Below are positions 1 to 64,000 of a stretch of DNA of 64,000 nt, one piece after another. Origin of the DNA: Rhodospirillales bacterium. Its GTDB lineage: Bacteria > Pseudomonadota > Alphaproteobacteria > Acetobacterales > Acetobacteraceae. The notes beneath the pieces were generated by a model. That model saw only the letters and a program-made list of their open reading frames with translations. It was not told where the DNA came from and did not search any database. Both the position numbers and the translations under genes were made by a program. The DNA lies in contig JANYFG010000039.1 of assembly GCA_025362815.1 (NCBI GenBank), positions 1 to 64,000 on the forward strand, given 5' to 3'. The first letter of the stretch is position 1; each line of letters starts with the position of its first letter.

Positions 1-942
1 TGCGCCCTGTTCCTCGCCACGCTCGTGGGCCAGATCAAGCAGATGCGTCTGGGCACCGGCACCGTGAACATGCCGAATTCGCATCCCGCCCGCATCGCCG
101 CCGAAATCGCCATGCTCGACCATCTGCTCGATGGACGCTTCAACTTCGGCATCTCCCCCGGCGGCCTGCCATCGGATGCCGAGGCGTTCGGCACCTTCTA
201 CCAGAACCGCCTTGAAATGTTCGTCGAATCGATCAACCAGGTGCTCGAGATCTGGCGCTCGGAGCCGCCCTACAACATCGTCGGCAAATACTGGTCGGTC
301 AGCACCGAGCGCACCATGATCCCCGAAATCGGCCAGGGCATTCTGCCCAAGCCGCTGCAGCGGCCGCACCCGCCCATCGTCTGCACCGTCGTTGCCCCCT
401 ATTCGAAAGGCATCGTCGAAGCCGCGGCCCGCGGGTGGGAGCCGATTTCCGCTAACTTCCTCATGCCGCAATGGGTCGCCACCCACTGGCCGATGTATGC
501 CCAGGGCTGCCGGCAGGGTGGCCGCGAGGCCGATCCCGCCAACTGGCGCGTGGCCAAAAGCATCTTCGTGGCGGACGACGAAGCCACCGCCCGCGACTAC
601 GCCACAGGCCCGCACAGCCCCTACCGCTTCTATTTCAGCCAGCTCGTGCAAAAAATGAAAAAAGCCAAACGCGCTGAGCTGTTCAAGAAGGATCGCGCCG
701 CATCTGACGACAGCGTCACGGTCGAAGGCGTGTTGGAAGACCTCGTCATCTACGGCACGCCCAGCCAGGTGGCCGACAAGATCGAGGCCTTTCGCGCCGA
801 GGTCGGCGATTTCGGAACGCTTCTGTATGCCGGCCACGACTGGGCCGATCGCGATCTCGCCCGCCGCTCGATGGTGCTCCTCGCCGAGCAGGTGCAACCC
901 AGGCTCGGCGCCATGCCCGCCCGCCAGTCGGCCGCCGCCTGA
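1..942 (+). CDS. LLM-class flavin-dependent oxidoreductase (luciferase-like), 5' end outside window
   Basis: Open frame from base 1; protein ...MPNSHPARIAAEIAMLDHLLDGRFNFGISPGG typical of bacterial luciferase-like monooxygenases. Confidence 0.85.
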   Translation, partial: CALFLATLVGQIKQMRLGTGTVNMPNSHPARIAAEIAMLDHLLDGRFNFGISPGGLPSDAEAFGTFYQNRLEMFVESINQVLEIWRSEPPYNIVGKYWSVSTERTMIPEIGQGILPKPLQRPHPPIVCTVVAPYSKGIVEAAARGWEPISANFLMPQWVATHWPMYAQGCRQGGREADPANWRVAKSIFVADDEATARDYATGPHSPYRFYFSQLVQKMKKAKRAELFKKDRAASDDSVTVEGVLEDLVIYGTPSQVADKIEAFRAEVGDFGTLLYAGHDWADRDLARRSMVLLAEQVQPRLGAMPARQSAAA

Positions 943-1031
943 CATAAACCGCGTTGCCACACGGCGCCTGTCTGATGCTATCGTTCGATCACAACCGGCA
1001 AAGACCGGATGCTTCCAGGGGAGACCGATCC

Positions 1032-2276
1032 ATGGCGTTGTCGCGTAGATTGCTGGTCCAATCCGGCCTCGGTGCCGCCACGGTGGCGCTCACCGGCACC
1101 GTGGCCCGGGCGGATGAGCCCATTCGCATCGGTTTTCTCACCGTCAAAACCGGCCCGCTCGCCGCCGGCGGCATTCAGATGGAGCAGGGCATGAACCTGT
1201 TCCTGAAACTGCGCGGCAACAAACTTGCAGGCCGGGACGTGCAACTCATCGTGGCGGACACGGCCGGCTCGCCCGCCACCACGCGCACGAAGGCGCAGGA
1301 ACTCGTCGAGCGCGACAAGGTTCACGTGCTCATCGGACCCTTGGCGGCGTTCGAGGCGCTTGCGATCGCCGACTACGTGAACACGCAGAAAATGCCGACT
1401 TTGGGCGTCGCCGCCGCCGACGACACCACCCAGCGCAGCGCCAGCCCCTGGTATGCCCGCGCCACCGCATCGGCCGGACAGTGCGCGCACGCCATCGCCC
1501 ACTATGCCGCCACCGAGCTCAAGTATAAGCGCATGACCATCATCGGCGATGACTTCGCCTATGGTCACGAACAGAACGCCGCCTTCCTGCGTGTGTTCGA
1601 GGATAACGGCGGCAAGGTCGTCCAGAAGCTTTGGCCACCTTTGAACGCGCCCGATTACGGCACGTATGTTTCGCAGATCAAGAACAACGTCGATGCCGTC
1701 TTCATGTCTTTTGCCGGGTCCAACGGTTTCCGCTTCACCAAGGCGTTCTTCGAATACGGGCTCGGCGGCAAGATTCCGCTGATCGGCGGCATGACGGCGA
1801 TGGACGAAGCCATTTTGCAGCAAACCGGTGAGGATGCTGTCGGCATCGTGTCCGCCAACTGGTATTCCGCCGCCTACGACAATCCCGCCAACAAGGAATT
1901 CGTGGCCGGGATGCAGCGTGACTACAAGATCGACCCCGGTTACTACGCCGCCGGCCCCGCCGTGGCAGGTGCGGTGCTCGAAGCCGGCATGAAGGCGCTC
2001 GGCGGCAGGTTCGATGACCGCGAGGCGCTGATGAAGGCCATGCGCACCGCCGTCATCACCGACAGCGTTCGCGGCCCGGTCAAATTCGACGATCGCGGCA
2101 ACGCCATCGGCAACATCTATATCCGCAAGGTTGAGAAGAAGGGTGGCAAGAACGTCAACACCGTGATCAAAACCTATCCGGACGTGTCGCAGTTCTGGAC
2201 GTATGCGGAGGCCGAGTTCCTGGCCAAGCCGGTGTATTCGCGTGACTATCCCCCGGCCAAAAACCTCGAGAACTGA
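1032..2276 (+). CDS. Branched-chain amino acid type ABC transporter substrate-binding protein (LivK-like)
   Basis: Signal peptide MALSRRLLVQSGLGAATVALTGTVARA then PIRIGFLTVKTGPLAAGG; followed by LivHMGF homologues. Confidence 0.88.
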   Translation: MALSRRLLVQSGLGAATVALTGTVARADEPIRIGFLTVKTGPLAAGGIQMEQGMNLFLKLRGNKLAGRDVQLIVADTAGSPATTRTKAQELVERDKVHVLIGPLAAFEALAIADYVNTQKMPTLGVAAADDTTQRSASPWYARATASAGQCAHAIAHYAATELKYKRMTIIGDDFAYGHEQNAAFLRVFEDNGGKVVQKLWPPLNAPDYGTYVSQIKNNVDAVFMSFAGSNGFRFTKAFFEYGLGGKIPLIGGMTAMDEAILQQTGEDAVGIVSANWYSAAYDNPANKEFVAGMQRDYKIDPGYYAAGPAVAGAVLEAGMKALGGRFDDREALMKAMRTAVITDSVRGPVKFDDRGNAIGNIYIRKVEKKGGKNVNTVIKTYPDVSQFWTYAEAEFLAKPVYSRDYPPAKNLEN

Positions 2277-2293
2277 TAGCGAGACAATCGAGC

Positions 2294-3154
2294 GTGCAGT
2301 TCTGGATCGTCCAAAGCCTCAACAGTCTGGCCATGGGCGGGTTGTTGTTCCTGCTTTCGGCCGGGTTTTCGCTGATCTTCGGATTGCTGCGAATACCCAA
2401 CCTCGCGCATGGCGCCCTGTTCATGCTGGGCGCCTATTTCGGTGCCACGCTGCTCGCCAGTCATATGAATTTCTGGCTGGCGGCGCTGGTCAGCGGGCTT
2501 GGCGTGGGTTTGATCGGCGTCGTGCTCGAAGCCGTGCTTCTTCGCCGTCTCGCCGGCAACGAACAGGGCCAGGTTCTCGTAACCCTGGGCGTGGCCTTCA
2601 TCATCGCCGATCTGTGCCTGCTCACCTGGGGCGGCGACCCCATGCCGCTGGGCGCCCCGCGCGCGCTTCGCCCGCCGGTTTTCATCGGAGGGTTTGCCTT
2701 CCCCGGCTATCGCCTCGTGGTGCTTGGCTTCGCGCTGGTCTGTGCCCTTCTGCTTTGGCTCCTGCTCGAACGCACCCGCCTTGGCGCCATGATCCGCGCG
2801 GGTGTGGACGACCGTGAGATGGCGCGCAGCGTGGGCATTCCCGTCTCGCGCCTGTTTTCGGCCGTGTTCTTTCTCGGTGCGTTCCTGGCCGGTGTCGGCG
2901 GGGTCGTCGGCGGCCCCATTCTGTCCGCCTATCCGGGCCTTGATGCCGACATGCTTCCGCTTGCGTTGGTGGTGGTCATCCTCGGCGGTGTGGGCAGCCT
3001 TCCCGGCGCGCTGGTGGGCAGCTTTATCGTAGGCGGCATCTACAACTTCGGCTCCGCGCTGTTTCCGGATTTCGCCTATGTGGTGTTGTTCCTGCCGATG
3101 GTCGTGGTGCTGGTGATCAAGCCCACCGGCCTGTTCGGGCGCGTGCTGCGATGA
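2294..3154 (+). CDS. Branched-chain amino acid ABC transporter permease (LivH-like)
   Basis: Hydrophobic protein, QSLNSLAMGGLLFLLSAGFSLIFGLLRIPNLAHGALFMLGAY; operon context. Confidence 0.9.
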   Translation: MQFWIVQSLNSLAMGGLLFLLSAGFSLIFGLLRIPNLAHGALFMLGAYFGATLLASHMNFWLAALVSGLGVGLIGVVLEAVLLRRLAGNEQGQVLVTLGVAFIIADLCLLTWGGDPMPLGAPRALRPPVFIGGFAFPGYRLVVLGFALVCALLLWLLLERTRLGAMIRAGVDDREMARSVGIPVSRLFSAVFFLGAFLAGVGGVVGGPILSAYPGLDADMLPLALVVVILGGVGSLPGALVGSFIVGGIYNFGSALFPDFAYVVLFLPMVVVLVIKPTGLFGRVLR

Positions 3155-4089
3155 CGGGCCGCCAGCTCGCCGCCTGGGCGCTTGTGGCCCTGGCACTCGC
3201 CGTGGTGCCGGTATTGCTGCCCAGCGCCTTTTATCTGGGCATCGCCACCCACGCGCTGATCTTCGCCATCATGGCGCTCAGCCTCAACATCCTCATTGGC
3301 CATGGCGGCATGACCTCGCTCGGCCACGCCGTGTATCTCGGCGTGCCCGCCTATGGCGTGGCCGTCATGACGATGCAACTCGGATGGTCCCCCGTTCCCA
3401 CCATCCTTTTTGCCCTCGCACTGGGCACCGCCACCGCGGCGTTGTTCGGCGTTCTCGCCTTGCGCGCGAGCGGCCTGGGCTTTTTGATGATCACCCTCGC
3501 ACTGGGTCAGGTCATGTGGGGTGCAGCCTATCGTTGGGTGGGCCTCACCGGCGGTGACAACGGCATCAGGCTGTCCGGCCGCCCGACCCTGTTCGGCATC
3601 AACCTCACGGATGCTGTCCCGTTCTACATCTTTGTGGCACTGATCCTGTTTATGGCCCTGTTCTGCCTGTGGCAGCTGGACCGTTCGGCCTTCGGAGCTT
3701 GCCTGCGCGGCACCCGCGACCAGCCGCGGCGCATGCGCATGCTCGGCCACGACGTCTGGCGCATCCGCTGGACGGCCTTCGTGCTCGCGGGCTTTTGGGG
3801 CAGCGTTTCCGGCGTGCTCTATTGCTACGACTACCAATATGTCAGCCCCGCCGCGCTCTCCCTCCCGCAATCGGCCGAGGCGCTGCTGATGGTGGTGCTC
3901 GGCGGCGCCGGCACGCTGGCAGGGCCCGTCGTCGGCGCCATCGTCATCACCGCGATCAAGACCATCGTCAGTTCCTATGTGGATCGCTGGTACACCTTGC
4001 TCGGCCTCACCTTCATCATCGTGGTCTCGGTCATGCCCACCGGCCTCGTGCCTGGCATCGCCGCCTGGGTGAAGGGCAGGCGGGCATGA
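3151..4089 (+). CDS. Branched-chain amino acid ABC transporter permease (LivM-like)
   Basis: ALSLNILIGHGGMTSLGHAVYLGVPAYG; ATGA overlap with LivH-like gene. Confidence 0.9.
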   Translation: MTGRQLAAWALVALALAVVPVLLPSAFYLGIATHALIFAIMALSLNILIGHGGMTSLGHAVYLGVPAYGVAVMTMQLGWSPVPTILFALALGTATAALFGVLALRASGLGFLMITLALGQVMWGAAYRWVGLTGGDNGIRLSGRPTLFGINLTDAVPFYIFVALILFMALFCLWQLDRSAFGACLRGTRDQPRRMRMLGHDVWRIRWTAFVLAGFWGSVSGVLYCYDYQYVSPAALSLPQSAEALLMVVLGGAGTLAGPVVGAIVITAIKTIVSSYVDRWYTLLGLTFIIVVSVMPTGLVPGIAAWVKGRRA

Positions 4090-4829
4090 CCGTTCCTGCT
4101 TTGCAGATCACCCAACTCGCCAAAAGCTTCGGTGGCGTCGCGGCCACGCGCGGCGTGAGCCTCACCATCATGCCCGGCGAGCGTCGCTTGCTGATCGGCC
4201 CCAACGGCGCCGGAAAAACCACGCTGTTCAACCAGATCGCCGGCGACTTCCTGCCGGACAGCGGCAGCATCGAACTGTTCGGCGAGACCATCACCCGGCT
4301 GCCCACCCGCAAGCGCGTTCACATGGGCCTCGGCCGCACCTACCAGGTGCTGACACTTTTCCCGCGTGACACCTTCCTGCATAACGTGGCGCTGTCGCTG
4401 ATCGGCTCCGAGGGCGGGGGCTGGTCGGCCTGGGGTGCTTTGAAACATCGCAGCGCCATGCTGGAACAAGCCGAACAGGCGCTGGTCGGCGTGGGTCTTG
4501 GCCAGGCCGCCCACCGCCGCGTGTCCGAGACCTCGTACGGCGAACGCCGCAGGCTCGAACTTGCCATGGCGCTGGCGCAGAAACCCCGCCTGCTGTTGCT
4601 CGACGAACCGCTCGCCGGATTGTCTGCCGAGGAGCGCGAAACCGTCCGCGTGCTGCTCGAACAGATCCCGCGCGACGTGACCATCATCCTCATCGAGCAC
4701 GACATGGACGTGGCGCTGGCCTTCGCCGATCAGATCACCTTGCTCAACTTCGGCCAGGTGATCCTCGAAGGCACCCGGGCCGAGGTCATCGCCGACCCCC
4801 GCACCCGTGAGGTCTATCTCGGTGGTTGA
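4086..4829 (+). CDS. ABC transporter ATP-binding protein (LivG-like)
   Basis: Walker A GPNGAGKTT, Walker B LLLLDEPLAGL; start chosen at MTVPALQITQLAKSFGG overlapping LivM-like stop. Confidence 0.9.
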   Translation: MTVPALQITQLAKSFGGVAATRGVSLTIMPGERRLLIGPNGAGKTTLFNQIAGDFLPDSGSIELFGETITRLPTRKRVHMGLGRTYQVLTLFPRDTFLHNVALSLIGSEGGGWSAWGALKHRSAMLEQAEQALVGVGLGQAAHRRVSETSYGERRRLELAMALAQKPRLLLLDEPLAGLSAEERETVRVLLEQIPRDVTIILIEHDMDVALAFADQITLLNFGQVILEGTRAEVIADPRTREVYLGG

Positions 4830-5523
4830 AGCCCTCATCATCGAGAACATCGATTCGCTCTACGGCGACAGCCACGTTCTGCACGGCGTCAATCTCACCT
4901 TGCGAGAGGGCGCGTTGCTGGCATTGCTCGGCCGCAACGGCGCGGGCAAATCCACCTGCCTCAGCACCGTTATGGGGTGGCTGCGCCCCAGGAAAGGTCG
5001 TGTCGCCGTCTTCGGGCAAACCGTTTCAGGCCTGTCGCCCGAAGCCATCGTGGCAAAGGGTGTGGCCCTCGTGCCGCAAGGCCGGCGTGTGTTCCCCACG
5101 TTGTCGGTGCGTGAGAACCTCGTCGTGGCCCACCGCGGCCGCGGTGCGTGGCATATGGAACGGGTGTTCGACACCTTCCCCCGGCTGCGCGAACGCCGTA
5201 GCCAAGCCGCCGGTTCGCTGTCCGGCGGCGAGCAGCAAATGCTCGCCATCGGGCGCGCGCTGATGGGCAACCCGCGTGTGCTGCTCATGGACGAACCCTC
5301 CGAGGGACTGGCGCCGCAGATCGTGGCCGAGGTGGGACGCATTATTTCCAGTCTGCGTGCCGAGGGGCTTTCCATCGTGCTTGTCGAGCAGAACCTCAAC
5401 CTCGCGCTGCAGCTGGCCGACGACGTGGCCATCATCAACACGGGCCGCGTTGTGTTCACGGGAACGGCCGCCGAAATGGCCGCAGACCACTCCGCCGTCG
5501 ATCGCCATCTCGGCGTGTTCTAG
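4822..5523 (+). CDS. ABC transporter ATP-binding protein (LivF-like)
   Basis: GRNGAGKST, LSGGEQQMLAIGRALMGNPRVLLMDEPSEGLAP. Confidence 0.9.
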   Translation: MVEALIIENIDSLYGDSHVLHGVNLTLREGALLALLGRNGAGKSTCLSTVMGWLRPRKGRVAVFGQTVSGLSPEAIVAKGVALVPQGRRVFPTLSVRENLVVAHRGRGAWHMERVFDTFPRLRERRSQAAGSLSGGEQQMLAIGRALMGNPRVLLMDEPSEGLAPQIVAEVGRIISSLRAEGLSIVLVEQNLNLALQLADDVAIINTGRVVFTGTAAEMAADHSAVDRHLGVF

Positions 5524-5544
5524 TTTTTACAAGGATCGTTTCGC

Positions 5545-6609
5545 ATGGAAGAAACCAACAATTACGGCCCCACGGCCGCGCGCGCCCATGGCAGGCCCGG
5601 CCGCGAGACCCGGCCAAAATCGATCACCATCGACATGCACAGCCACATCTACATCCCGCAGGCCGATGCGTTCGTGGCGCCGCATCTGGATATCTCCACC
5701 ATCCCGATGGCGCGCCATTCCACGCCCGCCACCCGCATGCTGAACAAGAAGCAGGATTCCGACCGCACCGGCCAGATGACGGACCCCAGGATCCGTATCG
5801 CCGATCTCGATCTTGCAGGCCTGGACATGCAGGTTGTGATGTCGGCCCCTCAGCAATGCTACACCACCGTGGCACCCGAGATCGTCGTCAAGGCGGCCAC
5901 CATGGTCAATGACGGTATCGCCGAATGGGTCAGCCACAATCCGGCGCGTTTCGTGGCGCTCGGCACCGTGCCGATGCAATCCCCCGCCGAGGCCGTATCC
6001 GAGCTCGAACGCTGCATGGGCCCGCTCGGCTTCAAGGGCGTGCAGATCCTGACCAACGTGGACGGCATGGAACTCAGCGACCCCATGTTCGCGCCCTTCT
6101 GGGCCGCCGCCGAACGCCTTGGCGCCGTGGTGCTGATGCATCCGCTGGGCTTTACCGAAGGCAAGCGCATGGAACGCTTTTACTTCAGCAACATCATCGG
6201 CAACCCGCTCGAGACCACGCTGGCGCTGCACTATCTTATTTTCGACGGTGTTCTTGAGCGCCACCCCAACCTCAAGCTCATCGCCGTGCACGGGGGCGGC
6301 TATCTCGCCAGCTACTCCGCCCGCATCGACCACGCCTGGGGTGCCCGGACCGACTGCCACGGCAATCTTCCACACGCACCCACCACCTATCTCAAACGTG
6401 TGTTCTTCGACACGGTGGTGTTCGGCACGCCTCAGCTCGAAAGCCTGATCAAAACCTTCGGCCCAGGCCAGCTTTTGATGGGCACCGACTATCCCTACGA
6501 CATGGCCGAACTCGACCCCATCGAACATCTCCGATCGGTGGAAGGCCTGGACGAAAGCATCGTGAGCGCGATCGCCGGCGGCAACAGCAAGCGGCTTTTC
6601 GGAATCTGA
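5545..6609 (+). CDS. Amidohydrolase family protein (ACMSD-like metal-dependent hydrolase)
   Basis: IDMHSHIYIPQ, LHYLIFDGVLERHPNLKLIAVHGGGYLASYSAR, LMGTDYPYDM motifs. Confidence 0.85.
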   Translation: MEETNNYGPTAARAHGRPGRETRPKSITIDMHSHIYIPQADAFVAPHLDISTIPMARHSTPATRMLNKKQDSDRTGQMTDPRIRIADLDLAGLDMQVVMSAPQQCYTTVAPEIVVKAATMVNDGIAEWVSHNPARFVALGTVPMQSPAEAVSELERCMGPLGFKGVQILTNVDGMELSDPMFAPFWAAAERLGAVVLMHPLGFTEGKRMERFYFSNIIGNPLETTLALHYLIFDGVLERHPNLKLIAVHGGGYLASYSARIDHAWGARTDCHGNLPHAPTTYLKRVFFDTVVFGTPQLESLIKTFGPGQLLMGTDYPYDMAELDPIEHLRSVEGLDESIVSAIAGGNSKRLFGI

Positions 6610-6637
6610 AGCGAACTATCTGGCGTGGCTTTGGTGG

Positions 6638-8911
6638 CTACCCCGCCGCCAGGGCCGCCCAGACCCGTTGCGCCGTGAACGGCATCGCCGGCAGATCCCG
6701 CCCGCCCAGGGCATCGAACACGGCGGACGTCACCGCGCACAGCGCCCCCGTCGTTCCAGCCTCACCGATCCCCTTCACCCCCAACGGATTGAACGGCGAG
6801 GGCACGTTGCACCCGATGACTTCCAGATTCGGAAAATCCTGTGCCCGCGGCAACGCATAATCCATCAGGCTCGCCGCGATCATCTGCCCGTTTTCGTCCG
6901 ATACCGAATCCTCGCCCAGTACCTCGCCCACACCTTGGGCGATGCCGCCGTGGATCTGCGCATCCGCCGCCTGGTGATCGATGATCACCCCGCCGTCATC
7001 CACCGCCACGTACCGGCACAGCGCCACAACCCCCGTGGCCCCATCCACCTCGATCTCCACCACGTGGCAGCCGGACGCATAGGCGTTGCTCGGCGCCACT
7101 TTGCCCACCGCGGAAATCGGCGTGTCCAGAAGCGACGCGATCGAGCAGACCGTGCTGTCATCAGGGAGTTTGACCACGCCGTCCACGAGGCGAAGCTCGT
7201 CCGCCGCGCAATTCGCCCGCAAGGCCGCCAGCCCGCGCACCACCCGGGCGATCTCATCCGCGGCCTGGGCCACCGCACTCCCCGCTGCAATCGTGCTGCG
7301 CGACGCATAGGAGCCGGCCCCCGAAAGCCGCGTCAGCGGGTCGCTCGCCACCAGCGTCACATCGATCTCCGCAAGTCCCAGCCTGGGTGTTGCGATATTG
7401 GCGAAGGTTCGGGCGTGCGACTGCCCTGTGCTTGCCGTCACCGTCTCGATCCGCAGGCACGCGGCACCCTCCACCGCAGACAGCGTCAAAGCCGCCTCAT
7501 CCGGCGCGCCACCTCCGCCGGATACCTCCACGAACAACGCCATCCCGCGCCCCAGCACCATGCCGCGTCCCGCCGCCGCCGCCTGGCGCGTAGCGAACCC
7601 ATCCCAGTGCGCGCGCGCCCGTGCCACGCGCATCAATTCCAGAAAATCGCCGCTGTCATACCGCGCCCCGCTCGGCAGCGTGTAGGGAAACGCATCGGCC
7701 GCGATGGCATTGCGGGCGCGCAGCTCGAACGGGTCCACCCCAAGCCGCCGCGCCGCGATATCCACCAGACGCTCGATCAGCAGCGCCATCTCGGGCCGGC
7801 CCGCCCCACGATAGGGCCCGGTTGGCACGGTATGCGTGTGCAACAGGCGAAAAGACGCGTGCGTGTGCGCGATCGCATAGCATCCAACCACCGACTGCAA
7901 CGGATTGTTCACCGCCGCGAACGCCGCCACCGGCGAGATATAGGCGCCCATATCCGCATCGTACTGCAGGGAGAGCGCGCGGAACCGATGGCTCGCATCC
8001 AACGCCAGGCGGCCGGACACGCGCACCCCGCGGCCCTGGATATCGGTGAGGAACGATTCGGTGCGGCTGCCATGCCACGCCACCGGACACCCCACCAGCC
8101 GCGCGCCCATCAGCAACGCCGCATATTCGGGATAGGCGATGTTGCGCGGCCCGAAGCCCCCGCCCACATCGCCGCCCAACACATGAAAGCGCTCCGGCGG
8201 CAGCTTGAACACCGCGCTGAGATCGCGCCGTATCTCGTTCACGCCCTGATGCGGCGCGCGAAGTTCGTAGCGCCCGTCGGCATCGTTCCAAACGCCCACC
8301 GCCGCCCGCGGCTCCAGCGTGACGGGTGCCAGGCGCGGCATCTCGATCTCGGTCTCGATCACCACCGCCGCCTCGGCCAACGCCTGCGCCACGGCCGCCG
8401 CATCTCCGTTCTCGTGATGCAGCGCCACGTTCCCCACGGCCGCCGCGTGCACCAACGAAGCTCCCTCCGCCAACGCGTTGGCCACGCCGATGACCGCGTC
8501 CAACCCTTCGTATTCCACCTGCACGGCTTCGGCCGCATCCATCGCCTGCGCCTGCGTGTGGGCGATCACCATCGCCACCGCCTCACCGATATGCCGCACC
8601 TCGTGCGCTGCCAGAACCGGTCGATGCGGGATCACCAGACCGGTCCCGATCCGGTCGATCACCGGAAAGTTGCCAAGCCCCGCCTCGATGCAATCGCGAC
8701 CCGTCACCACCGCCAGCACACCTGGCATGGCCAATGCGTCCGCGGTGTCCACCGAGACGATGCGCGCATGGGCGTACGGGCTTCGCACGAACACCGCCCG
8801 CACACTGCCCGCGAAACGCTCATCGGCGGTGTATCGCCCGTCGCCCGTCACCTTGCGCACGCGATCCCGCTCCGCCTGTGGCAGGCGTATGGCGTGAGAA
8901 TTGGCGTCCAT
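6638..8911 (-). CDS. Xanthine dehydrogenase family protein, molybdopterin-binding subunit (CoxL/aldehyde oxidase type)
   Basis: KVTGDGRYTADERFAGSVRAVFVRSPYAHARI, GDVGGGFGPRN, GPYRGAGRPE; start at MDANSHAIRLPQ. Confidence 0.88.
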   Translation of the reverse strand: MDANSHAIRLPQAERDRVRKVTGDGRYTADERFAGSVRAVFVRSPYAHARIVSVDTADALAMPGVLAVVTGRDCIEAGLGNFPVIDRIGTGLVIPHRPVLAAHEVRHIGEAVAMVIAHTQAQAMDAAEAVQVEYEGLDAVIGVANALAEGASLVHAAAVGNVALHHENGDAAAVAQALAEAAVVIETEIEMPRLAPVTLEPRAAVGVWNDADGRYELRAPHQGVNEIRRDLSAVFKLPPERFHVLGGDVGGGFGPRNIAYPEYAALLMGARLVGCPVAWHGSRTESFLTDIQGRGVRVSGRLALDASHRFRALSLQYDADMGAYISPVAAFAAVNNPLQSVVGCYAIAHTHASFRLLHTHTVPTGPYRGAGRPEMALLIERLVDIAARRLGVDPFELRARNAIAADAFPYTLPSGARYDSGDFLELMRVARARAHWDGFATRQAAAAGRGMVLGRGMALFVEVSGGGGAPDEAALTLSAVEGAACLRIETVTASTGQSHARTFANIATPRLGLAEIDVTLVASDPLTRLSGAGSYASRSTIAAGSAVAQAADEIARVVRGLAALRANCAADELRLVDGVVKLPDDSTVCSIASLLDTPISAVGKVAPSNAYASGCHVVEIEVDGATGVVALCRYVAVDDGGVIIDHQAADAQIHGGIAQGVGEVLGEDSVSDENGQMIAASLMDYALPRAQDFPNLEVIGCNVPSPFNPLGVKGIGEAGTTGALCAVTSAVFDALGGRDLPAMPFTAQRVWAALAAG

Positions 8912-9009
8912 GGCGGCTTCCTTGTCCAAGCTCATTTTTGGCGGCAGGGTGCTGGCGGCGGCAACGACCGTCAAGCACATGACGGCGTAGAAATGAGGGT
9001 GCGAACACG

Positions 9010-9801
9010 ATGAGCAAGATCACGCTGGCCCAAGGCTCGGTTGAGGCCGAAAGTTTCGGCACTGGCCCCACCCTCGTGGTGTTCCACTCCCTTCTGGCGG
9101 ACCGCACCAGCTTCGACGCCGTCATTCCCGACCTCGCCGCGCATTTTCGCGTCATCGTGCCGGCGCTGCCCGGGTTCGGCCACTCCGCTCCGGCCCCCGG
9201 CGGTTTGGCCGGCGTTGCGGACCGCATGGCCGAAGCCATCGCGGAATTGGGCGGCAAGGTGGCCTTGCTCGGCAACGGCTATGGCGGCTTCGTGGCGCTG
9301 CAGATGACGCTCCGCGCCCCCCACCTCGTCTCCCGCCTCGTCATCGCGGACGCCGGTGCCGCCTTCTCCGAGCCGGGCCGCGCCGCATTTCGGGGCATGG
9401 CCATGGGCGCCGCCGCAAAGGGGCTGGAGGGCATCGCCGACATCGCCATGCGCCGCCTGTTCTCGCCGGATTTCCACGCTGAAAACCCGGCTCTCGTCGC
9501 CGAACGCCGCGCCATCTTCCTGCAGTCCAACCCGGAGATCGTCATCGCCGCCTGCACCGCGCTGGCCGACATGGACCTTCGCCCGCAGATCCCCGCCATC
9601 GCCATCCCAACCCTTGTGATCGTGGGAGCGCAGGACGAGGCGACGCCACCGGCGATGTCGGAAGAGCTTGCGGAGCTTCTTCCCCACGCCCGGCTGCAGA
9701 TTCTGGACGGCCTTGCTCATGTGCCGCAGTTGCAAGACCCTGCCCGGTTCCTGATGGCGGTTTTGCCATTTTTAAAGCAGAATCAAGATGTTCTTTTGTG
9801 A
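9010..9801 (+). CDS. Alpha/beta hydrolase
   Basis: VVFHSLLADRTSFDAVIPDLAAHFRVIVPALPGFGHS, LGNGYGGFVALQM; stop codon lies inside repeat hairpin. Confidence 0.85.
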   Translation: MSKITLAQGSVEAESFGTGPTLVVFHSLLADRTSFDAVIPDLAAHFRVIVPALPGFGHSAPAPGGLAGVADRMAEAIAELGGKVALLGNGYGGFVALQMTLRAPHLVSRLVIADAGAAFSEPGRAAFRGMAMGAAAKGLEGIADIAMRRLFSPDFHAENPALVAERRAIFLQSNPEIVIAACTALADMDLRPQIPAIAIPTLVIVGAQDEATPPAMSEELAELLPHARLQILDGLAHVPQLQDPARFLMAVLPFLKQNQDVLL

Positions 9802-9826
9802 ACAAAAGAACCAAAAAACTTCATTC
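9790..9826 (+). repeat. Family 1 palindromic repeat, module A only
   Basis: GTTCTTTTGTGAACAAAAGAAC + CAAAAAACTTCATTC, same sequence at 15195, 22797 and inverted at 39829, 43010, 49020. Confidence 0.93.
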
Positions 9827-10701
9827 TATACAGGTTTTTCCATCTGCCACCACTGTAAGATTTCCTCTCCGTTCCAGAATACTACCCCCTCGTGGCTTTT
9901 GGCGTAGTCATATACCTGTTCCAGATACTTGATCCGGTGCGGCACACCTGAAATATAGGGGTGAATTGCAATCGCCATGATCTTCGCCCGCTCGGCTCCC
10001 TCCAGATACAGCCGGTCGAAATAATCCTGACACCTGGTTGCCCAATACGGGCTTTCGTGATGCTGGATCAGCATCGTTGGAATATCGTTCAACTCGGCGG
10101 TGTAGGGCAGGGTCACCAACGGGCCGTTTTCGGTGTGGATCTCCGAAGGCTCGTCGTCCCAGATCCAGTCGCCGATATACTTCACCCCCGCCGCGGCCAG
10201 CAGTTCCGGCGTCTCCAGCGTCTGCGTCAGACCCGGCCCCAGCCACCCCACCGGGCGCTTGCCGGTGAAGCTTTCCAGATAATCCAGCGACCGATGGATC
10301 ATGCCCTTCTGATCCGCGATCTGATGGATCGGGCCCTGGTCCCAGCAATGCCCCATGAACTCCCATCCCGCATCGCGCGCCGCCTGCGCCACGCGTGGAT
10401 AATCCTGACAAACCCGTGCATTGACCGACAACGTTGGCCGAATGCCGTGTTTGCCGAACAGATCGAAGAACCGCCACACCCCCACCCGCATGCCATACTC
10501 GTGCCACGCCCAGTTTGGCACGTCCGGCAACAGCGATTGCCCCATCGGCGGCGACAGGATCTGGCGCGGCATCGGCCGCCCGATGTCCCACACTTCGAGA
10601 TTGACGATCGACCACACCACCACACGCGCGCCGCCTGGCAGCTTCAACGGCGGGCGGTCCACGATGGCGGAGTAGGGGGCCCGGTCACGCGGCTGCATCA
10701 T
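9826..10701 (-). CDS. Polysaccharide deacetylase family protein (PuuE-like)
   Basis: LSVNARVCQDYPRVAQAARDAGWEFMGHCWDQGPIHQI; HPYISGVPHRIKYLEQVYDYAKSHEGVVFWNGEEILQWW. Confidence 0.85.
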   Translation of the reverse strand: MMQPRDRAPYSAIVDRPPLKLPGGARVVVWSIVNLEVWDIGRPMPRQILSPPMGQSLLPDVPNWAWHEYGMRVGVWRFFDLFGKHGIRPTLSVNARVCQDYPRVAQAARDAGWEFMGHCWDQGPIHQIADQKGMIHRSLDYLESFTGKRPVGWLGPGLTQTLETPELLAAAGVKYIGDWIWDDEPSEIHTENGPLVTLPYTAELNDIPTMLIQHHESPYWATRCQDYFDRLYLEGAERAKIMAIAIHPYISGVPHRIKYLEQVYDYAKSHEGVVFWNGEEILQWWQMEKPV

Positions 10702-10747
10702 CGTCGTATCCCTTCGCTGATCCGCCGATCACGCACCCGCCGGGCGC

Positions 10748-11668
10748 TTACGTCAACTCGCCCCAGCTTGCGTTCACCCGCCCGGTCTCCTCCTCCAACA
10801 CCGCCAGAAACGCGGCCGTTGCCGGCTCCAACGGGCGCTTGGAAGGCTCGATCAACATCAGATCCACCGACAGGCTCGGCCCGCTCAGCACCCCCACTGT
10901 CCATCGCCCACCGGCGCGCTCATCGGCCATCATCACACCCGGCACCACGGTCAGCCAATCGCTCTGCCCCACCAGGTCCAAGGCGCCGAGCATCGCGTCC
11001 AGTTCCATGATCCGCTCGATCCGCACGCCGTTCGCCGCGATGTAGGCGTCCAGACTTTGCCTGCGCGCGTTCTGAATGCCCGGCAGCACCAGCTTCAGCG
11101 GCCCCAGATCGGCCATTCGAACCGGCGCCCGGTGCACCAGGCCTCGTCCGGTCGCGGCCACCAGAACCTCCGGCGTGCGCCCGAACATTCGGCTGCGCAG
11201 CCCGGCACCCACCGGCCCCTGCGGCACCACCGCGAACGCCAGCGCGCCCGCCCGCACACGCTCCGTCAGCACGAAGCTGTAGGCCTCCACGATCCGAACG
11301 GACACGTTGGGGTGCAGCGTGGTGTAGCGCGCCAGGGCCGGCGCCAGCGCGCACCGCGTCATCGATGGCATCAACCCCACCACCACCTCGCCCTCCAGGC
11401 TTTGTCCGAAGCCGCGCATCGCCTGCGCCGCCGCCGCGTGCGCCCGCAGAACCTCCACGCAATGCCGGTAGAATTCCTGTCCGGCCGGCGTGGGCACGAT
11501 CGCACCCGGCGATCGCTCGAACAGCCGCACCCCGAACCGATCCTCCAGCTTGCGCACATGCTGCGACACGCCCGACTGCGTGGCATGTTCCCGCCGCGCC
11601 GCCGCGGTGAAGCTGCGCTCTTCATAGGCGGCCGCGAACAGGCGTATTTCCGGGGGTGCATCCAGCAT
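10748..11668 (-). CDS. LysR family transcriptional regulator
   Basis: N-terminal HTH: FAAAYEERSFTAAARREHATQSGVSQHVRKLEDRFGVRLFERSP. Confidence 0.9.
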   Translation of the reverse strand: MLDAPPEIRLFAAAYEERSFTAAARREHATQSGVSQHVRKLEDRFGVRLFERSPGAIVPTPAGQEFYRHCVEVLRAHAAAAQAMRGFGQSLEGEVVVGLMPSMTRCALAPALARYTTLHPNVSVRIVEAYSFVLTERVRAGALAFAVVPQGPVGAGLRSRMFGRTPEVLVAATGRGLVHRAPVRMADLGPLKLVLPGIQNARRQSLDAYIAANGVRIERIMELDAMLGALDLVGQSDWLTVVPGVMMADERAGGRWTVGVLSGPSLSVDLMLIEPSKRPLEPATAAFLAVLEEETGRVNASWGELT

Positions 11669-11839
11669 GGCATCAACCTGGGTAATGGATCACGCCAGAT
11701 CCTATCACTTCCATGGATAACCACATCGACCTATTTGCCCTTGCGCCCCCGCGGTGGAGGCCTTCTACTGCTGGAAGTAGGTCAGTTGATAAATAGAGCG
11801 CCCAAGCCACTGGCGAAGGGCGCCGCACCGGGGGACGCC

Positions 11840-12862
11840 ATGCTGCGCTCAATACGCGGATTGCTGTTCGGTTTCGCTGTTCTGGCCTTGGTCACAGGCA
11901 CGGGCACATCCACGGCCGCTGCCGACCCGCTGAAAATCAAGGTGGGTTGGAGCACGATGCCCGGCCACATGATCCCGGTGCTGTTCGCCAACAACAAGGG
12001 CCTGCGCCACTACGGGCAATCCTACACCGTGGAGCCCATCCTGTTCCGCGGCTCCGCCCCGCAGCTGACGGCACTCGCCGCCGGCGAGATCGACATGATC
12101 GCCTCATCGCCCGCCACCATGGCGCTCGCCGTGCTCAATGCCGGGCTCGATGTGCGTGTGGTGGCCGACATCATCCAGGACGGCGTGCCCGGCCACCACT
12201 CCGAAACCTGGGTCGTGCTGGCCGACAGCGGCATCACCACCGCCGCTCAGCTCAAGGGCAAACGCATCGCCACCAACGCCATCGGCTCCGCGTCCGACAC
12301 CGCCATGCGCGCCATGATGCTGAAATCCAACCTGCAGGACCGGCGCGACTACATCACCATCCAGGCCGCGTTTCCCAGCATGCTGGCTTTGCTCGACGAG
12401 AAGAAGGTGGATGCTGCGCCCATCCTGATGCCCGACCTCACGGAGGTTCTGAAGAACCCCAAATACCGCGCGCTTTTTCAGGCCAAGGATGCCTGGGGCC
12501 GGTCTGATCTTGTGTTCCTTTTGGGGCAGGCCGACTTCATCGCAAAGAACCGCGCCGCCGTGCAAGATTTCGTGGAAGACTACGTGCGCGCCAACCGCTG
12601 GTTCGCCGACCCCGCCAATCGCGCCGAGGCTCTCAAGATCATTGCGGACTACATGAAGATCAAGCCCGCGCAGCTCGGTCATTTGTATACCGAAAACGAT
12701 TACTTCCGTGACCCCTACGGCATGCCCGACTATCCCTCCCTGCAAAGCGCCATCGACATCGCGCACGACGCCGGCATCCTGCCTGATACGATCAGCGTGA
12801 AAAAATACTCGGACACGAGCCTGATCGACGAAGCGCGCAAGCGCATCATCGCCGCGCCATGA
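11840..12862 (+). CDS. NitT/TauT-type ABC transporter substrate-binding protein
   Basis: Signal peptide MLRSIRGLLFGFAVLALVTGTGTSTAAA; periplasmic SBP body; followed by ATPase and permeases. Confidence 0.85.
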   Translation: MLRSIRGLLFGFAVLALVTGTGTSTAAADPLKIKVGWSTMPGHMIPVLFANNKGLRHYGQSYTVEPILFRGSAPQLTALAAGEIDMIASSPATMALAVLNAGLDVRVVADIIQDGVPGHHSETWVVLADSGITTAAQLKGKRIATNAIGSASDTAMRAMMLKSNLQDRRDYITIQAAFPSMLALLDEKKVDAAPILMPDLTEVLKNPKYRALFQAKDAWGRSDLVFLLGQADFIAKNRAAVQDFVEDYVRANRWFADPANRAEALKIIADYMKIKPAQLGHLYTENDYFRDPYGMPDYPSLQSAIDIAHDAGILPDTISVKKYSDTSLIDEARKRIIAAP

Positions 12863-13653
12863 ACGACGGCGTCGGGATCGAGATCGAGCGGGTCACGCAC
12901 GGCTACACACCCAAGCGCGGCCGGCCGATGGTGGCGCTGGACGATATCTCGCTGTCCATCCCGGCGCATGAGTTCCACGCGCTGCTCGGCCCCAGCGGCT
13001 GCGGCAAAAGCACGCTGCTGTTTCTCATCGGCGGCTTTCAGAAGATCCAGCAAGGCCGCATTCACACCGCGCACGGCGATGTCTGTGCGCCCGGTCCCGA
13101 TCGCGGCATCGTCTTTCAGAATTTCGCGCTGTTTCCGTGGAAGACGGTGATCGAGAACGTGCGTTACGGGCTCGAGAAGAAAGGCATCAAAGGCTCCGAG
13201 GCCGAACAGACCGCAAAGCACTTCATCGACCTCGTCCACCTCAACGGTTTCGAGAGGTCCTACCCCGCGCAACTCTCCGGCGGCATGCAGCAACGCGCCG
13301 CCATCGCCCGCACTTTGGCCATCGACCCCGACATCTTGTTGATGGACGAACCGTTCGGCGCGCTCGATGCCCAAACCCGCCGCATCATGCAGGAAGAGCT
13401 TCTTGCCATCTGGCGCGCCACCCGCAAAACCGTGGTGTTCGTCACCCACGATGTGGCCGAGGCCGTGTATCTCGCCGACACCATTTCCGTGATGTCCGCG
13501 AGACCCGGCCGCATCAAACGTCTGGTGCACGCTTCGTTCAACCGTAGCGAGGATACCGCCGTTTTTAAAAGCCCTGAATTCACCGACATGGTTGAGCACG
13601 TGTGGGACATGGTGCGCGACGAGGTGGACGAAGCCCGGCGGCAAGGGCACTGA
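12859..13653 (+). CDS. NitT/TauT-type ABC transporter ATP-binding protein
   Basis: GPSGCGKST, LSGGMQQRAAIARTLAIDPDILLMDEPFGALDAQTR. Confidence 0.92.
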   Translation: MNDGVGIEIERVTHGYTPKRGRPMVALDDISLSIPAHEFHALLGPSGCGKSTLLFLIGGFQKIQQGRIHTAHGDVCAPGPDRGIVFQNFALFPWKTVIENVRYGLEKKGIKGSEAEQTAKHFIDLVHLNGFERSYPAQLSGGMQQRAAIARTLAIDPDILLMDEPFGALDAQTRRIMQEELLAIWRATRKTVVFVTHDVAEAVYLADTISVMSARPGRIKRLVHASFNRSEDTAVFKSPEFTDMVEHVWDMVRDEVDEARRQGH

Positions 13654-13654
13654 C

Positions 13655-14422
13655 ATGACGGCCGCGCGCATCGACCGGATCATCGCGGGCATGATCGGCT
13701 ACCTGCCGCTCGTGATCCTGGCGCTGATCTGGGAGGCGACCACGCGTCTCGGCCTCGTCTCGCCCCGCATGCTGCCGCGCTTCTCAGACGTGCTCGGCGC
13801 CTTTCTCGATCTGCTCCAAAGCGGGGAGCTGCTCACCAACGCCATCGCATCGCTGCGCCGCGCGTTGATCGGCTTCGCAATCGCCGTCTGCACCGGCACC
13901 ACGCTCGGCGCCGGCATGGCGCTGGTGCCCTGGATCCGCGCGGCGCTCGACCCGATCGTGCAGATCTTCTATCCCCTGCCGAAATCCGCGCTGATCCCAC
14001 TTGTTCTTGTGTGGTTTGGCCTCGGCGATACGTCCAAGACCTTTCTGGTGTTCCTTGGCTGCCTGCTGCCGATGATCCTCAGCACCTATAACGGCATGCG
14101 CGGCGTGGACCCCTTACTCGCGTGGTCGGCCCGCAGCCTTGGCGCATCGCGCTTCGACGTTGTGCGCGAAATCATGCTCCCGGCCGCGCTGCCGCAGATC
14201 CTCACCGGCCTGCGCACCACCATCGCCTTCATGTTCCTTCTGATGGTGTCATCGGAGTTGGTGATCGCCACCAACGGCCTCGGCTACATGATCGGCGCCT
14301 TCGGAGACCAGGGCAGTTACCCCGCCATGTTCGCCACCATCCTCGTCGTCACCGCCCTGGGCTTCGCCGCCGACCGTGCTTTTCTGGCGCTGACCGACCA
14401 CCTGTTGCGTTGGCGTGCCTGA
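13655..14422 (+). CDS. NitT/TauT-type ABC transporter permease (first)
   Basis: IVQIFYPLPKSALIPLVLVWFGLGDTSKTFLVFLGCLLPMIL permease signature. Confidence 0.9.
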   Translation: MTAARIDRIIAGMIGYLPLVILALIWEATTRLGLVSPRMLPRFSDVLGAFLDLLQSGELLTNAIASLRRALIGFAIAVCTGTTLGAGMALVPWIRAALDPIVQIFYPLPKSALIPLVLVWFGLGDTSKTFLVFLGCLLPMILSTYNGMRGVDPLLAWSARSLGASRFDVVREIMLPAALPQILTGLRTTIAFMFLLMVSSELVIATNGLGYMIGAFGDQGSYPAMFATILVVTALGFAADRAFLALTDHLLRWRA

Positions 14423-15186
14423 TGGGTGTGCTGCGCCTTGTGCTCAGGATGTCCCCGGTCCTGGCACTTCTGGCGATCTGGTACATCGCCACATCGCTCG
14501 GCATGATCAAGCCGTTTCTGCTGCCGGCGCCGCAGACTGTCGCCATGCGCTTGTGGCGCGACATCGCAACCGGGCAGTTCGCGCTGAACGCCGGGCTCAC
14601 CATGTATCGGGCGCTGATGGGCTTTGCCATCGCCTGCCTCATCGGCGTGCCCGCCGGCATGTTGATCGCGTCGGACCGCACGGTGCGATGGTTCTGCGAG
14701 CCGTTGATCTCCGTGGGCTTTCCCATGCCCAAGATCGCGTTCCTGCCTGTGTTCATGTTGTGGTTCGGCGTCTACGATCTTTCCAAAATCGTGATGGTCA
14801 GCTTCGCCGCCATCTTCACCGTCGTGGCCGCCGCCGAAGCCGGCACACGCGGCGTGGACCGTGTGCTGCTCTGGTCCGCCCGCAGCATGGGCGCCAGCCG
14901 GGCCGCGGTGTTCTGGGACGTGATCCTGCCCGCCGCCATGCCGCAGTTTTTGACCGGCATTCAGATCGCGCTGCCTGTGTCGCTCATCACGGCGGTCGCG
15001 GCCGAAATGCTGATGGGCGGGGCCGGGCTGGGCGGCGCCATGCTGGCCGCCGGCAACTACGCCGATAGTCCGGGCGTGTTCGCCGGGATCGTTGAGACCT
15101 CCTTGGTCGGGCTGCTTGCCGTGGGCGGTATGACGCAGTTGCGGCGGCGGCTGCTTCGTTGGCATCCAGAGTTTAATCCTCGGTAG
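14422..15186 (+). CDS. NitT/TauT-type ABC transporter permease (second)
   Basis: PLISVGFPMPKIAFLPVFMLWFGVYDLSKIVMV; ATGA-type overlap with first permease. Confidence 0.9.
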   Translation: MGVLRLVLRMSPVLALLAIWYIATSLGMIKPFLLPAPQTVAMRLWRDIATGQFALNAGLTMYRALMGFAIACLIGVPAGMLIASDRTVRWFCEPLISVGFPMPKIAFLPVFMLWFGVYDLSKIVMVSFAAIFTVVAAAEAGTRGVDRVLLWSARSMGASRAAVFWDVILPAAMPQFLTGIQIALPVSLITAVAAEMLMGGAGLGGAMLAAGNYADSPGVFAGIVETSLVGLLAVGGMTQLRRRLLRWHPEFNPR

Positions 15187-15194
15187 GCGAAGAA

Positions 15195-15231
15195 GTTCTT
15201 TTGTGAACAAAAGAACCAAAAAACTTCATTC
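15195..15231 (+). repeat. Family 1 palindromic repeat, module A only
   Basis: GTTCTTTTGTGAACAAAAGAACCAAAAAACTTCATTC, identical to 9790-9826. Confidence 0.93.
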
Positions 15232-15244
15232 GGTCAGGTGCGTT

Positions 15245-15742
15245 ATGCGGATATTTTACGGTTTGGGACGACTTCCGCAGACCCTGGATTTGGATGACCC
15301 ACGACTGCCTTGTATTGAACTTGGCACGTTGCCCCTGCGGCTCAACACGATGAAACTTCCGCTTGCCGCGTGGGCTGAAATCGCGCCTGGCCATGCCGCC
15401 CGATGGACCGCCCTGGAATCCTGGCTGCATCGCGACTGCGGTGATTACAACAAGGCCCTGCGGCGCGCCGTGTCCGCCTACCTCGGCGAGATCGCAGCCG
15501 AGATCCACACGCATGACGCCGCACTACGCCGGCTTCTTGCGCCGTTCGATGGTTTCTACACCCCGCAGGACTGGTCCTGGTCGGCCCTGCGCCCGCTGCC
15601 CCGCGCCTGGTGGCAGAGCGGCGACGACTGGCACCACGCCGACCTCGCCTACTGGGACGGCACGTGCGTGCTGACACACGCGCCGTCGCTGGCCGCGTTC
15701 TGGGCGGGCGAAACACTGCCCCGGAGCCCGTTCCGTCGCTGA
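15245..15742 (+). CDS. Hypothetical protein, Trp-rich C-terminus
   Basis: Complete ORF MRIFYGLGRLPQTLDLDDPRLPCIELG...; family not recognised. Confidence 0.6.
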   Translation: MRIFYGLGRLPQTLDLDDPRLPCIELGTLPLRLNTMKLPLAAWAEIAPGHAARWTALESWLHRDCGDYNKALRRAVSAYLGEIAAEIHTHDAALRRLLAPFDGFYTPQDWSWSALRPLPRAWWQSGDDWHHADLAYWDGTCVLTHAPSLAAFWAGETLPRSPFRR

Positions 15743-15743
15743 A

Positions 15744-16958
15744 TCAGATGGTCATCTCCATCGTGTAAAGCCCGCCGTTGAACCGGTCGGCGGCGTAGAT
15801 GATGCGGTTCTCGTCGACATAGACGTCGTTGATCTGAATGGCCTTCTGCGCTTCCGTCGGGCCGGATGGGACGTAGTGCGCGATCTCCTTGGGCTGGAAC
15901 GGATCGCTGATATCGTGCACGCGCACGCCACCGTTGAAATAGGTGCCGAACAGCACCGTGTCTGACCGGAATGACGGGCCGGGGCGGTTCTCGTGCAGGT
16001 TATGCGCGCCATATCGCCCACCGCGATACGCGTGTTCCTCGATCGGCGGCAGGGGAAGGGTGCTGATGGGAACGAGGTTGTTTTCCATTCGCGCATCGAG
16101 AAGCCACACGAGCTTGGGCCAATCCTCCCCATCGTCGCGCACGCATTCGTCGGACACCACGATCAGGTCCCGGTCGAACAACGGCATCGCGGTGTGCGTG
16201 AAGCCCGGGAAGGGTGGATGCGGATTCCAATGCGCAACCATCTTGGGTGCCGACAGCTCCGAGATATCGAGGATGATGGCCCCACCATCGAGATATCCCA
16301 CATAGGCCCGGTTTGGATGCTCCGGATACACGTTGGTGTTGTGCGCGCGCCACCCGCTGTCGAATTTCGGATGCCGGGGCGGCGGGGGTGCGCTGTCTCC
16401 CACTGCGGTGCCTGGAAACCACCACCGGCTGATTTCACGGGGCCTGGTGGGATCGCTGACATCGATGGCGCGGAAGGGCTGGTCGTCCAGCAGGTTGTAC
16501 GGCGTGAAATCCGGTGCCCCACCGGCGAAATACACCGTTTTGCCGTCGATGAACCACACCTGGTGCACGCCCCGCGAACACGGCCCCGAACAATCGAAAA
16601 ATCCGATCGCGCGCGGATTTTCGGGGTCTGAAATGTCAAACATCTCGACGCCCGCCGGCTGCAATCCATGCGTGCTGGTCTGATATGCTACTGCCATCAG
16701 GTCGCCGCAGACCTCCAGCGAGTTCGACCGCACATTGCGATGCGGCAATTCCGTCTGGCAGATCACGCGCGGCCTGGCGGGGTCTGTCACATCCACACCG
16801 GTGAAATTCTTCGGCGCCGATTCATGCGCCAGCCACAGGATGCGACGGCCATTCTTGAGCTGCATGCTCATGCCTTCCCCAATCCCGCCGAAACCCGCGA
16901 GCGGATCATGCGAAATCAACCGCATGTTCAGCGATTCCGGTTGCGCCATGGATGCCAT
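15744..16958 (-). CDS. LVIVD-repeat-type conserved protein (beta-propeller-like)
   Basis: Repeated VTDPARPRVI / FDISDPENPRAI / IDVSDPTRPREI / LDISELSAPKMV / HDISDPFQPKEI motifs. Confidence 0.8.
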   Translation of the reverse strand: MASMAQPESLNMRLISHDPLAGFGGIGEGMSMQLKNGRRILWLAHESAPKNFTGVDVTDPARPRVICQTELPHRNVRSNSLEVCGDLMAVAYQTSTHGLQPAGVEMFDISDPENPRAIGFFDCSGPCSRGVHQVWFIDGKTVYFAGGAPDFTPYNLLDDQPFRAIDVSDPTRPREISRWWFPGTAVGDSAPPPPRHPKFDSGWRAHNTNVYPEHPNRAYVGYLDGGAIILDISELSAPKMVAHWNPHPPFPGFTHTAMPLFDRDLIVVSDECVRDDGEDWPKLVWLLDARMENNLVPISTLPLPPIEEHAYRGGRYGAHNLHENRPGPSFRSDTVLFGTYFNGGVRVHDISDPFQPKEIAHYVPSGPTEAQKAIQINDVYVDENRIIYAADRFNGGLYTMEMTI

Positions 16959-16981
16959 CTCCCGTTTATGTTCTTTCCAGC

Positions 16982-18070
16982 ATGACGCAGGGGTGGGGCG
17001 TGCAAGTCAATACACCGCAAACAGTTCCGGTGACGGTGATTACGGGTTTTCTTGGCAGCGGCAAGACCACCGTGCTCAACCAGCTTCTGCGCGCGCCCGA
17101 TTTGGCGGATACCGCCGTCATCATCAACGAGTTCGGTGAAATAAGCCTCGATCACCTTCTCATCGAACAGGCCATCGAGAACGCCGTGCTACTGAAGAAC
17201 GGCTGCATCTGCTGCACGGTGCGCGGTGACATCGCCGACACGCTGGCCGAGCTGTTTCGCAGGCGCGACAGCGGCGACCTGCCGTGGTTCTCGCGCATCG
17301 CCATCGAGACCACCGGCCTCGCCGACCCCGCGCCTGTTGTGCACAGCATCCTGGACAGCGGACAGCCCTGCCATCTCGACGGCATCGTCGTCACCATCGA
17401 CGCCGTTCACGCCCGCCACCAACTCGCCCATCAGAGCGAGGCGCAGAACCAGGCTGCGTTCGCTGACCGGATTCTGCTCACCAAAACCGATCTGGTGTCC
17501 CCCGCGCAGGAAGCCGCGGCTGAGCGCGCCATCCGCGGCTGCAACAGCATGGCCACCATCCGCGCCGTGGCGCGTGACGGCGTGACGCCGCACGACGTTT
17601 TTGGATTGGGCCCCGAACACGCCGAGCACGACAGCAGGCGTGCCAGATGGCTTCAGCCGATACAGCACGATCACCACGCCGATCATCATGACCACGGTCA
17701 CGATCACGGGCATCACCACGGCATCGACTCGGTCGTCATCCGTGCCACAGGCCCCGTCTCGCCGGATGCGCTGGCCCTGTGGCTCGACTCCGTGCTGTCG
17801 CTCCACGGCGCCGACATCCTGCGCCTCAAGGGGCTGGTGGCCCTACAGGGCGAACCGCGCCTTCTGGTGGTCCAGGCCGTCCATCACGTCCTGCACCCCT
17901 CCACCTGGCTGCCGGAGCCGGCCAGGCGGGCGCGCGGGGAAGGGGGCACAGAGATCGTGGTGATCCATCGCGGCCTGTCCGCCGCCGGATTGCAGGCCAG
18001 CTTCGATGCGGCCGTGAGCCATCAGTTGCTTTTGGTATCGGCAATCACTGGCAGGAACACATCGCTGTAG
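16982..18070 (+). CDS. CobW/G3E family GTP-binding protein (metallochaperone-like) with His-rich segment
   Basis: P-loop TGFLGSGKTT, CICCTVRGD (CXCC), HDHHADHHDHGHDHGHHHG. Confidence 0.92.
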   Translation: MTQGWGVQVNTPQTVPVTVITGFLGSGKTTVLNQLLRAPDLADTAVIINEFGEISLDHLLIEQAIENAVLLKNGCICCTVRGDIADTLAELFRRRDSGDLPWFSRIAIETTGLADPAPVVHSILDSGQPCHLDGIVVTIDAVHARHQLAHQSEAQNQAAFADRILLTKTDLVSPAQEAAAERAIRGCNSMATIRAVARDGVTPHDVFGLGPEHAEHDSRRARWLQPIQHDHHADHHDHGHDHGHHHGIDSVVIRATGPVSPDALALWLDSVLSLHGADILRLKGLVALQGEPRLLVVQAVHHVLHPSTWLPEPARRARGEGGTEIVVIHRGLSAAGLQASFDAAVSHQLLLVSAITGRNTSL

Positions 18071-19020
18071 GAGGCTGGCACCCGTCGCAGTCCGCCCACG
18101 CGCCCCATGAAATCCGCCGTGGCCTTGACGCCGCTGACCTCCACGCCGAAATCGTCGTGTTCCATCTTCAACAGTGCCGTCACGCGCGCCACGTCCAGCA
18201 CCTTCGACGGCTCCACCTTCAGATAGATCTCGGCCGCCTGTTCGGGATTGTTCCTGATGATATCACCGGCTTCGCGCAACGCCTGCACCATCACGGCGGC
18301 CATCTTCGGATTGGCATCGAGATACCGCTTGGTTGCCCCCAGCGCCAGGAACGTGGAGCGCCCGCCATACGCCTCTTCGGAGGTGGTCAGCACATGGGCC
18401 TTGCCGGAATCGAGCACGATCTGGGTGAACGGCGGTGTTGAGAAATACGCCTTTACCTCCGTGGCCCCCGTCAGCAACGAGTTCACGGATTCCGGGTGCG
18501 GCAAGGCCACGACGGAGGTGCGGAACTTGTCCTGCTGCCCCGCGCCGTAGCGCTTCTCCGCGATCATCTGCAGCGCGTACATCTGCGGCGACACCATGGC
18601 CGGCATCGAGATCTTGTCGTTTGGCCCGAGGTCGGCGATGTCCTTGGCGTCAGGCTTGTTCGTGACCAGCACAAGCGGCGTTGAATTCACGCCCGCGATG
18701 CCGAACACCTGCTGGTTGGTGCCGCGTGCCTTGTCCCACGCGATCAGCATCGCGGCCACGCCATAGACCCCCATGTCCACGGCGCCCGACAACACCGCGT
18801 CCTGCATCGCAGACGAGCCGGAAAACCGGGTGTAGCTCGGCGTGACATCCAGCCCCGCCGCTGTTGCGTGCTTCTGCACCAGCTTCATCTCATCGGCGAT
18901 GAACATCGGCAGAAAACCCACGCCGAAGCCGATGCCGATTTTGAGGGGTGTCTCGGCCTGCGCCGCCATCGAATAGCCCAGCGCCACGACCGCCACGCAA
19001 GCCCGGAGCATCTGTTTCAT
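18022..19020 (-). CDS. NitT/TauT-type ABC transporter substrate-binding protein
   Basis: Signal peptide MKQMLRACVAVVALGYSMAAQA; ETPLKIGIGFGVGFLPMFIADEMKL. Confidence 0.82.
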   Translation of the reverse strand: MKQMLRACVAVVALGYSMAAQAETPLKIGIGFGVGFLPMFIADEMKLVQKHATAAGLDVTPSYTRFSGSSAMQDAVLSGAVDMGVYGVAAMLIAWDKARGTNQQVFGIAGVNSTPLVLVTNKPDAKDIADLGPNDKISMPAMVSPQMYALQMIAEKRYGAGQQDKFRTSVVALPHPESVNSLLTGATEVKAYFSTPPFTQIVLDSGKAHVLTTSEEAYGGRSTFLALGATKRYLDANPKMAAVMVQALREAGDIIRNNPEQAAEIYLKVEPSKVLDVARVTALLKMEHDDFGVEVSGVKATADFMGRVGGLRRVPASYSDVFLPVIADTKSN

Positions 19021-19052
19021 TGGTGTCCTCCCGATGCGCCTTCGGGCGCCAT

Positions 19053-20045
19053 TCATAAATTAGGGTCGAAAACAACCCGGTCGCGCGACGAGCTCAGCAC
19101 CGCCACATACGCCCGCGCCGCATCGGCCAAAGCATAGACGGCATCAGCCGCGATCGGAAACGGCTTCAGGTGGCCGCTTTGGAAACCCGGCGCCAGCTCG
19201 CGCAGCACATCGCCGGTCTCGACCGACGATAAGGCCAACGTGTCGATCCCCACATAGGTGTGCCGGCCGCGATAAAACTCGAAGATGTTGAACGACACGA
19301 TCTTGTCGACCGCCGAGATCAGGATCTGCCGGCCCAACTTCGCGGTCGACAGATGCGCATCCTGATAATAGGGGTCGCCCACCGTGTTGAACACGATGTT
19401 TGCCCCGCGCCCTTCGGTCAGGGCCATCACGCGCGCCGCCACCGGCCCCTCGCTCGACACCACGACGTCGATCGCACCACTGGCATGGCCGGCATAGGCC
19501 TCCGGCTTGCGCACCACGCCGATGACGCGCGCGCCCAGCCACGTGGCGATCTGCGCCGCTGCCTGGCCCACCTTGCCGTTCAGCCCCATGACCAGCACCG
19601 TCTCGCCCGGCCTGGGCATGCCCGCGCGCCTGAAACCCTCCAGCGCGGTCACGAACGGCACGCCGATCCCGGCCGCTTCCGCCAGGGTGATGTTGGCGGG
19701 CTTGATGACCACGGCGGCCGCTTCCACCACCAGATGGCTTGCATGCGTGCCGTCGCGGCGTATGCCGAGATCGCCGGAGGAGCCGAAAACCTCGGCCCCC
19801 ATCAGGGCGTGCGGCCCATCGATCACCACGCCCGCGTAATCGCGCCCCGGCGTGCGCGGAAACACCGCATACGGCATCATCCCGATCGCGGCTTTCACGT
19901 CGGACGGATTGACCGCAGCGGCCCTGATTTCCACCAGCACGTCGTCCGGCCCACGCGCCAGCCGCAAAGTCTCCAGTGTGGGCCGCACGCTTTGCGCATC
20001 GGGGGCCTTGGTGTGCAGTCGCAGGCAGCGTGCCTCCACCGTCAT
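19053..20045 (-). CDS. Zinc-type alcohol dehydrogenase / quinone oxidoreductase family protein
   Basis: LVEIRAAAVNPSDVKAAIG, PGRDYAGVV, VLVMGLNGKVGQAAAQIA. Confidence 0.85.
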   Translation of the reverse strand: MTVEARCLRLHTKAPDAQSVRPTLETLRLARGPDDVLVEIRAAAVNPSDVKAAIGMMPYAVFPRTPGRDYAGVVIDGPHALMGAEVFGSSGDLGIRRDGTHASHLVVEAAAVVIKPANITLAEAAGIGVPFVTALEGFRRAGMPRPGETVLVMGLNGKVGQAAAQIATWLGARVIGVVRKPEAYAGHASGAIDVVVSSEGPVAARVMALTEGRGANIVFNTVGDPYYQDAHLSTAKLGRQILISAVDKIVSFNIFEFYRGRHTYVGIDTLALSSVETGDVLRELAPGFQSGHLKPFPIAADAVYALADAARAYVAVLSSSRDRVVFDPNL

Positions 20046-20049
20046 GGCC

Positions 20050-20952
20050 TCAGGCACCCGCCAGGCGTGTGGGTAGGCCGATGATGGAACGCGCCTCACG
20101 CGGATCGGCGATCTGCCCGCCGAGATCCTCGATCATCCGACGCGCCTTGGTGACCATGGCCGCGTTGCTTTCGGCCAGCACGCCGCGCGCGAGATAAACG
20201 CCGTCCTCTAGCCCCACCCGCACATGCCCGCCCGCCAGATACGATTGCGCCACATACGAGAACACCGTGCGGCCGATGCCGATGGCGGTGAACTGCGCAT
20301 CCGCCGGCAGCAGGTTGCGCGCATAGATCACCGTCTCGGGGCTGGGCTGGAAGCCGTAGGGCACGCCCATCACGAAGCTGGTCAGCAGCGGGCCGGTCAG
20401 CGTTCCGTCCTTGACCATATCGAGCATCATGGCGATGTCGCCGCTGTCGAACAGCTCGATCTCCGGCTTCACGCCGGCCTCGGTGATCACCTTTGCCATC
20501 CTGCGCGCATTGCCGGGCGTGTTGATCACCACCTGCTTGCCGGAGTTCATGGTGTTGAGGTCGAGCGTCGCGATTTCGGGTTTCAGGATCGCGATATGCG
20601 CCGCCCGCTTTTCCGGGTTCATCAACGTGGTGCCGGGGCCGAACATGCGGGGCTCGTCATGGTCCGGCACAAACCGGCCGCCCGGGCCGGTGGTGATGTT
20701 GAGGATGAGCTGCGTGTTCAGCTTGCGGATCCGCGCCACCACGTCCTGATAGTATTCGATCTCCATCGAAGGCGCCCCGGTGGCGGGGTCGCGCACGTGG
20801 ATATGGGTGATGGCGGCCCCGGCCTCGGCGGCGCCCAGGCACGCGTCGGCGATCTGCTCGGGGGTGATCGGCAGATGCGGCGTTTGATCCGGCGTGGTCA
20901 GGTTGCCCGTCACGGCACAGGTGATGAAGACCTTGTTGAGCGGAGAACGCAT
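20050..20952 (-). CDS. BKACE-family (3-keto-5-aminohexanoate cleavage enzyme-like) protein
   Basis: VFITCAVTGN, AGAAITHIHVRDPATG, LNITTGPGG motifs. Confidence 0.88.
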   Translation of the reverse strand: MRSPLNKVFITCAVTGNLTTPDQTPHLPITPEQIADACLGAAEAGAAITHIHVRDPATGAPSMEIEYYQDVVARIRKLNTQLILNITTGPGGRFVPDHDEPRMFGPGTTLMNPEKRAAHIAILKPEIATLDLNTMNSGKQVVINTPGNARRMAKVITEAGVKPEIELFDSGDIAMMLDMVKDGTLTGPLLTSFVMGVPYGFQPSPETVIYARNLLPADAQFTAIGIGRTVFSYVAQSYLAGGHVRVGLEDGVYLARGVLAESNAAMVTKARRMIEDLGGQIADPREARSIIGLPTRLAGA

Positions 20953-20965
20953 AAATCAAATGCCC

Positions 20966-21739
20966 TTAAAGCGAGCGGCCGCCATCGACGACGATGGTGG
21001 TGCCGGTGGAGAAGGTGAGGTGGGTTGCGCAGGCCAGGATCGCTGATGCCACGTCATCGGCCTGGGCCACCCGGCGCAGCGGCGTGGTGGACGCCGTTTT
21101 GGCGTTGAACTCGGCCCCGCGCCCCGGCACGAACCCGGTGGCCACCACCCCTGGCGATACCCCCAGTACCCGTACCTCCGGCGCGAGCGCGCGTGCCAGC
21201 GATTTCGTCATCACATCGATGCCCGCCTTGGTGGCGCCATAGACGATGGACGACCCTGCGCCGTTCATGCCGGCGATGGAGGAAACCGAGACGATCAAGC
21301 CCTGGCCTGACGCTTTCAGCAGCGGTGCGAACGCGCGCACGGCGGCGAACTGCCCGCGCCAGTTGATGCGAAACATGTCGTCGATAATCTCGTCGGTCAG
21401 CGCGTCGAGGTCGGCATGCGCGATGGGCTTGGTGTAGCCGGCCGTGTTGATCAGCACGTCGCAGCGGCCGTAGGTGCGCTCCACGAAATCGCGCAGCGCC
21501 GACAGCGTGGTGCTGTCGCCGACATCGGCGGCGAACGCGGAATGCCCGGCGCCGCTGAGCGTGGCCAGCACCGCCACCGCCGCGTCGCCCTTCGTGGTCT
21601 CGCCCCCAGCGTCGCCGCGATGGGTGATGACCACATGCGCGCCGGCTTCGGCGAACATCCGGGCCGCGGCGGCGCCAATACCACCGGCGCCCCCCACGAT
21701 GACGCAAACCTTGTCCTTCAGCGAAACAGCGTGCGCCAT
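20966..21739 (-). CDS. SDR family oxidoreductase
   Basis: VCVIVGGAGGIGAAAARMFAEAG; catalytic YGATK; DVLINTAGY. Confidence 0.9.
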   Translation of the reverse strand: MAHAVSLKDKVCVIVGGAGGIGAAAARMFAEAGAHVVITHRGDAGGETTKGDAAVAVLATLSGAGHSAFAADVGDSTTLSALRDFVERTYGRCDVLINTAGYTKPIAHADLDALTDEIIDDMFRINWRGQFAAVRAFAPLLKASGQGLIVSVSSIAGMNGAGSSIVYGATKAGIDVMTKSLARALAPEVRVLGVSPGVVATGFVPGRGAEFNAKTASTTPLRRVAQADDVASAILACATHLTFSTGTTIVVDGGRSL

Positions 21740-21765
21740 ACAGGGAACTTTCGACAGAGAGGGAA

Positions 21766-22668
21766 TTACGCGATCGGCGGATGCGGGAGTTCCGCATGCC
21801 CCGGTGTCATCACCAGCGTGTGCGTCATGCTGTACCACGGCCCCACCACGTCGCTGGCCGGCGGCGTGTCGGTGTGGCGCTCGAACTGGCCGATCAGATA
21901 TTTCGTCACGCCGAAGGTGACGTCGCGCGCCAGATTCTCGTCGTCGCTGACGAAGATCTGGCTGATCAGCGTGCGGTAGCCTTCGCGGAACGCGAGGAAG
22001 TGCAGATGTGCCGGGCGCATCGGCAGCCGGTTCTGGGCGGCGAGTAGCACGCCGCTGGGGCCGTGCGTGGGGATCGGGTATCCCACCGGCCGCACCGAGC
22101 GGAACCAGAAGGCGCCATCGGCATCGGTGGTGAATTTGCCGCGCAGGTTCATGTCGGCCTGGCCCGGGTCCTGGATGTCGTACATGCCCACGGTGGAGGC
22201 GTGCCACACATCGACGTCCACGCCCGGGATCGGGTTTCCCTGGGGATCGGTGATACGGCATTTCGCGAACAAGGCCGGGCCCGGCGTGGGCGAGCGGATG
22301 ATCGATCCGCCGTTTTCGGTGCGCGGCTGGTTGAGGCGCCAGAACGGGCCGAGCAGGGCGGCGGCTGATTCCGTGGGCCCGCCGTCGCCGTTGTTCAGCA
22401 TGCACGACAGGGTGGACACGCCCAGGATGTCGGCGAAGATCGTGCCTTCGTTGTGGGTGTCGCTGGTGGCGGCGCCGATGGCGTTGAGGAACTGGATGCC
22501 CTGGTCGAACTCCGCCTCGCTGGGCCGGACCTCGCGCATGAAGGCGTGCATGTGGCGCACGAACGCCGACATGACCACGCGCAGGCGCTCGGGGCCCTCC
22601 TGCATGGCGTCCAGAACCACGGGGGTTACGGAGTGCTGGGTGTCGATGAGTTGTTTCTGCTCGGACAT
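21766..22668 (-). CDS. Intradiol ring-cleavage dioxygenase (hydroxyquinol 1,2-dioxygenase-like)
   Basis: EFDQGIQFLNAIG, LGPFWRLNQPRTENGGS, DPQGNPIPGVDVDVWHASTVGMYDIQDP. Confidence 0.88.
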   Translation of the reverse strand: MSEQKQLIDTQHSVTPVVLDAMQEGPERLRVVMSAFVRHMHAFMREVRPSEAEFDQGIQFLNAIGAATSDTHNEGTIFADILGVSTLSCMLNNGDGGPTESAAALLGPFWRLNQPRTENGGSIIRSPTPGPALFAKCRITDPQGNPIPGVDVDVWHASTVGMYDIQDPGQADMNLRGKFTTDADGAFWFRSVRPVGYPIPTHGPSGVLLAAQNRLPMRPAHLHFLAFREGYRTLISQIFVSDDENLARDVTFGVTKYLIGQFERHTDTPPASDVVGPWYSMTHTLVMTPGHAELPHPPIA

Positions 22669-22796
22669 GGCATGTGTCCCCCTCTGCCTCGTGAGTAGCC
22701 CAACGCCTGGACCGGCACAACGCGGCCAGGCGTGTGCGCTGTCATCGGCTGGGGGGTATGGGAGGTGGTTTGCAGTGCAAAAGCAAAATTTAAGAC

Positions 22797-22884
22797 GTTC
22801 TTTTGTGAACAAAAGAACCAAAAAACTTCATTCTTATGATGAAAGTCTTTTTGCTTCTTTTTCTTCAGAAAAAGAAGATTCTTG
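22797..22884 (+). repeat. Family 1 palindromic repeat, full A-C-B copy
   Basis: A hairpin 22797-22818; tails CAAAAAACTTCATTC / GATGAAAGTCTTTTTG; B hairpin CTTCTTTTTCTTCAGAAAAAGAAG 22854-22877. Confidence 0.93.
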
Positions 22885-22886
22885 TA

Positions 22887-23453
22887 TTAAATCGCGGGCA
22901 ACAACACGTTCCGCCCCACGCTTGCCGATTCTTCGGCCACCAGATCGTTGATGCTCATATCGGCGCGCGTCCACCACTGCGCGCCGGGCGGCAGCATCGG
23001 CAAGGGGTCGCCGGTGAAGCGCACGGTGTTGGTGGGGGTTTCCTGCACCTCGATCTCGGTGCAGATCAGGCGCGCGCCGTCATCCACCAGCAGCGCATTC
23101 AGCTTGGCCATCATGCAGCACGCCAGAACCTCGGTGGTGGGGTCTCCGGGTGTCACCAGTATCCGCGTCAGCCGATGCGGTTCGTGGAGGCGGAACCAAT
23201 CGATCAGCGTGTCGCGGTCCGACAGCTGGAAGGCGTGGTCCACGTGATTGTCCACCCAGCGATGCCAGGCGGCCTTCGCGCGCTCGAACGGCTCCACCAT
23301 GTTCATATGGCCGTCCAACCGACTGGGCTGGGTGGCCATCAGCCGGACGGTGACGAATTCGTTATGACCATGCGGCGTTGCGCATTTTTCGGAATTGCCG
23401 GAAATCAACCGGTGCGCCATCGCGAAGCGGCGACTGAAAACCAGGTTGAACAT
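22887..23453 (-). CDS. 6-pyruvoyl-tetrahydropterin synthase / 6-carboxytetrahydropterin synthase-like (QueD-like) protein
   Basis: FNLVFSRRFAMAHRL...C...PHGHNEFVTVRL and DNHVDHAFQL motifs. Confidence 0.72.
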   Translation of the reverse strand: MFNLVFSRRFAMAHRLISGNSEKCATPHGHNEFVTVRLMATQPSRLDGHMNMVEPFERAKAAWHRWVDNHVDHAFQLSDRDTLIDWFRLHEPHRLTRILVTPGDPTTEVLACCMMAKLNALLVDDGARLICTEIEVQETPTNTVRFTGDPLPMLPPGAQWWTRADMSINDLVAEESASVGRNVLLPAI

Positions 23454-23540
23454 GCGCGATCTCCGATCACTATATGCTGTGCATAGACTGCCGGATGCAC
23501 TCCGCCCATCTTACACCGTAAACTGATTTTAAGTAAGCGA

Positions 23541-25607
23541 TCACTCTTGCGTCAGCGCGAGCACGATGGTGCCAAAATCGCAGCGCCGCGCCGTGCTTCC
23601 GGGCGGCACCAGACACGTTGCATCGTATTCGCCGATGATCAGCGGGCCCGCGCGCGGCGTCTTTTGCAGCCCGGCGCGACAGATCACGGGCGTGGCCACC
23701 CAGCCGGTGCCCGGATACCACACGTCGCGCACGCTTTCCTCAGCACCCGGCGGCGGCGTCATGCTGTCCGGCAGCCGCGGCGTGTCGGCCAGGCCGCGGG
23801 CGAGAAGGGCCAGGCTCGTCATTTCAACGAGCTCCCCCGGCGGGGCGCGAAACCCGTAGGTTTTCGCATGCGCCGCGCCGAACGCGTCTGGCAGCGCGTG
23901 CAGCATGGCGGCCGCGCTGAGATCGCCCAACGGCACCGGTATCTCGCTGGATTGCCCGACATAGCGCGCCATCGCGGTGAACTGCATGCGCTGGCGGGCC
24001 GAGGCGAACCCATCCGCCGCGAGCCGCCCGGCACCCGTGTCACGCATCTCGCGCACCAGCCGTTCCAGGGCCGAGACCGATGCCGTGTCGACGCGCGTGC
24101 GAAACGAGCGTGAGACGTGATGCTCGGTATCGGCCAGCAACAGGCCGAACGCGCTGAACAGGCCCGGCATCGGCGGAATGATCACGCGCGCGATCCCGAG
24201 TTCGCGGGCGATGGAGGCGGCGAACAGCGGCCCGTTGCCGCCGAACGCCATCATGGCGCACGACCTGATGTCGCGCCCGCGCTCCACGCTCACCGAGCGG
24301 ATGGCCCGCATCATCGTGGCGGCGGCGATCGTCAGCATGCCGCGCGCCGCTTCCGGCACGGAAAGCCGCATCGGCCGCGCCAGATGTTCGTCGATGCAAG
24401 CCCACGCGGCATCCCTGTCCAGCCGCAGGCTGCCGCCGGCCAGCCCCGCCGGATCGAGATAGCCCAGCGCCACGTTGCAGTCGGTGATCGTGGGCTGGGT
24501 GCCGCCGCGCCCGTAGCACACCGGCCCCGGATCGGCGCCAGCCGATTGCGGCCCCACCTTCGGCGCCCCGCCGGGGTCGATCCGGCAGATGGAGCCACCG
24601 CCGGCGCCGACCTCGGCGAGGTCGATGGCCGGGAGTTTCAGCATGTAGCCGCCGCCCACCAGAAGTCGCGCGCCGGCCATCACGCCGCCACCCACCTCCA
24701 TCGCCTCGGCCCGCATCACCTGGCCGTGCTCCACCAGCCCGGCCTTGGCGGTGGTGCCGCCCATGTCGAACGTGATCACCTGCGCCTCGCCCAGCCGGGT
24801 GGCCAGCACCGCGGCGCCCACAACCCCCGCCGCCGGGCCGGATTCCACGATCTGCGCCGGATAGTCCCCGGCATGGCGGGCCGAGGCGAGCCCGCCGTTG
24901 GACTGCATCAGCCGGACCGGCGCCGCCACGCCGATCTCGTCCAGCCGCGTGCGCAGCGAATGTAGATAGGCCCGCACCACCGGCTGGATGGCGGCGTTCA
25001 CCACGGTGGTGGACGTGCGCGGGTATTCCTTGATCTCCGGCAGGATCTCGTGGCTGAGGCTGATGGCGATGGTGGCCAGGCGGGCCCGCACGGCTTGCGC
25101 CACGGCCACCTCATGCGCGGGGTTGGCGTAGCTGTGCAAAAGGCAGATCGCCACGCTTTGCACGCCGTGGGCCTCCAGCGCGTCGATCGCCGCGGCCACG
25201 CTCGCATCGTCGAGCGCGATCGAGACGCTGCCGTCGGGTCGCATCCGTTCCGCCACCTCGAACCGCAGATGCCGCGGCACGAGCGGCTCCGGCTTGGTCC
25301 AGTTGATGTCGTAAAGGCGCGGCATCCGGAGGTCCCGGATCTCCAGCACATCGCGGAACCCAAGCGTGGTGATCAGCGCCGTTTTGGCGATCTTGTGCTC
25401 GAGGATGGTGTTGGACCCGATGGTGGTGGCGTGCAGCAATTCGTCGATCGCTGTCACCTCCGCGCCGAGCAGGTCATGCAGCCCGCGGGCGATGCCGATG
25501 GCGTAGTCTTGCGGTGTGGAAGGTGTTTTGACCGTGCGTACCCCGCCGTCGCGGTCGATTGCCACGAGGTCGGTGAAGGTGCCGCCGATATCGATCCCGA
25601 TTCGCAT
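23541..25607 (-). CDS. Hydantoinase/oxoprolinase family protein, HyuA-type subunit
   Basis: [38 protein letters not shown]. Confidence 0.93.
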
Positions 25608-25609
25608 CG

Positions 25610-27403
25610 CTATACGCCCCGGCCGTCGAGCGGGTGCCAGGCCGGGCTGGGCGTGGGGGGCCGCTGGCGGCGCTCCGCAGCGCGTCGTGCGAGGCTGGCC
25701 GCTTCGTCCGGCGTGCCATCCGCCCGCACCACCACCCCGTAGTCGCGCAGCGCGCCCTGGGGTGTGACCTTGCCGGCCAGCAGGTCTTGCGCCACCGCGT
25801 CGAGCGGCCGTGCGAGCGGGTCGCCCCAGCCGCCGGCGCCGGGCAGATCGTGGCGGAACACCTGGCCTTCGCGCAGCGTCATGGTGAGCTTCGCCGCCAG
25901 ATCCTGCTGGTTTGCCCCGGGGTTGAGGCAGTTATGGCTGGGCGCGCCGGGGCCGCCGCCTTGCAGCCCGTAAGGCCGATGCGTCGCGCGGTCCGATCGC
26001 ACCTGGAGGATCCCCTCCGTCGCCAGCATCCGCCATGTTCGCCGCAGGCTGACCCCGCCGCGATACAGGCCAGGCCCGCCGGTGTCCGGCACCATTTCGT
26101 AATCCAGCACCTCCAGCGGGTTTTCCGCCTCTATCACCTCGATGGAGAAGCTCGCCATGTTGGCGAACATGTTGGTGTTGCCGTCGAGCCCATCGCGCGT
26201 GGGCCGGCCGCCCCAGGCGCCGGACAGAAAATCGACATAGATGAAGGGTGCGCGGTTCGCGTCGATCCCGCCGATGGTGATGCCGGTGTTGCCGCCGTCG
26301 GACGCTGCGAACACCAGCTGGGGATAAAGCTGGGCGAGGGCGCCGAACGCGCAGTCCGCCGCGCGAAACCCGGTGAGCCCGCGCGCGGCGCAGGCCGCAG
26401 GGGGCAGGGCGTTGGTGATGGTGCCGGGCGGAGCGATCACCTCGATGGCGCGGAACACGCCGTCGTTGTTGGCCATGTTGATCGCCAGCACGCATTTCGC
26501 CGCGCAGTAGCTGGCGCCGGCCGTGTAGCTCCAGGTGTTGTTGATGGCGCCTTTCACCTGCGGGCTCGACCCCGTCCAGTCGAACACCATCCGGTCGCCC
26601 GATTTTCGCACGGTGCAGACGAGCTTGATCGGCACACCGGCGTCGATCTGGTCGTCGTCGATCCAGTCGGTGAAGGTCGCCTCGCCGTCGGCCAGCAGGG
26701 ACAGGCAGTGGCGCGTCAGCCGTTCGGAATGGTCCATCGTCTCGTCCAGCAGGCGGCGGAGGAGGGCAGGGCCATGCCGGCGTTGCAGGTCTTCCAGCCC
26801 GCGCACGGCAATTTCGCAGGCGGCGAGCTGGGCCCGGAGATCGCCCATCACCCGCGCCGGCAGCCGCACGTTGCGCTCGATGATCCGGATCAGGGTGGCA
26901 TTGGGCACGCCGGCGTCGTGGAACTTCAGCGGCGGGATGCGCAGCCCCTCGGCAAAGATCTCGGTGCTGTCGGACGCGTTGGAGCCAGGCACCCGGCCGC
27001 CGACATCGGTGTGGTGGCAGACCGTGGTGGCCCAGGCCAAAGCACGGTTTTCTCCCTCGGCGAAGAACGGGCGGAAGATGAAGATGTCCGGCAGGTGCAT
27101 GCCGCCCTCATAGGGGTCGTTCATGATGAGGATGTCGCCGGGGGCGATATCGTCGCCGAAATGCCGCAGACAGGCCTGCAATGCCTGCGGGATCGAGGCC
27201 AGGTGCCCGGGCAAGGAGAGCCCCTGCGCCACCAGGCGTCCCCGCGCGTCGCAGATCGCGGTGCTGTAATCCATGATGTTCTTCAGCACGCCGGAGTATG
27301 CGGCGCGATAGATCGTGAGCGCCATTTCGTCGCCGAGTGCGACGATGGCGTTGCGAAACAATTCGGCGGTGATGGGATCCGGATCGGCAGAGAGTTCTTG
27401 CAT
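25610..27403 (-). CDS. Hydantoinase B/oxoprolinase family protein (HyuB-type)
   Basis: DPITAELFRNAIVALGDEMALTIYRAAYSGVLKN; ILIMNDPYEGGMHLPDIF; GGGPGAPSHN; adjacent to HyuA-type gene. Confidence 0.93.
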   Translation of the reverse strand: MQELSADPDPITAELFRNAIVALGDEMALTIYRAAYSGVLKNIMDYSTAICDARGRLVAQGLSLPGHLASIPQALQACLRHFGDDIAPGDILIMNDPYEGGMHLPDIFIFRPFFAEGENRALAWATTVCHHTDVGGRVPGSNASDSTEIFAEGLRIPPLKFHDAGVPNATLIRIIERNVRLPARVMGDLRAQLAACEIAVRGLEDLQRRHGPALLRRLLDETMDHSERLTRHCLSLLADGEATFTDWIDDDQIDAGVPIKLVCTVRKSGDRMVFDWTGSSPQVKGAINNTWSYTAGASYCAAKCVLAINMANNDGVFRAIEVIAPPGTITNALPPAACAARGLTGFRAADCAFGALAQLYPQLVFAASDGGNTGITIGGIDANRAPFIYVDFLSGAWGGRPTRDGLDGNTNMFANMASFSIEVIEAENPLEVLDYEMVPDTGGPGLYRGGVSLRRTWRMLATEGILQVRSDRATHRPYGLQGGGPGAPSHNCLNPGANQQDLAAKLTMTLREGQVFRHDLPGAGGWGDPLARPLDAVAQDLLAGKVTPQGALRDYGVVVRADGTPDEAASLARRAAERRQRPPTPSPAWHPLDGRGV

Positions 27404-27495
27404 GGGTGCAAAGCTTAAGGCGAACTTCGCGTGATGGCGATGCGGCACCAGAGTTCGGGCGCAGACGGCATGTGGGCACAGCAGGAGCGCACGCG

Positions 27496-28098
27496 ATGAT
27501 CAAGGTCTACGGCATGGCGGTCTCCGGCAATTGCTGGAAGGCCGCCCAGATCCTCGGCCTCACCGGGCACGCATTCGAATGGATCGAAACCGACACCACC
27601 CGGGGCGATACCGCCACCCCGGCCTTTCTGGCGCTGAATGCGCAAGGTGAAGTGCCGGTGGTGGTGCTGGAAGACGGTGCGGTTCTCACCCAGTCCAACG
27701 CCATCCTGGCGCATTTTGCCGAAGCGACGCCCTGGCTTCCCCCAGCCGGGCTGTTGCGCACCCGCGTGCTGCAATGGCTGTTCTGGGAGCAATACAGCCA
27801 CGAGCCCTACATCGCCGTGGCCCGCAATCTCATCACCTATCGCAACCAACGCGTCTCCCAGGCCGAGCGGCTGGCCGTTTGCGCCACCCGCGGCAACAAG
27901 GCGCTCGACATCATGGAGCAGCGCCTGTGTGGCCACGACTTCCTGGTTGATGGCGGCCCCACCATCGCCGACCTCGCGCTCTACGCCTACACCCATGTCG
28001 CGCACGAAGGGGATTTCGACCTGGCGCGTGTGCCGGGCGTGGCGGGCTGGGTTATGCGTGTTGCATCGTTGCCCGGCATCCATGGCCTGCGTTCCTAG
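27496..28098 (+). CDS. Glutathione S-transferase family protein
   Basis: MIKVYGMAVSGNCWKAAQILGLTG; GEVPVVVLEDGAVLTQSNAILAHFAE. Confidence 0.9.
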   Translation: MIKVYGMAVSGNCWKAAQILGLTGHAFEWIETDTTRGDTATPAFLALNAQGEVPVVVLEDGAVLTQSNAILAHFAEATPWLPPAGLLRTRVLQWLFWEQYSHEPYIAVARNLITYRNQRVSQAERLAVCATRGNKALDIMEQRLCGHDFLVDGGPTIADLALYAYTHVAHEGDFDLARVPGVAGWVMRVASLPGIHGLRS

Positions 28099-28310
28099 GG
28101 TCGTGCCGGGCGTTACAAACCGGCAACCTCGCTGGCGTGTCGGTTTTTCGCCGCAATTGTCCGCTAGATTCTCAAAGTGATCAACGGCGGTCCGGGTGTT
28201 GTGGCGCGATCGTTCTGATGTCGTTCGCGGTGCCTTCAGGAGCCCCGGTCTGGTCTGGATGCAACGAATTCATTCGGCACCCGTTATTATGGTGTTGAAG
28301 GAGCAGGAAG

Positions 28311-28676
28311 ATGAAACGGTCGATTTTTCTCGGCGCAGCACTTCTGGGCGCCACTCTCTTGGTTCCAATGGCGGCGCAGGCGGACGAGTGGCGCCATGAC
28401 GGCGATCATTGGCGCGGTGGCGAAGGCTATCGCGGGCACGAAAGCTGGCACGGCAACGACAGGCGGGACGGTCGTCCTTACGGTTGGGGCGGGCCTCGGC
28501 TGGTGTTCCGCCCGGCTTATGCGCCGCCACCGGTTTATTACGCGCCGCCCGTCTATGCCCCGCCGCCGGTGTATTACGCGCCGCCGCCCGTGGTGTATCG
28601 CCCGCAGCCTTACTATCCGGCGCCCGTGTACGTGGCGCCGAGCATCAATTTGGGTGTGAACATTCCGCTCCGGTAA
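28311..28676 (+). CDS. Small exported protein with Y/P-rich repeats
   Basis: Signal peptide MKRSIFLGAALLGATLLVPMAAQA; PPPVYYAPPVYAPPPVYYAPPP. Confidence 0.75.
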   Translation: MKRSIFLGAALLGATLLVPMAAQADEWRHDGDHWRGGEGYRGHESWHGNDRRDGRPYGWGGPRLVFRPAYAPPPVYYAPPVYAPPPVYYAPPPVVYRPQPYYPAPVYVAPSINLGVNIPLR

Positions 28677-28791
28677 ACGCTGACGTGTTTGGATTTTGTT
28701 AACCCAGATGCCTCAGAGTGAACGACACGGATTGGCTGGACATATTGGACCGACCGCCGGTGGGATGCCCGCGGTTATTAGGATGACAACA

Positions 28792-29097
28792 ATGAAACTT
28801 CTCCGCACTGCGGCGCTTGCCTTGGTCACCTGCGGCGCGCTTTCCGCCTGCACGAACCCGTATGATCCCGGGCAGCGCGCGCTCGGCGGCGGGGCCATCG
28901 GCGCCGGCGCCGGGGCCGCCATCGGTGGGCTCGCGGGGGGCGGTCGCGGCGCGCTGGCCGGGGCCTTGCTCGGCGGTGCCGTCGGTGCCGTCGGTGGGGC
29001 GGCCACAACGCCCACGCCGCCGCCGCCCACCTATTACCAGGCGCCGCCGCCCACGTATTACCAGGCGCCGCCGCAGCAGAGTCCGTATCGCTATTGA
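28792..29097 (+). CDS. Glycine-zipper lipoprotein-like protein with Y/P-rich C-terminus
   Basis: Lipobox-like LSAC; GGGAIGAGAGAAIGGLAGGGRGALAGALLGGAVGAVGGA; PPPTYYQAPPPTYYQAPP. Confidence 0.75.
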   Translation: MKLLRTAALALVTCGALSACTNPYDPGQRALGGGAIGAGAGAAIGGLAGGGRGALAGALLGGAVGAVGGAATTPTPPPPTYYQAPPPTYYQAPPQQSPYRY

Positions 29098-29189
29098 TCG
29101 GCAGGCATCGGGGCCGTCTGGCTCCCGAGGCAGAACATTGCAGGCCGCCGCGAGTGTCGCGGCTTTCGGGATGGGGCAGGGATGACGAC

Positions 29190-29957
29190 ATGACATGTTT
29201 GAAGCGGGCGATCGCAACCGGGCTCATGGCCGTGTCGGCATCAATCGCGGCGGTCTGCGTCGCGCCGACATTGGCGCATGCCGAAACCCGCACGCTTTAC
29301 AGTGCCGGGCTATGGTCGAGCTATGGCGGCACGGACGCCGAACAGCGGCCGGTGTGCGGCGTTGTGACCGTTGGTGGAGACGGGCGGCGGATCGACATTT
29401 CACAGTATGCGGCGGATGGCGGCATCGATCTGTCGCTGCAGAAGGAAAGTTGGTCCATCCCGCCCAATACCGAAATCGACTTGCAGGTTCAATTCGATCG
29501 CGACACGCCTGTGCCGTCACGCGGCATCGGCGGAAGCAAGCGTGTGGTTTCGCGCATGAGCTTCGATCGCTCGGTGCCGTTCATGCGCGCGTTGCGGCAG
29601 GGCTCGCAGATCCGAATTCTGTTTGCGAGCGGCAACGAGCCGGCATGGACCGGCGGCCTGTCCGGGAGCGGCCGGGCAATCGACTCGTTCAACGATTGCC
29701 GGGCGCGCCTGGCATCGCAGAACCCCACCCAGCCGTTCGCGAGCGCCGCACCGTCGCCGGTCGTGCCGGCTTCCATCGTGCCGACGCAGCCTTTTGCGGT
29801 CCAGCCACAATCACAGCCACAATCACAATCACAGCCGGAGCCGATGCCGATGCCGTTGCCTGCGTCGTCATTCCAGAACAATGTGCCGCCGCCCTATCCC
29901 GCCGGCCTTCCGCCGCCGGCCCAGAGCGGCCTGCCGCCGCTGCCGCCGCCGAGCTAG
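29190..29957 (+). CDS. Exported hypothetical protein with Pro/Gln-rich C-terminal tail
   Basis: Signal peptide MTCLKRAIATGLMAVSASIAAVCVAPTLAHA; tail QPQSQPQSQSQPEPMPMPLP...PPLPPPS; stop TAG within repeat. Confidence 0.7.
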   Translation: MTCLKRAIATGLMAVSASIAAVCVAPTLAHAETRTLYSAGLWSSYGGTDAEQRPVCGVVTVGGDGRRIDISQYAADGGIDLSLQKESWSIPPNTEIDLQVQFDRDTPVPSRGIGGSKRVVSRMSFDRSVPFMRALRQGSQIRILFASGNEPAWTGGLSGSGRAIDSFNDCRARLASQNPTQPFASAAPSPVVPASIVPTQPFAVQPQSQPQSQSQPEPMPMPLPASSFQNNVPPPYPAGLPPPAQSGLPPLPPPS

Positions 29958-30059
29958 ATCCTGATGCGTTTGGGTTGCTTCACCCAAGCGGATAAACATG
30001 ACGGATATAACAACAAGTTAGAGCCTGATATTTTGTCTACTCAAAATCATCAGGCTCTA
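29955..30059 (+). repeat. Family 2 palindromic repeat, unit 1 (tandem pair)
   Basis: TAGATCCTGATGCGTTTGGGTT...TAGAGCCTGATATTTTG-N-CAAAATCATCAGGCTCTA. Confidence 0.92.
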
Positions 30060-30163
30060 GATCATGATGCGTTTGGGTTGATTAACCCGAACGCATAAAC
30101 ATGATCGATCAAACAAGAGTAGAGCGTGATGATTTTGCTTCTACTCAAAATCATCACGCTCTA
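30058..30163 (+). repeat. Family 2 palindromic repeat, unit 2 (tandem pair)
   Basis: TAGATCATGATGCGTTTGGGTTGATTAACCCGAACGCAT...TAGAGCGTGATGATTTTG-N8-CAAAATCATCACGCTCTA (18-bp perfect stem). Confidence 0.94.
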
Positions 30164-30197
30164 ACGTTGCTTGGCCTGACGGTCTGGCCCGCGCGTG

Positions 30198-31754
30198 TCA
30201 GGTGCCGAACGTGGCAGCGCTCTGCGCGTCGAGCGTGACCTGAAAGCTGGTGGTGGCGCAGGTCCGATCGACCACCAGACGCCCGCCGCGGTCGCGCAGC
30301 AGGCGTGACACCAGGCGCATCCCCATGCCGGTGGTCTTCGCCGGATCGAAATCCGCCGGGAGCGACACGCCCTCGTCGGTCACTGTCAGAATGGCGTCGC
30401 CGCCGTGATCGAGAGGGGCGCGCAGCTTGATCCGCACCACGCCCAGCCCGTATTTCAACGCGTTGGTCACGAGCTCCGTCACCACCAGCCCCACGATCGC
30501 GACATCGGCGGACGGCCAGCGCAGCGTCTCGGCGTCCAGAACGACCGGCCGGGCCACCAGCGTGGCCCCCATGCCGGAATTGAGATCGGTGACGATGATC
30601 GCGAGGTAGGCCGCCATGTCTACATGGGTGCCGTCTGCCACACGGTAGAGCGTTTCGTGCAAGGCGCCGAAGATGCGCACCCGCGCGGCGCTTTCCACCA
30701 CTTTTCGGGCTGTCTCGGGGTCGGCGATGTTGCGCGACTGCAGGGTGAGAAGGCTTTGCACCATCTGCAGGCTGTTCTTCACCCGGTGATGGGTCTCCAG
30801 CATCAGCAGCTCCTTCTCGGCCACCTGCTCGCCGGAACGCCGCAACGCCGCCGCCAATTCCGCCTCCAGCCGCTTGCGCTCGGCGATGTTGCGCACGTAG
30901 ACGGCGATCCCGCCGTTGGACGTGGGATACACCGCGATGTCGATCCAGCTGTAGCCATGGCCCCGGCTGGTGATTTCGCGTCGCGTCGAGATGCGGTCCT
31001 CCATCACGCGGCGCATCAGAGTCATGCCATCGGAGAGGTGATAATCCGCGAGATGCGCGGTGAGATCGAAGTAGCTCCGGCCGAGAAGATTCTGTCCGGC
31101 ATGGCCGAGCATCCGGGCGAATTCCGCATTGCCGAACACCACGTTGAAATCGGCGTCAAAGGCGAAGAACGGATCGTCGATGCTGGCCAGGATATCGGCA
31201 TTCGTCTGTGATGCCGCCGACAGCGCCGCTTCCGCGCGCATCTTTGCGGTCAACGCATGACGCAGCTCCATCTGCGTCATCACCTGGCGCGCCAAAGCCT
31301 TCAACATCTCGGATTGGTCTGCGGTCAGCCCTCCCGGGCGCGGCGCGGAATCGAGCACGCACAGCGTGCCCAGCGGCAGGCCTTCCGGTGTTTCCAGCAC
31401 CGCGCCGGCGTAGAACCGCATGCTGGTGGGCGGGCGCGTGAGCGGACTGTCGGCAAAACGCGGGTCCAGCGCGGTGTCCGGCACCGTGAAAATCTCGCGT
31501 TGCCGAATGGCATGCGCGCAGATCGAGATATTCAGGCCCGTCTGTGGCAGCCGGAGGCCGCTCTCGGCCTTGAACCACTGGCGGTCGGCGTCCACCAGGG
31601 TGATCATCGCGATGCTGGTGTTGCAGATCGAACGCGCCAGCTTCACGAAATCGTCGTAGGCCTGCTCCGCCGGCGTATCGAGGATTTCATACCGGTAAAG
31701 CGCGGCGAGCCGCTGCTCCTCGGTCCAGCCGACATCGTTGCTGTTTGGCTTCAT
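30198..31754 (-). CDS. Sensor histidine kinase with GAF and PAS domains (HWE/HisKA_2 type)
   Basis: GAF-like N-terminus, PAS segment DPFFAFDADFNVVFGNAEFARMLGH, ETHHRVKNSLQMVQSLLTLQSR phosphoacceptor. Confidence 0.88.
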   Translation of the reverse strand: MKPNSNDVGWTEEQRLAALYRYEILDTPAEQAYDDFVKLARSICNTSIAMITLVDADRQWFKAESGLRLPQTGLNISICAHAIRQREIFTVPDTALDPRFADSPLTRPPTSMRFYAGAVLETPEGLPLGTLCVLDSAPRPGGLTADQSEMLKALARQVMTQMELRHALTAKMRAEAALSAASQTNADILASIDDPFFAFDADFNVVFGNAEFARMLGHAGQNLLGRSYFDLTAHLADYHLSDGMTLMRRVMEDRISTRREITSRGHGYSWIDIAVYPTSNGGIAVYVRNIAERKRLEAELAAALRRSGEQVAEKELLMLETHHRVKNSLQMVQSLLTLQSRNIADPETARKVVESAARVRIFGALHETLYRVADGTHVDMAAYLAIIVTDLNSGMGATLVARPVVLDAETLRWPSADVAIVGLVVTELVTNALKYGLGVVRIKLRAPLDHGGDAILTVTDEGVSLPADFDPAKTTGMGMRLVSRLLRDRGGRLVVDRTCATTSFQVTLDAQSAATFGT

Positions 31755-31959
31755 GCCGTGGGACGCCTGATACGCTTCAATTCAACCAATCCATGTCACG
31801 GTCCGCGATGCGTCGGTTTGTGCCGTGATATGCAGCCTTTGGTCCACCCTTTCGTTCAACATCACGTGGCGCGCCGCGCGGTCCCGCAACCCTTGACGCT
31901 ATGCGGCGGGCGTTGGATTGATCAACGCGCCAAGACCCGGATCTTCAAAGGACACGCCG

Positions 31960-32973
31960 ATGCCGCCCCCCGATGCCCTGCCCGCGGTGATGACGATGAT
32001 CACCCATACCTCCGGCGGCCCGGAAACGATGATCGCGGCCCAGGCGCCCCTGCCGGTGCCCGACGCCTTGGAGGTGTTGATCCGCGTGGCCGCTGCCGGC
32101 GTGAACCGGCCGGATGTGCTGCAACGCTCCGGCGCCTATCCCCCGCCGCCCGGCGCCCATCCGGGGCTCGGCCTCGAAGCCTCCGGCGAGGTGGTGGCCG
32201 TCGGCTCCGAGGTCACGCAGTTCGCTGTGGGCGACAAGGTGGTGGCGCTGACCAACGGGGGCGCCTACGCCGAATACGTCACCGCCGCGCAGTCGCAGAC
32301 GCTGCCCTGGCCCCGGGGACTGAATGCCGTGCAGGCCGCGGCCATTCCGGAGACCTATTTCACCGTCTGGGCCAACCTGTTCACGCTCGGGCGCCTGCAA
32401 CGCGGCGACAGCGTGCTGATCCATGGCGGCAGCTCGGGAATCGGCGTCACCGCCTTGCAGCTGGCCCATGCGTTCGGCGCCACCACCTACGCCACCGTGG
32501 GCACCGCCGCGAAGCGTGACGCGTGCCTGGCGCTCGGCGCCACCGCCGTCATCAACTATCACGAGGAGGATTTCGGCGACGCCATCCGCGCGCTGACCGA
32601 CAAGCGCGGGGTGGACGTGGTGCTGGACATGGTCGGCGCCCCCTATTTCGCGCGCAACCTCCGCTGCCTCGCGCCGGACGGGCGGCTGGTGCAGATTGCC
32701 TTCCTGCATGGCTCGCGCGTCGGCGAGTTCGACCTGCTGCCGATCATGATGCGCCGCCTCACGCTCACCGGCTCCACGCTGCGCGCCCGCAGCGCCGCCC
32801 AAAAGGGTGTGATCGCCAAGGCGGTGTTCGATCATGTGTGGCCGCTGCTGGAGGAAGGCCTGTGCCTGCCGGTCATTCATCGCGTGTTCAAGCTGGCGGA
32901 CGCCGCCGACGCGCATCGGCTGATGGAAGAGGGCAGCCATATCGGCAAGATCATGCTCGACGTCGCCGCGTGA
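31960..32973 (+). CDS. NAD(P)H-quinone oxidoreductase (PIG3-type)
   Basis: VLIRVAAAGVNRPDVLQRSGAYPPPPGAHPGLGLEASGEVV; HGGSSGIGVTALQLA. Confidence 0.9.
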   Translation: MPPPDALPAVMTMITHTSGGPETMIAAQAPLPVPDALEVLIRVAAAGVNRPDVLQRSGAYPPPPGAHPGLGLEASGEVVAVGSEVTQFAVGDKVVALTNGGAYAEYVTAAQSQTLPWPRGLNAVQAAAIPETYFTVWANLFTLGRLQRGDSVLIHGGSSGIGVTALQLAHAFGATTYATVGTAAKRDACLALGATAVINYHEEDFGDAIRALTDKRGVDVVLDMVGAPYFARNLRCLAPDGRLVQIAFLHGSRVGEFDLLPIMMRRLTLTGSTLRARSAAQKGVIAKAVFDHVWPLLEEGLCLPVIHRVFKLADAADAHRLMEEGSHIGKIMLDVAA

Positions 32974-33728
32974 TCCTCGCCGGGACCGAACTCGGCTCCG
33001 GCCAGCCGGTGGCCCTGTTGCACGGCCTGTTCGGCGCGGCGGCGAATTTCGGCACGGTGCAAAAGCGCCTGGCCGAGCGACATCGCGTGATCTCGCTGGA
33101 CCTGCGCAACCACGGCGCCAGCCCGCACGCGCCGTATATGTCGTATCCCGCCATGGCGGAGGACGTGCTTGAGACCCTGCGCGCGCGCAACGCGCTGCCC
33201 TGCGCGCTGATCGGCCATTCCATGGGCGGCAAGGTGGCCATGGCCGCGGCACTCGAAGCCCCCGGCGCCATCGCCCGCCTGATGGTGGCCGATATCGCGC
33301 CCGTGACGTATCCGCCGGTGTTTCGCGCCTACGCCCAGGCGATGTCGGCCATGCGCCTGTCCGCAGACCTGACCCGGGTGGCCGCCGACCAGGCTCTGTC
33401 CGCCGCGGTGGAAAGCCCCGCCATCCGGGCGTTTCTGCTGCAGAACCTGCGTTTCGGCAGCACGCCGGGCTGGCGCATCGGGCTGGACGCCATCGCCGCC
33501 GGGCTGCACGTGCTGGAAGGCTGGCCGGAGCTGGACGAGAACGCGTATCTTGGCCCCGCGCTGTTCGTCTCCGGCGCGCGCTCGGATTATATCCAGCCCG
33601 AGCACCGGCCGATCATCCGCGCCATGTTCCCCGCCGCCCGCTTCGCCGTGCTGAAGAATGCCGGCCATTGGCTGCACGCCGACAACCCCGAAGGATTTCT
33701 GTCGCTGGTGGACAGTTTCGTCTCCTGA
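32970..33728 (+). CDS. Alpha/beta fold hydrolase
   Basis: VALLHGLFGAAANFGTVQKRLAERHRVISLDLRNHGAS; IGHSMGGKVAM; GTGA overlap start. Confidence 0.87.
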   Translation: MILAGTELGSGQPVALLHGLFGAAANFGTVQKRLAERHRVISLDLRNHGASPHAPYMSYPAMAEDVLETLRARNALPCALIGHSMGGKVAMAAALEAPGAIARLMVADIAPVTYPPVFRAYAQAMSAMRLSADLTRVAADQALSAAVESPAIRAFLLQNLRFGSTPGWRIGLDAIAAGLHVLEGWPELDENAYLGPALFVSGARSDYIQPEHRPIIRAMFPAARFAVLKNAGHWLHADNPEGFLSLVDSFVS

Positions 33729-33742
33729 CCCATCTGGAGGCA

Positions 33743-34879
33743 ATGACAGTTTTTCCGCCGACCCGGCAAGCCGGCCTTGCCCGCCTTGAAGCCTTCACCC
33801 CGCATATGGGCCTCGCCTACGCGAACGGCCGCAATACCGATCCAGGCGACTTCGAACGCAACGCCGTGTCCATGCTGTCGCCGTATCTGCGCCGCCGCCT
33901 GATCACCGAGGCGGAGGTGGTGGGTGTTGCGATGACGACCCATCGCGGGGCGGCCGAAAAATTCATCCACGAGGTCGCCTGGCGCGGCTATTTCAAGGGC
34001 TGGCTGGAACAGCACCCCTCGGTGTGGACGGATTATCTCGACCAGCATCGCCACGCCGAGAACCGGCTTGCCACCGAAAGTGGGCTGCGCCGGGTTTATC
34101 ACGATGCCTGCGAAGGGCGCACCGGCATCGATGGGTTCGACGCCTGGGCCCAATCCCTGGTGGCCGACAACTGGCTGCACAACCACACCCGCATGTGGTT
34201 CGCCAGCATCTGGATCTTCACGTTGCGGCTGCCCTGGGCGTTGGGTGCCGCGTTCTTCATGCGCCATCTGCTCGACGGCGACCCCGCCAGCAACACGTTG
34301 TCGTGGCGCTGGGTGGCGGGGCTGCACACGCGCGGCAAGCACTACGTGGCGCGCGCAGACAACATCGCCCGCTACACGGAGGGTCGGTTCGATCCCAGGG
34401 GGCAGCTGGACGAGGCGCCGGACTGTCTGACGGAGCAGACCGAGCACACGCGGGTGAGACTGGCACCGGCGGACCCGCTGCCCGGCGTTCCGGCTTCGGT
34501 GCTGCTGCATGACGAGGACCTGTGTTTTGCCATCCCCCCGGCGGCGGGGGAGGTGGCTATCTTCACCACCGCCGACGGTGCCGATCCGGTGCGCGCGTTC
34601 ACCGCGGCGGCGACGCAGGACATGGTGGCGCGCGCCGGACGCGACGTGACGTTTCTGGCGCCGGATGAGGTGGCGGGTTGGGTGCAGGCGCAAAAGGGCC
34701 CGGTGGTCACGCCCTGGGCGCCGGTGGGCCCTACGGCATCCGCCCTTTCCGGCCTGGGATTGCTGCGTGTTCGGCGGCCCTGGGACGAGGCCATCTGGCC
34801 GCACGCCACCAAGGGGTTCTTTCAGGTCAGGCAGCGCCTGCCGGACCTGCTGCCGGCGCTGGTGGAAGGATCGGCCTGA
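33743..34879 (+). CDS. DNA photolyase/cryptochrome FAD-binding-domain protein, unusual domain order
   Basis: HEVAWRGYFKGWL, NWLHNHTRMWFASIWIFTLRLPWALGAAFFMRHLLDGDPASNTLSWRWVAGLHTRGKHY. Confidence 0.8.
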   Translation: MTVFPPTRQAGLARLEAFTPHMGLAYANGRNTDPGDFERNAVSMLSPYLRRRLITEAEVVGVAMTTHRGAAEKFIHEVAWRGYFKGWLEQHPSVWTDYLDQHRHAENRLATESGLRRVYHDACEGRTGIDGFDAWAQSLVADNWLHNHTRMWFASIWIFTLRLPWALGAAFFMRHLLDGDPASNTLSWRWVAGLHTRGKHYVARADNIARYTEGRFDPRGQLDEAPDCLTEQTEHTRVRLAPADPLPGVPASVLLHDEDLCFAIPPAAGEVAIFTTADGADPVRAFTAAATQDMVARAGRDVTFLAPDEVAGWVQAQKGPVVTPWAPVGPTASALSGLGLLRVRRPWDEAIWPHATKGFFQVRQRLPDLLPALVEGSA

Positions 34880-35492
34880 TCTTCTTGCCTTCGTCGGCCG
34901 CGCGCCACAGATACCAGGCGGCGGTGCTGCGAAACGGCGCCCATGGCAGGCCGAGTTCGGCCAACGCCTTGGGTTTGGGCTGCACCGCCAGGCCGTGGAT
35001 CAACCGGTAGCCTTCGCGCACGCCGAAATCGTCCACCGGCAGGATATCCGGCCGCCCGGCATCCATCAGCAGCATCTCCACCGTCCAGCGGCCCACGCCG
35101 CGTATGGTGACGAGACGGGCGATCAGCGTGTCGTCGTCCAGCCGCGCCATCTCGTCATGGTCCGGCACGACGCCCTCGGCGGTTTTGAGCGCGATGTCGC
35201 GGATGGCGGCCACCTTGGCCTGGCTGAACCCGGTGGCACGCAGCGCTGCGTCCGGCTGTTCGAGAATGAGCGCGGGGGGCGGGAAGTCGTGGTCTGGGAA
35301 CAGCGCCAGGAACCGGGCGAAGATCGTCTCGGCCGCGCGGCCGTGCAACTGCTGATGGGCGATGGCGCGCACCAGCTTGGCGTAGGGCGATCGCCCGTCA
35401 TCCGGCTTTTCCACGCGCGGCCCGATGCGCTTGACGAGCATCCTGAATTTCGGGCATGTGCGCGACAGGTGCGCCTGGGCTGTGCGATGCAT
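34827..35492 (-). CDS. DNA-3-methyladenine glycosylase II-like (AlkA/HhH-GPD)
   Basis: LVRAIAHQQLHGRAAETIFARFL; RLVTIRGVGRWTVEMLLMDAGRPDILPVDDFGVREGYR. Confidence 0.9.
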   Translation of the reverse strand: MHRTAQAHLSRTCPKFRMLVKRIGPRVEKPDDGRSPYAKLVRAIAHQQLHGRAAETIFARFLALFPDHDFPPPALILEQPDAALRATGFSQAKVAAIRDIALKTAEGVVPDHDEMARLDDDTLIARLVTIRGVGRWTVEMLLMDAGRPDILPVDDFGVREGYRLIHGLAVQPKPKALAELGLPWAPFRSTAAWYLWRAADEGKKIRPILPPAPAAGPAGAA

Positions 35493-35496
35493 AGGA

Positions 35497-36939
35497 TTAT
35501 CCGATCATGATCGAGGCGATACCCACCAGCAGCGCGATCCCCGCCACCGGCCACATGATCCGCCAGATTGCCGCGGGCGTCACCTTTCCACCCACCAGCC
35601 CCGCCGCCACCGCGATGAGCTGGGGCGAGATCACCAGCGCCAGCGTGCCGTTCTGCACCGCCGGCAGCACGGTGGCACCCAGGCCCGCGGCGCGGCCGAG
35701 GGCGGCCTGCAGCGGCATCATCGCCGCGTTGCCGCCCACGTTGGTGCCCGCGAAGAAGCCCGACACCACGGCCAGCACGGGTGACGCGAAGGGTGCCGCC
35801 TTGCCGAGACCTTCCACCAGCGCGTGGGCCAGCGCCACCGGCACCCCGGCATTGGACAGCACGCGCGCCAGCACCACGAAACCCAGCAGCGCGATGGCGG
35901 GCCTGCGCGCGCGCGCCAGGGCGGTGCCCACGAAACGCGCGCCATGGCCGCCCAGCAGGGTCATGATCCCGGCCGCCAGCCAGATCGAGACCATCGCGTG
36001 GTTGAGTGGCAATGCCGGAAGATCGTTGAACGGGCGCATGAATGGCGGATGCGCCCAAAGCTGGCTTGCGAGGAGCAGGCCGGTCAGCAGCAGATAAGGC
36101 CCCGCCGCTTCGGAGATCCGCCGCCAGTCCGCCCACGATCGCGGTGGGTTCGCCGCGAGCAGGCGCACCGACAGCACCGTGCCGGTGGCGAGCAGTCCGC
36201 ATAGCTGCCACGGCAGAATTTGGTGGCCGAGCACGAGCAGCGAGCCCACCGCCGCCACCCACACGATCTGTGACAGTCGGGTGGCCCATGCCACGCGCAC
36301 CCCGTCGCGGGCGCACCACCACCAGAACAGCGGCAAGAGCAGCAGCAGCGTGGGTGCCAGCAGCCAGGCATTGCGCGTCGCCAGGTCTTGCGGGTCGATC
36401 CCTGCCAGGGCCGCGCCGATCGCGGTGCCGGGGCCCAGGCCGCCCCAGGGAATGATCGTCTGCGCCATCAGCCCGATCGCCGCGGCGGACGCCCCCGCCA
36501 CGCCCGCCGCCCGCACCGCGCCGATGGCGAACACGGTGCCCACGCCGAACCCCGTGACCGCTTCGGCGAACGGCCCCAGCAGAAACGCCGCGGTGAACAG
36601 CCGATGCGCGGGCGCCACCGGGGTCGGCTGCGGGCGGGCTGTGGCGCGATGGCTGACGGCTGCATGAAACACCAGGCCGCCCGAGATGATGCCCACCGGG
36701 ATCACCGCCAGCCAAAGCCCCTGCGCCAGGCTGCCCGACAGAAACGCCGCCATGCCGCCGCCGCCCACGTGCAGCCAGGCCGCCGGCAGCGCCAGCGCCA
36801 TGGCCGCCACGCATGACAGGAACGGCCCTGCCCGGCCGGTGGCGAGCAGGGCCACGAGGGCGAACAGCGGAAGGGCCTGGATGAACAACATCACGCCAAT
36901 CTGGCCGCCGGAGGGGACAGGCCACAAGCCGACACTCAA
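35497..36939 (-). CDS. L-lactate permease-like transporter
   Basis: FLLGPFAEAVTGFGVGTVFAIGAV; SAAAIGLMAQTIIPWGGLGPGTAIGA; multi-TM. Confidence 0.75.
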   Translation of the reverse strand: MSVGLWPVPSGGQIGVMLFIQALPLFALVALLATGRAGPFLSCVAAMALALPAAWLHVGGGGMAAFLSGSLAQGLWLAVIPVGIISGGLVFHAAVSHRATARPQPTPVAPAHRLFTAAFLLGPFAEAVTGFGVGTVFAIGAVRAAGVAGASAAAIGLMAQTIIPWGGLGPGTAIGAALAGIDPQDLATRNAWLLAPTLLLLLPLFWWWCARDGVRVAWATRLSQIVWVAAVGSLLVLGHQILPWQLCGLLATGTVLSVRLLAANPPRSWADWRRISEAAGPYLLLTGLLLASQLWAHPPFMRPFNDLPALPLNHAMVSIWLAAGIMTLLGGHGARFVGTALARARRPAIALLGFVVLARVLSNAGVPVALAHALVEGLGKAAPFASPVLAVVSGFFAGTNVGGNAAMMPLQAALGRAAGLGATVLPAVQNGTLALVISPQLIAVAAGLVGGKVTPAAIWRIMWPVAGIALLVGIASIMIG

Positions 36940-37033
36940 TCGTGAAGGTCTGAGCCGACATGCAAATCAAACTTAGCTTGAATCGCCTTCATTGAGGGAT
37001 TGTAATGCCAGCGTAGAAGAAGGTGCCCCGTTC

Positions 37034-37249
37034 ATGGCCCCCCTGTACCGCCTGAGCTTTCGCCGATCCGATGCCGAACGCGACGACGCCGACCGTCAGA
37101 CCTCCGGCCTGCTCGCGCTCGTGCTCATACTGGCCATCGTGGTCGCCAGCCTGTTCCTGGTCAAACGCCTGCACGCCGCCTCCGCGATCGAGGACTGCCT
37201 GATGATGGGACGTTCGAACTGCGATGTGATGGTCTCGCTGCAACACTGA
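37034..37249 (+). CDS. Small single-TM hypothetical protein
   Basis: MAPLYRLSFRRSDAERDDADRQTSGLLALVLILAIVVASLFLVKRLHAASAIEDC..., one clear TM helix. Confidence 0.5.
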   Translation: MAPLYRLSFRRSDAERDDADRQTSGLLALVLILAIVVASLFLVKRLHAASAIEDCLMMGRSNCDVMVSLQH

Positions 37250-37321
37250 CCGGCCGGCGCATTTGCCTTCTGCGGGTTCCGTGGCACGCTCGCCGCCTGG
37301 AACGCCGACGGGAGTGGCCAC

Positions 37322-38014
37322 ATGCGCGTAGCGGACATGGATTGGCGGATGATCGAGGATTGGACCCGGTCGGATGATCGCGTCATCCTGCCGCTCGGCA
37401 GCACCGAGCAACATGGCGGCCTATCGCTGATGGTCGATGCCATTTTGTCCGAACGCGTGGCTGTCGAGGCGGCCGAGCCGCTGGGTGTGCCGGTCTATCC
37501 CTCGATGCCCTACGGCCTTGCGCCTTATTTCCAGGCGTTTCCAGGCAGCGTGACGCTGCGGGTTTCGACCTATGTGGAGCTGGTGCGCGATGTGCTGGAC
37601 AGCCTGAAACGCTCGGGCTTTCGTCGGATCCTGATTGTGAACGGCCATGGCGGCAACCAGCCGGCGGCGGCGCTGGCGCAGGAATGGATGATGGACAATC
37701 CCGATTGCCGCGTGCGCTTTCACGATTGGTGGCGCGCGCCGCAGACCTGGGCGGCGGTGCAGGCGACGGACCCGCAAGGCAGCCACGCCAACTGGATGGA
37801 GAACTTCCCCTGGACGCGCCTGCCCACCACGCCGGCGGACGCGGACAAGCCGATGGTCGACACCGCCATGATGAAGACCTTCCCGCCCTTCGAATCGCGG
37901 CAGATGCTGGAGGACGGCAGTTTCGGCGGCCGCACCCAACGCTCCGACAATGAGATGCTGGCCATCTGGCAGGTGGCCGTGAGCGAGACCCGGAGCCTGT
38001 TGGACGCATGGTGA
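37322..38014 (+). CDS. Creatininase family protein
   Basis: VILPLGSTEQHGGLSLMVDAIL; ILIVNGHGGNQPA. Confidence 0.92.
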   Translation: MRVADMDWRMIEDWTRSDDRVILPLGSTEQHGGLSLMVDAILSERVAVEAAEPLGVPVYPSMPYGLAPYFQAFPGSVTLRVSTYVELVRDVLDSLKRSGFRRILIVNGHGGNQPAAALAQEWMMDNPDCRVRFHDWWRAPQTWAAVQATDPQGSHANWMENFPWTRLPTTPADADKPMVDTAMMKTFPPFESRQMLEDGSFGGRTQRSDNEMLAIWQVAVSETRSLLDAW

Positions 38015-39015
38015 GCATTCTCATCTGGGGCGCCGGGGCCATCGGCGGCTCCGTGGGCGCCTATCTGGCGCGCGCCGGCCACGACATCACGTTCGTGGAC
38101 ATCGACGCCGCGCATGTGGCCGCCATCAACGCCTCCGGCCTTCGGATCGTGGGGCCGGTGGAGGCGTTTACGGCCCATGCGCCCGCTTTCACGCCCGGTG
38201 CGGTGACGGGTGTGTGGGACCGCATCTTCCTGTGCGTGAAGGCCCACCACACCCACGCGGCCGCCACCGCCCTGGCCCCGCATCTGGGTGCGGACGGCTA
38301 CGTGCTCTCCTTGCAGAACGGCCTGAACGAATTGGAGATCGAGGCCATCGTGGGTCGCGCGCGCACCATCGGCGCCTTCGTGAATTTCGGCGCCGACTGG
38401 ATGGCGCCCGGCGAGGTGATGCTGGGCAACCGCGCCGCCGTGGTGCTGGGCGAGCTTGACGGCGCGATGACCGAACGGCTCGCATCCCTGCTGGTCACGA
38501 TGCAGGATTTCGAGCCCAACGCCATCTCCACGCCGGACATCTGGGGCTATCTTTGGGGCAAGATGGGCTACGGCGCGATGCTGTTCGCCCAGGCGCTGGG
38601 ACAGGCCTCCATCCCGCACTGCCTGGGCAACCCCGCCTTGCTCGGCCTTTGGCGCAGGCTGGGCGGCGAGGCGGTTGCGGTGGGCCTGGCGGAGGGTGCC
38701 CGGCTGCGCGGCTTCAACGGCTTCGACCCGCAGGCCTTCACACCCCAGGCCACCCTCGCCCAGGCGCAGGCCAGCGTGGACGCCATGGTGGCGTTCAACG
38801 CCGGCAGCGCCAAGACCCATTCCGGCGTGTGGCGCGACCTCGCCGTTCGCAAGCGTCAGACCGAGGTCGACAGCCAGATTGCGCCCATTTCGGCCATCGG
38901 CGCCCGGCACGGCCTCGCGTGTCCCACCATCGACCGCCTGGTTCGCATGATCCACGAGGTGGAGGCCGGCACGCGGCCCATGGTGGATCAAAACCTTCTG
39001 GAGCTCGCCGCATGA
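38008..39015 (+). CDS. Ketopantoate reductase family protein (PanE/ApbA-type)
   Basis: ILIWGAGAIGGSVGAYLARAGHDITFVD; LSLQNGLNELE. Confidence 0.9.
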   Translation: MVSILIWGAGAIGGSVGAYLARAGHDITFVDIDAAHVAAINASGLRIVGPVEAFTAHAPAFTPGAVTGVWDRIFLCVKAHHTHAAATALAPHLGADGYVLSLQNGLNELEIEAIVGRARTIGAFVNFGADWMAPGEVMLGNRAAVVLGELDGAMTERLASLLVTMQDFEPNAISTPDIWGYLWGKMGYGAMLFAQALGQASIPHCLGNPALLGLWRRLGGEAVAVGLAEGARLRGFNGFDPQAFTPQATLAQAQASVDAMVAFNAGSAKTHSGVWRDLAVRKRQTEVDSQIAPISAIGARHGLACPTIDRLVRMIHEVEAGTRPMVDQNLLELAA

Positions 39016-39752
39016 ATATTCGTTTTGACGGCAAGACCGTGGCCGTGAGCGGCGCCGGGCAGGGTTTTGGCCGTGTGATCGCGCAGAGCTTCGCCGATCT
39101 CGGCGCCACCGTGCATGGCTGCGACATTCTGGCGGACGGGCTGGCCACCACGTCCGCCGGCCGGAACATCGGCACCGCCCTGGTCGACCTCACCGACCGC
39201 AAGGCGGGTGCGGCGTGGATCGAGAAGATCGGGCGGGTGGACATTCTGGTCAACAACGCCGGCGGCGTGGGCGGGCAGACGCAGCACCCGCTGGAGGACG
39301 TGCCCGACGCGGATTGGGACCGGCTGTTCGACATCAACGTCAACGCCGCCATGGTGCTGTCGCGCGCGGCGGCACCCGGCATGAAGGCCCACGGCGCGGG
39401 GCGCATCGTCAACATCAGCTCCGGCGCCGGATTGCAGGCGTCGCTGACCGGCATTCAGGCTTATTGCAGCGCCAAGCACGCCGTGATCGGTCTCACGCGC
39501 CAGTTGGCGCACGAGCTGGGCGCGTTCGGCATCACGGTGAATTCGGTGGCGCCGGGGTTCGTTCTCAGCAATCCCGCCACCGAGGCGCAATGGGATTCCT
39601 ACGGTGCCGAGGGGCAGAAGGCCCTGGTGTCGCGCATTGCGCTGAAACGGCTGGGGACCGCGCAGGACATTGCGAACGGGGTGATTTTCTTTGCCTCGGA
39701 TCTGGCTGCTTTCGTGAACGGGCAGATATTGTCGGTGGATGGGGGAAGGTAG
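39012..39752 (+). CDS. SDR family oxidoreductase
   Basis: VAVSGAGQGFGRVIAQSFADLG; VDILVNNAGG; YCSAKHAVIGLTR. Confidence 0.92.
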   Translation: MNIRFDGKTVAVSGAGQGFGRVIAQSFADLGATVHGCDILADGLATTSAGRNIGTALVDLTDRKAGAAWIEKIGRVDILVNNAGGVGGQTQHPLEDVPDADWDRLFDINVNAAMVLSRAAAPGMKAHGAGRIVNISSGAGLQASLTGIQAYCSAKHAVIGLTRQLAHELGAFGITVNSVAPGFVLSNPATEAQWDSYGAEGQKALVSRIALKRLGTAQDIANGVIFFASDLAAFVNGQILSVDGGR

Positions 39753-39753
39753 G

Positions 39754-39850
39754 ATTCTTCTTTTTCTGAAGAAAAAGAAGCAAAAAGACTTTCATCCATT
39801 AGGAAAACTAAGCGAATGAAGTTTTTTGGTTCTTTTTTTCACAAAAGAAC
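39754..39850 (-). repeat. Family 1 palindromic repeat, full B-C-A copy (inverted)
   Basis: B hairpin 39757-39780, CAAAAAGACTTTCATC...GAATGAAGTTTTTTG, A hairpin variant GTTCTTTTTTTCACAAAAGAAC 39829-39850; fills the intergenic gap between convergent genes. Confidence 0.93.
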
Positions 39851-39853
39851 TGC

Positions 39854-41659
39854 TTAAGCCTCCACCACCTGCTTGCGCAACAAATCACGATAAGGCCCCG
39901 GCCGTTGCGACAGCTCGTCCGGCGAGCCGTCGTCGATCACGCGGCCATCCTCCATCACCACGATGCGATCGAAATTGCGCAATGTGCTCAGCCGGTGCGC
40001 CACGGCGATGACGGTGCGGCCCTGCATGAGATTGTCGAGCGCGTGCTGGATGGCGTGTTCGCTGTCGCTGTCGAGCGCGGAGGTTGCTTCGTCGAGCAGC
40101 AGGATCGGCGCGTCCTTCAGCAGCGCGCGGGCGATGGCAAGGCGTTGGCGCTGGCCGCCGGAGAGTTTGGCGCCGCGGTCGCCGACCATGGTGTGGAACC
40201 CCTCCGGCAGTGCCTCGATGAAGTCGCGGCAGCGCGCCACGTTGGCCGCCGCCAGCACCTGGTCGTCTGACGCGTCGGGCCGGGCATAGCGGATGTTCTC
40301 GAGGACGGATCGGTGAAACAGCGAGATGTCCTGCGGCACGATGGCCATGGCGTCGCGCAGGCTTTGCTGCGTGATCCCCGTGATATCCTGGCCATCGACC
40401 GAAATGCGGCCGGACTGCACGTCGTGGAAGCGCTGCAGCAGCGACACCACGGTGGATTTTCCCGCACCGGATGCGCCCACCAGACCCACGCGCTGGCCGG
40501 TGGGGATGCGCAGGCTGAATTGATCGAGCACCGGCTTGCGACCGGGATAGGCGAAGGTGACGTCGGCGAACACCACGTCGCCTTGCAAGGCGATCAGCTT
40601 CTGGGCGTCGGCGCGGTCCGTCAGGTCGTGCGGCACGAGCAGCGCGCCCAGGGCTTCGTCCATGCGGGCAATGTTCTGCGTGAGCTCGACGAGCGCCACC
40701 GCGAGGTCGCGCGTGCCGTGCAGGATGGTGAAGCCCAGCGAGCAGATCAGCACCAGGTCGCCGGCGCTGGCGGTGCCGGCCTGCCACATGGTGATGCCCC
40801 AGCCCAGTAGCCCCGCGGTGACCACAGCTGTCATCACGGCGTGGATCAGACGCAGCTTCTCCATGTAAAGGAGGCTGCGGCGGCGTGCCCGCATTTCGGT
40901 GGCCATGCGGTCGCCGAAGCGGGACTGCTCGCGGAACGTGGCCCCGAAGGCACGCACCACGCCCATGTTGCTGATGACATCGACGAGTTCGCCGTCCACC
41001 GCCGCCGCTTCATGCGCGTAGGCGCGGTGCAGCGGCGTGCCGTTGCGGGCCAGCAGGAATATCACGAGGGCCATCGACGCACCGATGCCGGCCAGCGCGA
41101 GCCCCATCATCGGCTGCACGGTGGAGATCAAGGCGATGGCGATGACGACGGCAAGGCAGGGCGGCAGCACGTTCCAGCTCAGCACGTTCTCGGTTTGAAA
41201 CATGGCCTGCGCGGTGGAGGTGACGCGGCCCGCCAGCGTGCCCGGCAGGCGTTCGGCGTAATAGGAGGGTGCGTGCCCGGCGAGATGGGCGAACAGGTCG
41301 CGCCGCACCTGGCCGGTGACGCGCACGAAGCTGAACGCCGCCATGCCGCAGCCCACGCGCCACATCAAATTGTCGGCGGTGATCAGCGCGCACAGCAGCG
41401 CGAACGCTGCCCACACGTCGCCGCCGCCTTGCGTGCCCATACCATGCGTGCCCAGACCTTGCGCACCGGGGCCTTTCGACACCGCGTCGATCAGGGATTT
41501 CATGCCGTATTGCGTGGTGACGGACGCCGCCACCGCCAGCACCACGGCGCCCAGCACCACGGCATGGCCCGCCGGATTCTGCGCCACGTAGCGCCACAGG
41601 AAGGCGATCGGGCGATGGCGGTAGGAGGTGAGGTCGGGCGCGCCACCGGGATCGGACAT
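39854..41659 (-). CDS. ABC transporter, fused transmembrane and ATP-binding domains (exporter type)
   Basis: VGLVGASGAGKSTVVSLLQRF, LSGGQRQRLAIARALLKDAPILLLDEATSALDSDSE; start near MSDPGGAPDLTSYRHRP. Confidence 0.9.
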   Translation of the reverse strand: MSDPGGAPDLTSYRHRPIAFLWRYVAQNPAGHAVVLGAVVLAVAASVTTQYGMKSLIDAVSKGPGAQGLGTHGMGTQGGGDVWAAFALLCALITADNLMWRVGCGMAAFSFVRVTGQVRRDLFAHLAGHAPSYYAERLPGTLAGRVTSTAQAMFQTENVLSWNVLPPCLAVVIAIALISTVQPMMGLALAGIGASMALVIFLLARNGTPLHRAYAHEAAAVDGELVDVISNMGVVRAFGATFREQSRFGDRMATEMRARRRSLLYMEKLRLIHAVMTAVVTAGLLGWGITMWQAGTASAGDLVLICSLGFTILHGTRDLAVALVELTQNIARMDEALGALLVPHDLTDRADAQKLIALQGDVVFADVTFAYPGRKPVLDQFSLRIPTGQRVGLVGASGAGKSTVVSLLQRFHDVQSGRISVDGQDITGITQQSLRDAMAIVPQDISLFHRSVLENIRYARPDASDDQVLAAANVARCRDFIEALPEGFHTMVGDRGAKLSGGQRQRLAIARALLKDAPILLLDEATSALDSDSEHAIQHALDNLMQGRTVIAVAHRLSTLRNFDRIVVMEDGRVIDDGSPDELSQRPGPYRDLLRKQVVEA

Positions 41660-41815
41660 GAGCATCGTCACTTCATGACATGAAGCCATACTCTGCATCG
41701 CCAATGCGGCCACAATTTGGCACGGGGGCTGATTCGCCGGCTTGGTCTGCGTTGTTTTGCCACAATTCGACACTAAGGTCCGACGCGTCATCCATTGCAG
41801 CCGAGGCACCCCCCT

Positions 41816-42892
41816 ATGCCTATCGCCCCCTTGCGTATCGCGCAGATCGCGCCGCTGTTCGAAGCTGTGCCGCCGAAGCTTTATGGTGGCACGGAGCGCG
41901 TTGTGTCGTCGCTCACCGAGGAGCTCGTGGTGATGGGCCATGACGTGACCTTGTTTGCCAGCGGCGACAGCATCACCAAGGCGAAGCTGGAGCCGGTGTG
42001 GCCGCAGGCGTTGCGGCTCGACCCCACCATCAAGGACTGGGTCAGCACCTATGCGTTGCTGATGGAATACGTGCGCCAGCGATCGGATGCGTTCGACGTG
42101 CTGCATTTTCATTGCGACTACTGGCCGAACTCGCTGTTCTCCCGCCAGCCCGTGCCGTTCGTGACGACGCTGCACGGGCGGTTGGATCTGAATGAATTCG
42201 CCCAGGTGTATTCGATGTTTCCGGACGTGCCGCTGGTGTCGATCTCGAACAACCAGCGCAGCCCGGTGCCGCATCTCGGCTGGACCGAGACGGTCTATCA
42301 CGGCATGCCGCAACATCTGCTCACGCCACAGCCGGTGGAAAGCCACGATTACTTCGCCTTCCTCGGCCGCATTTCGCCGGAGAAGGGGATCGAGCGTGCC
42401 ATCCGCATCGCCCAGGCCTGTGGCGTGACGCTGAAGGTGGCTGCCAAGGTGGACAAGGTGGACGAGGCCTATTTCAAGGCCGAGGTGGAGCCGTTGCTTG
42501 CCACCGGGGGCGTGGAGTTCATCGGCGAGATCAACGACGCGCAGAAACCCGCCTTCCTGTCCGGCGCCAAGGCGCTGCTGTTCGCGATCGACTGGCCCGA
42601 GCCTTTCGGCCTGGTGATGATCGAGGCGATGGCGTGCGGTTGCCCGGTGATCGCGTTCCGTCGCGGCTCGGTGCCGGAGGTGATGGATGACGGGGTGACC
42701 GGCTTCATCGTGGACAACGTGGAGGAGGCGATCGCCGCCTGCGGCAAGCTCGACAAGATCGACCGTGGGCTGGTGCGCGCGCAGTTCGATCGCCGGTTCA
42801 CGGCGCGCCGGATGGCAGAGGATTATGTGGCTGTGTATGAGAAGCTCATTGCGATCAAGCGTGCCGATGGGCGGCTGGTGGCGGCGGCCTGA
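41816..42892 (+). CDS. Glycosyltransferase family 4 protein
   Basis: RIAQIAPLFEAVPPKLYGGTERVVSSLTEELV; FLGRISPEKGIERAIRIAQ; EPFGLVMIEAMACGCPVIAFRRGSVPEV. Confidence 0.92.
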   Translation: MPIAPLRIAQIAPLFEAVPPKLYGGTERVVSSLTEELVVMGHDVTLFASGDSITKAKLEPVWPQALRLDPTIKDWVSTYALLMEYVRQRSDAFDVLHFHCDYWPNSLFSRQPVPFVTTLHGRLDLNEFAQVYSMFPDVPLVSISNNQRSPVPHLGWTETVYHGMPQHLLTPQPVESHDYFAFLGRISPEKGIERAIRIAQACGVTLKVAAKVDKVDEAYFKAEVEPLLATGGVEFIGEINDAQKPAFLSGAKALLFAIDWPEPFGLVMIEAMACGCPVIAFRRGSVPEVMDDGVTGFIVDNVEEAIAACGKLDKIDRGLVRAQFDRRFTARRMAEDYVAVYEKLIAIKRADGRLVAAA

Positions 42893-42911
42893 GCGAGGCA
42901 AGGGGAAGAAC

Positions 42912-43031
42912 CTTCTTTTTCTGAAGAAAAAGAAGCAAAAAGACTTTTATTCATGAAGGTGCGTGGTGCGGAAAATTGTACATCACGTCTTCATGAATGA
43001 AGTTTTTTGGTTCTTTTGTTCACAAAAGAAC
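42912..43031 (-). repeat. Family 1 palindromic repeat, full B-C-A copy (inverted), extended central stem
   Basis: B hairpin 42912-42935, ATTCATGAAG...CTTCATGAAT central stem, A hairpin GTTCTTTTGTTCACAAAAGAAC 43010-43031. Confidence 0.93.
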
Positions 43032-43358
43032 GCTCTTTGCTATCTGACCCAGCTCGACCATCAGCCTTTCCCCGTCTGACGTTCGGTCCACGATCACACT
43101 GCGGGCATCGTCCGGGTCTATTCTGCGTGCGACGAGTTTGAATTCGCCGAGGCGGTCGAGCGCACGGGTGATGACGGATTTGGACACGCCGAGATCACGC
43201 GCCAGCCCGCGCACGGTGTGGTCGCCCTCGCGCAGATAGCAGGTCAGAAACACGCCGAGTTGATGGGCGGACAGCTATGGGCCATCGCGCCGAACCAAGA
43301 AGACGATGATTTCGCGCATGACATTGACGGCAGATTCCGGCGCGATTGCGGAAGACAT
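43020..43358 (-). pseudogene. MarR-like winged-helix regulator interrupted by in-frame TAG (43275-43277)
   Basis: MSSAIAPESAVNVMREIIVFLVRRDGP-stop-LSAHQLGVFLTCYLREGDHTVRGLARDLGVSKSVITRALDRLGEFKLVARR..., one continuous frame apart from one amber codon. Confidence 0.82.
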
Positions 43359-43684
43359 GTATCCTCGACTCCGTCTTGGAGCCACAAAGTGCAGCCTCAA
43401 ACCCAACGAAGTTGAAATAACATTACGTGCCACGCAACGTTTGGAAGCGGAACGTTCTGCGTTCTGCGCTATTTTTCCGCTGGGTAACGGCTTCGTGATC
43501 ATAGGAGGTCGTCCGGACGATTCGGGCGATTGGCCCGGATGAGTCACGATGCCAGAGGAGCCACGGGGCTTTTTGGGGCCTCCCCGCCCTGTGTTCGACG
43601 GCTTGCCGGCCCCTCTCGCGTCTCCCCCTGGCAAACGGGGTGGTAACGCGCGAGGATCGGGAAAAATCGTCCGGGAGAGCAGAG

Positions 43685-44548
43685 ATGTCGACGCAGACGC
43701 CGGGTTTCGACCGCAGCGCCGAGGATATCGGCAATATCGTGGAGTTCGGACACGTCAATATCCGCGTACCGGATCAGCGTCTGGCCACTCTTTTCTACGT
43801 CACGGGCCTGGGCTTCACGCGTGATCCGTATCTTGTGACCGGCGTGGACAATATGTGGATCAATGTGGGCACGACCCAGTTCCACCTGCCCACGGGCACG
43901 GCGCAGGTGCTGCGCGGGGTGACGGTGATCGGCGTGCCGGATCTCGATGCCCTCGCGTTGCGGCTTGCGGGGGTGCGCGACGCGCTGGCCGGCACCCGGT
44001 TCGGCGTGACGCGCGGCGAGGGCGCCATCGAGGTGACCTGTCCCTGGGGGAACCGCCTGCGGTGCGAGGCATCCATCGGCACGCGGCTGGGCATCACCGC
44101 GGTGGAACTGGCGGCAGCACCCGGCACGGCCGCCGGCATTGCGCGGTTCTATCGCGAGATTTTCGCGACCCCCGCCGTCACCGCCGGGGGCTGCGCCATC
44201 GTGCCCGCCGGCCTGCACACCGCGTTGGTCTATCGGGAGACGGCGCTGGCCCAGCCGGAGTACGACGGCGCGCATATCCAGATCGCGCTGGCCGATTTCT
44301 CCGGACCGCACGCCCGCCTGCGGACGCGCGGGTTGATCACGGAGGAAAGCAGCCAGCATCAGTATCGCTGCCAGGATATCGTGGATCTCGAGACCGGGGC
44401 CGTGCTGTGCACCATCGAGCACGAGGTTCGCAGCATGCGTCATCCCATGTATGCCCGCCCGCTGGTCAATCGCGATCCCGCCATTTCGAACAATGTGTTC
44501 GCCCCTGGTCGGGAAGCGCTTGTGCTTGGCCGCGACCCCACGCTTTGA
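43685..44548 (+). CDS. VOC (glyoxalase/dioxygenase-fold) family protein
   Basis: VEFGHVNIRVPDQRLATLFYVTGLGFTRDPYL. Confidence 0.75.
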   Translation: MSTQTPGFDRSAEDIGNIVEFGHVNIRVPDQRLATLFYVTGLGFTRDPYLVTGVDNMWINVGTTQFHLPTGTAQVLRGVTVIGVPDLDALALRLAGVRDALAGTRFGVTRGEGAIEVTCPWGNRLRCEASIGTRLGITAVELAAAPGTAAGIARFYREIFATPAVTAGGCAIVPAGLHTALVYRETALAQPEYDGAHIQIALADFSGPHARLRTRGLITEESSQHQYRCQDIVDLETGAVLCTIEHEVRSMRHPMYARPLVNRDPAISNNVFAPGREALVLGRDPTL

Positions 44549-44564
44549 AGGAGTGAGACCCACG

Positions 44565-45311
44565 ATGAACAAGGTTCTTCTCGTCACCGGCGGCAGCGCC
44601 GGAATCGGTGCCGCCACGGTGCGCCTGGCCGCCTCGCGCGGGTACAAGGTGGCGTTCTCCTACCGCTCATCGGGCGACATGGCGCGGCGGCTGGAAGCCG
44701 AGATCACCGGCCTGGGCGGCACCGCGCTCGGGTTTCAGGCCGATTCCGCCAGCGAGGCGGCGACCGAGGCGCTGTTCGCCTCGGTGGACGAGGCGTTCGG
44801 CCCGGTGAGCGCGCTGGTGACCAATGCGGGGATCACGGGGTCGACAAGCTCGCTCGACGCCATCACCACCGCCACGCTGGACGAGGTGATGGACATCAAT
44901 ATACGCGGCGTGTTCCTGGCCACCCGCGCCGCCATCAAGCGCATGGCGACCGATCTCGGCGGGGCCGGCGGGTCGATCGTGAACCTTTCTTCGGTTGCGG
45001 CCATTCTGGGGGGACCCGGCGACTGGGTGCATTACGCGGCCTCCAAGGGCGCGATCAACAGCTTCACCATCGGGGCCGCCAAGGAGCTGGCGCCGCGCGG
45101 CATTCGGGTGAACGCCGTTGTGCCGGGGCTGATCGAAACCGAGATCCACGCCAAGGCGGGGCTTGGCGACCGCCTGGCCAAACTCGGCTCCACGGTGCCG
45201 ATGGGGCGCGTGGGCACCGCGGCCGAGGTGGCGATGGCCATTGTGTGGCTGCTGTCGGACGAGGCGTCGTATGTGACGGGGGCGTTGTTGCCCGTGGCGG
45301 GGGGCCGCTAA
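44565..45311 (+). CDS. SDR family oxidoreductase
   Basis: VLLVTGGSAGIGAATVRLAASRG; ALVTNAGI; HYAASKGAINSFT. Confidence 0.92.
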   Translation: MNKVLLVTGGSAGIGAATVRLAASRGYKVAFSYRSSGDMARRLEAEITGLGGTALGFQADSASEAATEALFASVDEAFGPVSALVTNAGITGSTSSLDAITTATLDEVMDINIRGVFLATRAAIKRMATDLGGAGGSIVNLSSVAAILGGPGDWVHYAASKGAINSFTIGAAKELAPRGIRVNAVVPGLIETEIHAKAGLGDRLAKLGSTVPMGRVGTAAEVAMAIVWLLSDEASYVTGALLPVAGGR

Positions 45312-45334
45312 GGGCTGGTTTCGAGGGAGCTGAG

Positions 45335-47464
45335 CTACTCCGGCGGCAGGATCTCGGCCAGCGCCGGTGTGGTGCCGGCCGGGACCCGCCCCGCCAGCGG
45401 CAGGGCGAGGACCCAGGGCCGTTCGCCGCGATCGGCGCGGTCGGACAGGATGGTGACACCGTCGCGTCCCAGCCAGATCGCGTGGGCGCCGCGACGCCAG
45501 ACGCTGAAGCGGTCGACGATCGGCACCTTGTTCGCACAGCGCAGCCGGATGGGTTCGGCGGAGATCAGCAGATCGGCGTTGCACTGGCTGGCATCCGTGG
45601 TGCCGTGCAGCAGGAGGGCCGCGGTTCCGGGCACGCGCGGCTGCAGCAGGCACACCGACGAGGCGCAGGCGAGCGGGATGGGGGCCGGGGCGGCCCAGTA
45701 TTGCTGCCAGGAATCCTGGACGAAGCCGGCGCCGCCCGAAGCCTTCTGGATGAGAAACACGCCGCTCTCGCGGTAGCCGATCAGGCGCCCATCGGCCGAC
45801 ATCAAGATATCCGGCGGTGTGGCCGTCGAGGTCGATGCCAGCCCGGCGAGCATCGCCGCCAGCCCCGCCATGCGGATGCGCGTGCGCCACAGCCCGAACC
45901 AGGCGAGCCCCAGGCTGAACACCGCCAGCCCCCAGGCCGGCATGTGCGACACGGCGACCGTTGCCTGCGGCAGGTCCGCCACCGCATGCGCGATGCGGTT
46001 GATCAGCCCCAGGCCCCAGCCCATCGGCACCCAGGCCAACGCCTCCAGATGCAGCGGCATCAGCGCCAGCCCGATCAGGCCCGCGGGCATCACCAGCATC
46101 GCCGTCAGCGGCACGGCCACCATGTTGGCCAGCACGTAGTAAAGCTGCACATGGCCGAAATGATAGGCGCCGTAAGGGGCGGAGAACGTGCCGGCGAGCG
46201 CGCTCGTCAAGGCCAGGGCCGTGACGTGGCCGGCCAGACGCCGCCATTGCGCGCCATCGCCGTGCAGGGCCGCGAGCCTGTCACGCAAGGCGGCGTAGCC
46301 CACGATCAAGGCCAGGACGGCTGAAAAACTCATTTGGAACGACACGCCCACCACCTCGTTCGGCGCCAACAGCACCAGGCACGCCATGGCCAGCGCCAGG
46401 GCACGCAGGGAGATCGCACGCCGCCCCACCAGCACGCCCAGCGTGACCACGCAGGCCATGGCGAAGCTGCGGATGATGGGCACGTGGCCGCCGGTGAGCA
46501 GAAGATAGCCGCCCCCCGCAAGGAGGGCGGTGCCGGCCGCGATGGCCTTCAGCGGCCAGAACAGCGCCGCCCGCTCCGACAACGCCAGGGTGGCGCGCGT
46601 GGCGCCGAAGATCAGCCCCATCACGATGCCGATATGCAGGCCCGCGATCGCCAGCAGATGCGCCAGGCCGGAATCGCGGAATGCGGCGCGGTCGGGCGCC
46701 GGGATGCCGGTGGTGGTGCCGGTGAGCAAGGTGGTGGCGATGGCTCCCTCGGCGCCCGACAGCACGAGGCCCACGCGCCGGGCGATGGTCTCGCGCAGGC
46801 GTTGCAGCCAGAAATCCTGGCCGCCCGGCGCCGCCTCCACCAGCTCGGCCGGGTTGAGCGCGCGGCCCACCGCGCCGAGCCCGGAGAACCAGGCGTCGCG
46901 CTGGAGGTCCCAGCCGCCCGGGATGGCGGGTGGCGCGGGACGTTGCAGGAGGGCGCGCACGCGGATGCGGTCTCCGGTTTCGAACGGCCGGGCGTCGGCG
47001 CGTTCGGCCGTTTCACGCCATGTGACCCGCACGGCGCGGGGCAGGGGGGCGCCGTCGTCGAAGCGCGCCATGGTGAGGGTGACGCGGTGGCCGGCCGGCA
47101 GGATCTCCACCGTGCGGATGGTGCCGGACACGATGGTGGCGCGGGCCGGCACCTCCATGGTGGGCGGCGCGCGCCAAGTGGCGAACTGGGCGGACCCGAA
47201 GCCCAGCGCCGTGGCGGCCACGACAAGGCAGACGGCGCGCGGGATGCGCCGCGCCCGCCACACCAGCGCGCCGGCCATGGCGGCCCCGAACGGCACGCAG
47301 GCCGCCCACGGCTTCGGCTCGAAGGTGAGCTCGAAATACGCCACCACGCCGGCGGACATCGCCACCGGCAGCCACAGCGCGAACCGGCCCTGCTCGGCCA
47401 GCGCCCAGGCGCTCAGGTGGTGTCGCAGCTTTGGGATGAGGTGGCGGATCCAAGCTGCGCGCAT
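45335..47464 (-). CDS. comEC: ComEC/Rec2-family competence protein
   Basis: DSGLAHLLAIAGLHIGIVMGLIFGATRATL; GGHVPIIRSFAMACVVTLGVLVGRRAISLRALALA. Confidence 0.88.
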   Translation of the reverse strand: MRAAWIRHLIPKLRHHLSAWALAEQGRFALWLPVAMSAGVVAYFELTFEPKPWAACVPFGAAMAGALVWRARRIPRAVCLVVAATALGFGSAQFATWRAPPTMEVPARATIVSGTIRTVEILPAGHRVTLTMARFDDGAPLPRAVRVTWRETAERADARPFETGDRIRVRALLQRPAPPAIPGGWDLQRDAWFSGLGAVGRALNPAELVEAAPGGQDFWLQRLRETIARRVGLVLSGAEGAIATTLLTGTTTGIPAPDRAAFRDSGLAHLLAIAGLHIGIVMGLIFGATRATLALSERAALFWPLKAIAAGTALLAGGGYLLLTGGHVPIIRSFAMACVVTLGVLVGRRAISLRALALAMACLVLLAPNEVVGVSFQMSFSAVLALIVGYAALRDRLAALHGDGAQWRRLAGHVTALALTSALAGTFSAPYGAYHFGHVQLYYVLANMVAVPLTAMLVMPAGLIGLALMPLHLEALAWVPMGWGLGLINRIAHAVADLPQATVAVSHMPAWGLAVFSLGLAWFGLWRTRIRMAGLAAMLAGLASTSTATPPDILMSADGRLIGYRESGVFLIQKASGGAGFVQDSWQQYWAAPAPIPLACASSVCLLQPRVPGTAALLLHGTTDASQCNADLLISAEPIRLRCANKVPIVDRFSVWRRGAHAIWLGRDGVTILSDRADRGERPWVLALPLAGRVPAGTTPALAEILPPE

Positions 47465-47563
47465 GGCTGCACGTTAGACGCGCGAGGGTGTATCGTCGCC
47501 TGCGGGCGGGTACTTAGAGAATCTGTCGTGTTTCCGAGCCGACCCGCGCGTAGAAAGCCCCGT

Positions 47564-48943
47564 ATGACCGTTCGCACCCGCTTCGCCCCTTCGCCCACCG
47601 GCCTGCTGCATATCGGCGGCGCCCGCACCGCATTGTTCAACTATCTGTTCGCCCGCCATGAGGGCGGCGAATTCCTGTTGCGGGTGGAAGACACCGATCG
47701 CGAGCGCAGCACCGATGCCGCCACCCAGATGATCCTGCAGGGTTTGGACTGGCTGGGCCTGCGCCATGACGGGCAAACCGTGTTCCAGTCCAGCCGCCAG
47801 GCGCGCCATACCGAGGTGGCGTTGCAGATGCTGGCCGCGGGGCGGGCTTATCGCTGCTTTCTCAGCCCCGCCGAGCTTGCCGCCATGCGCGAACAGGCCG
47901 CCGCCGAGAAACGGCCGTTTCGCCTGGTGAGCCCGTGGCGGGACCGCGATCCCGCGGAGGTCCCTTCCGATATTCAGCCGGTGATCCGCGTGCGCGCGCC
48001 GCTTGTGGGGGAGACTGTGGTGGACGACCTGGTGCAGGGGCCCGTGCGGGTGGCGAACAGCGAGATGGACGACCTCATCATCCTGCGCAGCGACGGCACG
48101 CCCACGTATCTGCATGCGGTGGTGGTGGACGACCACGACATGGAGATCACCCATGTGATCCGTGGCGACGACCATCTGACCAACACCTTCCGCCAGATCC
48201 TGATCTATCAGGCCAACGACTGGGCGCTGCCGAAATTCGCCCATATTCCGCTGATCCATGGGGCGGACGGGGCCAAGCTGTCGAAGCGCCACGGCGCCGT
48301 GAGCGTGCTGGAATTCCGCGAGCAGGGGTTTTTGCCGGAGGCGGTGTGCAACTATCTGCTGCGCCTGGGCTGGGGGCATGGCGATACCGAACTGCTGGAT
48401 ATCGACGAGGCGATCAGGCTGTTCACGCTGGAAGCCGTGGGCCGGGCCGCCAGCCGGATGGACTACGCCAAACTGACGCATGTGAACGCCCACTACATGC
48501 GGCTGGCGGATGACGGCCGGCTGGCCCACGACGTGGCGGCGCGGCTTGGGATCACCGACCCTGCCATCCAGGCCCGCGTGCTGGCGTTGATGCCGGGGCT
48601 GAAGGAGCGCGCGCGCACGTTGGTGGAGCTTGCGCAGTCCGCGGCGTTTCTGGCGCTGCAACGGCCGATTGCGTTCGATGCCAAGGCGCAGGCGCTGCTC
48701 ACGGACGACTCGCGCGCCATGCTGGCGCAGGTGGCGGCGGCGCTGGCCGCGTCGGATTTCTCGCAGGGCGCCATCGAGACGGTGCTGCGCGAGACGGCCG
48801 AGGCCACGGGCCGCAAGCTCGGCCAGGTGGCGCAGCCGATCCGCGCGGCGCTGACGGGCACCACCACGAGCCCGCCAATCGACGCGACGCTGCTGGCATT
48901 GGGGCCGGACGAGGCGCTCGCGAGGATCAGGGACGTCGTTTAG
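47564..48943 (+). CDS. gltX: Glutamate--tRNA ligase
   Basis: TRFAPSPTGLLHIGGARTALFNYLFARHEGGEFLLRVEDTDRERS; KLSKRHGAVSV (KMSKS-like). Confidence 0.97.
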   Translation: MTVRTRFAPSPTGLLHIGGARTALFNYLFARHEGGEFLLRVEDTDRERSTDAATQMILQGLDWLGLRHDGQTVFQSSRQARHTEVALQMLAAGRAYRCFLSPAELAAMREQAAAEKRPFRLVSPWRDRDPAEVPSDIQPVIRVRAPLVGETVVDDLVQGPVRVANSEMDDLIILRSDGTPTYLHAVVVDDHDMEITHVIRGDDHLTNTFRQILIYQANDWALPKFAHIPLIHGADGAKLSKRHGAVSVLEFREQGFLPEAVCNYLLRLGWGHGDTELLDIDEAIRLFTLEAVGRAASRMDYAKLTHVNAHYMRLADDGRLAHDVAARLGITDPAIQARVLALMPGLKERARTLVELAQSAAFLALQRPIAFDAKAQALLTDDSRAMLAQVAAALAASDFSQGAIETVLRETAEATGRKLGQVAQPIRAALTGTTTSPPIDATLLALGPDEALARIRDVV

Positions 48944-49041
48944 ATTCTTCTTTTTCTGAAGAAAAAGAAGCAAAAAGACTTTTATTCATTAGAATTATTT
49001 GAATGAATAAAGTTTTTTGGTTCTTTTGTTCACAAAAGAAC
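48944..49041 (-). repeat. Family 1 palindromic repeat, full B-C-A copy (inverted)
   Basis: B hairpin 48947-48970, CTTTTATTCATT/AATGAATAAAG central stem, A hairpin 49020-49041. Confidence 0.94.
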
Positions 49042-49045
49042 AGCT

Positions 49046-49816
49046 TCATGAGTGCATATCGTCCCGCACTTTGCTCGCCAGCGTGTGCAGCCCCGAGCCC
49101 GCGCCGTTGGACATCACGCTGAAGCCGGTTTGGCGGCTGATCCAGGCGTATCCCGCCACCGCTCCGCGCGCGACCGGGCGCATGGGCAGCTGTTCGGCGG
49201 TGGTCATCGGCTGCATGTAGACGGTGATGCGGTTGCCGTTGATGTCGTCGTACATCAGCATTGCCGCCGGCCCGCCCACGGCGGCCAGTACCCGCCCGCC
49301 GATGAAGCGGTAGCCGAGACGGGACAGGTCCGGCACCTCCACCCGCCGTTCCAGCCTTTCCGACATCCAGCCGACGAGTTCGGTGCGATTGGTTGGACCG
49401 AGCTCCACCGGTCGCTCGATATCGGACACGAACACCCGATGCGCCGCGGTGGCCTGCATGGTGAGCCATTCCATGTCGGAGGGGCGGTGCCGGTCGCGCG
49501 CCATCCATCCGGTGGCGCCGCCGAGCGACAGGGCGAGCAGAAATCCGGCGGCGACCTGCCACCGCACATGGCTTCGCGACACCCGTTGCTCGATCCGCCG
49601 GCTGAGGTTCAGCCGCGCCGGCACCGGCTCGCGCGCCTTGAAGGCGAACGCCTCGCGCAGCAGCGCCACCTCGTGCCGCCAGTCATCGAGCCGTGCGGCG
49701 AGCAGCGGGTCGTGCTGCATCATCGCGGCGATTTCGGCGTAGCGCGCGGCGTCGAGTTTTCCATCGACGAAGGCGTGCAGTTCCTCCTCCTGGATGGGGC
49801 GCGTGGATGGGCTCAT
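49046..49816 (-). CDS. Anti-sigma factor (single TM)
   Basis: IQEEELHAFVDGKLDAARYAEIAAMMQHDPLLAARLDDWRHEV, TM QVAAGFLLALSLGGATGWMA; overlaps the ECF sigma gene. Confidence 0.87.
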   Translation of the reverse strand: MSPSTRPIQEEELHAFVDGKLDAARYAEIAAMMQHDPLLAARLDDWRHEVALLREAFAFKAREPVPARLNLSRRIEQRVSRSHVRWQVAAGFLLALSLGGATGWMARDRHRPSDMEWLTMQATAAHRVFVSDIERPVELGPTNRTELVGWMSERLERRVEVPDLSRLGYRFIGGRVLAAVGGPAAMLMYDDINGNRITVYMQPMTTAEQLPMRPVARGAVAGYAWISRQTGFSVMSNGAGSGLHTLASKVRDDMHS

Positions 49817-50334
49817 TTCACCCTCCTCAGTTTGGTGGCCGGCTGGCCGTCCATGTGGGCGCGCAGCGAATCGCGGCAGCGGCTGAGGCGCGACATCACG
49901 GTGCCGATCGGAATGCCCAGGATCGTTGCAACGTCACGGTAGTCCAGACCCTCCACCACCACCAGCAGCAGCACCTCGCGCTGTTCCAGGGGCAACAGGT
50001 CGAAACCGCGCATCATGTCGCGCACCGCGAGGCTCCATTCCTGGCCGGGGGGCACCGGCATCTCGATGCCATCGGCGTCCACCGCGGTCAGCACCTGCAT
50101 CCGGCGCCGCGCGGTGCGCCAGCGGCTGACGAACAGGTTATGCAGGATGGCGAAAAGCCAGGGCTGGACCGTTGTGTCGTGGGTGCGTCGCGGCAGGAAA
50201 TCCAGCGCGCGCACAAGGGCGTCCTGCACGAGATCGTCGGCATCCTGGTCGTGACGCAGCAGGCTCCACGCATAGCGCCGCAGCGCCGGTACCGCCTCCT
50301 CGATCTCGCTCAGCGCCGACATGCCGCGCTTCAT
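49813..50334 (-). CDS. ECF-type RNA polymerase sigma factor
   Basis: ALRRYAWSLLRHDQDADDLVQDALVRAL; LPLEQREVLLLVVVEGLDYRDVATILGIPIGTVMSRLSRCRDSLR. Confidence 0.93.
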   Translation of the reverse strand: MKRGMSALSEIEEAVPALRRYAWSLLRHDQDADDLVQDALVRALDFLPRRTHDTTVQPWLFAILHNLFVSRWRTARRRMQVLTAVDADGIEMPVPPGQEWSLAVRDMMRGFDLLPLEQREVLLLVVVEGLDYRDVATILGIPIGTVMSRLSRCRDSLRAHMDGQPATKLRRVK

Positions 50335-50386
50335 CCTTTCTTAACCTTCAGGCGTTATCTTTCTATCACGTCAGCGACATTTTCAG

Positions 50387-50411
50387 GGAATAAACGCGGC
50401 GCCGCGGCGTC
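50387..50411 (+). promoter_or_regulatory. Candidate ECF-sigma promoter GGAAT-N16-CGTC
   Basis: ggaat (50387-50391), 16 nt, cgtc (50408-50411), about 48 nt upstream of ATG 50459 in the divergent gap from the ECF sigma gene. Confidence 0.6.
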
Positions 50412-50458
50412 GGAGGAGTGAGCCAACACGGTTTGGTGAACGACATAAGGACCGATGC

Positions 50459-51064
50459 ATGCATACCAAGATCACGGCGGCTTTTGCCTTGGGCCTGATG
50501 GCCTTTGCGGCACCCGCCATGGCGCAGGGCACCACGCCCGCGCCGCATATCCGTGGCACCGTTACCATGGTGTCTGACACGATGGTGGAGGTGAAGACCC
50601 GCAAGGGCGAGACGGTGTCTGTCATCCTCGACCCCAATTTCAGCGTGACGGGCGTGTTCAAGTCGAGCTTTGCCGACATCAAGCCGGGCAGCTTCATCGG
50701 CGCAGCCTCCGCGCCGCAGCCGGACGGCACGTTCAAGGCGCTTGCGGTGATCGTGTTCCCGCCCGGCATCACCGGCGGCGACGGCCATTATGCGTGGGAT
50801 CTGGAGCCGAACAGCACCATGACGAACGGCACCGTGGGTGAGCTTTCGATGTCGAAAGGCCGCGTGCTGTCGGTGAAATATCCGAACGGCGAGAAGCAGA
50901 TCGTGGTTCCTGACGACGTGCCGGTGGTGAGCTTTCACCCCAGCACCCGTGCGGCCATCGTGGTGGGCGCGAATGTGACGATCAATCCGATCAAGGCGCC
51001 GGACGGGTCCACCCATGCCGCGCGCATGCAGGTTGGCGAAAACGGCATGATCCCGCCGGCGTAA
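50459..51064 (+). CDS. Exported hypothetical protein (DUF5666-like OB fold?)
   Basis: Signal peptide MHTKITAAFALGLMAFAAPAMA; HIRGTVTMVSDTMVEVKTRKGETVSVILDPNF. Confidence 0.7.
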   Translation: MHTKITAAFALGLMAFAAPAMAQGTTPAPHIRGTVTMVSDTMVEVKTRKGETVSVILDPNFSVTGVFKSSFADIKPGSFIGAASAPQPDGTFKALAVIVFPPGITGGDGHYAWDLEPNSTMTNGTVGELSMSKGRVLSVKYPNGEKQIVVPDDVPVVSFHPSTRAAIVVGANVTINPIKAPDGSTHAARMQVGENGMIPPA

Positions 51065-51128
51065 GCCTGGACGGATGATGCGGCGGCCGGGGTGTTTCGC
51101 TCCGGCCGTTTTGGACGGAGGTTCGACG

Positions 51129-51785
51129 ATGGCCGATGGCGCCGGTACGGGAACGGTGAGGGGAACGGTGAGGGGAACGGTGAGGGTTCACGCGCTGATT
51201 GTGCGCGTGACGCACTGGGTCAACGCATTCGCGCTCACCTGCATGGTGATGAGCGGGTGGCAGATCTACAACGCCACGCCCTTGTTCGGTTTCCGCTTTC
51301 CCGCCTGGGCCACGCTGGGCGGCTGGTTGGGCGGCGCCATCGCCTGGCATCTGGCCGCCTTGTGGCTGCTGGTGGTGAACGGGCTGGTCTATGTGGGGTA
51401 TGGCCTGCTGAGCCGCCATTTCCGCCGCAGTTTCTTGCCCATCAGCGCCGGCCGCGTTTTTGCCGACACGCGCGACGCGTTGCGGTTTCGCCTGGCGCAC
51501 AAGGCCGGCAGCTACAACGCGGTGCAACGGTTGTTCTACGTGGGTGTGCTGTTTCTGCTCGTGCTCGCCGTGCTGTCGGGCTTCGCGTTGTGGAAGCCGG
51601 TTCAGCTGCATGCGCTGGCGGCTTTATTTGGCGGTTACGAGGTTGCGCGGCGGGTGCATTTCGTCGCCATGGCGGGGATCGTGGGGTTTGTTGTGGTGCA
51701 TCTGGCGCTGGTGGTTGTGGTGCCGCGCACCCTTGTTTCCATGATTACCGGCAGAGCCCGCATTGTGCTGGAGCCGTCGAAATGA
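51129..51785 (+). CDS. Cytochrome b561-type membrane protein
   Basis: VHALIVRVTHWVNAFALTCMVMSGWQIY; four TM helices with His residues. Confidence 0.85.
   Translation: MADGAGTGTVRGTVRGTVRVHALIVRVTHWVNAFALTCMVMSGWQIYNATPLFGFRFPAWATLGGWLGGAIAWHLAALWLLVVNGLVYVGYGLLSRHFRRSFLPISAGRVFADTRDALRFRLAHKAGSYNAVQRLFYVGVLFLLVLAVLSGFALWKPVQLHALAALFGGYEVARRVHFVAMAGIVGFVVVHLALVVVVPRTLVSMITGRARIVLEPSK
51149..51184 (+). repeat. In-frame 12-bp tandem repeat (GGGAACGGTGAG x3)
   Basis: Three exact copies encoding TVRG-TVRG-TVR at the N-terminus of the cytochrome b561-like protein. Confidence 0.9.
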
Positions 51786-52528
51786 CGCCCAAGCTCAAAG
51801 CCGCCGATTTCCAGCCGCAGCTTCGCCGCCTGGAGCGCCGGCTGTTTCTCCGGTCCGGTTTGTCGCTCGGTGCGTTGACCTTGCTCACCGGCTGCAACCT
51901 GCAGGACGGCGACACGGTGGATCGCGTTCTGTGGGCGATGTCGCGCTTCAACGACCGGGTGCAGGCGGCGTTGTTCAATTCGAACGCTTTGGCGCCAACG
52001 TATGCCGCCAGCGACATCACCAAGCCTTATCCGTTCAACGCCTTCTACGGCGAGGATGACGCGCCGGAGATCGACGCCGCCACCTGGAAGCTGGACATAT
52101 CCGGCGCCGTCCAGGATCGCACGCCGTGGGATCTGGCCCGGTTGCGTGCCTTGCCGCAGGAAAGCCAGATCACGAGGCATATCTGCATCGAGGGGTGGAG
52201 CGCGATCGGGCAGTGGTCCGGCGTTCCATTGCATGCGCTTCTGAAGCAGATTGGCGCGGACACGCGGGCCAGGTATGTGGGCTTCAAATGCGCGGATCGG
52301 TATTATTCCAGCATCGACATGGCCACCGCGCTTCACCCGCAGACGGTGTTGGCGCTGGATTTCCTGGGCCAGCAGTTGCCGACTGAATTTGGCTTTCCGC
52401 TCAGGCTAAGGGTTCCGACCAAGCTGGGCTTCAAAAGCCCCAAGCACATCGCGGCCATGTTCGTGACAAATGATTATCCTGGCGGCTACTGGGAGGATCA
52501 AGGATACAACTGGTTCAGTGGATCATAA
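51782..52528 (+). CDS. Molybdopterin-dependent oxidoreductase (sulfite oxidase/MsrP-like fold)
   Basis: WKLDISGAVQ...QITRHICIEGWSAIGQWSGVPLHALL; KSPKHIAAMFVTNDYPGGYWEDQGYNWFSG. Confidence 0.9.
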   Translation: MTPKLKAADFQPQLRRLERRLFLRSGLSLGALTLLTGCNLQDGDTVDRVLWAMSRFNDRVQAALFNSNALAPTYAASDITKPYPFNAFYGEDDAPEIDAATWKLDISGAVQDRTPWDLARLRALPQESQITRHICIEGWSAIGQWSGVPLHALLKQIGADTRARYVGFKCADRYYSSIDMATALHPQTVLALDFLGQQLPTEFGFPLRLRVPTKLGFKSPKHIAAMFVTNDYPGGYWEDQGYNWFSGS

Positions 52529-52550
52529 ATCTCCCACGCCACCCATCTTC

Positions 52551-52593
52551 ATGAATAAAAGTCTTTTTGCTTCTTTTTCTTCAGAAAAAGAAG
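52551..52593 (+). repeat. Family 1 palindromic repeat, module B only
   Basis: ATGAATAAAAGTCTTTTTG + CTTCTTTTTCTTCAGAAAAAGAAG (52570-52593). Confidence 0.92.
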
Positions 52594-52596
52594 ACT

Positions 52597-54234
52597 CTAC
52601 GCCTGACGCTCAAGATGATCTCGAAAGCGATTGCGCAAAGTCAGTTTATGTACCTTGCCGGTGGCGGTGTGTGGCAGTTCATCCAGCACCACCACGCCAT
52701 CCGGCAGCCACCATTTCGGGATTTTGCCGTCGTAGATCGTCAGCACCTCTGCGGGGTCCAGCGTGGCGCCGGGGCGGGCCACCACCACCAGCAGGGGCCG
52801 TTCGGTCCATTTTGGGTGGCTTGTGGCCACGATCGCCGCTTCGGCGACGTCGGGGTGAGAGACGGCGATGTTTTCCAGCGTGATCGAGCTGATCCATTCG
52901 CCGCCTGACTTGATCACGTCTTTTGAGCGATCGGTGATTTCCATGGTGCCGCCGGGGTCGATGGTGGCGACATCGCCGGTGGCGAACCAGCCCTGCGCAT
53001 CGCATGCGCTGCCTGGCTCCTGGCCCCAATAGGCGGACGCGACCCATACCCCGCGCACCATCAGGTTGCCCTGGGCCACGCCGTCCCATGCCAGTTCGGC
53101 GCCGCTGTCGTCGACGATCTTCATGTCGATCCCGAAGATGCCGCGCCCCTGTTTTTCCAGATGCCGCAGCTTGGCCTCGCCGGCGAGGTTCATGGTGGTC
53201 GGCACCGGCGCGTTCATGGTGCCCAGCGGGCTGGTTTCGCTCATGCCCCAGGCGTGATCGACGCGCACGCCGTATTCGGTTTGGAACGCCGCCAGCAGGA
53301 GACGGGGGCAGGCGGACCCGCCGATCACCAGGCGGTCCACCGTTTCGAGCCGTTCGCCGCTGGCGCGCAGATGGTGCAGCAGGCCCAGCCAAACCGTGGG
53401 CACGCCCGCCGACATCGTGACATGCTCGTCGTTCATCAGCGCGGTGAGGCTGGGGCCATCGAGATGCCGGCCCGGCATGATGAGCGAGGCACCTGTGGCC
53501 GGGGCGGCGTAGGGCAGGCCCCAGGCATTGACGTGAAACATCGGCACGACCGGCAGCACGCGGTCGGTGGCGCGCAGCCCGAACACGTCGGGCGCGGTGA
53601 CGGCCATGGCGTGGATGACAGTGGAGCGATGGCTGTAGAGCACGCCCTTGGGCTTGCCGGTGGTGCCGGAGGTGTAGCAAAGCGAGGCGGCCGTGCGTTC
53701 GTCGAACTCCGGCCAGGTGTAGTCGTCGGTTTCGGCTGCCATCAGCTCCTCGTAGCATAGCAGGGCCATGCCGGAGGGCAGATCGAGGGCGGGCATCTCG
53801 GCGCGGTCGCACATGAAGACGACGGCGCGGACCGAGGGGGTTTGGGTGGCGATGGCCTCGATGATGGCGGCGAAGCTGGTTTCGGCGAAGATGACGCTGT
53901 CGGCGGCGTCGGCCACGATGAAGCCGATATCGGGGGCGCCGAGACGGGGATTGATGGTGTGGCAGATCGCCTGCATGCCGGAGACGGCGTAGTAGAGCTC
54001 CAGATGGCGAAACCCGTTCCAGCCCAGCGTTGCCACGCGGTCGGACGGCTTGATGTCCAACCCCTTGAGGACCCGGACCAGGCGGCGCGCGCGGGATTCG
54101 AGGTCGGGGTAGCGATACCGGTGGATGCCGCCATCGACGTTTTTGGACACGATCTCGGACGCGGTGTGATTGCGCGCGGCGTGGCGGATGATCGACGAGA
54201 TCATCAGCGGTCGGTCCTGCATCAGCCCAAACAT
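52597..54234 (-). CDS. Acyl-CoA synthetase (AMP-binding, fatty-acid--CoA ligase family)
   Basis: [55 protein letters not shown]. Confidence 0.93.
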
Positions 54235-54319
54235 CGCACTCTCCCCGATATCGCCGGTCCTTTTGATCTGGCCGGCGTATCGGGGGAGCCTACAGAAAGC
54301 GGGCGCGGATCAAAACCAC

Positions 54320-55576
54320 TCAAAGATGGTTTTGGATGAACCCTTTGATCAACGGCGCGATTTCGGCCGTGAAGCGGCGGCCGTTGAAGAGGCCGTAATG
54401 GCCCACACCCTTTTGTTCGTAATGCATACGCATGCCCTCCGGCAGGGCGGTGGTCAGCGCGTGCGCGGCACGGGTTTGGCCGATTCCGGAGATATCGTCG
54501 CGCTCGCCCTCGATGGTGAGCATGGCGGTGCGGGTGATGGCGCCGGGGTTCACGAGGTCGCCGTGATAGGTGAGGAGCCCGCGCGGCAGGAGATGTTCGA
54601 GGAACACCGCCTCGATCGTTTGCAGGTAGAATTCGGCAGACAGGTCCATCACCGAGCGATACTCGGTGTAGAAGGCGCGCTTGGATTCAAGGGACGAGCC
54701 ATCGCCCTCCATCAGATGGACGAACATCTTCCAATGCGCGTCCATATGCCGCTTCATGTTCATGGCCATGAAGCCGGCGAGCTGCAGGAAGCCGGGGTAG
54801 ACCTGGCGTTGGAAGCCCTTGGCGCCCGGCGGCACGCGCTGGATCACGGTTTTTTCGAACCATTCGAGGTCGTGCTTGCCGGCGAAGTCGTTCACCGCCG
54901 TCATGCCCTCACGCGTGTCGATGGGGCCGCCGATGAGGGTCATGCTGCGCGGGGCAAGGTTCGGCTCGCGCGCGTTCATGACCGAGACGGCGGCGAGGAC
55001 CGGCACGGCCGGCTGGCAGACGGCGATGAGATGCGTCTCGGGGCCGAGCAGTTTCACGAAGTCTATCAGGTAGTCGATATACGTGTTGAGGTCGAAGCCG
55101 GGGCCGTCGAGCGGCATGTCCCGGGCGTCTTTCCAGTCGGTGATGTAGACGTCGTGATCGGCGAGGAAGCCGGCGACGGTGCCGCGGAGCAGGGTGGCGA
55201 AGTGGCCGGACATGGGCGCCACGATGAGCAGCTTCGGGTGGTGCGGCCGGTCGGTGGCACGACGGAACCGCTTCAGGTCGCACCATGGCAGCGCCAGTGT
55301 GGTCTCCTCGGTGATTGCCACCGCCTCACCGTCGATCTCGACGCTGGAATGGCCGAATTCGGGCTTTTGGAAGGTGCGGGTGGTGTGTTCGAAACTGTCG
55401 AGCGCCGCGTGGGTGAGGCGGCCCAGCGTTGTGGGGCGCCACGGATTATGCGGCCCGTCCAGCACCTGGAGGGTGGTGGTTGCCAAAGCGCGCAGCGGCG
55501 CCAGGCTGGCACGCTGCATTTCATAAAGCGCATAAAGCATCGAGACGTTCGTCCTGATTTCCGGAGAGATATTCAC
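54320..55576 (-). CDS. phaZ: Intracellular polyhydroxyalkanoate depolymerase
   Basis: MLYALYEMQRASLAPLRALA; PMSGHFATLLRGTVAGFLADHDVYITDWKDARDMPL; CQPAVPVLAAVS. Confidence 0.87.
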   Translation of the reverse strand: MNISPEIRTNVSMLYALYEMQRASLAPLRALATTTLQVLDGPHNPWRPTTLGRLTHAALDSFEHTTRTFQKPEFGHSSVEIDGEAVAITEETTLALPWCDLKRFRRATDRPHHPKLLIVAPMSGHFATLLRGTVAGFLADHDVYITDWKDARDMPLDGPGFDLNTYIDYLIDFVKLLGPETHLIAVCQPAVPVLAAVSVMNAREPNLAPRSMTLIGGPIDTREGMTAVNDFAGKHDLEWFEKTVIQRVPPGAKGFQRQVYPGFLQLAGFMAMNMKRHMDAHWKMFVHLMEGDGSSLESKRAFYTEYRSVMDLSAEFYLQTIEAVFLEHLLPRGLLTYHGDLVNPGAITRTAMLTIEGERDDISGIGQTRAAHALTTALPEGMRMHYEQKGVGHYGLFNGRRFTAEIAPLIKGFIQNHL

Positions 55577-55678
55577 CCGCCAGCGCGGGGCATCGACCTT
55601 GCCGGTATAGGGGATAATCCATAAGAAAGTAACAAGAGCAACACCTGCCGTTGTCGAATGACCCGAGGGGAGGCCCGC

Positions 55679-57742
55679 ATGGCCGTCGCAATATCCAAAA
55701 TAGGCGATGTGGCGGTGCTGCTATTGGACACCCCGCCCGTGAATGCTGTGGCGCCGGCGGTGGCCGAGGACCTGATGCGGTGCGTGCAGGCGGCGTTGGC
55801 CGACCCCGCGGTGCGGGCGATTGTGTTGGGCGGGGCCGGAAAGGGCTTCTCTGCGGGCGCGGATATCGCGGATTTCGACCGCGCGGAGGCGGGTGGCGCC
55901 AGTATGCGGGCGTTGATGGTGGCGTTGGATGCGGCGGCGAAGCCGGTGGTGGCGGTGTTGCACGGTTTCGCGCTGGGCGGTGGATTGGAGATTGCGATGG
56001 CCGCGCATTGGCGCGTGGCGGCGCCGGGCACGCAAATCGGTCTGCCGGAAATCAATCTCGGCCTGTTGCCCGGCGCCGGGGGCACCCAGCGGCTGCCGCG
56101 CCTTGTGGGGGTGGCCAAGGCGTTGGACATGATGATGTCTGGCGCCGCCATCGGCGCGGAGGCGGCTGTCGTTGCGGGGTTGGTGGACGAGATCACCCAG
56201 GGCGATCCGATTGCTGCGGCGGTGGCCTTTGCGGCGGGCGCCACGGTGCGTCGTGCGCGTGATCGTGTTGTGGCGGCCGATGGCGCGGCGATTGAGTCGG
56301 CTCGTGCCGCGGCGGCGAAGCGGCGGCTGCGGATGCCGGCGTTGCTGGCGCTGATCGACTGTGTGGAGGCTGCCTCGACGCTGGATTTCGATGCGGCGAT
56401 TGCGGCCGAGGCCGATCGTTTCGACACGCTTCTGGCGAGTGCGGCCTCGGGCGGCCTGCGCCACGCCTTCATGGCCGAGCGCGCGGTGGCCCGGCTGCCC
56501 GGCATACCCAAGGGCGATGCCATGGTGTTTGAAACGGTGGCGGTGATCGGGGCCGGCACCATGGGCAGCGGAATCGCCATCGCCCTTTTGGATGCGGGGA
56601 TGCACGTGGTGCTGATCGATCTGCGCCCGGAACCGCTTGCGGCGGCGGCGGGCAAGATCCGGCGCACCCTCGAAAGCCAGGCCGAACGGGGCCGCATCAG
56701 CGCCGATCTCGCGCAATCCCGCGTGGCCCGCCTGTCGGTGGCGTCCGACCTGGCCGCCGCGGCGCCGGCGGATCTGGTGATCGAGGCGGTGTTCGAGGAT
56801 CTTGCGGTCAAACGCGCGGTGTTCGCCGAATTGGGCCGGATTGTGCGGCCCGATGCCGTTTTGGCGTCGAATACCTCGACGCTGGACGTGGATGCCATTG
56901 CCCGCGCGGCGCCGGGGCCGGAGCGGGTGGTGGGACTGCATTTCTTCAGCCCCGCCAACATCATGCGTCTGCTGGAGGTGATCCGCGGCGCCCGCACCGC
57001 GCCTGTTGTGCTGGGTCAGGTGATGGCGTTGGCGCGGCGCATGGGCAAGGTGGGCGTGGTGTCTGGCGTGTGCGACGGGTTCATCGGCAACCGGATGTTC
57101 GAGGAATATCTCCGCCAGGCGTATCTGTTGCTGGAGGAAGGGGCGTTGCCCGCGCAGGTGGACGACGCCATGGAGCAGTGGGGGTTCGCGCTCGGCCCGT
57201 TGCGGGTGATGGATCTGGCCGGGCAGGATATTGGCTGGTCCATCCGCAAGCGGCGTGCGGTGGAGCAGCCGGAGCGGCCGTATTCGCGTCTGCCGGATTT
57301 GATATGCGAGCAAGGTCGCTTTGGCCAGAAAGCCGGGGCCGGTTGGTATCTCTATCCCGATGGCCGCAAACCGTTGCACGACGCTGGGATCGACGCTCTT
57401 GTGGTGGCCCATTCCGCGATGCTGGGGCTGGCGCGACGGGCGGTGGGCGATGCCGAGATCGTCGAGCGCTGCCTGTTGGCGCTCATTAACGAAGGGGCGC
57501 GCCTGCTAGAGGACGGAATCGCGGCGCGGCCGCTGGATGTGGATCAGGTGTGGGTGCATGGGTATGGAATGGCCCCCGAGCGCGGTGGCCCGATGTTCCA
57601 GGCGGACCGGATGGGGCTGGCGCATGTGCTGGAGCGGCTGGTTTCGCTGTCGGCCGGCCGGGAGGGCTGGGCCTTCCGCCCGGCGCCCCTGATCCGAAAA
57701 CTGGTGGATGAAGGCCGTGATTTCGCGAGCCTGAACCGATGA
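55679..57742 (+). CDS. 3-hydroxyacyl-CoA dehydrogenase/enoyl-CoA hydratase fusion (FadJ/FadB-like)
   Basis: N-terminal crotonase GAGKGFSAGADIADF; VIGAGTMGSGIAIALLDAGMHVVLID; VGLHFFSPANIMRLLEVI. Confidence 0.93.
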   Translation: MAVAISKIGDVAVLLLDTPPVNAVAPAVAEDLMRCVQAALADPAVRAIVLGGAGKGFSAGADIADFDRAEAGGASMRALMVALDAAAKPVVAVLHGFALGGGLEIAMAAHWRVAAPGTQIGLPEINLGLLPGAGGTQRLPRLVGVAKALDMMMSGAAIGAEAAVVAGLVDEITQGDPIAAAVAFAAGATVRRARDRVVAADGAAIESARAAAAKRRLRMPALLALIDCVEAASTLDFDAAIAAEADRFDTLLASAASGGLRHAFMAERAVARLPGIPKGDAMVFETVAVIGAGTMGSGIAIALLDAGMHVVLIDLRPEPLAAAAGKIRRTLESQAERGRISADLAQSRVARLSVASDLAAAAPADLVIEAVFEDLAVKRAVFAELGRIVRPDAVLASNTSTLDVDAIARAAPGPERVVGLHFFSPANIMRLLEVIRGARTAPVVLGQVMALARRMGKVGVVSGVCDGFIGNRMFEEYLRQAYLLLEEGALPAQVDDAMEQWGFALGPLRVMDLAGQDIGWSIRKRRAVEQPERPYSRLPDLICEQGRFGQKAGAGWYLYPDGRKPLHDAGIDALVVAHSAMLGLARRAVGDAEIVERCLLALINEGARLLEDGIAARPLDVDQVWVHGYGMAPERGGPMFQADRMGLAHVLERLVSLSAGREGWAFRPAPLIRKLVDEGRDFASLNR

Positions 57743-58518
57743 GCAGCCTGGCATCGCTATTCGATCTCAGCGGCCAGGTGGCGCTGGTGACAGGCGGCTC
57801 GCGCGGGCTGGGCCTGCAGATCGCCGAGGCGCTCGGCGAATACGGCGCCACCATCGCCCTTGCGGCCCGCAAGCCGGCGGAGCTGGAGGCGGCGGTGGCC
57901 CATCTGGCGGGCCTGGGCATTTCGGCGTTCGCGGTCGTGGCGGATCTTCGCACCGCCGAGGCCGCGCAGGCCATGGTGGCGGACGTTATGCAACGGGCGG
58001 GGCGGATCGACATCCTCATCAACAATGCCGGCTCTTCCTGGGGTGCGCCTGCCGAGGATCACACGCCGGATCAGTGGATGCGGGTGATGGATCTCAACCT
58101 TCACGGCCTGTTCTTTGTGACCCAGGCGGTGGGGCGCGCGTGGATGATACCGCAACGCCGTGGGCGCATCGTGAACGTGGCGTCCGTGGCGGGATTGAAG
58201 GGCAATCAGACCGGGGCGCTCGGCACGATCGCCTACAACACGTCCAAGGGCGGGGTGGTGAATTTCACGCGTGCGCTGGCGGCGGAGTGGGGGCGTTATG
58301 GCATCACCGTCAATGCGCTGGCGCCGGGCTGGTTTGAATCCCGTATGACGAAGGGCACCTTGGCGCAGCACGGCGAGGCTTTCGCCGCGCGCACCCCGTT
58401 GGGCAAATTGGGCGGGCCCGACGACCTCAAGGGGGCCGCGGTCTTGTTTGCCTCGGCGGCTTCCGGGCACATTACCGGTCAAATTCTGGCGGTGGATGGC
58501 GGTGCGGTGGTGACATGA
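57739..58518 (+). CDS. SDR family oxidoreductase (gluconate 5-dehydrogenase-like)
   Basis: VALVTGGSRGLGLQIAEALGEYGA; ILINNAGSSWGAPAEDHTPDQW; YNTSKGGVVNFTRALA. Confidence 0.92.
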   Translation: MSSLASLFDLSGQVALVTGGSRGLGLQIAEALGEYGATIALAARKPAELEAAVAHLAGLGISAFAVVADLRTAEAAQAMVADVMQRAGRIDILINNAGSSWGAPAEDHTPDQWMRVMDLNLHGLFFVTQAVGRAWMIPQRRGRIVNVASVAGLKGNQTGALGTIAYNTSKGGVVNFTRALAAEWGRYGITVNALAPGWFESRMTKGTLAQHGEAFAARTPLGKLGGPDDLKGAAVLFASAASGHITGQILAVDGGAVVT

Positions 58519-59252
58519 GCGTGGACGGCGGGTTGCTCGCGACCGTCGCGCTGGTGATGGTGCTGTCCGGCTTTGTGAAAGGCGTGATCGGGCTGGGGTT
58601 TGCGGCGGTGGGCGTGGGATTGCTTGGCCTTGTGATGCCGCCGGCGCAGGCCGCCGCCATTCTGGTGGTGCCGGCCACGGTGACGAATATCTGGCAGCTT
58701 TGGGCAGGCCCTGATTTTCGCGGCCTGCTGCGAAGGCTGTGGCCGATGCTGGTGGGGATCATGCTCGGCGGGTGGCTTGTTTCCGGCACGCTGTCCGGCG
58801 CGCGATCCGGCCACGCCCGATTCTGGCTGGGCGTTGTCCTGGCCGCCTATGCCGTGATCGGGCTGATCGGGCGCCGACCGCGCGTGCCGCCCCGGGCGGA
58901 AATCTGGATGGGGCCGATGGTAGGGCTGGCGACGGGGGTCGTGACCGGCGTGACGGGCGTTTTCATGATACCTGTGGTGCCGTATCTGGGCGGGCTTGGC
59001 CTGGACCGTGAGGATCTGATCCAGGCGTTGGGCCTGTCCTTCACTGTGGCCACCTTCACCCTGGCCCTTGATCTCGGACGCTCCGGCGTGTTCGAGCAGA
59101 CGCTTGTCATCACGTCGGTTGCAGCCCTGCTTCCGGCGAGCATCGGCATGGTAGCGGGCGAATATCTGCGCGCGCGTATTTCGCCCGCGTTGTTCCGGCG
59201 GTGCTTCTTCGCGGGCATGCTGGTTCTGGGGCTCGAACTGGCGCGTCACTGA
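58515..59252 (+). CDS. TSUP family (TauE/SafE) transporter
   Basis: LVMVLSGFVKGVIGLGFAAVGVGLLGLVMPPAQAAAILVVPATVTNIWQ. Confidence 0.88.
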   Translation: MSVDGGLLATVALVMVLSGFVKGVIGLGFAAVGVGLLGLVMPPAQAAAILVVPATVTNIWQLWAGPDFRGLLRRLWPMLVGIMLGGWLVSGTLSGARSGHARFWLGVVLAAYAVIGLIGRRPRVPPRAEIWMGPMVGLATGVVTGVTGVFMIPVVPYLGGLGLDREDLIQALGLSFTVATFTLALDLGRSGVFEQTLVITSVAALLPASIGMVAGEYLRARISPALFRRCFFAGMLVLGLELARH

Positions 59253-59269
59253 GGGGCGGATGTGGCCGA

Positions 59270-61258
59270 TCAAGCGGCCTTGACCCCTTCGGTGAAGCGG
59301 TGAAATTCGATGCTGAGGGCGGATGCCTGGGCGGAAACTTCGGCTGCGATGCTGTTCAGGCCATCGGCGGCCTGCCCGGCTCGGTCGGCGGCGAGGCGTA
59401 CCGCGTTGATGTTGTGACTGACGTTTTGCGTGCCGTGCGAGGCCTGTTCCACACTGCGGGCAATCTCGGCGGTGGCGCTTGCCTGCTGGCCCACGGCATC
59501 CGCCACTGTCACGCCGATCTGATTGATCTCGGCGATGATCCGGGCGATCTCACCGATTTCGCGCACGGCGTCCTGGGTGGCTCGCTGGATCGTGCTGATC
59601 TGGCGACCGATCTGGTCGGTGGCGCTTGCCGTCTGGCTGGCGAGTGTCTTGACCTCGGTGGCGACCACCGCGAACCCTTTTCCCGCCTCGCCGGCGCGTG
59701 CTGCCTCGATGGTGGCATTCAAAGCCAGCAGATTGGTCTGCGCCGCGATGGAGTGGATGAGCTGCACGACCTCGCCGATTTCATGCGCGCCCTGTGCGAG
59801 GCGCTTCACCGTGGCATCGGTATGTTCCGCGCTCACCACGGCGCGCTGTGCGACGGTGGCGGACTGGGCGACCTGGCGGGTGATCTCCTGGATCGACGCT
59901 GTCAACTGCTCGGCGGCGCTCGCGACCGTTTGGACGGACGACGATGTCTCGTCGGCGGCAGAGGCGGCGCCGAGTGACTGTGCGTTGGTCTGCTCGGCCG
60001 TGTCGGCCATGTCGCGGGCGGTTGTTGCCATGCCGCCCGCTGCCGCCGCCAAACCCTGCAGCGCGGTGTCGACCTTGGATTCGAAGCTCTGGGTCAGATG
60101 CTCCAGCAATTCCACCCGTTGCAGCCGGGCCTGCTGAGCGGTTTTCTCCAAATGCGCCATGCTTGCAGCCGCGATGGCGTTGGTTCGAAAGACGTCGAGC
60201 ATGCCAGCGATGGCGCCTATTTCATCGCGCCGGTTGGTGTCGCGGATCGGGGTTTCATGGTCACCATCGGCCAATCGGCGCATGGCGGCGGTGCTGCGAC
60301 GCAGTGGGGGTATGATGCCGCGTATGGTCAGGGCCGCCATGGCAAGCCCGGCCAGAACGCTGGCGCCGGTGGCCAGCAGCCCCAGGTGCAACGCATGATC
60401 GGTTTCCCGCATCGTGACCTCGCGCATCGCCTCGAAGGCGTTGGTGTAGGTTTTGTCGAGCTTGCCCAAGGCCACGACTCCAGCGGCAATTTCGGGACGC
60501 AGCGTGTCGTTATACAAATGATCGGCCTGCAACGCCGCGGTGGCCCAGGCCTCGAACACCGTTTTGTATTCGTCCACCAGGGCGGAGATCGGTGGCAGCA
60601 TGTTGGCCAGCTCGCCCAGCATCGGGGCCGCCGTGGCGATGACCGTCTCCAGGCTTTTGGCGATGCCCATGAAGGTCCGCAGCCTGTCCGGTTCGCGCGC
60701 GGACATGAATTGCTGGGCGCTGACGCGGGTGATCTGGATCTTTCGGTCGACCAGGAAGGCGGCGTAACGCTGGTCGGGGGCATCGTCGTCTGGGGCGGCC
60801 ACAAGCTCGTTGGAGGCGCGGGACAGATCGTTGCCCACCGAAATCAGCCGGATACGGGCCTGTTCGCCGAGATCGGTCAGGCGGACGAACGCCTCCAGCC
60901 CCTTGGCATGCTCGGCCAGCTTGCCGCGCAATGACTCCAGCGCCGGGCGATCGGCGGCGGGGATGCCGGCCAAAGTGCTGGTCAACCCGCTGACGGCGCT
61001 GGCGAGCTGGGCCTGCAGCTCGTTCTGCGTGACGCGATCGGCATACAGGCGATAGCGCGTTTCGGCGGCCTGCAGACGCTCGAACGATTGGCTGAGCGCG
61101 GAGATACGGCCGCCTTGCCGGCTGAGATTGGCCAGCTGGGCCAGCCGATCGTTCATGGTGTTGGTGGAGAACGCCGATAATCCGCCGATCGCCAAGGTGA
61201 TACCCACCAGAGCGCCGAAGCCGGCGCGGATACGATTGGCGATCGAAAATGAAACCAC
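59270..61258 (-). CDS. Methyl-accepting chemotaxis protein
   Basis: HAMP segment RRLADGDHETPIRDTNRRDEIGAIAGMLDVFR; LIHSIAAQTNLLALNATIEAARAGEAGKGFAVVATEVKTLA. Confidence 0.95.
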   Translation of the reverse strand: MVSFSIANRIRAGFGALVGITLAIGGLSAFSTNTMNDRLAQLANLSRQGGRISALSQSFERLQAAETRYRLYADRVTQNELQAQLASAVSGLTSTLAGIPAADRPALESLRGKLAEHAKGLEAFVRLTDLGEQARIRLISVGNDLSRASNELVAAPDDDAPDQRYAAFLVDRKIQITRVSAQQFMSAREPDRLRTFMGIAKSLETVIATAAPMLGELANMLPPISALVDEYKTVFEAWATAALQADHLYNDTLRPEIAAGVVALGKLDKTYTNAFEAMREVTMRETDHALHLGLLATGASVLAGLAMAALTIRGIIPPLRRSTAAMRRLADGDHETPIRDTNRRDEIGAIAGMLDVFRTNAIAAASMAHLEKTAQQARLQRVELLEHLTQSFESKVDTALQGLAAAAGGMATTARDMADTAEQTNAQSLGAASAADETSSSVQTVASAAEQLTASIQEITRQVAQSATVAQRAVVSAEHTDATVKRLAQGAHEIGEVVQLIHSIAAQTNLLALNATIEAARAGEAGKGFAVVATEVKTLASQTASATDQIGRQISTIQRATQDAVREIGEIARIIAEINQIGVTVADAVGQQASATAEIARSVEQASHGTQNVSHNINAVRLAADRAGQAADGLNSIAAEVSAQASALSIEFHRFTEGVKAA

Positions 61259-61317
61259 TGGCGCAGCGCTCCTTGGGAAACCGCCCCGAGGAATCGCAGA
61301 TAAAGGTTAAGCCGGGG

Positions 61318-61422
61318 TTAAGGCATGATCATTTGAGCAGGCAAATCATCATGCCTTAACCCTTTGTCTCATCGATCGTGTTCATGCGCTCGGGTTAGCA
61401 ACCCAAACGAATCACGATCTAA
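61318..61422 (-). repeat. Family 2 palindromic repeat, single inverted unit
   Basis: Reverse complement TTAGATCGTGATTCGTTTGGGTTGCTAACCCGAGCGCATGAACACGATC...TTAAGGCATGATGATTTG-N-CAAATGATCATGCCTTAA. Confidence 0.9.
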
Positions 61423-62525
61423 GGCGACGGCACGCCCAGCGCCTGTGCCGTGGCCACGAGGGCGCCCCAGGTGTCCAGCTGCAACGGCACGCCGTGGGCG
61501 AGGCGATGGGCCCGCGTGCGCGCCTCCTTTTCGCCGGGGACGAGAACCTCCACGCCGGGTTCGGCTGGGCGCGAGGCTTTGACGTAGCGGGCGTAGTCGG
61601 CTGCCTTGGCGGCGAAGTCGGTCGCGCCGAAATGGGTGGGGTCGAGGTAGATGGAGAACATGCCGTTGGTGATGCGGCCGCGTTTGCCACCGGGAATGGG
61701 GCCCGAGGTTTCGCCGCCGGTGAGCACGCCGGCCAGGATTTCGCACATGAAGGCGATGCCGGAGCCTTTGTGGTCGCCGAACGCGCGCAAGGCGCCGTCG
61801 CCGTTGGCGGGATCTCGCGGCCCGTTCGTGGTGAGGGGGCCGTAGAGGGTTTCGGGGTCGGACGAATGGCTTCCGTCGGGCCTGATCAGCGCCCCGTCCG
61901 GGAGGACCTTGCCGCCGTTGGAGGCGACGAGGACCTTGCCTTCGGCGACCAGGGATGTGGCGAAATCGAGCAAAAGCATGGGCTCATCGGCCGAAGCCGG
62001 GACGCCCACGCACATGGGATTGGTGGAGAAGCGCCGGTCGACGCCACCGTAGGGGGCGACCAGCTCGCCCTGGGAGACGTTGACGAAGTGGATCGAGACC
62101 AGGCCTTGCGCGGCGGCGCGTTCGGCCCAGTCGCCGATGCGGCCGATATGGCCGGAATGGCGGAGTGCGATGATGGACATGCCGGCGGCGCGGGCCTTGG
62201 CGATGCCGAGATCGACGGCGAGGGGGCCGATGGTCTGGCCGAAGCCGTAATTGCCGTCCACCACCGCATGGGTGGCGCTTTCGGTGACGATGGTGAGGGT
62301 TTGGCCGGCCACGACCTTGCCTTCGGTGAGCCATTGCACGTAGCGCGGGGTGCGGATGACGCCGTGGCTGTCGTGCCCGGTGAGGTTGGCGCCGAGCAGA
62401 TGATGGGCGATCTGGCCGGCTTCGCCCGGCTCGCAGCCGGCTTTGGCGAAAATGGCGGCGATGAAGGTTTGCAGCGCCTCGACGGGGATCAGATGGGTGG
62501 GAAGTTCGTTGAGAATCTTTGGCAT
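61419..62525 (-). CDS. Ldh family (malate/L-lactate-type) NAD(P)-dependent oxidoreductase
   Basis: HDSHGVIRTPRYVQWLTEGKVV; DGNYGFGQTIGPLAVDLGIAKARAAGMSIIALRHSGHIGRIGDWAERAA. Confidence 0.93.
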   Translation of the reverse strand: MPKILNELPTHLIPVEALQTFIAAIFAKAGCEPGEAGQIAHHLLGANLTGHDSHGVIRTPRYVQWLTEGKVVAGQTLTIVTESATHAVVDGNYGFGQTIGPLAVDLGIAKARAAGMSIIALRHSGHIGRIGDWAERAAAQGLVSIHFVNVSQGELVAPYGGVDRRFSTNPMCVGVPASADEPMLLLDFATSLVAEGKVLVASNGGKVLPDGALIRPDGSHSSDPETLYGPLTTNGPRDPANGDGALRAFGDHKGSGIAFMCEILAGVLTGGETSGPIPGGKRGRITNGMFSIYLDPTHFGATDFAAKAADYARYVKASRPAEPGVEVLVPGEKEARTRAHRLAHGVPLQLDTWGALVATAQALGVPSP

Positions 62526-63619
62526 CAGACGACGCGCCCGCCTTCATTTTCGATGAGGTGCATCTGGTTCATGTCGGCGGCGAGCGTCATCATGTGGCCG
62601 GGCTCGCAGGAGGTGGCGGGGTCGACGCGGGCGCAGACGGGGGCGCCGCCGTCGAAGAAGTGCACCATGGTTTCCATGCCCAGCGGCTCGGTGACGTCCA
62701 CCAGCGCCTCGAACAGCACGACGCCCGGCTTTTCGGTGTCGCGGGTTTCGGTGAGGTGCTCGGGGCGGAGGCCCAGGGTCATCTCGCGGCCGAGATAGGG
62801 GGTGTAGCGGGCCACGCGGGCAGCGGGGACGGGGAGTTTCACGCCGGAGGAAAGCTGCACTTTCAGGCCGTTGTCGTCCATCACGCGGACGGGCATGAAG
62901 TTCATCGAGGGTGAGCCGATGAAGCCTGCCACGAAGCGCGTGGCGGGGTTGTGGTAGAGCTCCTGGGGTGGGCCCACCTGTTCGATGCGGCCTTGGTTCA
63001 TCACCACCACGCGGTCTGCCAGGGTCATGGCCTCGATCTGGTCGTGGGTGACGTAGACGGTGGTGGTGCGGACGGTTTGGTGGACCTTCTTGATTTCGGT
63101 GCGCATCTGGACGCGGAGCTTGGCGTCGAGGTTCGAGAGCGGCTCGTCGAACAGGAAGACGCGGGGGTGGCGGACGATGGCGCGGCCCATGGCGACGCGC
63201 TGGCGCTGGCCGCCGGAGAGGGCCTTGGGCTTGCGTTGGAGGAGGGGCTCGATGTCGAGGATGCGGGCGGCTTCGTCGACGCGGGTTTTGATGTCGGACT
63301 TCGAGTATTTCCGCAGTTTCAGGCCGAACGCCATGTTGTCGAAGACGGACATGTGCGGGTAGAGCGCGTAGTTCTGAAAGACCATGGCGATGTCGCGGTC
63401 GCGCGGCGGCATGTCGTTGACCATGTCGCCGCCGATCCAGATCTCGCCGGAGGTTATTTCCTCGAGGCCCGCGATCATGCGCAGGGTGGTGGATTTGCCG
63501 CAGCCGGAGGGGCCGACGAGGACGACGAATTCCTCGTCCTTGATTTCCAAGTCGATGCCGTGGACGGCCTGGTAGGTTTCGTAGGACTTGACGACTTTTC
63601 GGACCGAAACCTGTGCCAC
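62525..63619 (-). CDS. ABC transporter ATP-binding protein (UgpC/MalK-type)
   Basis: VGPSGCGKSTTLRMIAGLEEITSGEIWIGGDMVNDMPPRDRDIAMVFQNYALYPHM; LSGGQRQRVAMGRAIVRHPRVFLFDEPLSNLDAKLR. Confidence 0.95.
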   Translation of the reverse strand: MAQVSVRKVVKSYETYQAVHGIDLEIKDEEFVVLVGPSGCGKSTTLRMIAGLEEITSGEIWIGGDMVNDMPPRDRDIAMVFQNYALYPHMSVFDNMAFGLKLRKYSKSDIKTRVDEAARILDIEPLLQRKPKALSGGQRQRVAMGRAIVRHPRVFLFDEPLSNLDAKLRVQMRTEIKKVHQTVRTTTVYVTHDQIEAMTLADRVVVMNQGRIEQVGPPQELYHNPATRFVAGFIGSPSMNFMPVRVMDDNGLKVQLSSGVKLPVPAARVARYTPYLGREMTLGLRPEHLTETRDTEKPGVVLFEALVDVTEPLGMETMVHFFDGGAPVCARVDPATSCEPGHMMTLAADMNQMHLIENEGGRVV

Positions 63620-63779
63620 TGTGCGCCCCTGTGCGTGTGCGCCGTGTGCGCGACTTATTGGTTCGGAGTGTGTGCGATGGCGGGGTGTTGCGCCAGGGGG
63701 GATGTTCGACGCGTCAACGATGTCAAGTGCGTTTGTTATTTATATTGACATTCTGGCGGTTTTACGTCATGTGTTGCGG

Positions 63780-64000
63780 ATGATCTGCCTTTTGTCCCTT
63801 CCGCTGCCCGCGCGTTTCACGCTGATCCTGAAAGGGGTTTGCGTGCTGGTGTTTGGGCGCATGGGGGCTGTGAGCGGGGCGAGCCCGGTGCTGATGGTGT
63901 TGCACGCGCGGTTGGTTCGCATGATGGCGCGTTTTGACCGGATTCTCGCGCGCCGGGAGGATGCGTGCCGGGTGCGTGGCATGGGTGTGGGCGATTGCGC
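63780..64000 (+). CDS. Hypothetical ORF running off the window edge
   Basis: Open frame from ATG 63780 (MICLLSLPLPARFTLILKGVCVLVFGRMG...) to the last base, no stop in window, so absent from the ORF track. Confidence 0.35.
   Translation, partial: MICLLSLPLPARFTLILKGVCVLVFGRMGAVSGASPVLMVLHARLVRMMARFDRILARREDACRVRGMGVGDC

Follow-up and report, generated by a model that had tools for sequence, protein, structure and literature searches.

Bidirectional Rho-independent terminators lie between stop codons and carry an A-tract, a stem and a T-tract that are read on both strands. The Acetobacteraceae element described here has the same plan and position but differs in being repeated, at more than 100 sites per genome, and in having a conserved hairpin outside each tract. 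The closest known repeats are the intrastrand-triplex repeats PIT and TM-ECO of enterobacteria, which like BoxC share with our element a pyrimidine arm and a purine arm separated by a short loop and, beyond a second short loop, a mirror purine third strand (PMC4666352). They are likewise repeated, with copy numbers that differ strongly among close relatives. PIT is G/C-rich, has arms of 9 nt and was reported to have neither promoter nor terminator activity and no known function (PMC4666352), whereas the arms of the Acetobacteraceae element are A/T-rich, measure 4-7 nt and stand at both ends of a probable terminator, with a putative third strand that covaries.

Other described systems resemble the element in part. 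Genome-specific dialect repeats also form intergenic terminators in the uptake-signal terminators of Neisseria and Pasteurellaceae (PMC1852404), but the Acetobacteraceae module is longer, has its own hairpin at each end and shows mirror besides inverted symmetry. Like MITE-type repeats (EFAR, RUP) and REP/BIME, it is a high-copy palindromic intergenic sequence, many of whose middles are REP-like (GTGTTGCGGATATATCCGCAACACG); the Acetobacteraceae are entered in the same source as being without CGTC repeats (PMC3733652). It departs from these repeats in that its ends are fixed and its middle variable, and no RAYT-type transposase was found in the host genome. In U.A-U major-groove triplexes, such as that of the telomerase pseudoknot, a U-rich third strand lies directly 5' of the 5' arm of the stem. 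The Acetobacteraceae element has the same layout: its putative third strand directly precedes the stem on the 5' side, runs parallel to the purine arm on the 3' side and would cross the deep groove. It differs in the tetraloop that closes its hairpin, and what is described of it here is the sequence code. Our literature searches found no report of the Acetobacteraceae element and none of triplexes in terminators.

The window, by which we mean the whole 64,000-nucleotide stretch analysed, contains the copy of reference at 48944-49041. A preliminary description had presented it as a central hairpin with T-runs, flanked by two accessory hairpins, and the element and the order of its parts are confirmed. 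In general, the element spans about 100-130 bp and has a variable central stem at its middle, preceded by end hairpin A and an A-tract and followed by a T-tract that leads into end hairpin B. The reference copy is directly preceded by the TAG stop (48941-48943) of gltX (47564-48943). On its far side lies a gene of opposite orientation (49046-49816), whose stop codon starts at 49046; this gene had no match in a Pfam search and adjoins a gene for an ECF-type sigma factor.

Hairpin A, of the GAAG type (48947-48970, + strand), consists of CTTC, TTTTTC, a UGAA tetraloop, GAAAAA and GAAG (CTTCTTTTTC-TGAA-GAAAAAGAAG, then CAAAAAGAC). It is followed by the purine tract AAAAAG (48972-48977, + strand), which repeats in mirror order the GAAAAA of the hairpin's upper purine arm and on the - strand is the exit T-tract CTTTTT. 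The central terminator stem (48979-49012), which varies among copies, has arms at 48979-48990 and 49001-49012; the proposed partners CTTTTATTCATT and GAATGAATAAAG do pair, but not perfectly, since a one-base bulge is needed. The exit T-tract TTTTTT (49013-49018, + strand), which on the complementary strand serves hairpin B as its entry A-tract, leads to hairpin B itself, of the GAAC type (49020-49041, - strand). Read inward, this hairpin is GTTC, TTTTG, UGAA, CAAAA and GAAC (GTTCTTTTG-TTCA-CAAAAGAAC, preceded by GTTTTTTG). Both strands have a stem with a T-tract behind it, the exit tracts being TTTTTT (+) and TCTTTTT (-). Counting the pairing of A-tract with T-tract, three hairpins form on either strand, and this fold has z-scores of -4.8 and -4.95 on the two strands, equalled by 0 of 200 shuffles. 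No Rfam match in the window reached the gathering score.

The other copies named in the preliminary description were all recovered, but its list was short by a left-end-only copy (52551-52599, - strand) and two right-end-only copies (9790-9825 and 15195-15230, both - strand), which bring the occurrences in the window to seven, of which four are full and three are half-elements. Chance matches to either end hairpin numbered 0 in 100 shuffles of the window. Among the full copies, that at 42912-43031 (+ strand) has a long central stem, the perfect 10-bp ATTCATGAAG/CTTCATGAAT that had been claimed for it, and the copies at 22797-22877 (- strand, with a short middle) and 39757-39850 (+ strand) have the weak central stems also claimed. 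The 39757-39850 copy lies between a convergent short-chain dehydrogenase gene ending at 39752 and an ABC transporter gene ending at 39854, and the 22797-22877 copy is directly downstream of a - strand PTPS-family gene (22887-23453). Convergent genes also flank the half-elements at 52551-52599 (molybdopterin oxidoreductase and AMP-binding enzyme) and 9790-9825. At the latter, an alpha/beta hydrolase ORF of the + strand (9010-9801) has as its stop a TGA that forms the tip of the right-end hairpin; the half-element therefore supplies the stop codon of the hydrolase.

The host assembly (3.05 Mb, 76% complete) contains about 110 copies of the element. Left ends number 77 at two mismatches or fewer and right ends about 108, the latter being 216 strand matches halved because the right-end hairpin is nearly palindromic. 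Of the copies at the retrieved host loci, 66 are full, 11 have the left end only and 34 the right end only. Contigs C2, C19, C21, C22, C28, C40, C46, C63, C69 and C118 of this genome end at or near element copies, which indicates that the repeat breaks the assembly and that the true copy number is probably higher.

If the element is a terminator in both directions, it should lie where two genes end. With genes called by a simple codon-usage model trained on the window, 66 host-genome elements lie at convergent junctions, about 30 at tandem and 2 at divergent ones; for the elements of relatives the numbers are 62, 64 and 4. The pooled 228 elements (128 convergent, 94 tandem, 6 divergent) were compared with all gene junctions of the pooled sequences (121 convergent, 464 tandem, 112 divergent). 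Convergent junctions hold 56% of elements and make up 17% of the background (Fisher p = 4e-28), and divergent junctions 3% against 16% (Fisher p = 4e-9), equivalent in odds to a sixfold enrichment and a sevenfold depletion. Because the background consists of the window and of loci picked for holding elements, the test for convergent enrichment is conservative. The element usually starts within a few bases of a stop codon, and in relatives the median distance is 8 nt to facing stop ends versus 38 nt to facing gene starts.

The position at convergent junctions and operon ends, the avoidance of divergent junctions and the stem with a T-tract on both strands support the proposal of a bidirectional intrinsic terminator. 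We regard this as the best reading of the sequence, and a terminator function as likely. Not every copy can be a full two-way terminator, given the many decayed central stems and the common right- or left-end-only copies. One of the rare divergent copies (L159, about 1490-1625 in genome G174) lies just upstream of a -35-like TTGACG promoter and is without counterpart in two congeners; it may insulate the neighbouring promoter. In all genomes purines predominate in the flank before the element (GGAAGNAAG) and pyrimidines in the flank that follows (CTTCCTTCC), and these flanks may extend the outer stem or serve as a second U-rich release tract.

The central stem had been taken as the part in which structure is kept while sequence varies. 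Right halves were swapped between copies and the chimeras refolded: native stems are more stable on average, both in the host genome (-15.5 versus -11.1 kcal/mol, p = 6e-6) and in relatives (-19.0 versus -13.0 kcal/mol, p = 2e-11). The claim holds to that extent, but a native stem better than 95% of its chimeras is found in only 27-37% of copies, and many central stems are plainly decayed. Middles vary in length and sequence, with mean pairwise identities of 32-61%; many of those in the host genome contain the REP-like palindrome GTGTTGCGGATATATCCGCAACACG, and the middles of other genera differ. Quasi-palindrome correction can also keep hairpins perfect. In view of this process and of the decayed copies, central pairing by itself argues only weakly for selection on RNA.

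The end hairpins, in contrast to their description as accessory, are the conserved part of the element; they covary between species, and each is tied to its own tract base by base. Mean pairwise identity is 95.8% for end A and 97.8% for end B, and among the 66 full host-genome copies hairpin A with its tract is identical in 44 and the T-tract with hairpin B in 51. Covariation across species is strong here. In an alignment of half-elements across the family, restricted to one length class because arm lengths differ, 97.5% of cells are paired, with 20 double-sided changes (C-G/G-C at the outer pair, C-G, G-C and U-A at the apical pair, U-A/C-G at the inner pair). The covariation score is 0.261, against 0.100 when shuffled and at most 0.087 in slid registers (0 of 500). 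The apical bases are GA, giving the tetraloop UGAA, on the inward-read strand of 468 of 537 hairpins, a polarity meaning that each hairpin is built either for the RNA that enters from its own side or for the complementary strand that leaves there. The two ends of an element are usually unlike, one GAAG and one GAAC (173 of 186 elements). We considered cross-pairing of the A and B arms into one long hairpin and rejected it, as the unlike outer pairs would mismatch.

Beyond each end hairpin the sequence runs C, tract, AC, and the tract mirrors that hairpin's own upper purine arm, with A in place of C. Tract and arm are equal in length in 484 of 488 halves and the mirror sequence is exact in 466. 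Since sequences within a genome are nearly identical, the independent evidence amounts to about a dozen variant arms rather than hundreds of copies. All 13 distinct perfectly paired arms obey the mirror rule, including 6 that exclude a direct copy; a direct repeat fits 7 of the 13, a shifted repeat 3 and a reverse complement none. Distinct arm-tract pairs match in 11 of 11 cases, versus a permutation mean of 1.4 (p < 5e-5). Site by site, A in the arm corresponds to A in the tract 2355 times, G to G 234 times and C to A 101 times, with 25 exceptions. Two predictions set before the search were matched: arm AAGAA, which cannot tell mirror from direct copy, has tract AAGAA at 4 of 5 sites, and arm AAAAG has tract GAAAA at the sole site found. 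For arm AAAGA, the pattern gave no sites in the 50 genomes searched, and two natural cases occur among the retrieved loci. A G or C in the tract weakens central pairing, giving G.U on one strand and a mismatch on the other; the central stem therefore does not explain the coupling of arm and tract.

At a C-G inversion in a triplex, T is the best tolerated natural base. On the exit strand of our element the T-tract runs parallel to the purine arm, and an arm A is matched by T, an arm G by C and an arm C by T. Read from the letters, the mirror rule is a parallel triple-helix code of T·A-T, C·G-C and T at C-G, the first two being standard parallel pyrimidine triads (PMC13407867). A Y-R-R layout is present, with pyrimidine arm, purine arm and mirror third strand joined by loops of 4 (UGAA) and 5 (GAAGC or GAACC) nucleotides. 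Against the 6-15 nt of the ITxF search (PMC4666352), the left end, with 6 nt, falls inside the range and the right end, with 5 nt and a C inversion, outside. A working triple helix is plausible, though we stop a little short of calling it probable: it would have only 4-7 triads, C.G-C requires protonation and a single base joins the tract to the foot of the hairpin. The mirror rule could also reflect some non-triplex constraint.

The interpretation that we favour, with some reserve, is a portable, family-specific two-way terminator in which each T-tract also serves as third strand to the end hairpin next to it. A transcript from either side would meet its own end hairpin with the UGAA loop, followed by an A-tract and the central stem common to both directions, and would be released at the T-tract behind the stem or just beyond it. 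On the leaving strand, the T-tract before the end hairpin would lie in the major groove of that hairpin, parallel to the purine arm, so that tract and hairpin would form an intrastrand triple-helix module of 4-7 triads (T.A-T, C.G-C, T at a C-G inversion). This module might lock the T-tract and 3' end after release or read-through, or stall the polymerase, and might thereby allow a terminator rich in A/T to function in a genome rich in G+C. It could act in either of two settings, as RNA, protecting or locking 3' ends, or as DNA, stalling polymerase. The layout of the element, its place among genes, the covariation of the stems and the mirror coupling are observed in the sequences; from these patterns we infer termination in vivo, triplex formation and the role of the triplex.

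An ordinary repeated bidirectional terminator, whose end hairpins do no more than stabilise mRNA 3' ends and whose mirror coupling is a by-product of another constraint, such as DNA shape or a binding protein, is a somewhat unlikely alternative. Position and folds require no triplex, and the conserved asymmetric UGAA loops would suit a hairpin of an RNA 3'-UTR. Such a terminator leaves unexplained, however, why the length of the tract and the place of its G track the mirror of the arm in all 13 arm types, and why a tract G or C is retained at the cost of a wobble or mismatch in the central stem. Dyad-symmetric protein sites, moreover, are inverted repeats and not mirror repeats.

Less probable still is a MITE-like mobile element that, once inserted, is tolerated at gene ends and nowhere else, its terminator properties being incidental. 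Elements have been gained or lost, as copy number swings within genera (half-elements: about 12 in G071, about 715 in G198) and one site occupied in G174 is empty at the orthologous position in G118 and G216. Ends that are nearly identical inside one genome, and the two or three copies in some intergenic regions (L281, L224), also agree with mobility. Common ends with unshared middles are nevertheless unlike copies of one recent element, the aligned flanks of the G174 site have no target duplication, and the inserted stretch there extends past the hairpins. As for mobilisation by a REP/IS200-type enzyme, no Y1 transposase (PF01797) was found in the host genome, an absence that is not certain at 76% completeness. 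The gltX ends of relatives were set aside as empty sites: 12 lack the element, but their neighbours differ too. In a congener assembly, an element (L039, G004:C125:12249-12379) is identical to one of the host genome (L025, G000:C36), which would point to binning contamination or very recent transfer.

The generalised half-element pattern was matched in 58 of 200 Acetobacteraceae genomes, with up to about 715 matches in one genome (G198) and none for the reversed control pattern. In 285 genomes of the class from outside the family there was one match, without a full hairpin. The element family is Acetobacteraceae-wide and essentially absent elsewhere in the class. Exact left-end copies are found in records named Gluconacetobacter, Roseomonas, Pseudoroseomonas, Rhodovarius and Neokomagataea, in MAGs labelled Asaia and Rhodovastum, and in many further Acetobacteraceae MAGs. 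Dialects are largely uniform inside one genome and differ from genome to genome; the genomes compared are drafts and the independent dialects are few. Such dialects, and the documented terminators built from uptake signals (PMC1852404), would agree with a genome-specific uptake or protein-recognition signal parked in terminators, but we think this very improbable, because the signal would be a 33-nt hairpin with tract and not a 9-12-mer, the element hardly occurs away from gene ends and its mirror coupling would go unexplained.

Fixed ends with unrelated middles could be due to strong selection on the ends or to a factor that reads them in trans. Such a reader would further be implied by dialects that stay uniform within a genome although the middles are unrelated. 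We advance only tentatively the wider proposal that the triple helix has been selected family-wide as a working part of the terminator, the T-tract and the next hairpin having coevolved by a Hoogsteen code. If true, a triplex in a terminator would be a new working part for bacterial terminators. Triplex-forming bacterial repeats have been catalogued for decades without known function, and a natural third strand that covaries with its duplex across species and is fixed at gene ends would make triplex function directly testable. For the Acetobacteraceae, the element provides a recognisable terminator mark in their genomes and a candidate two-way terminator part.
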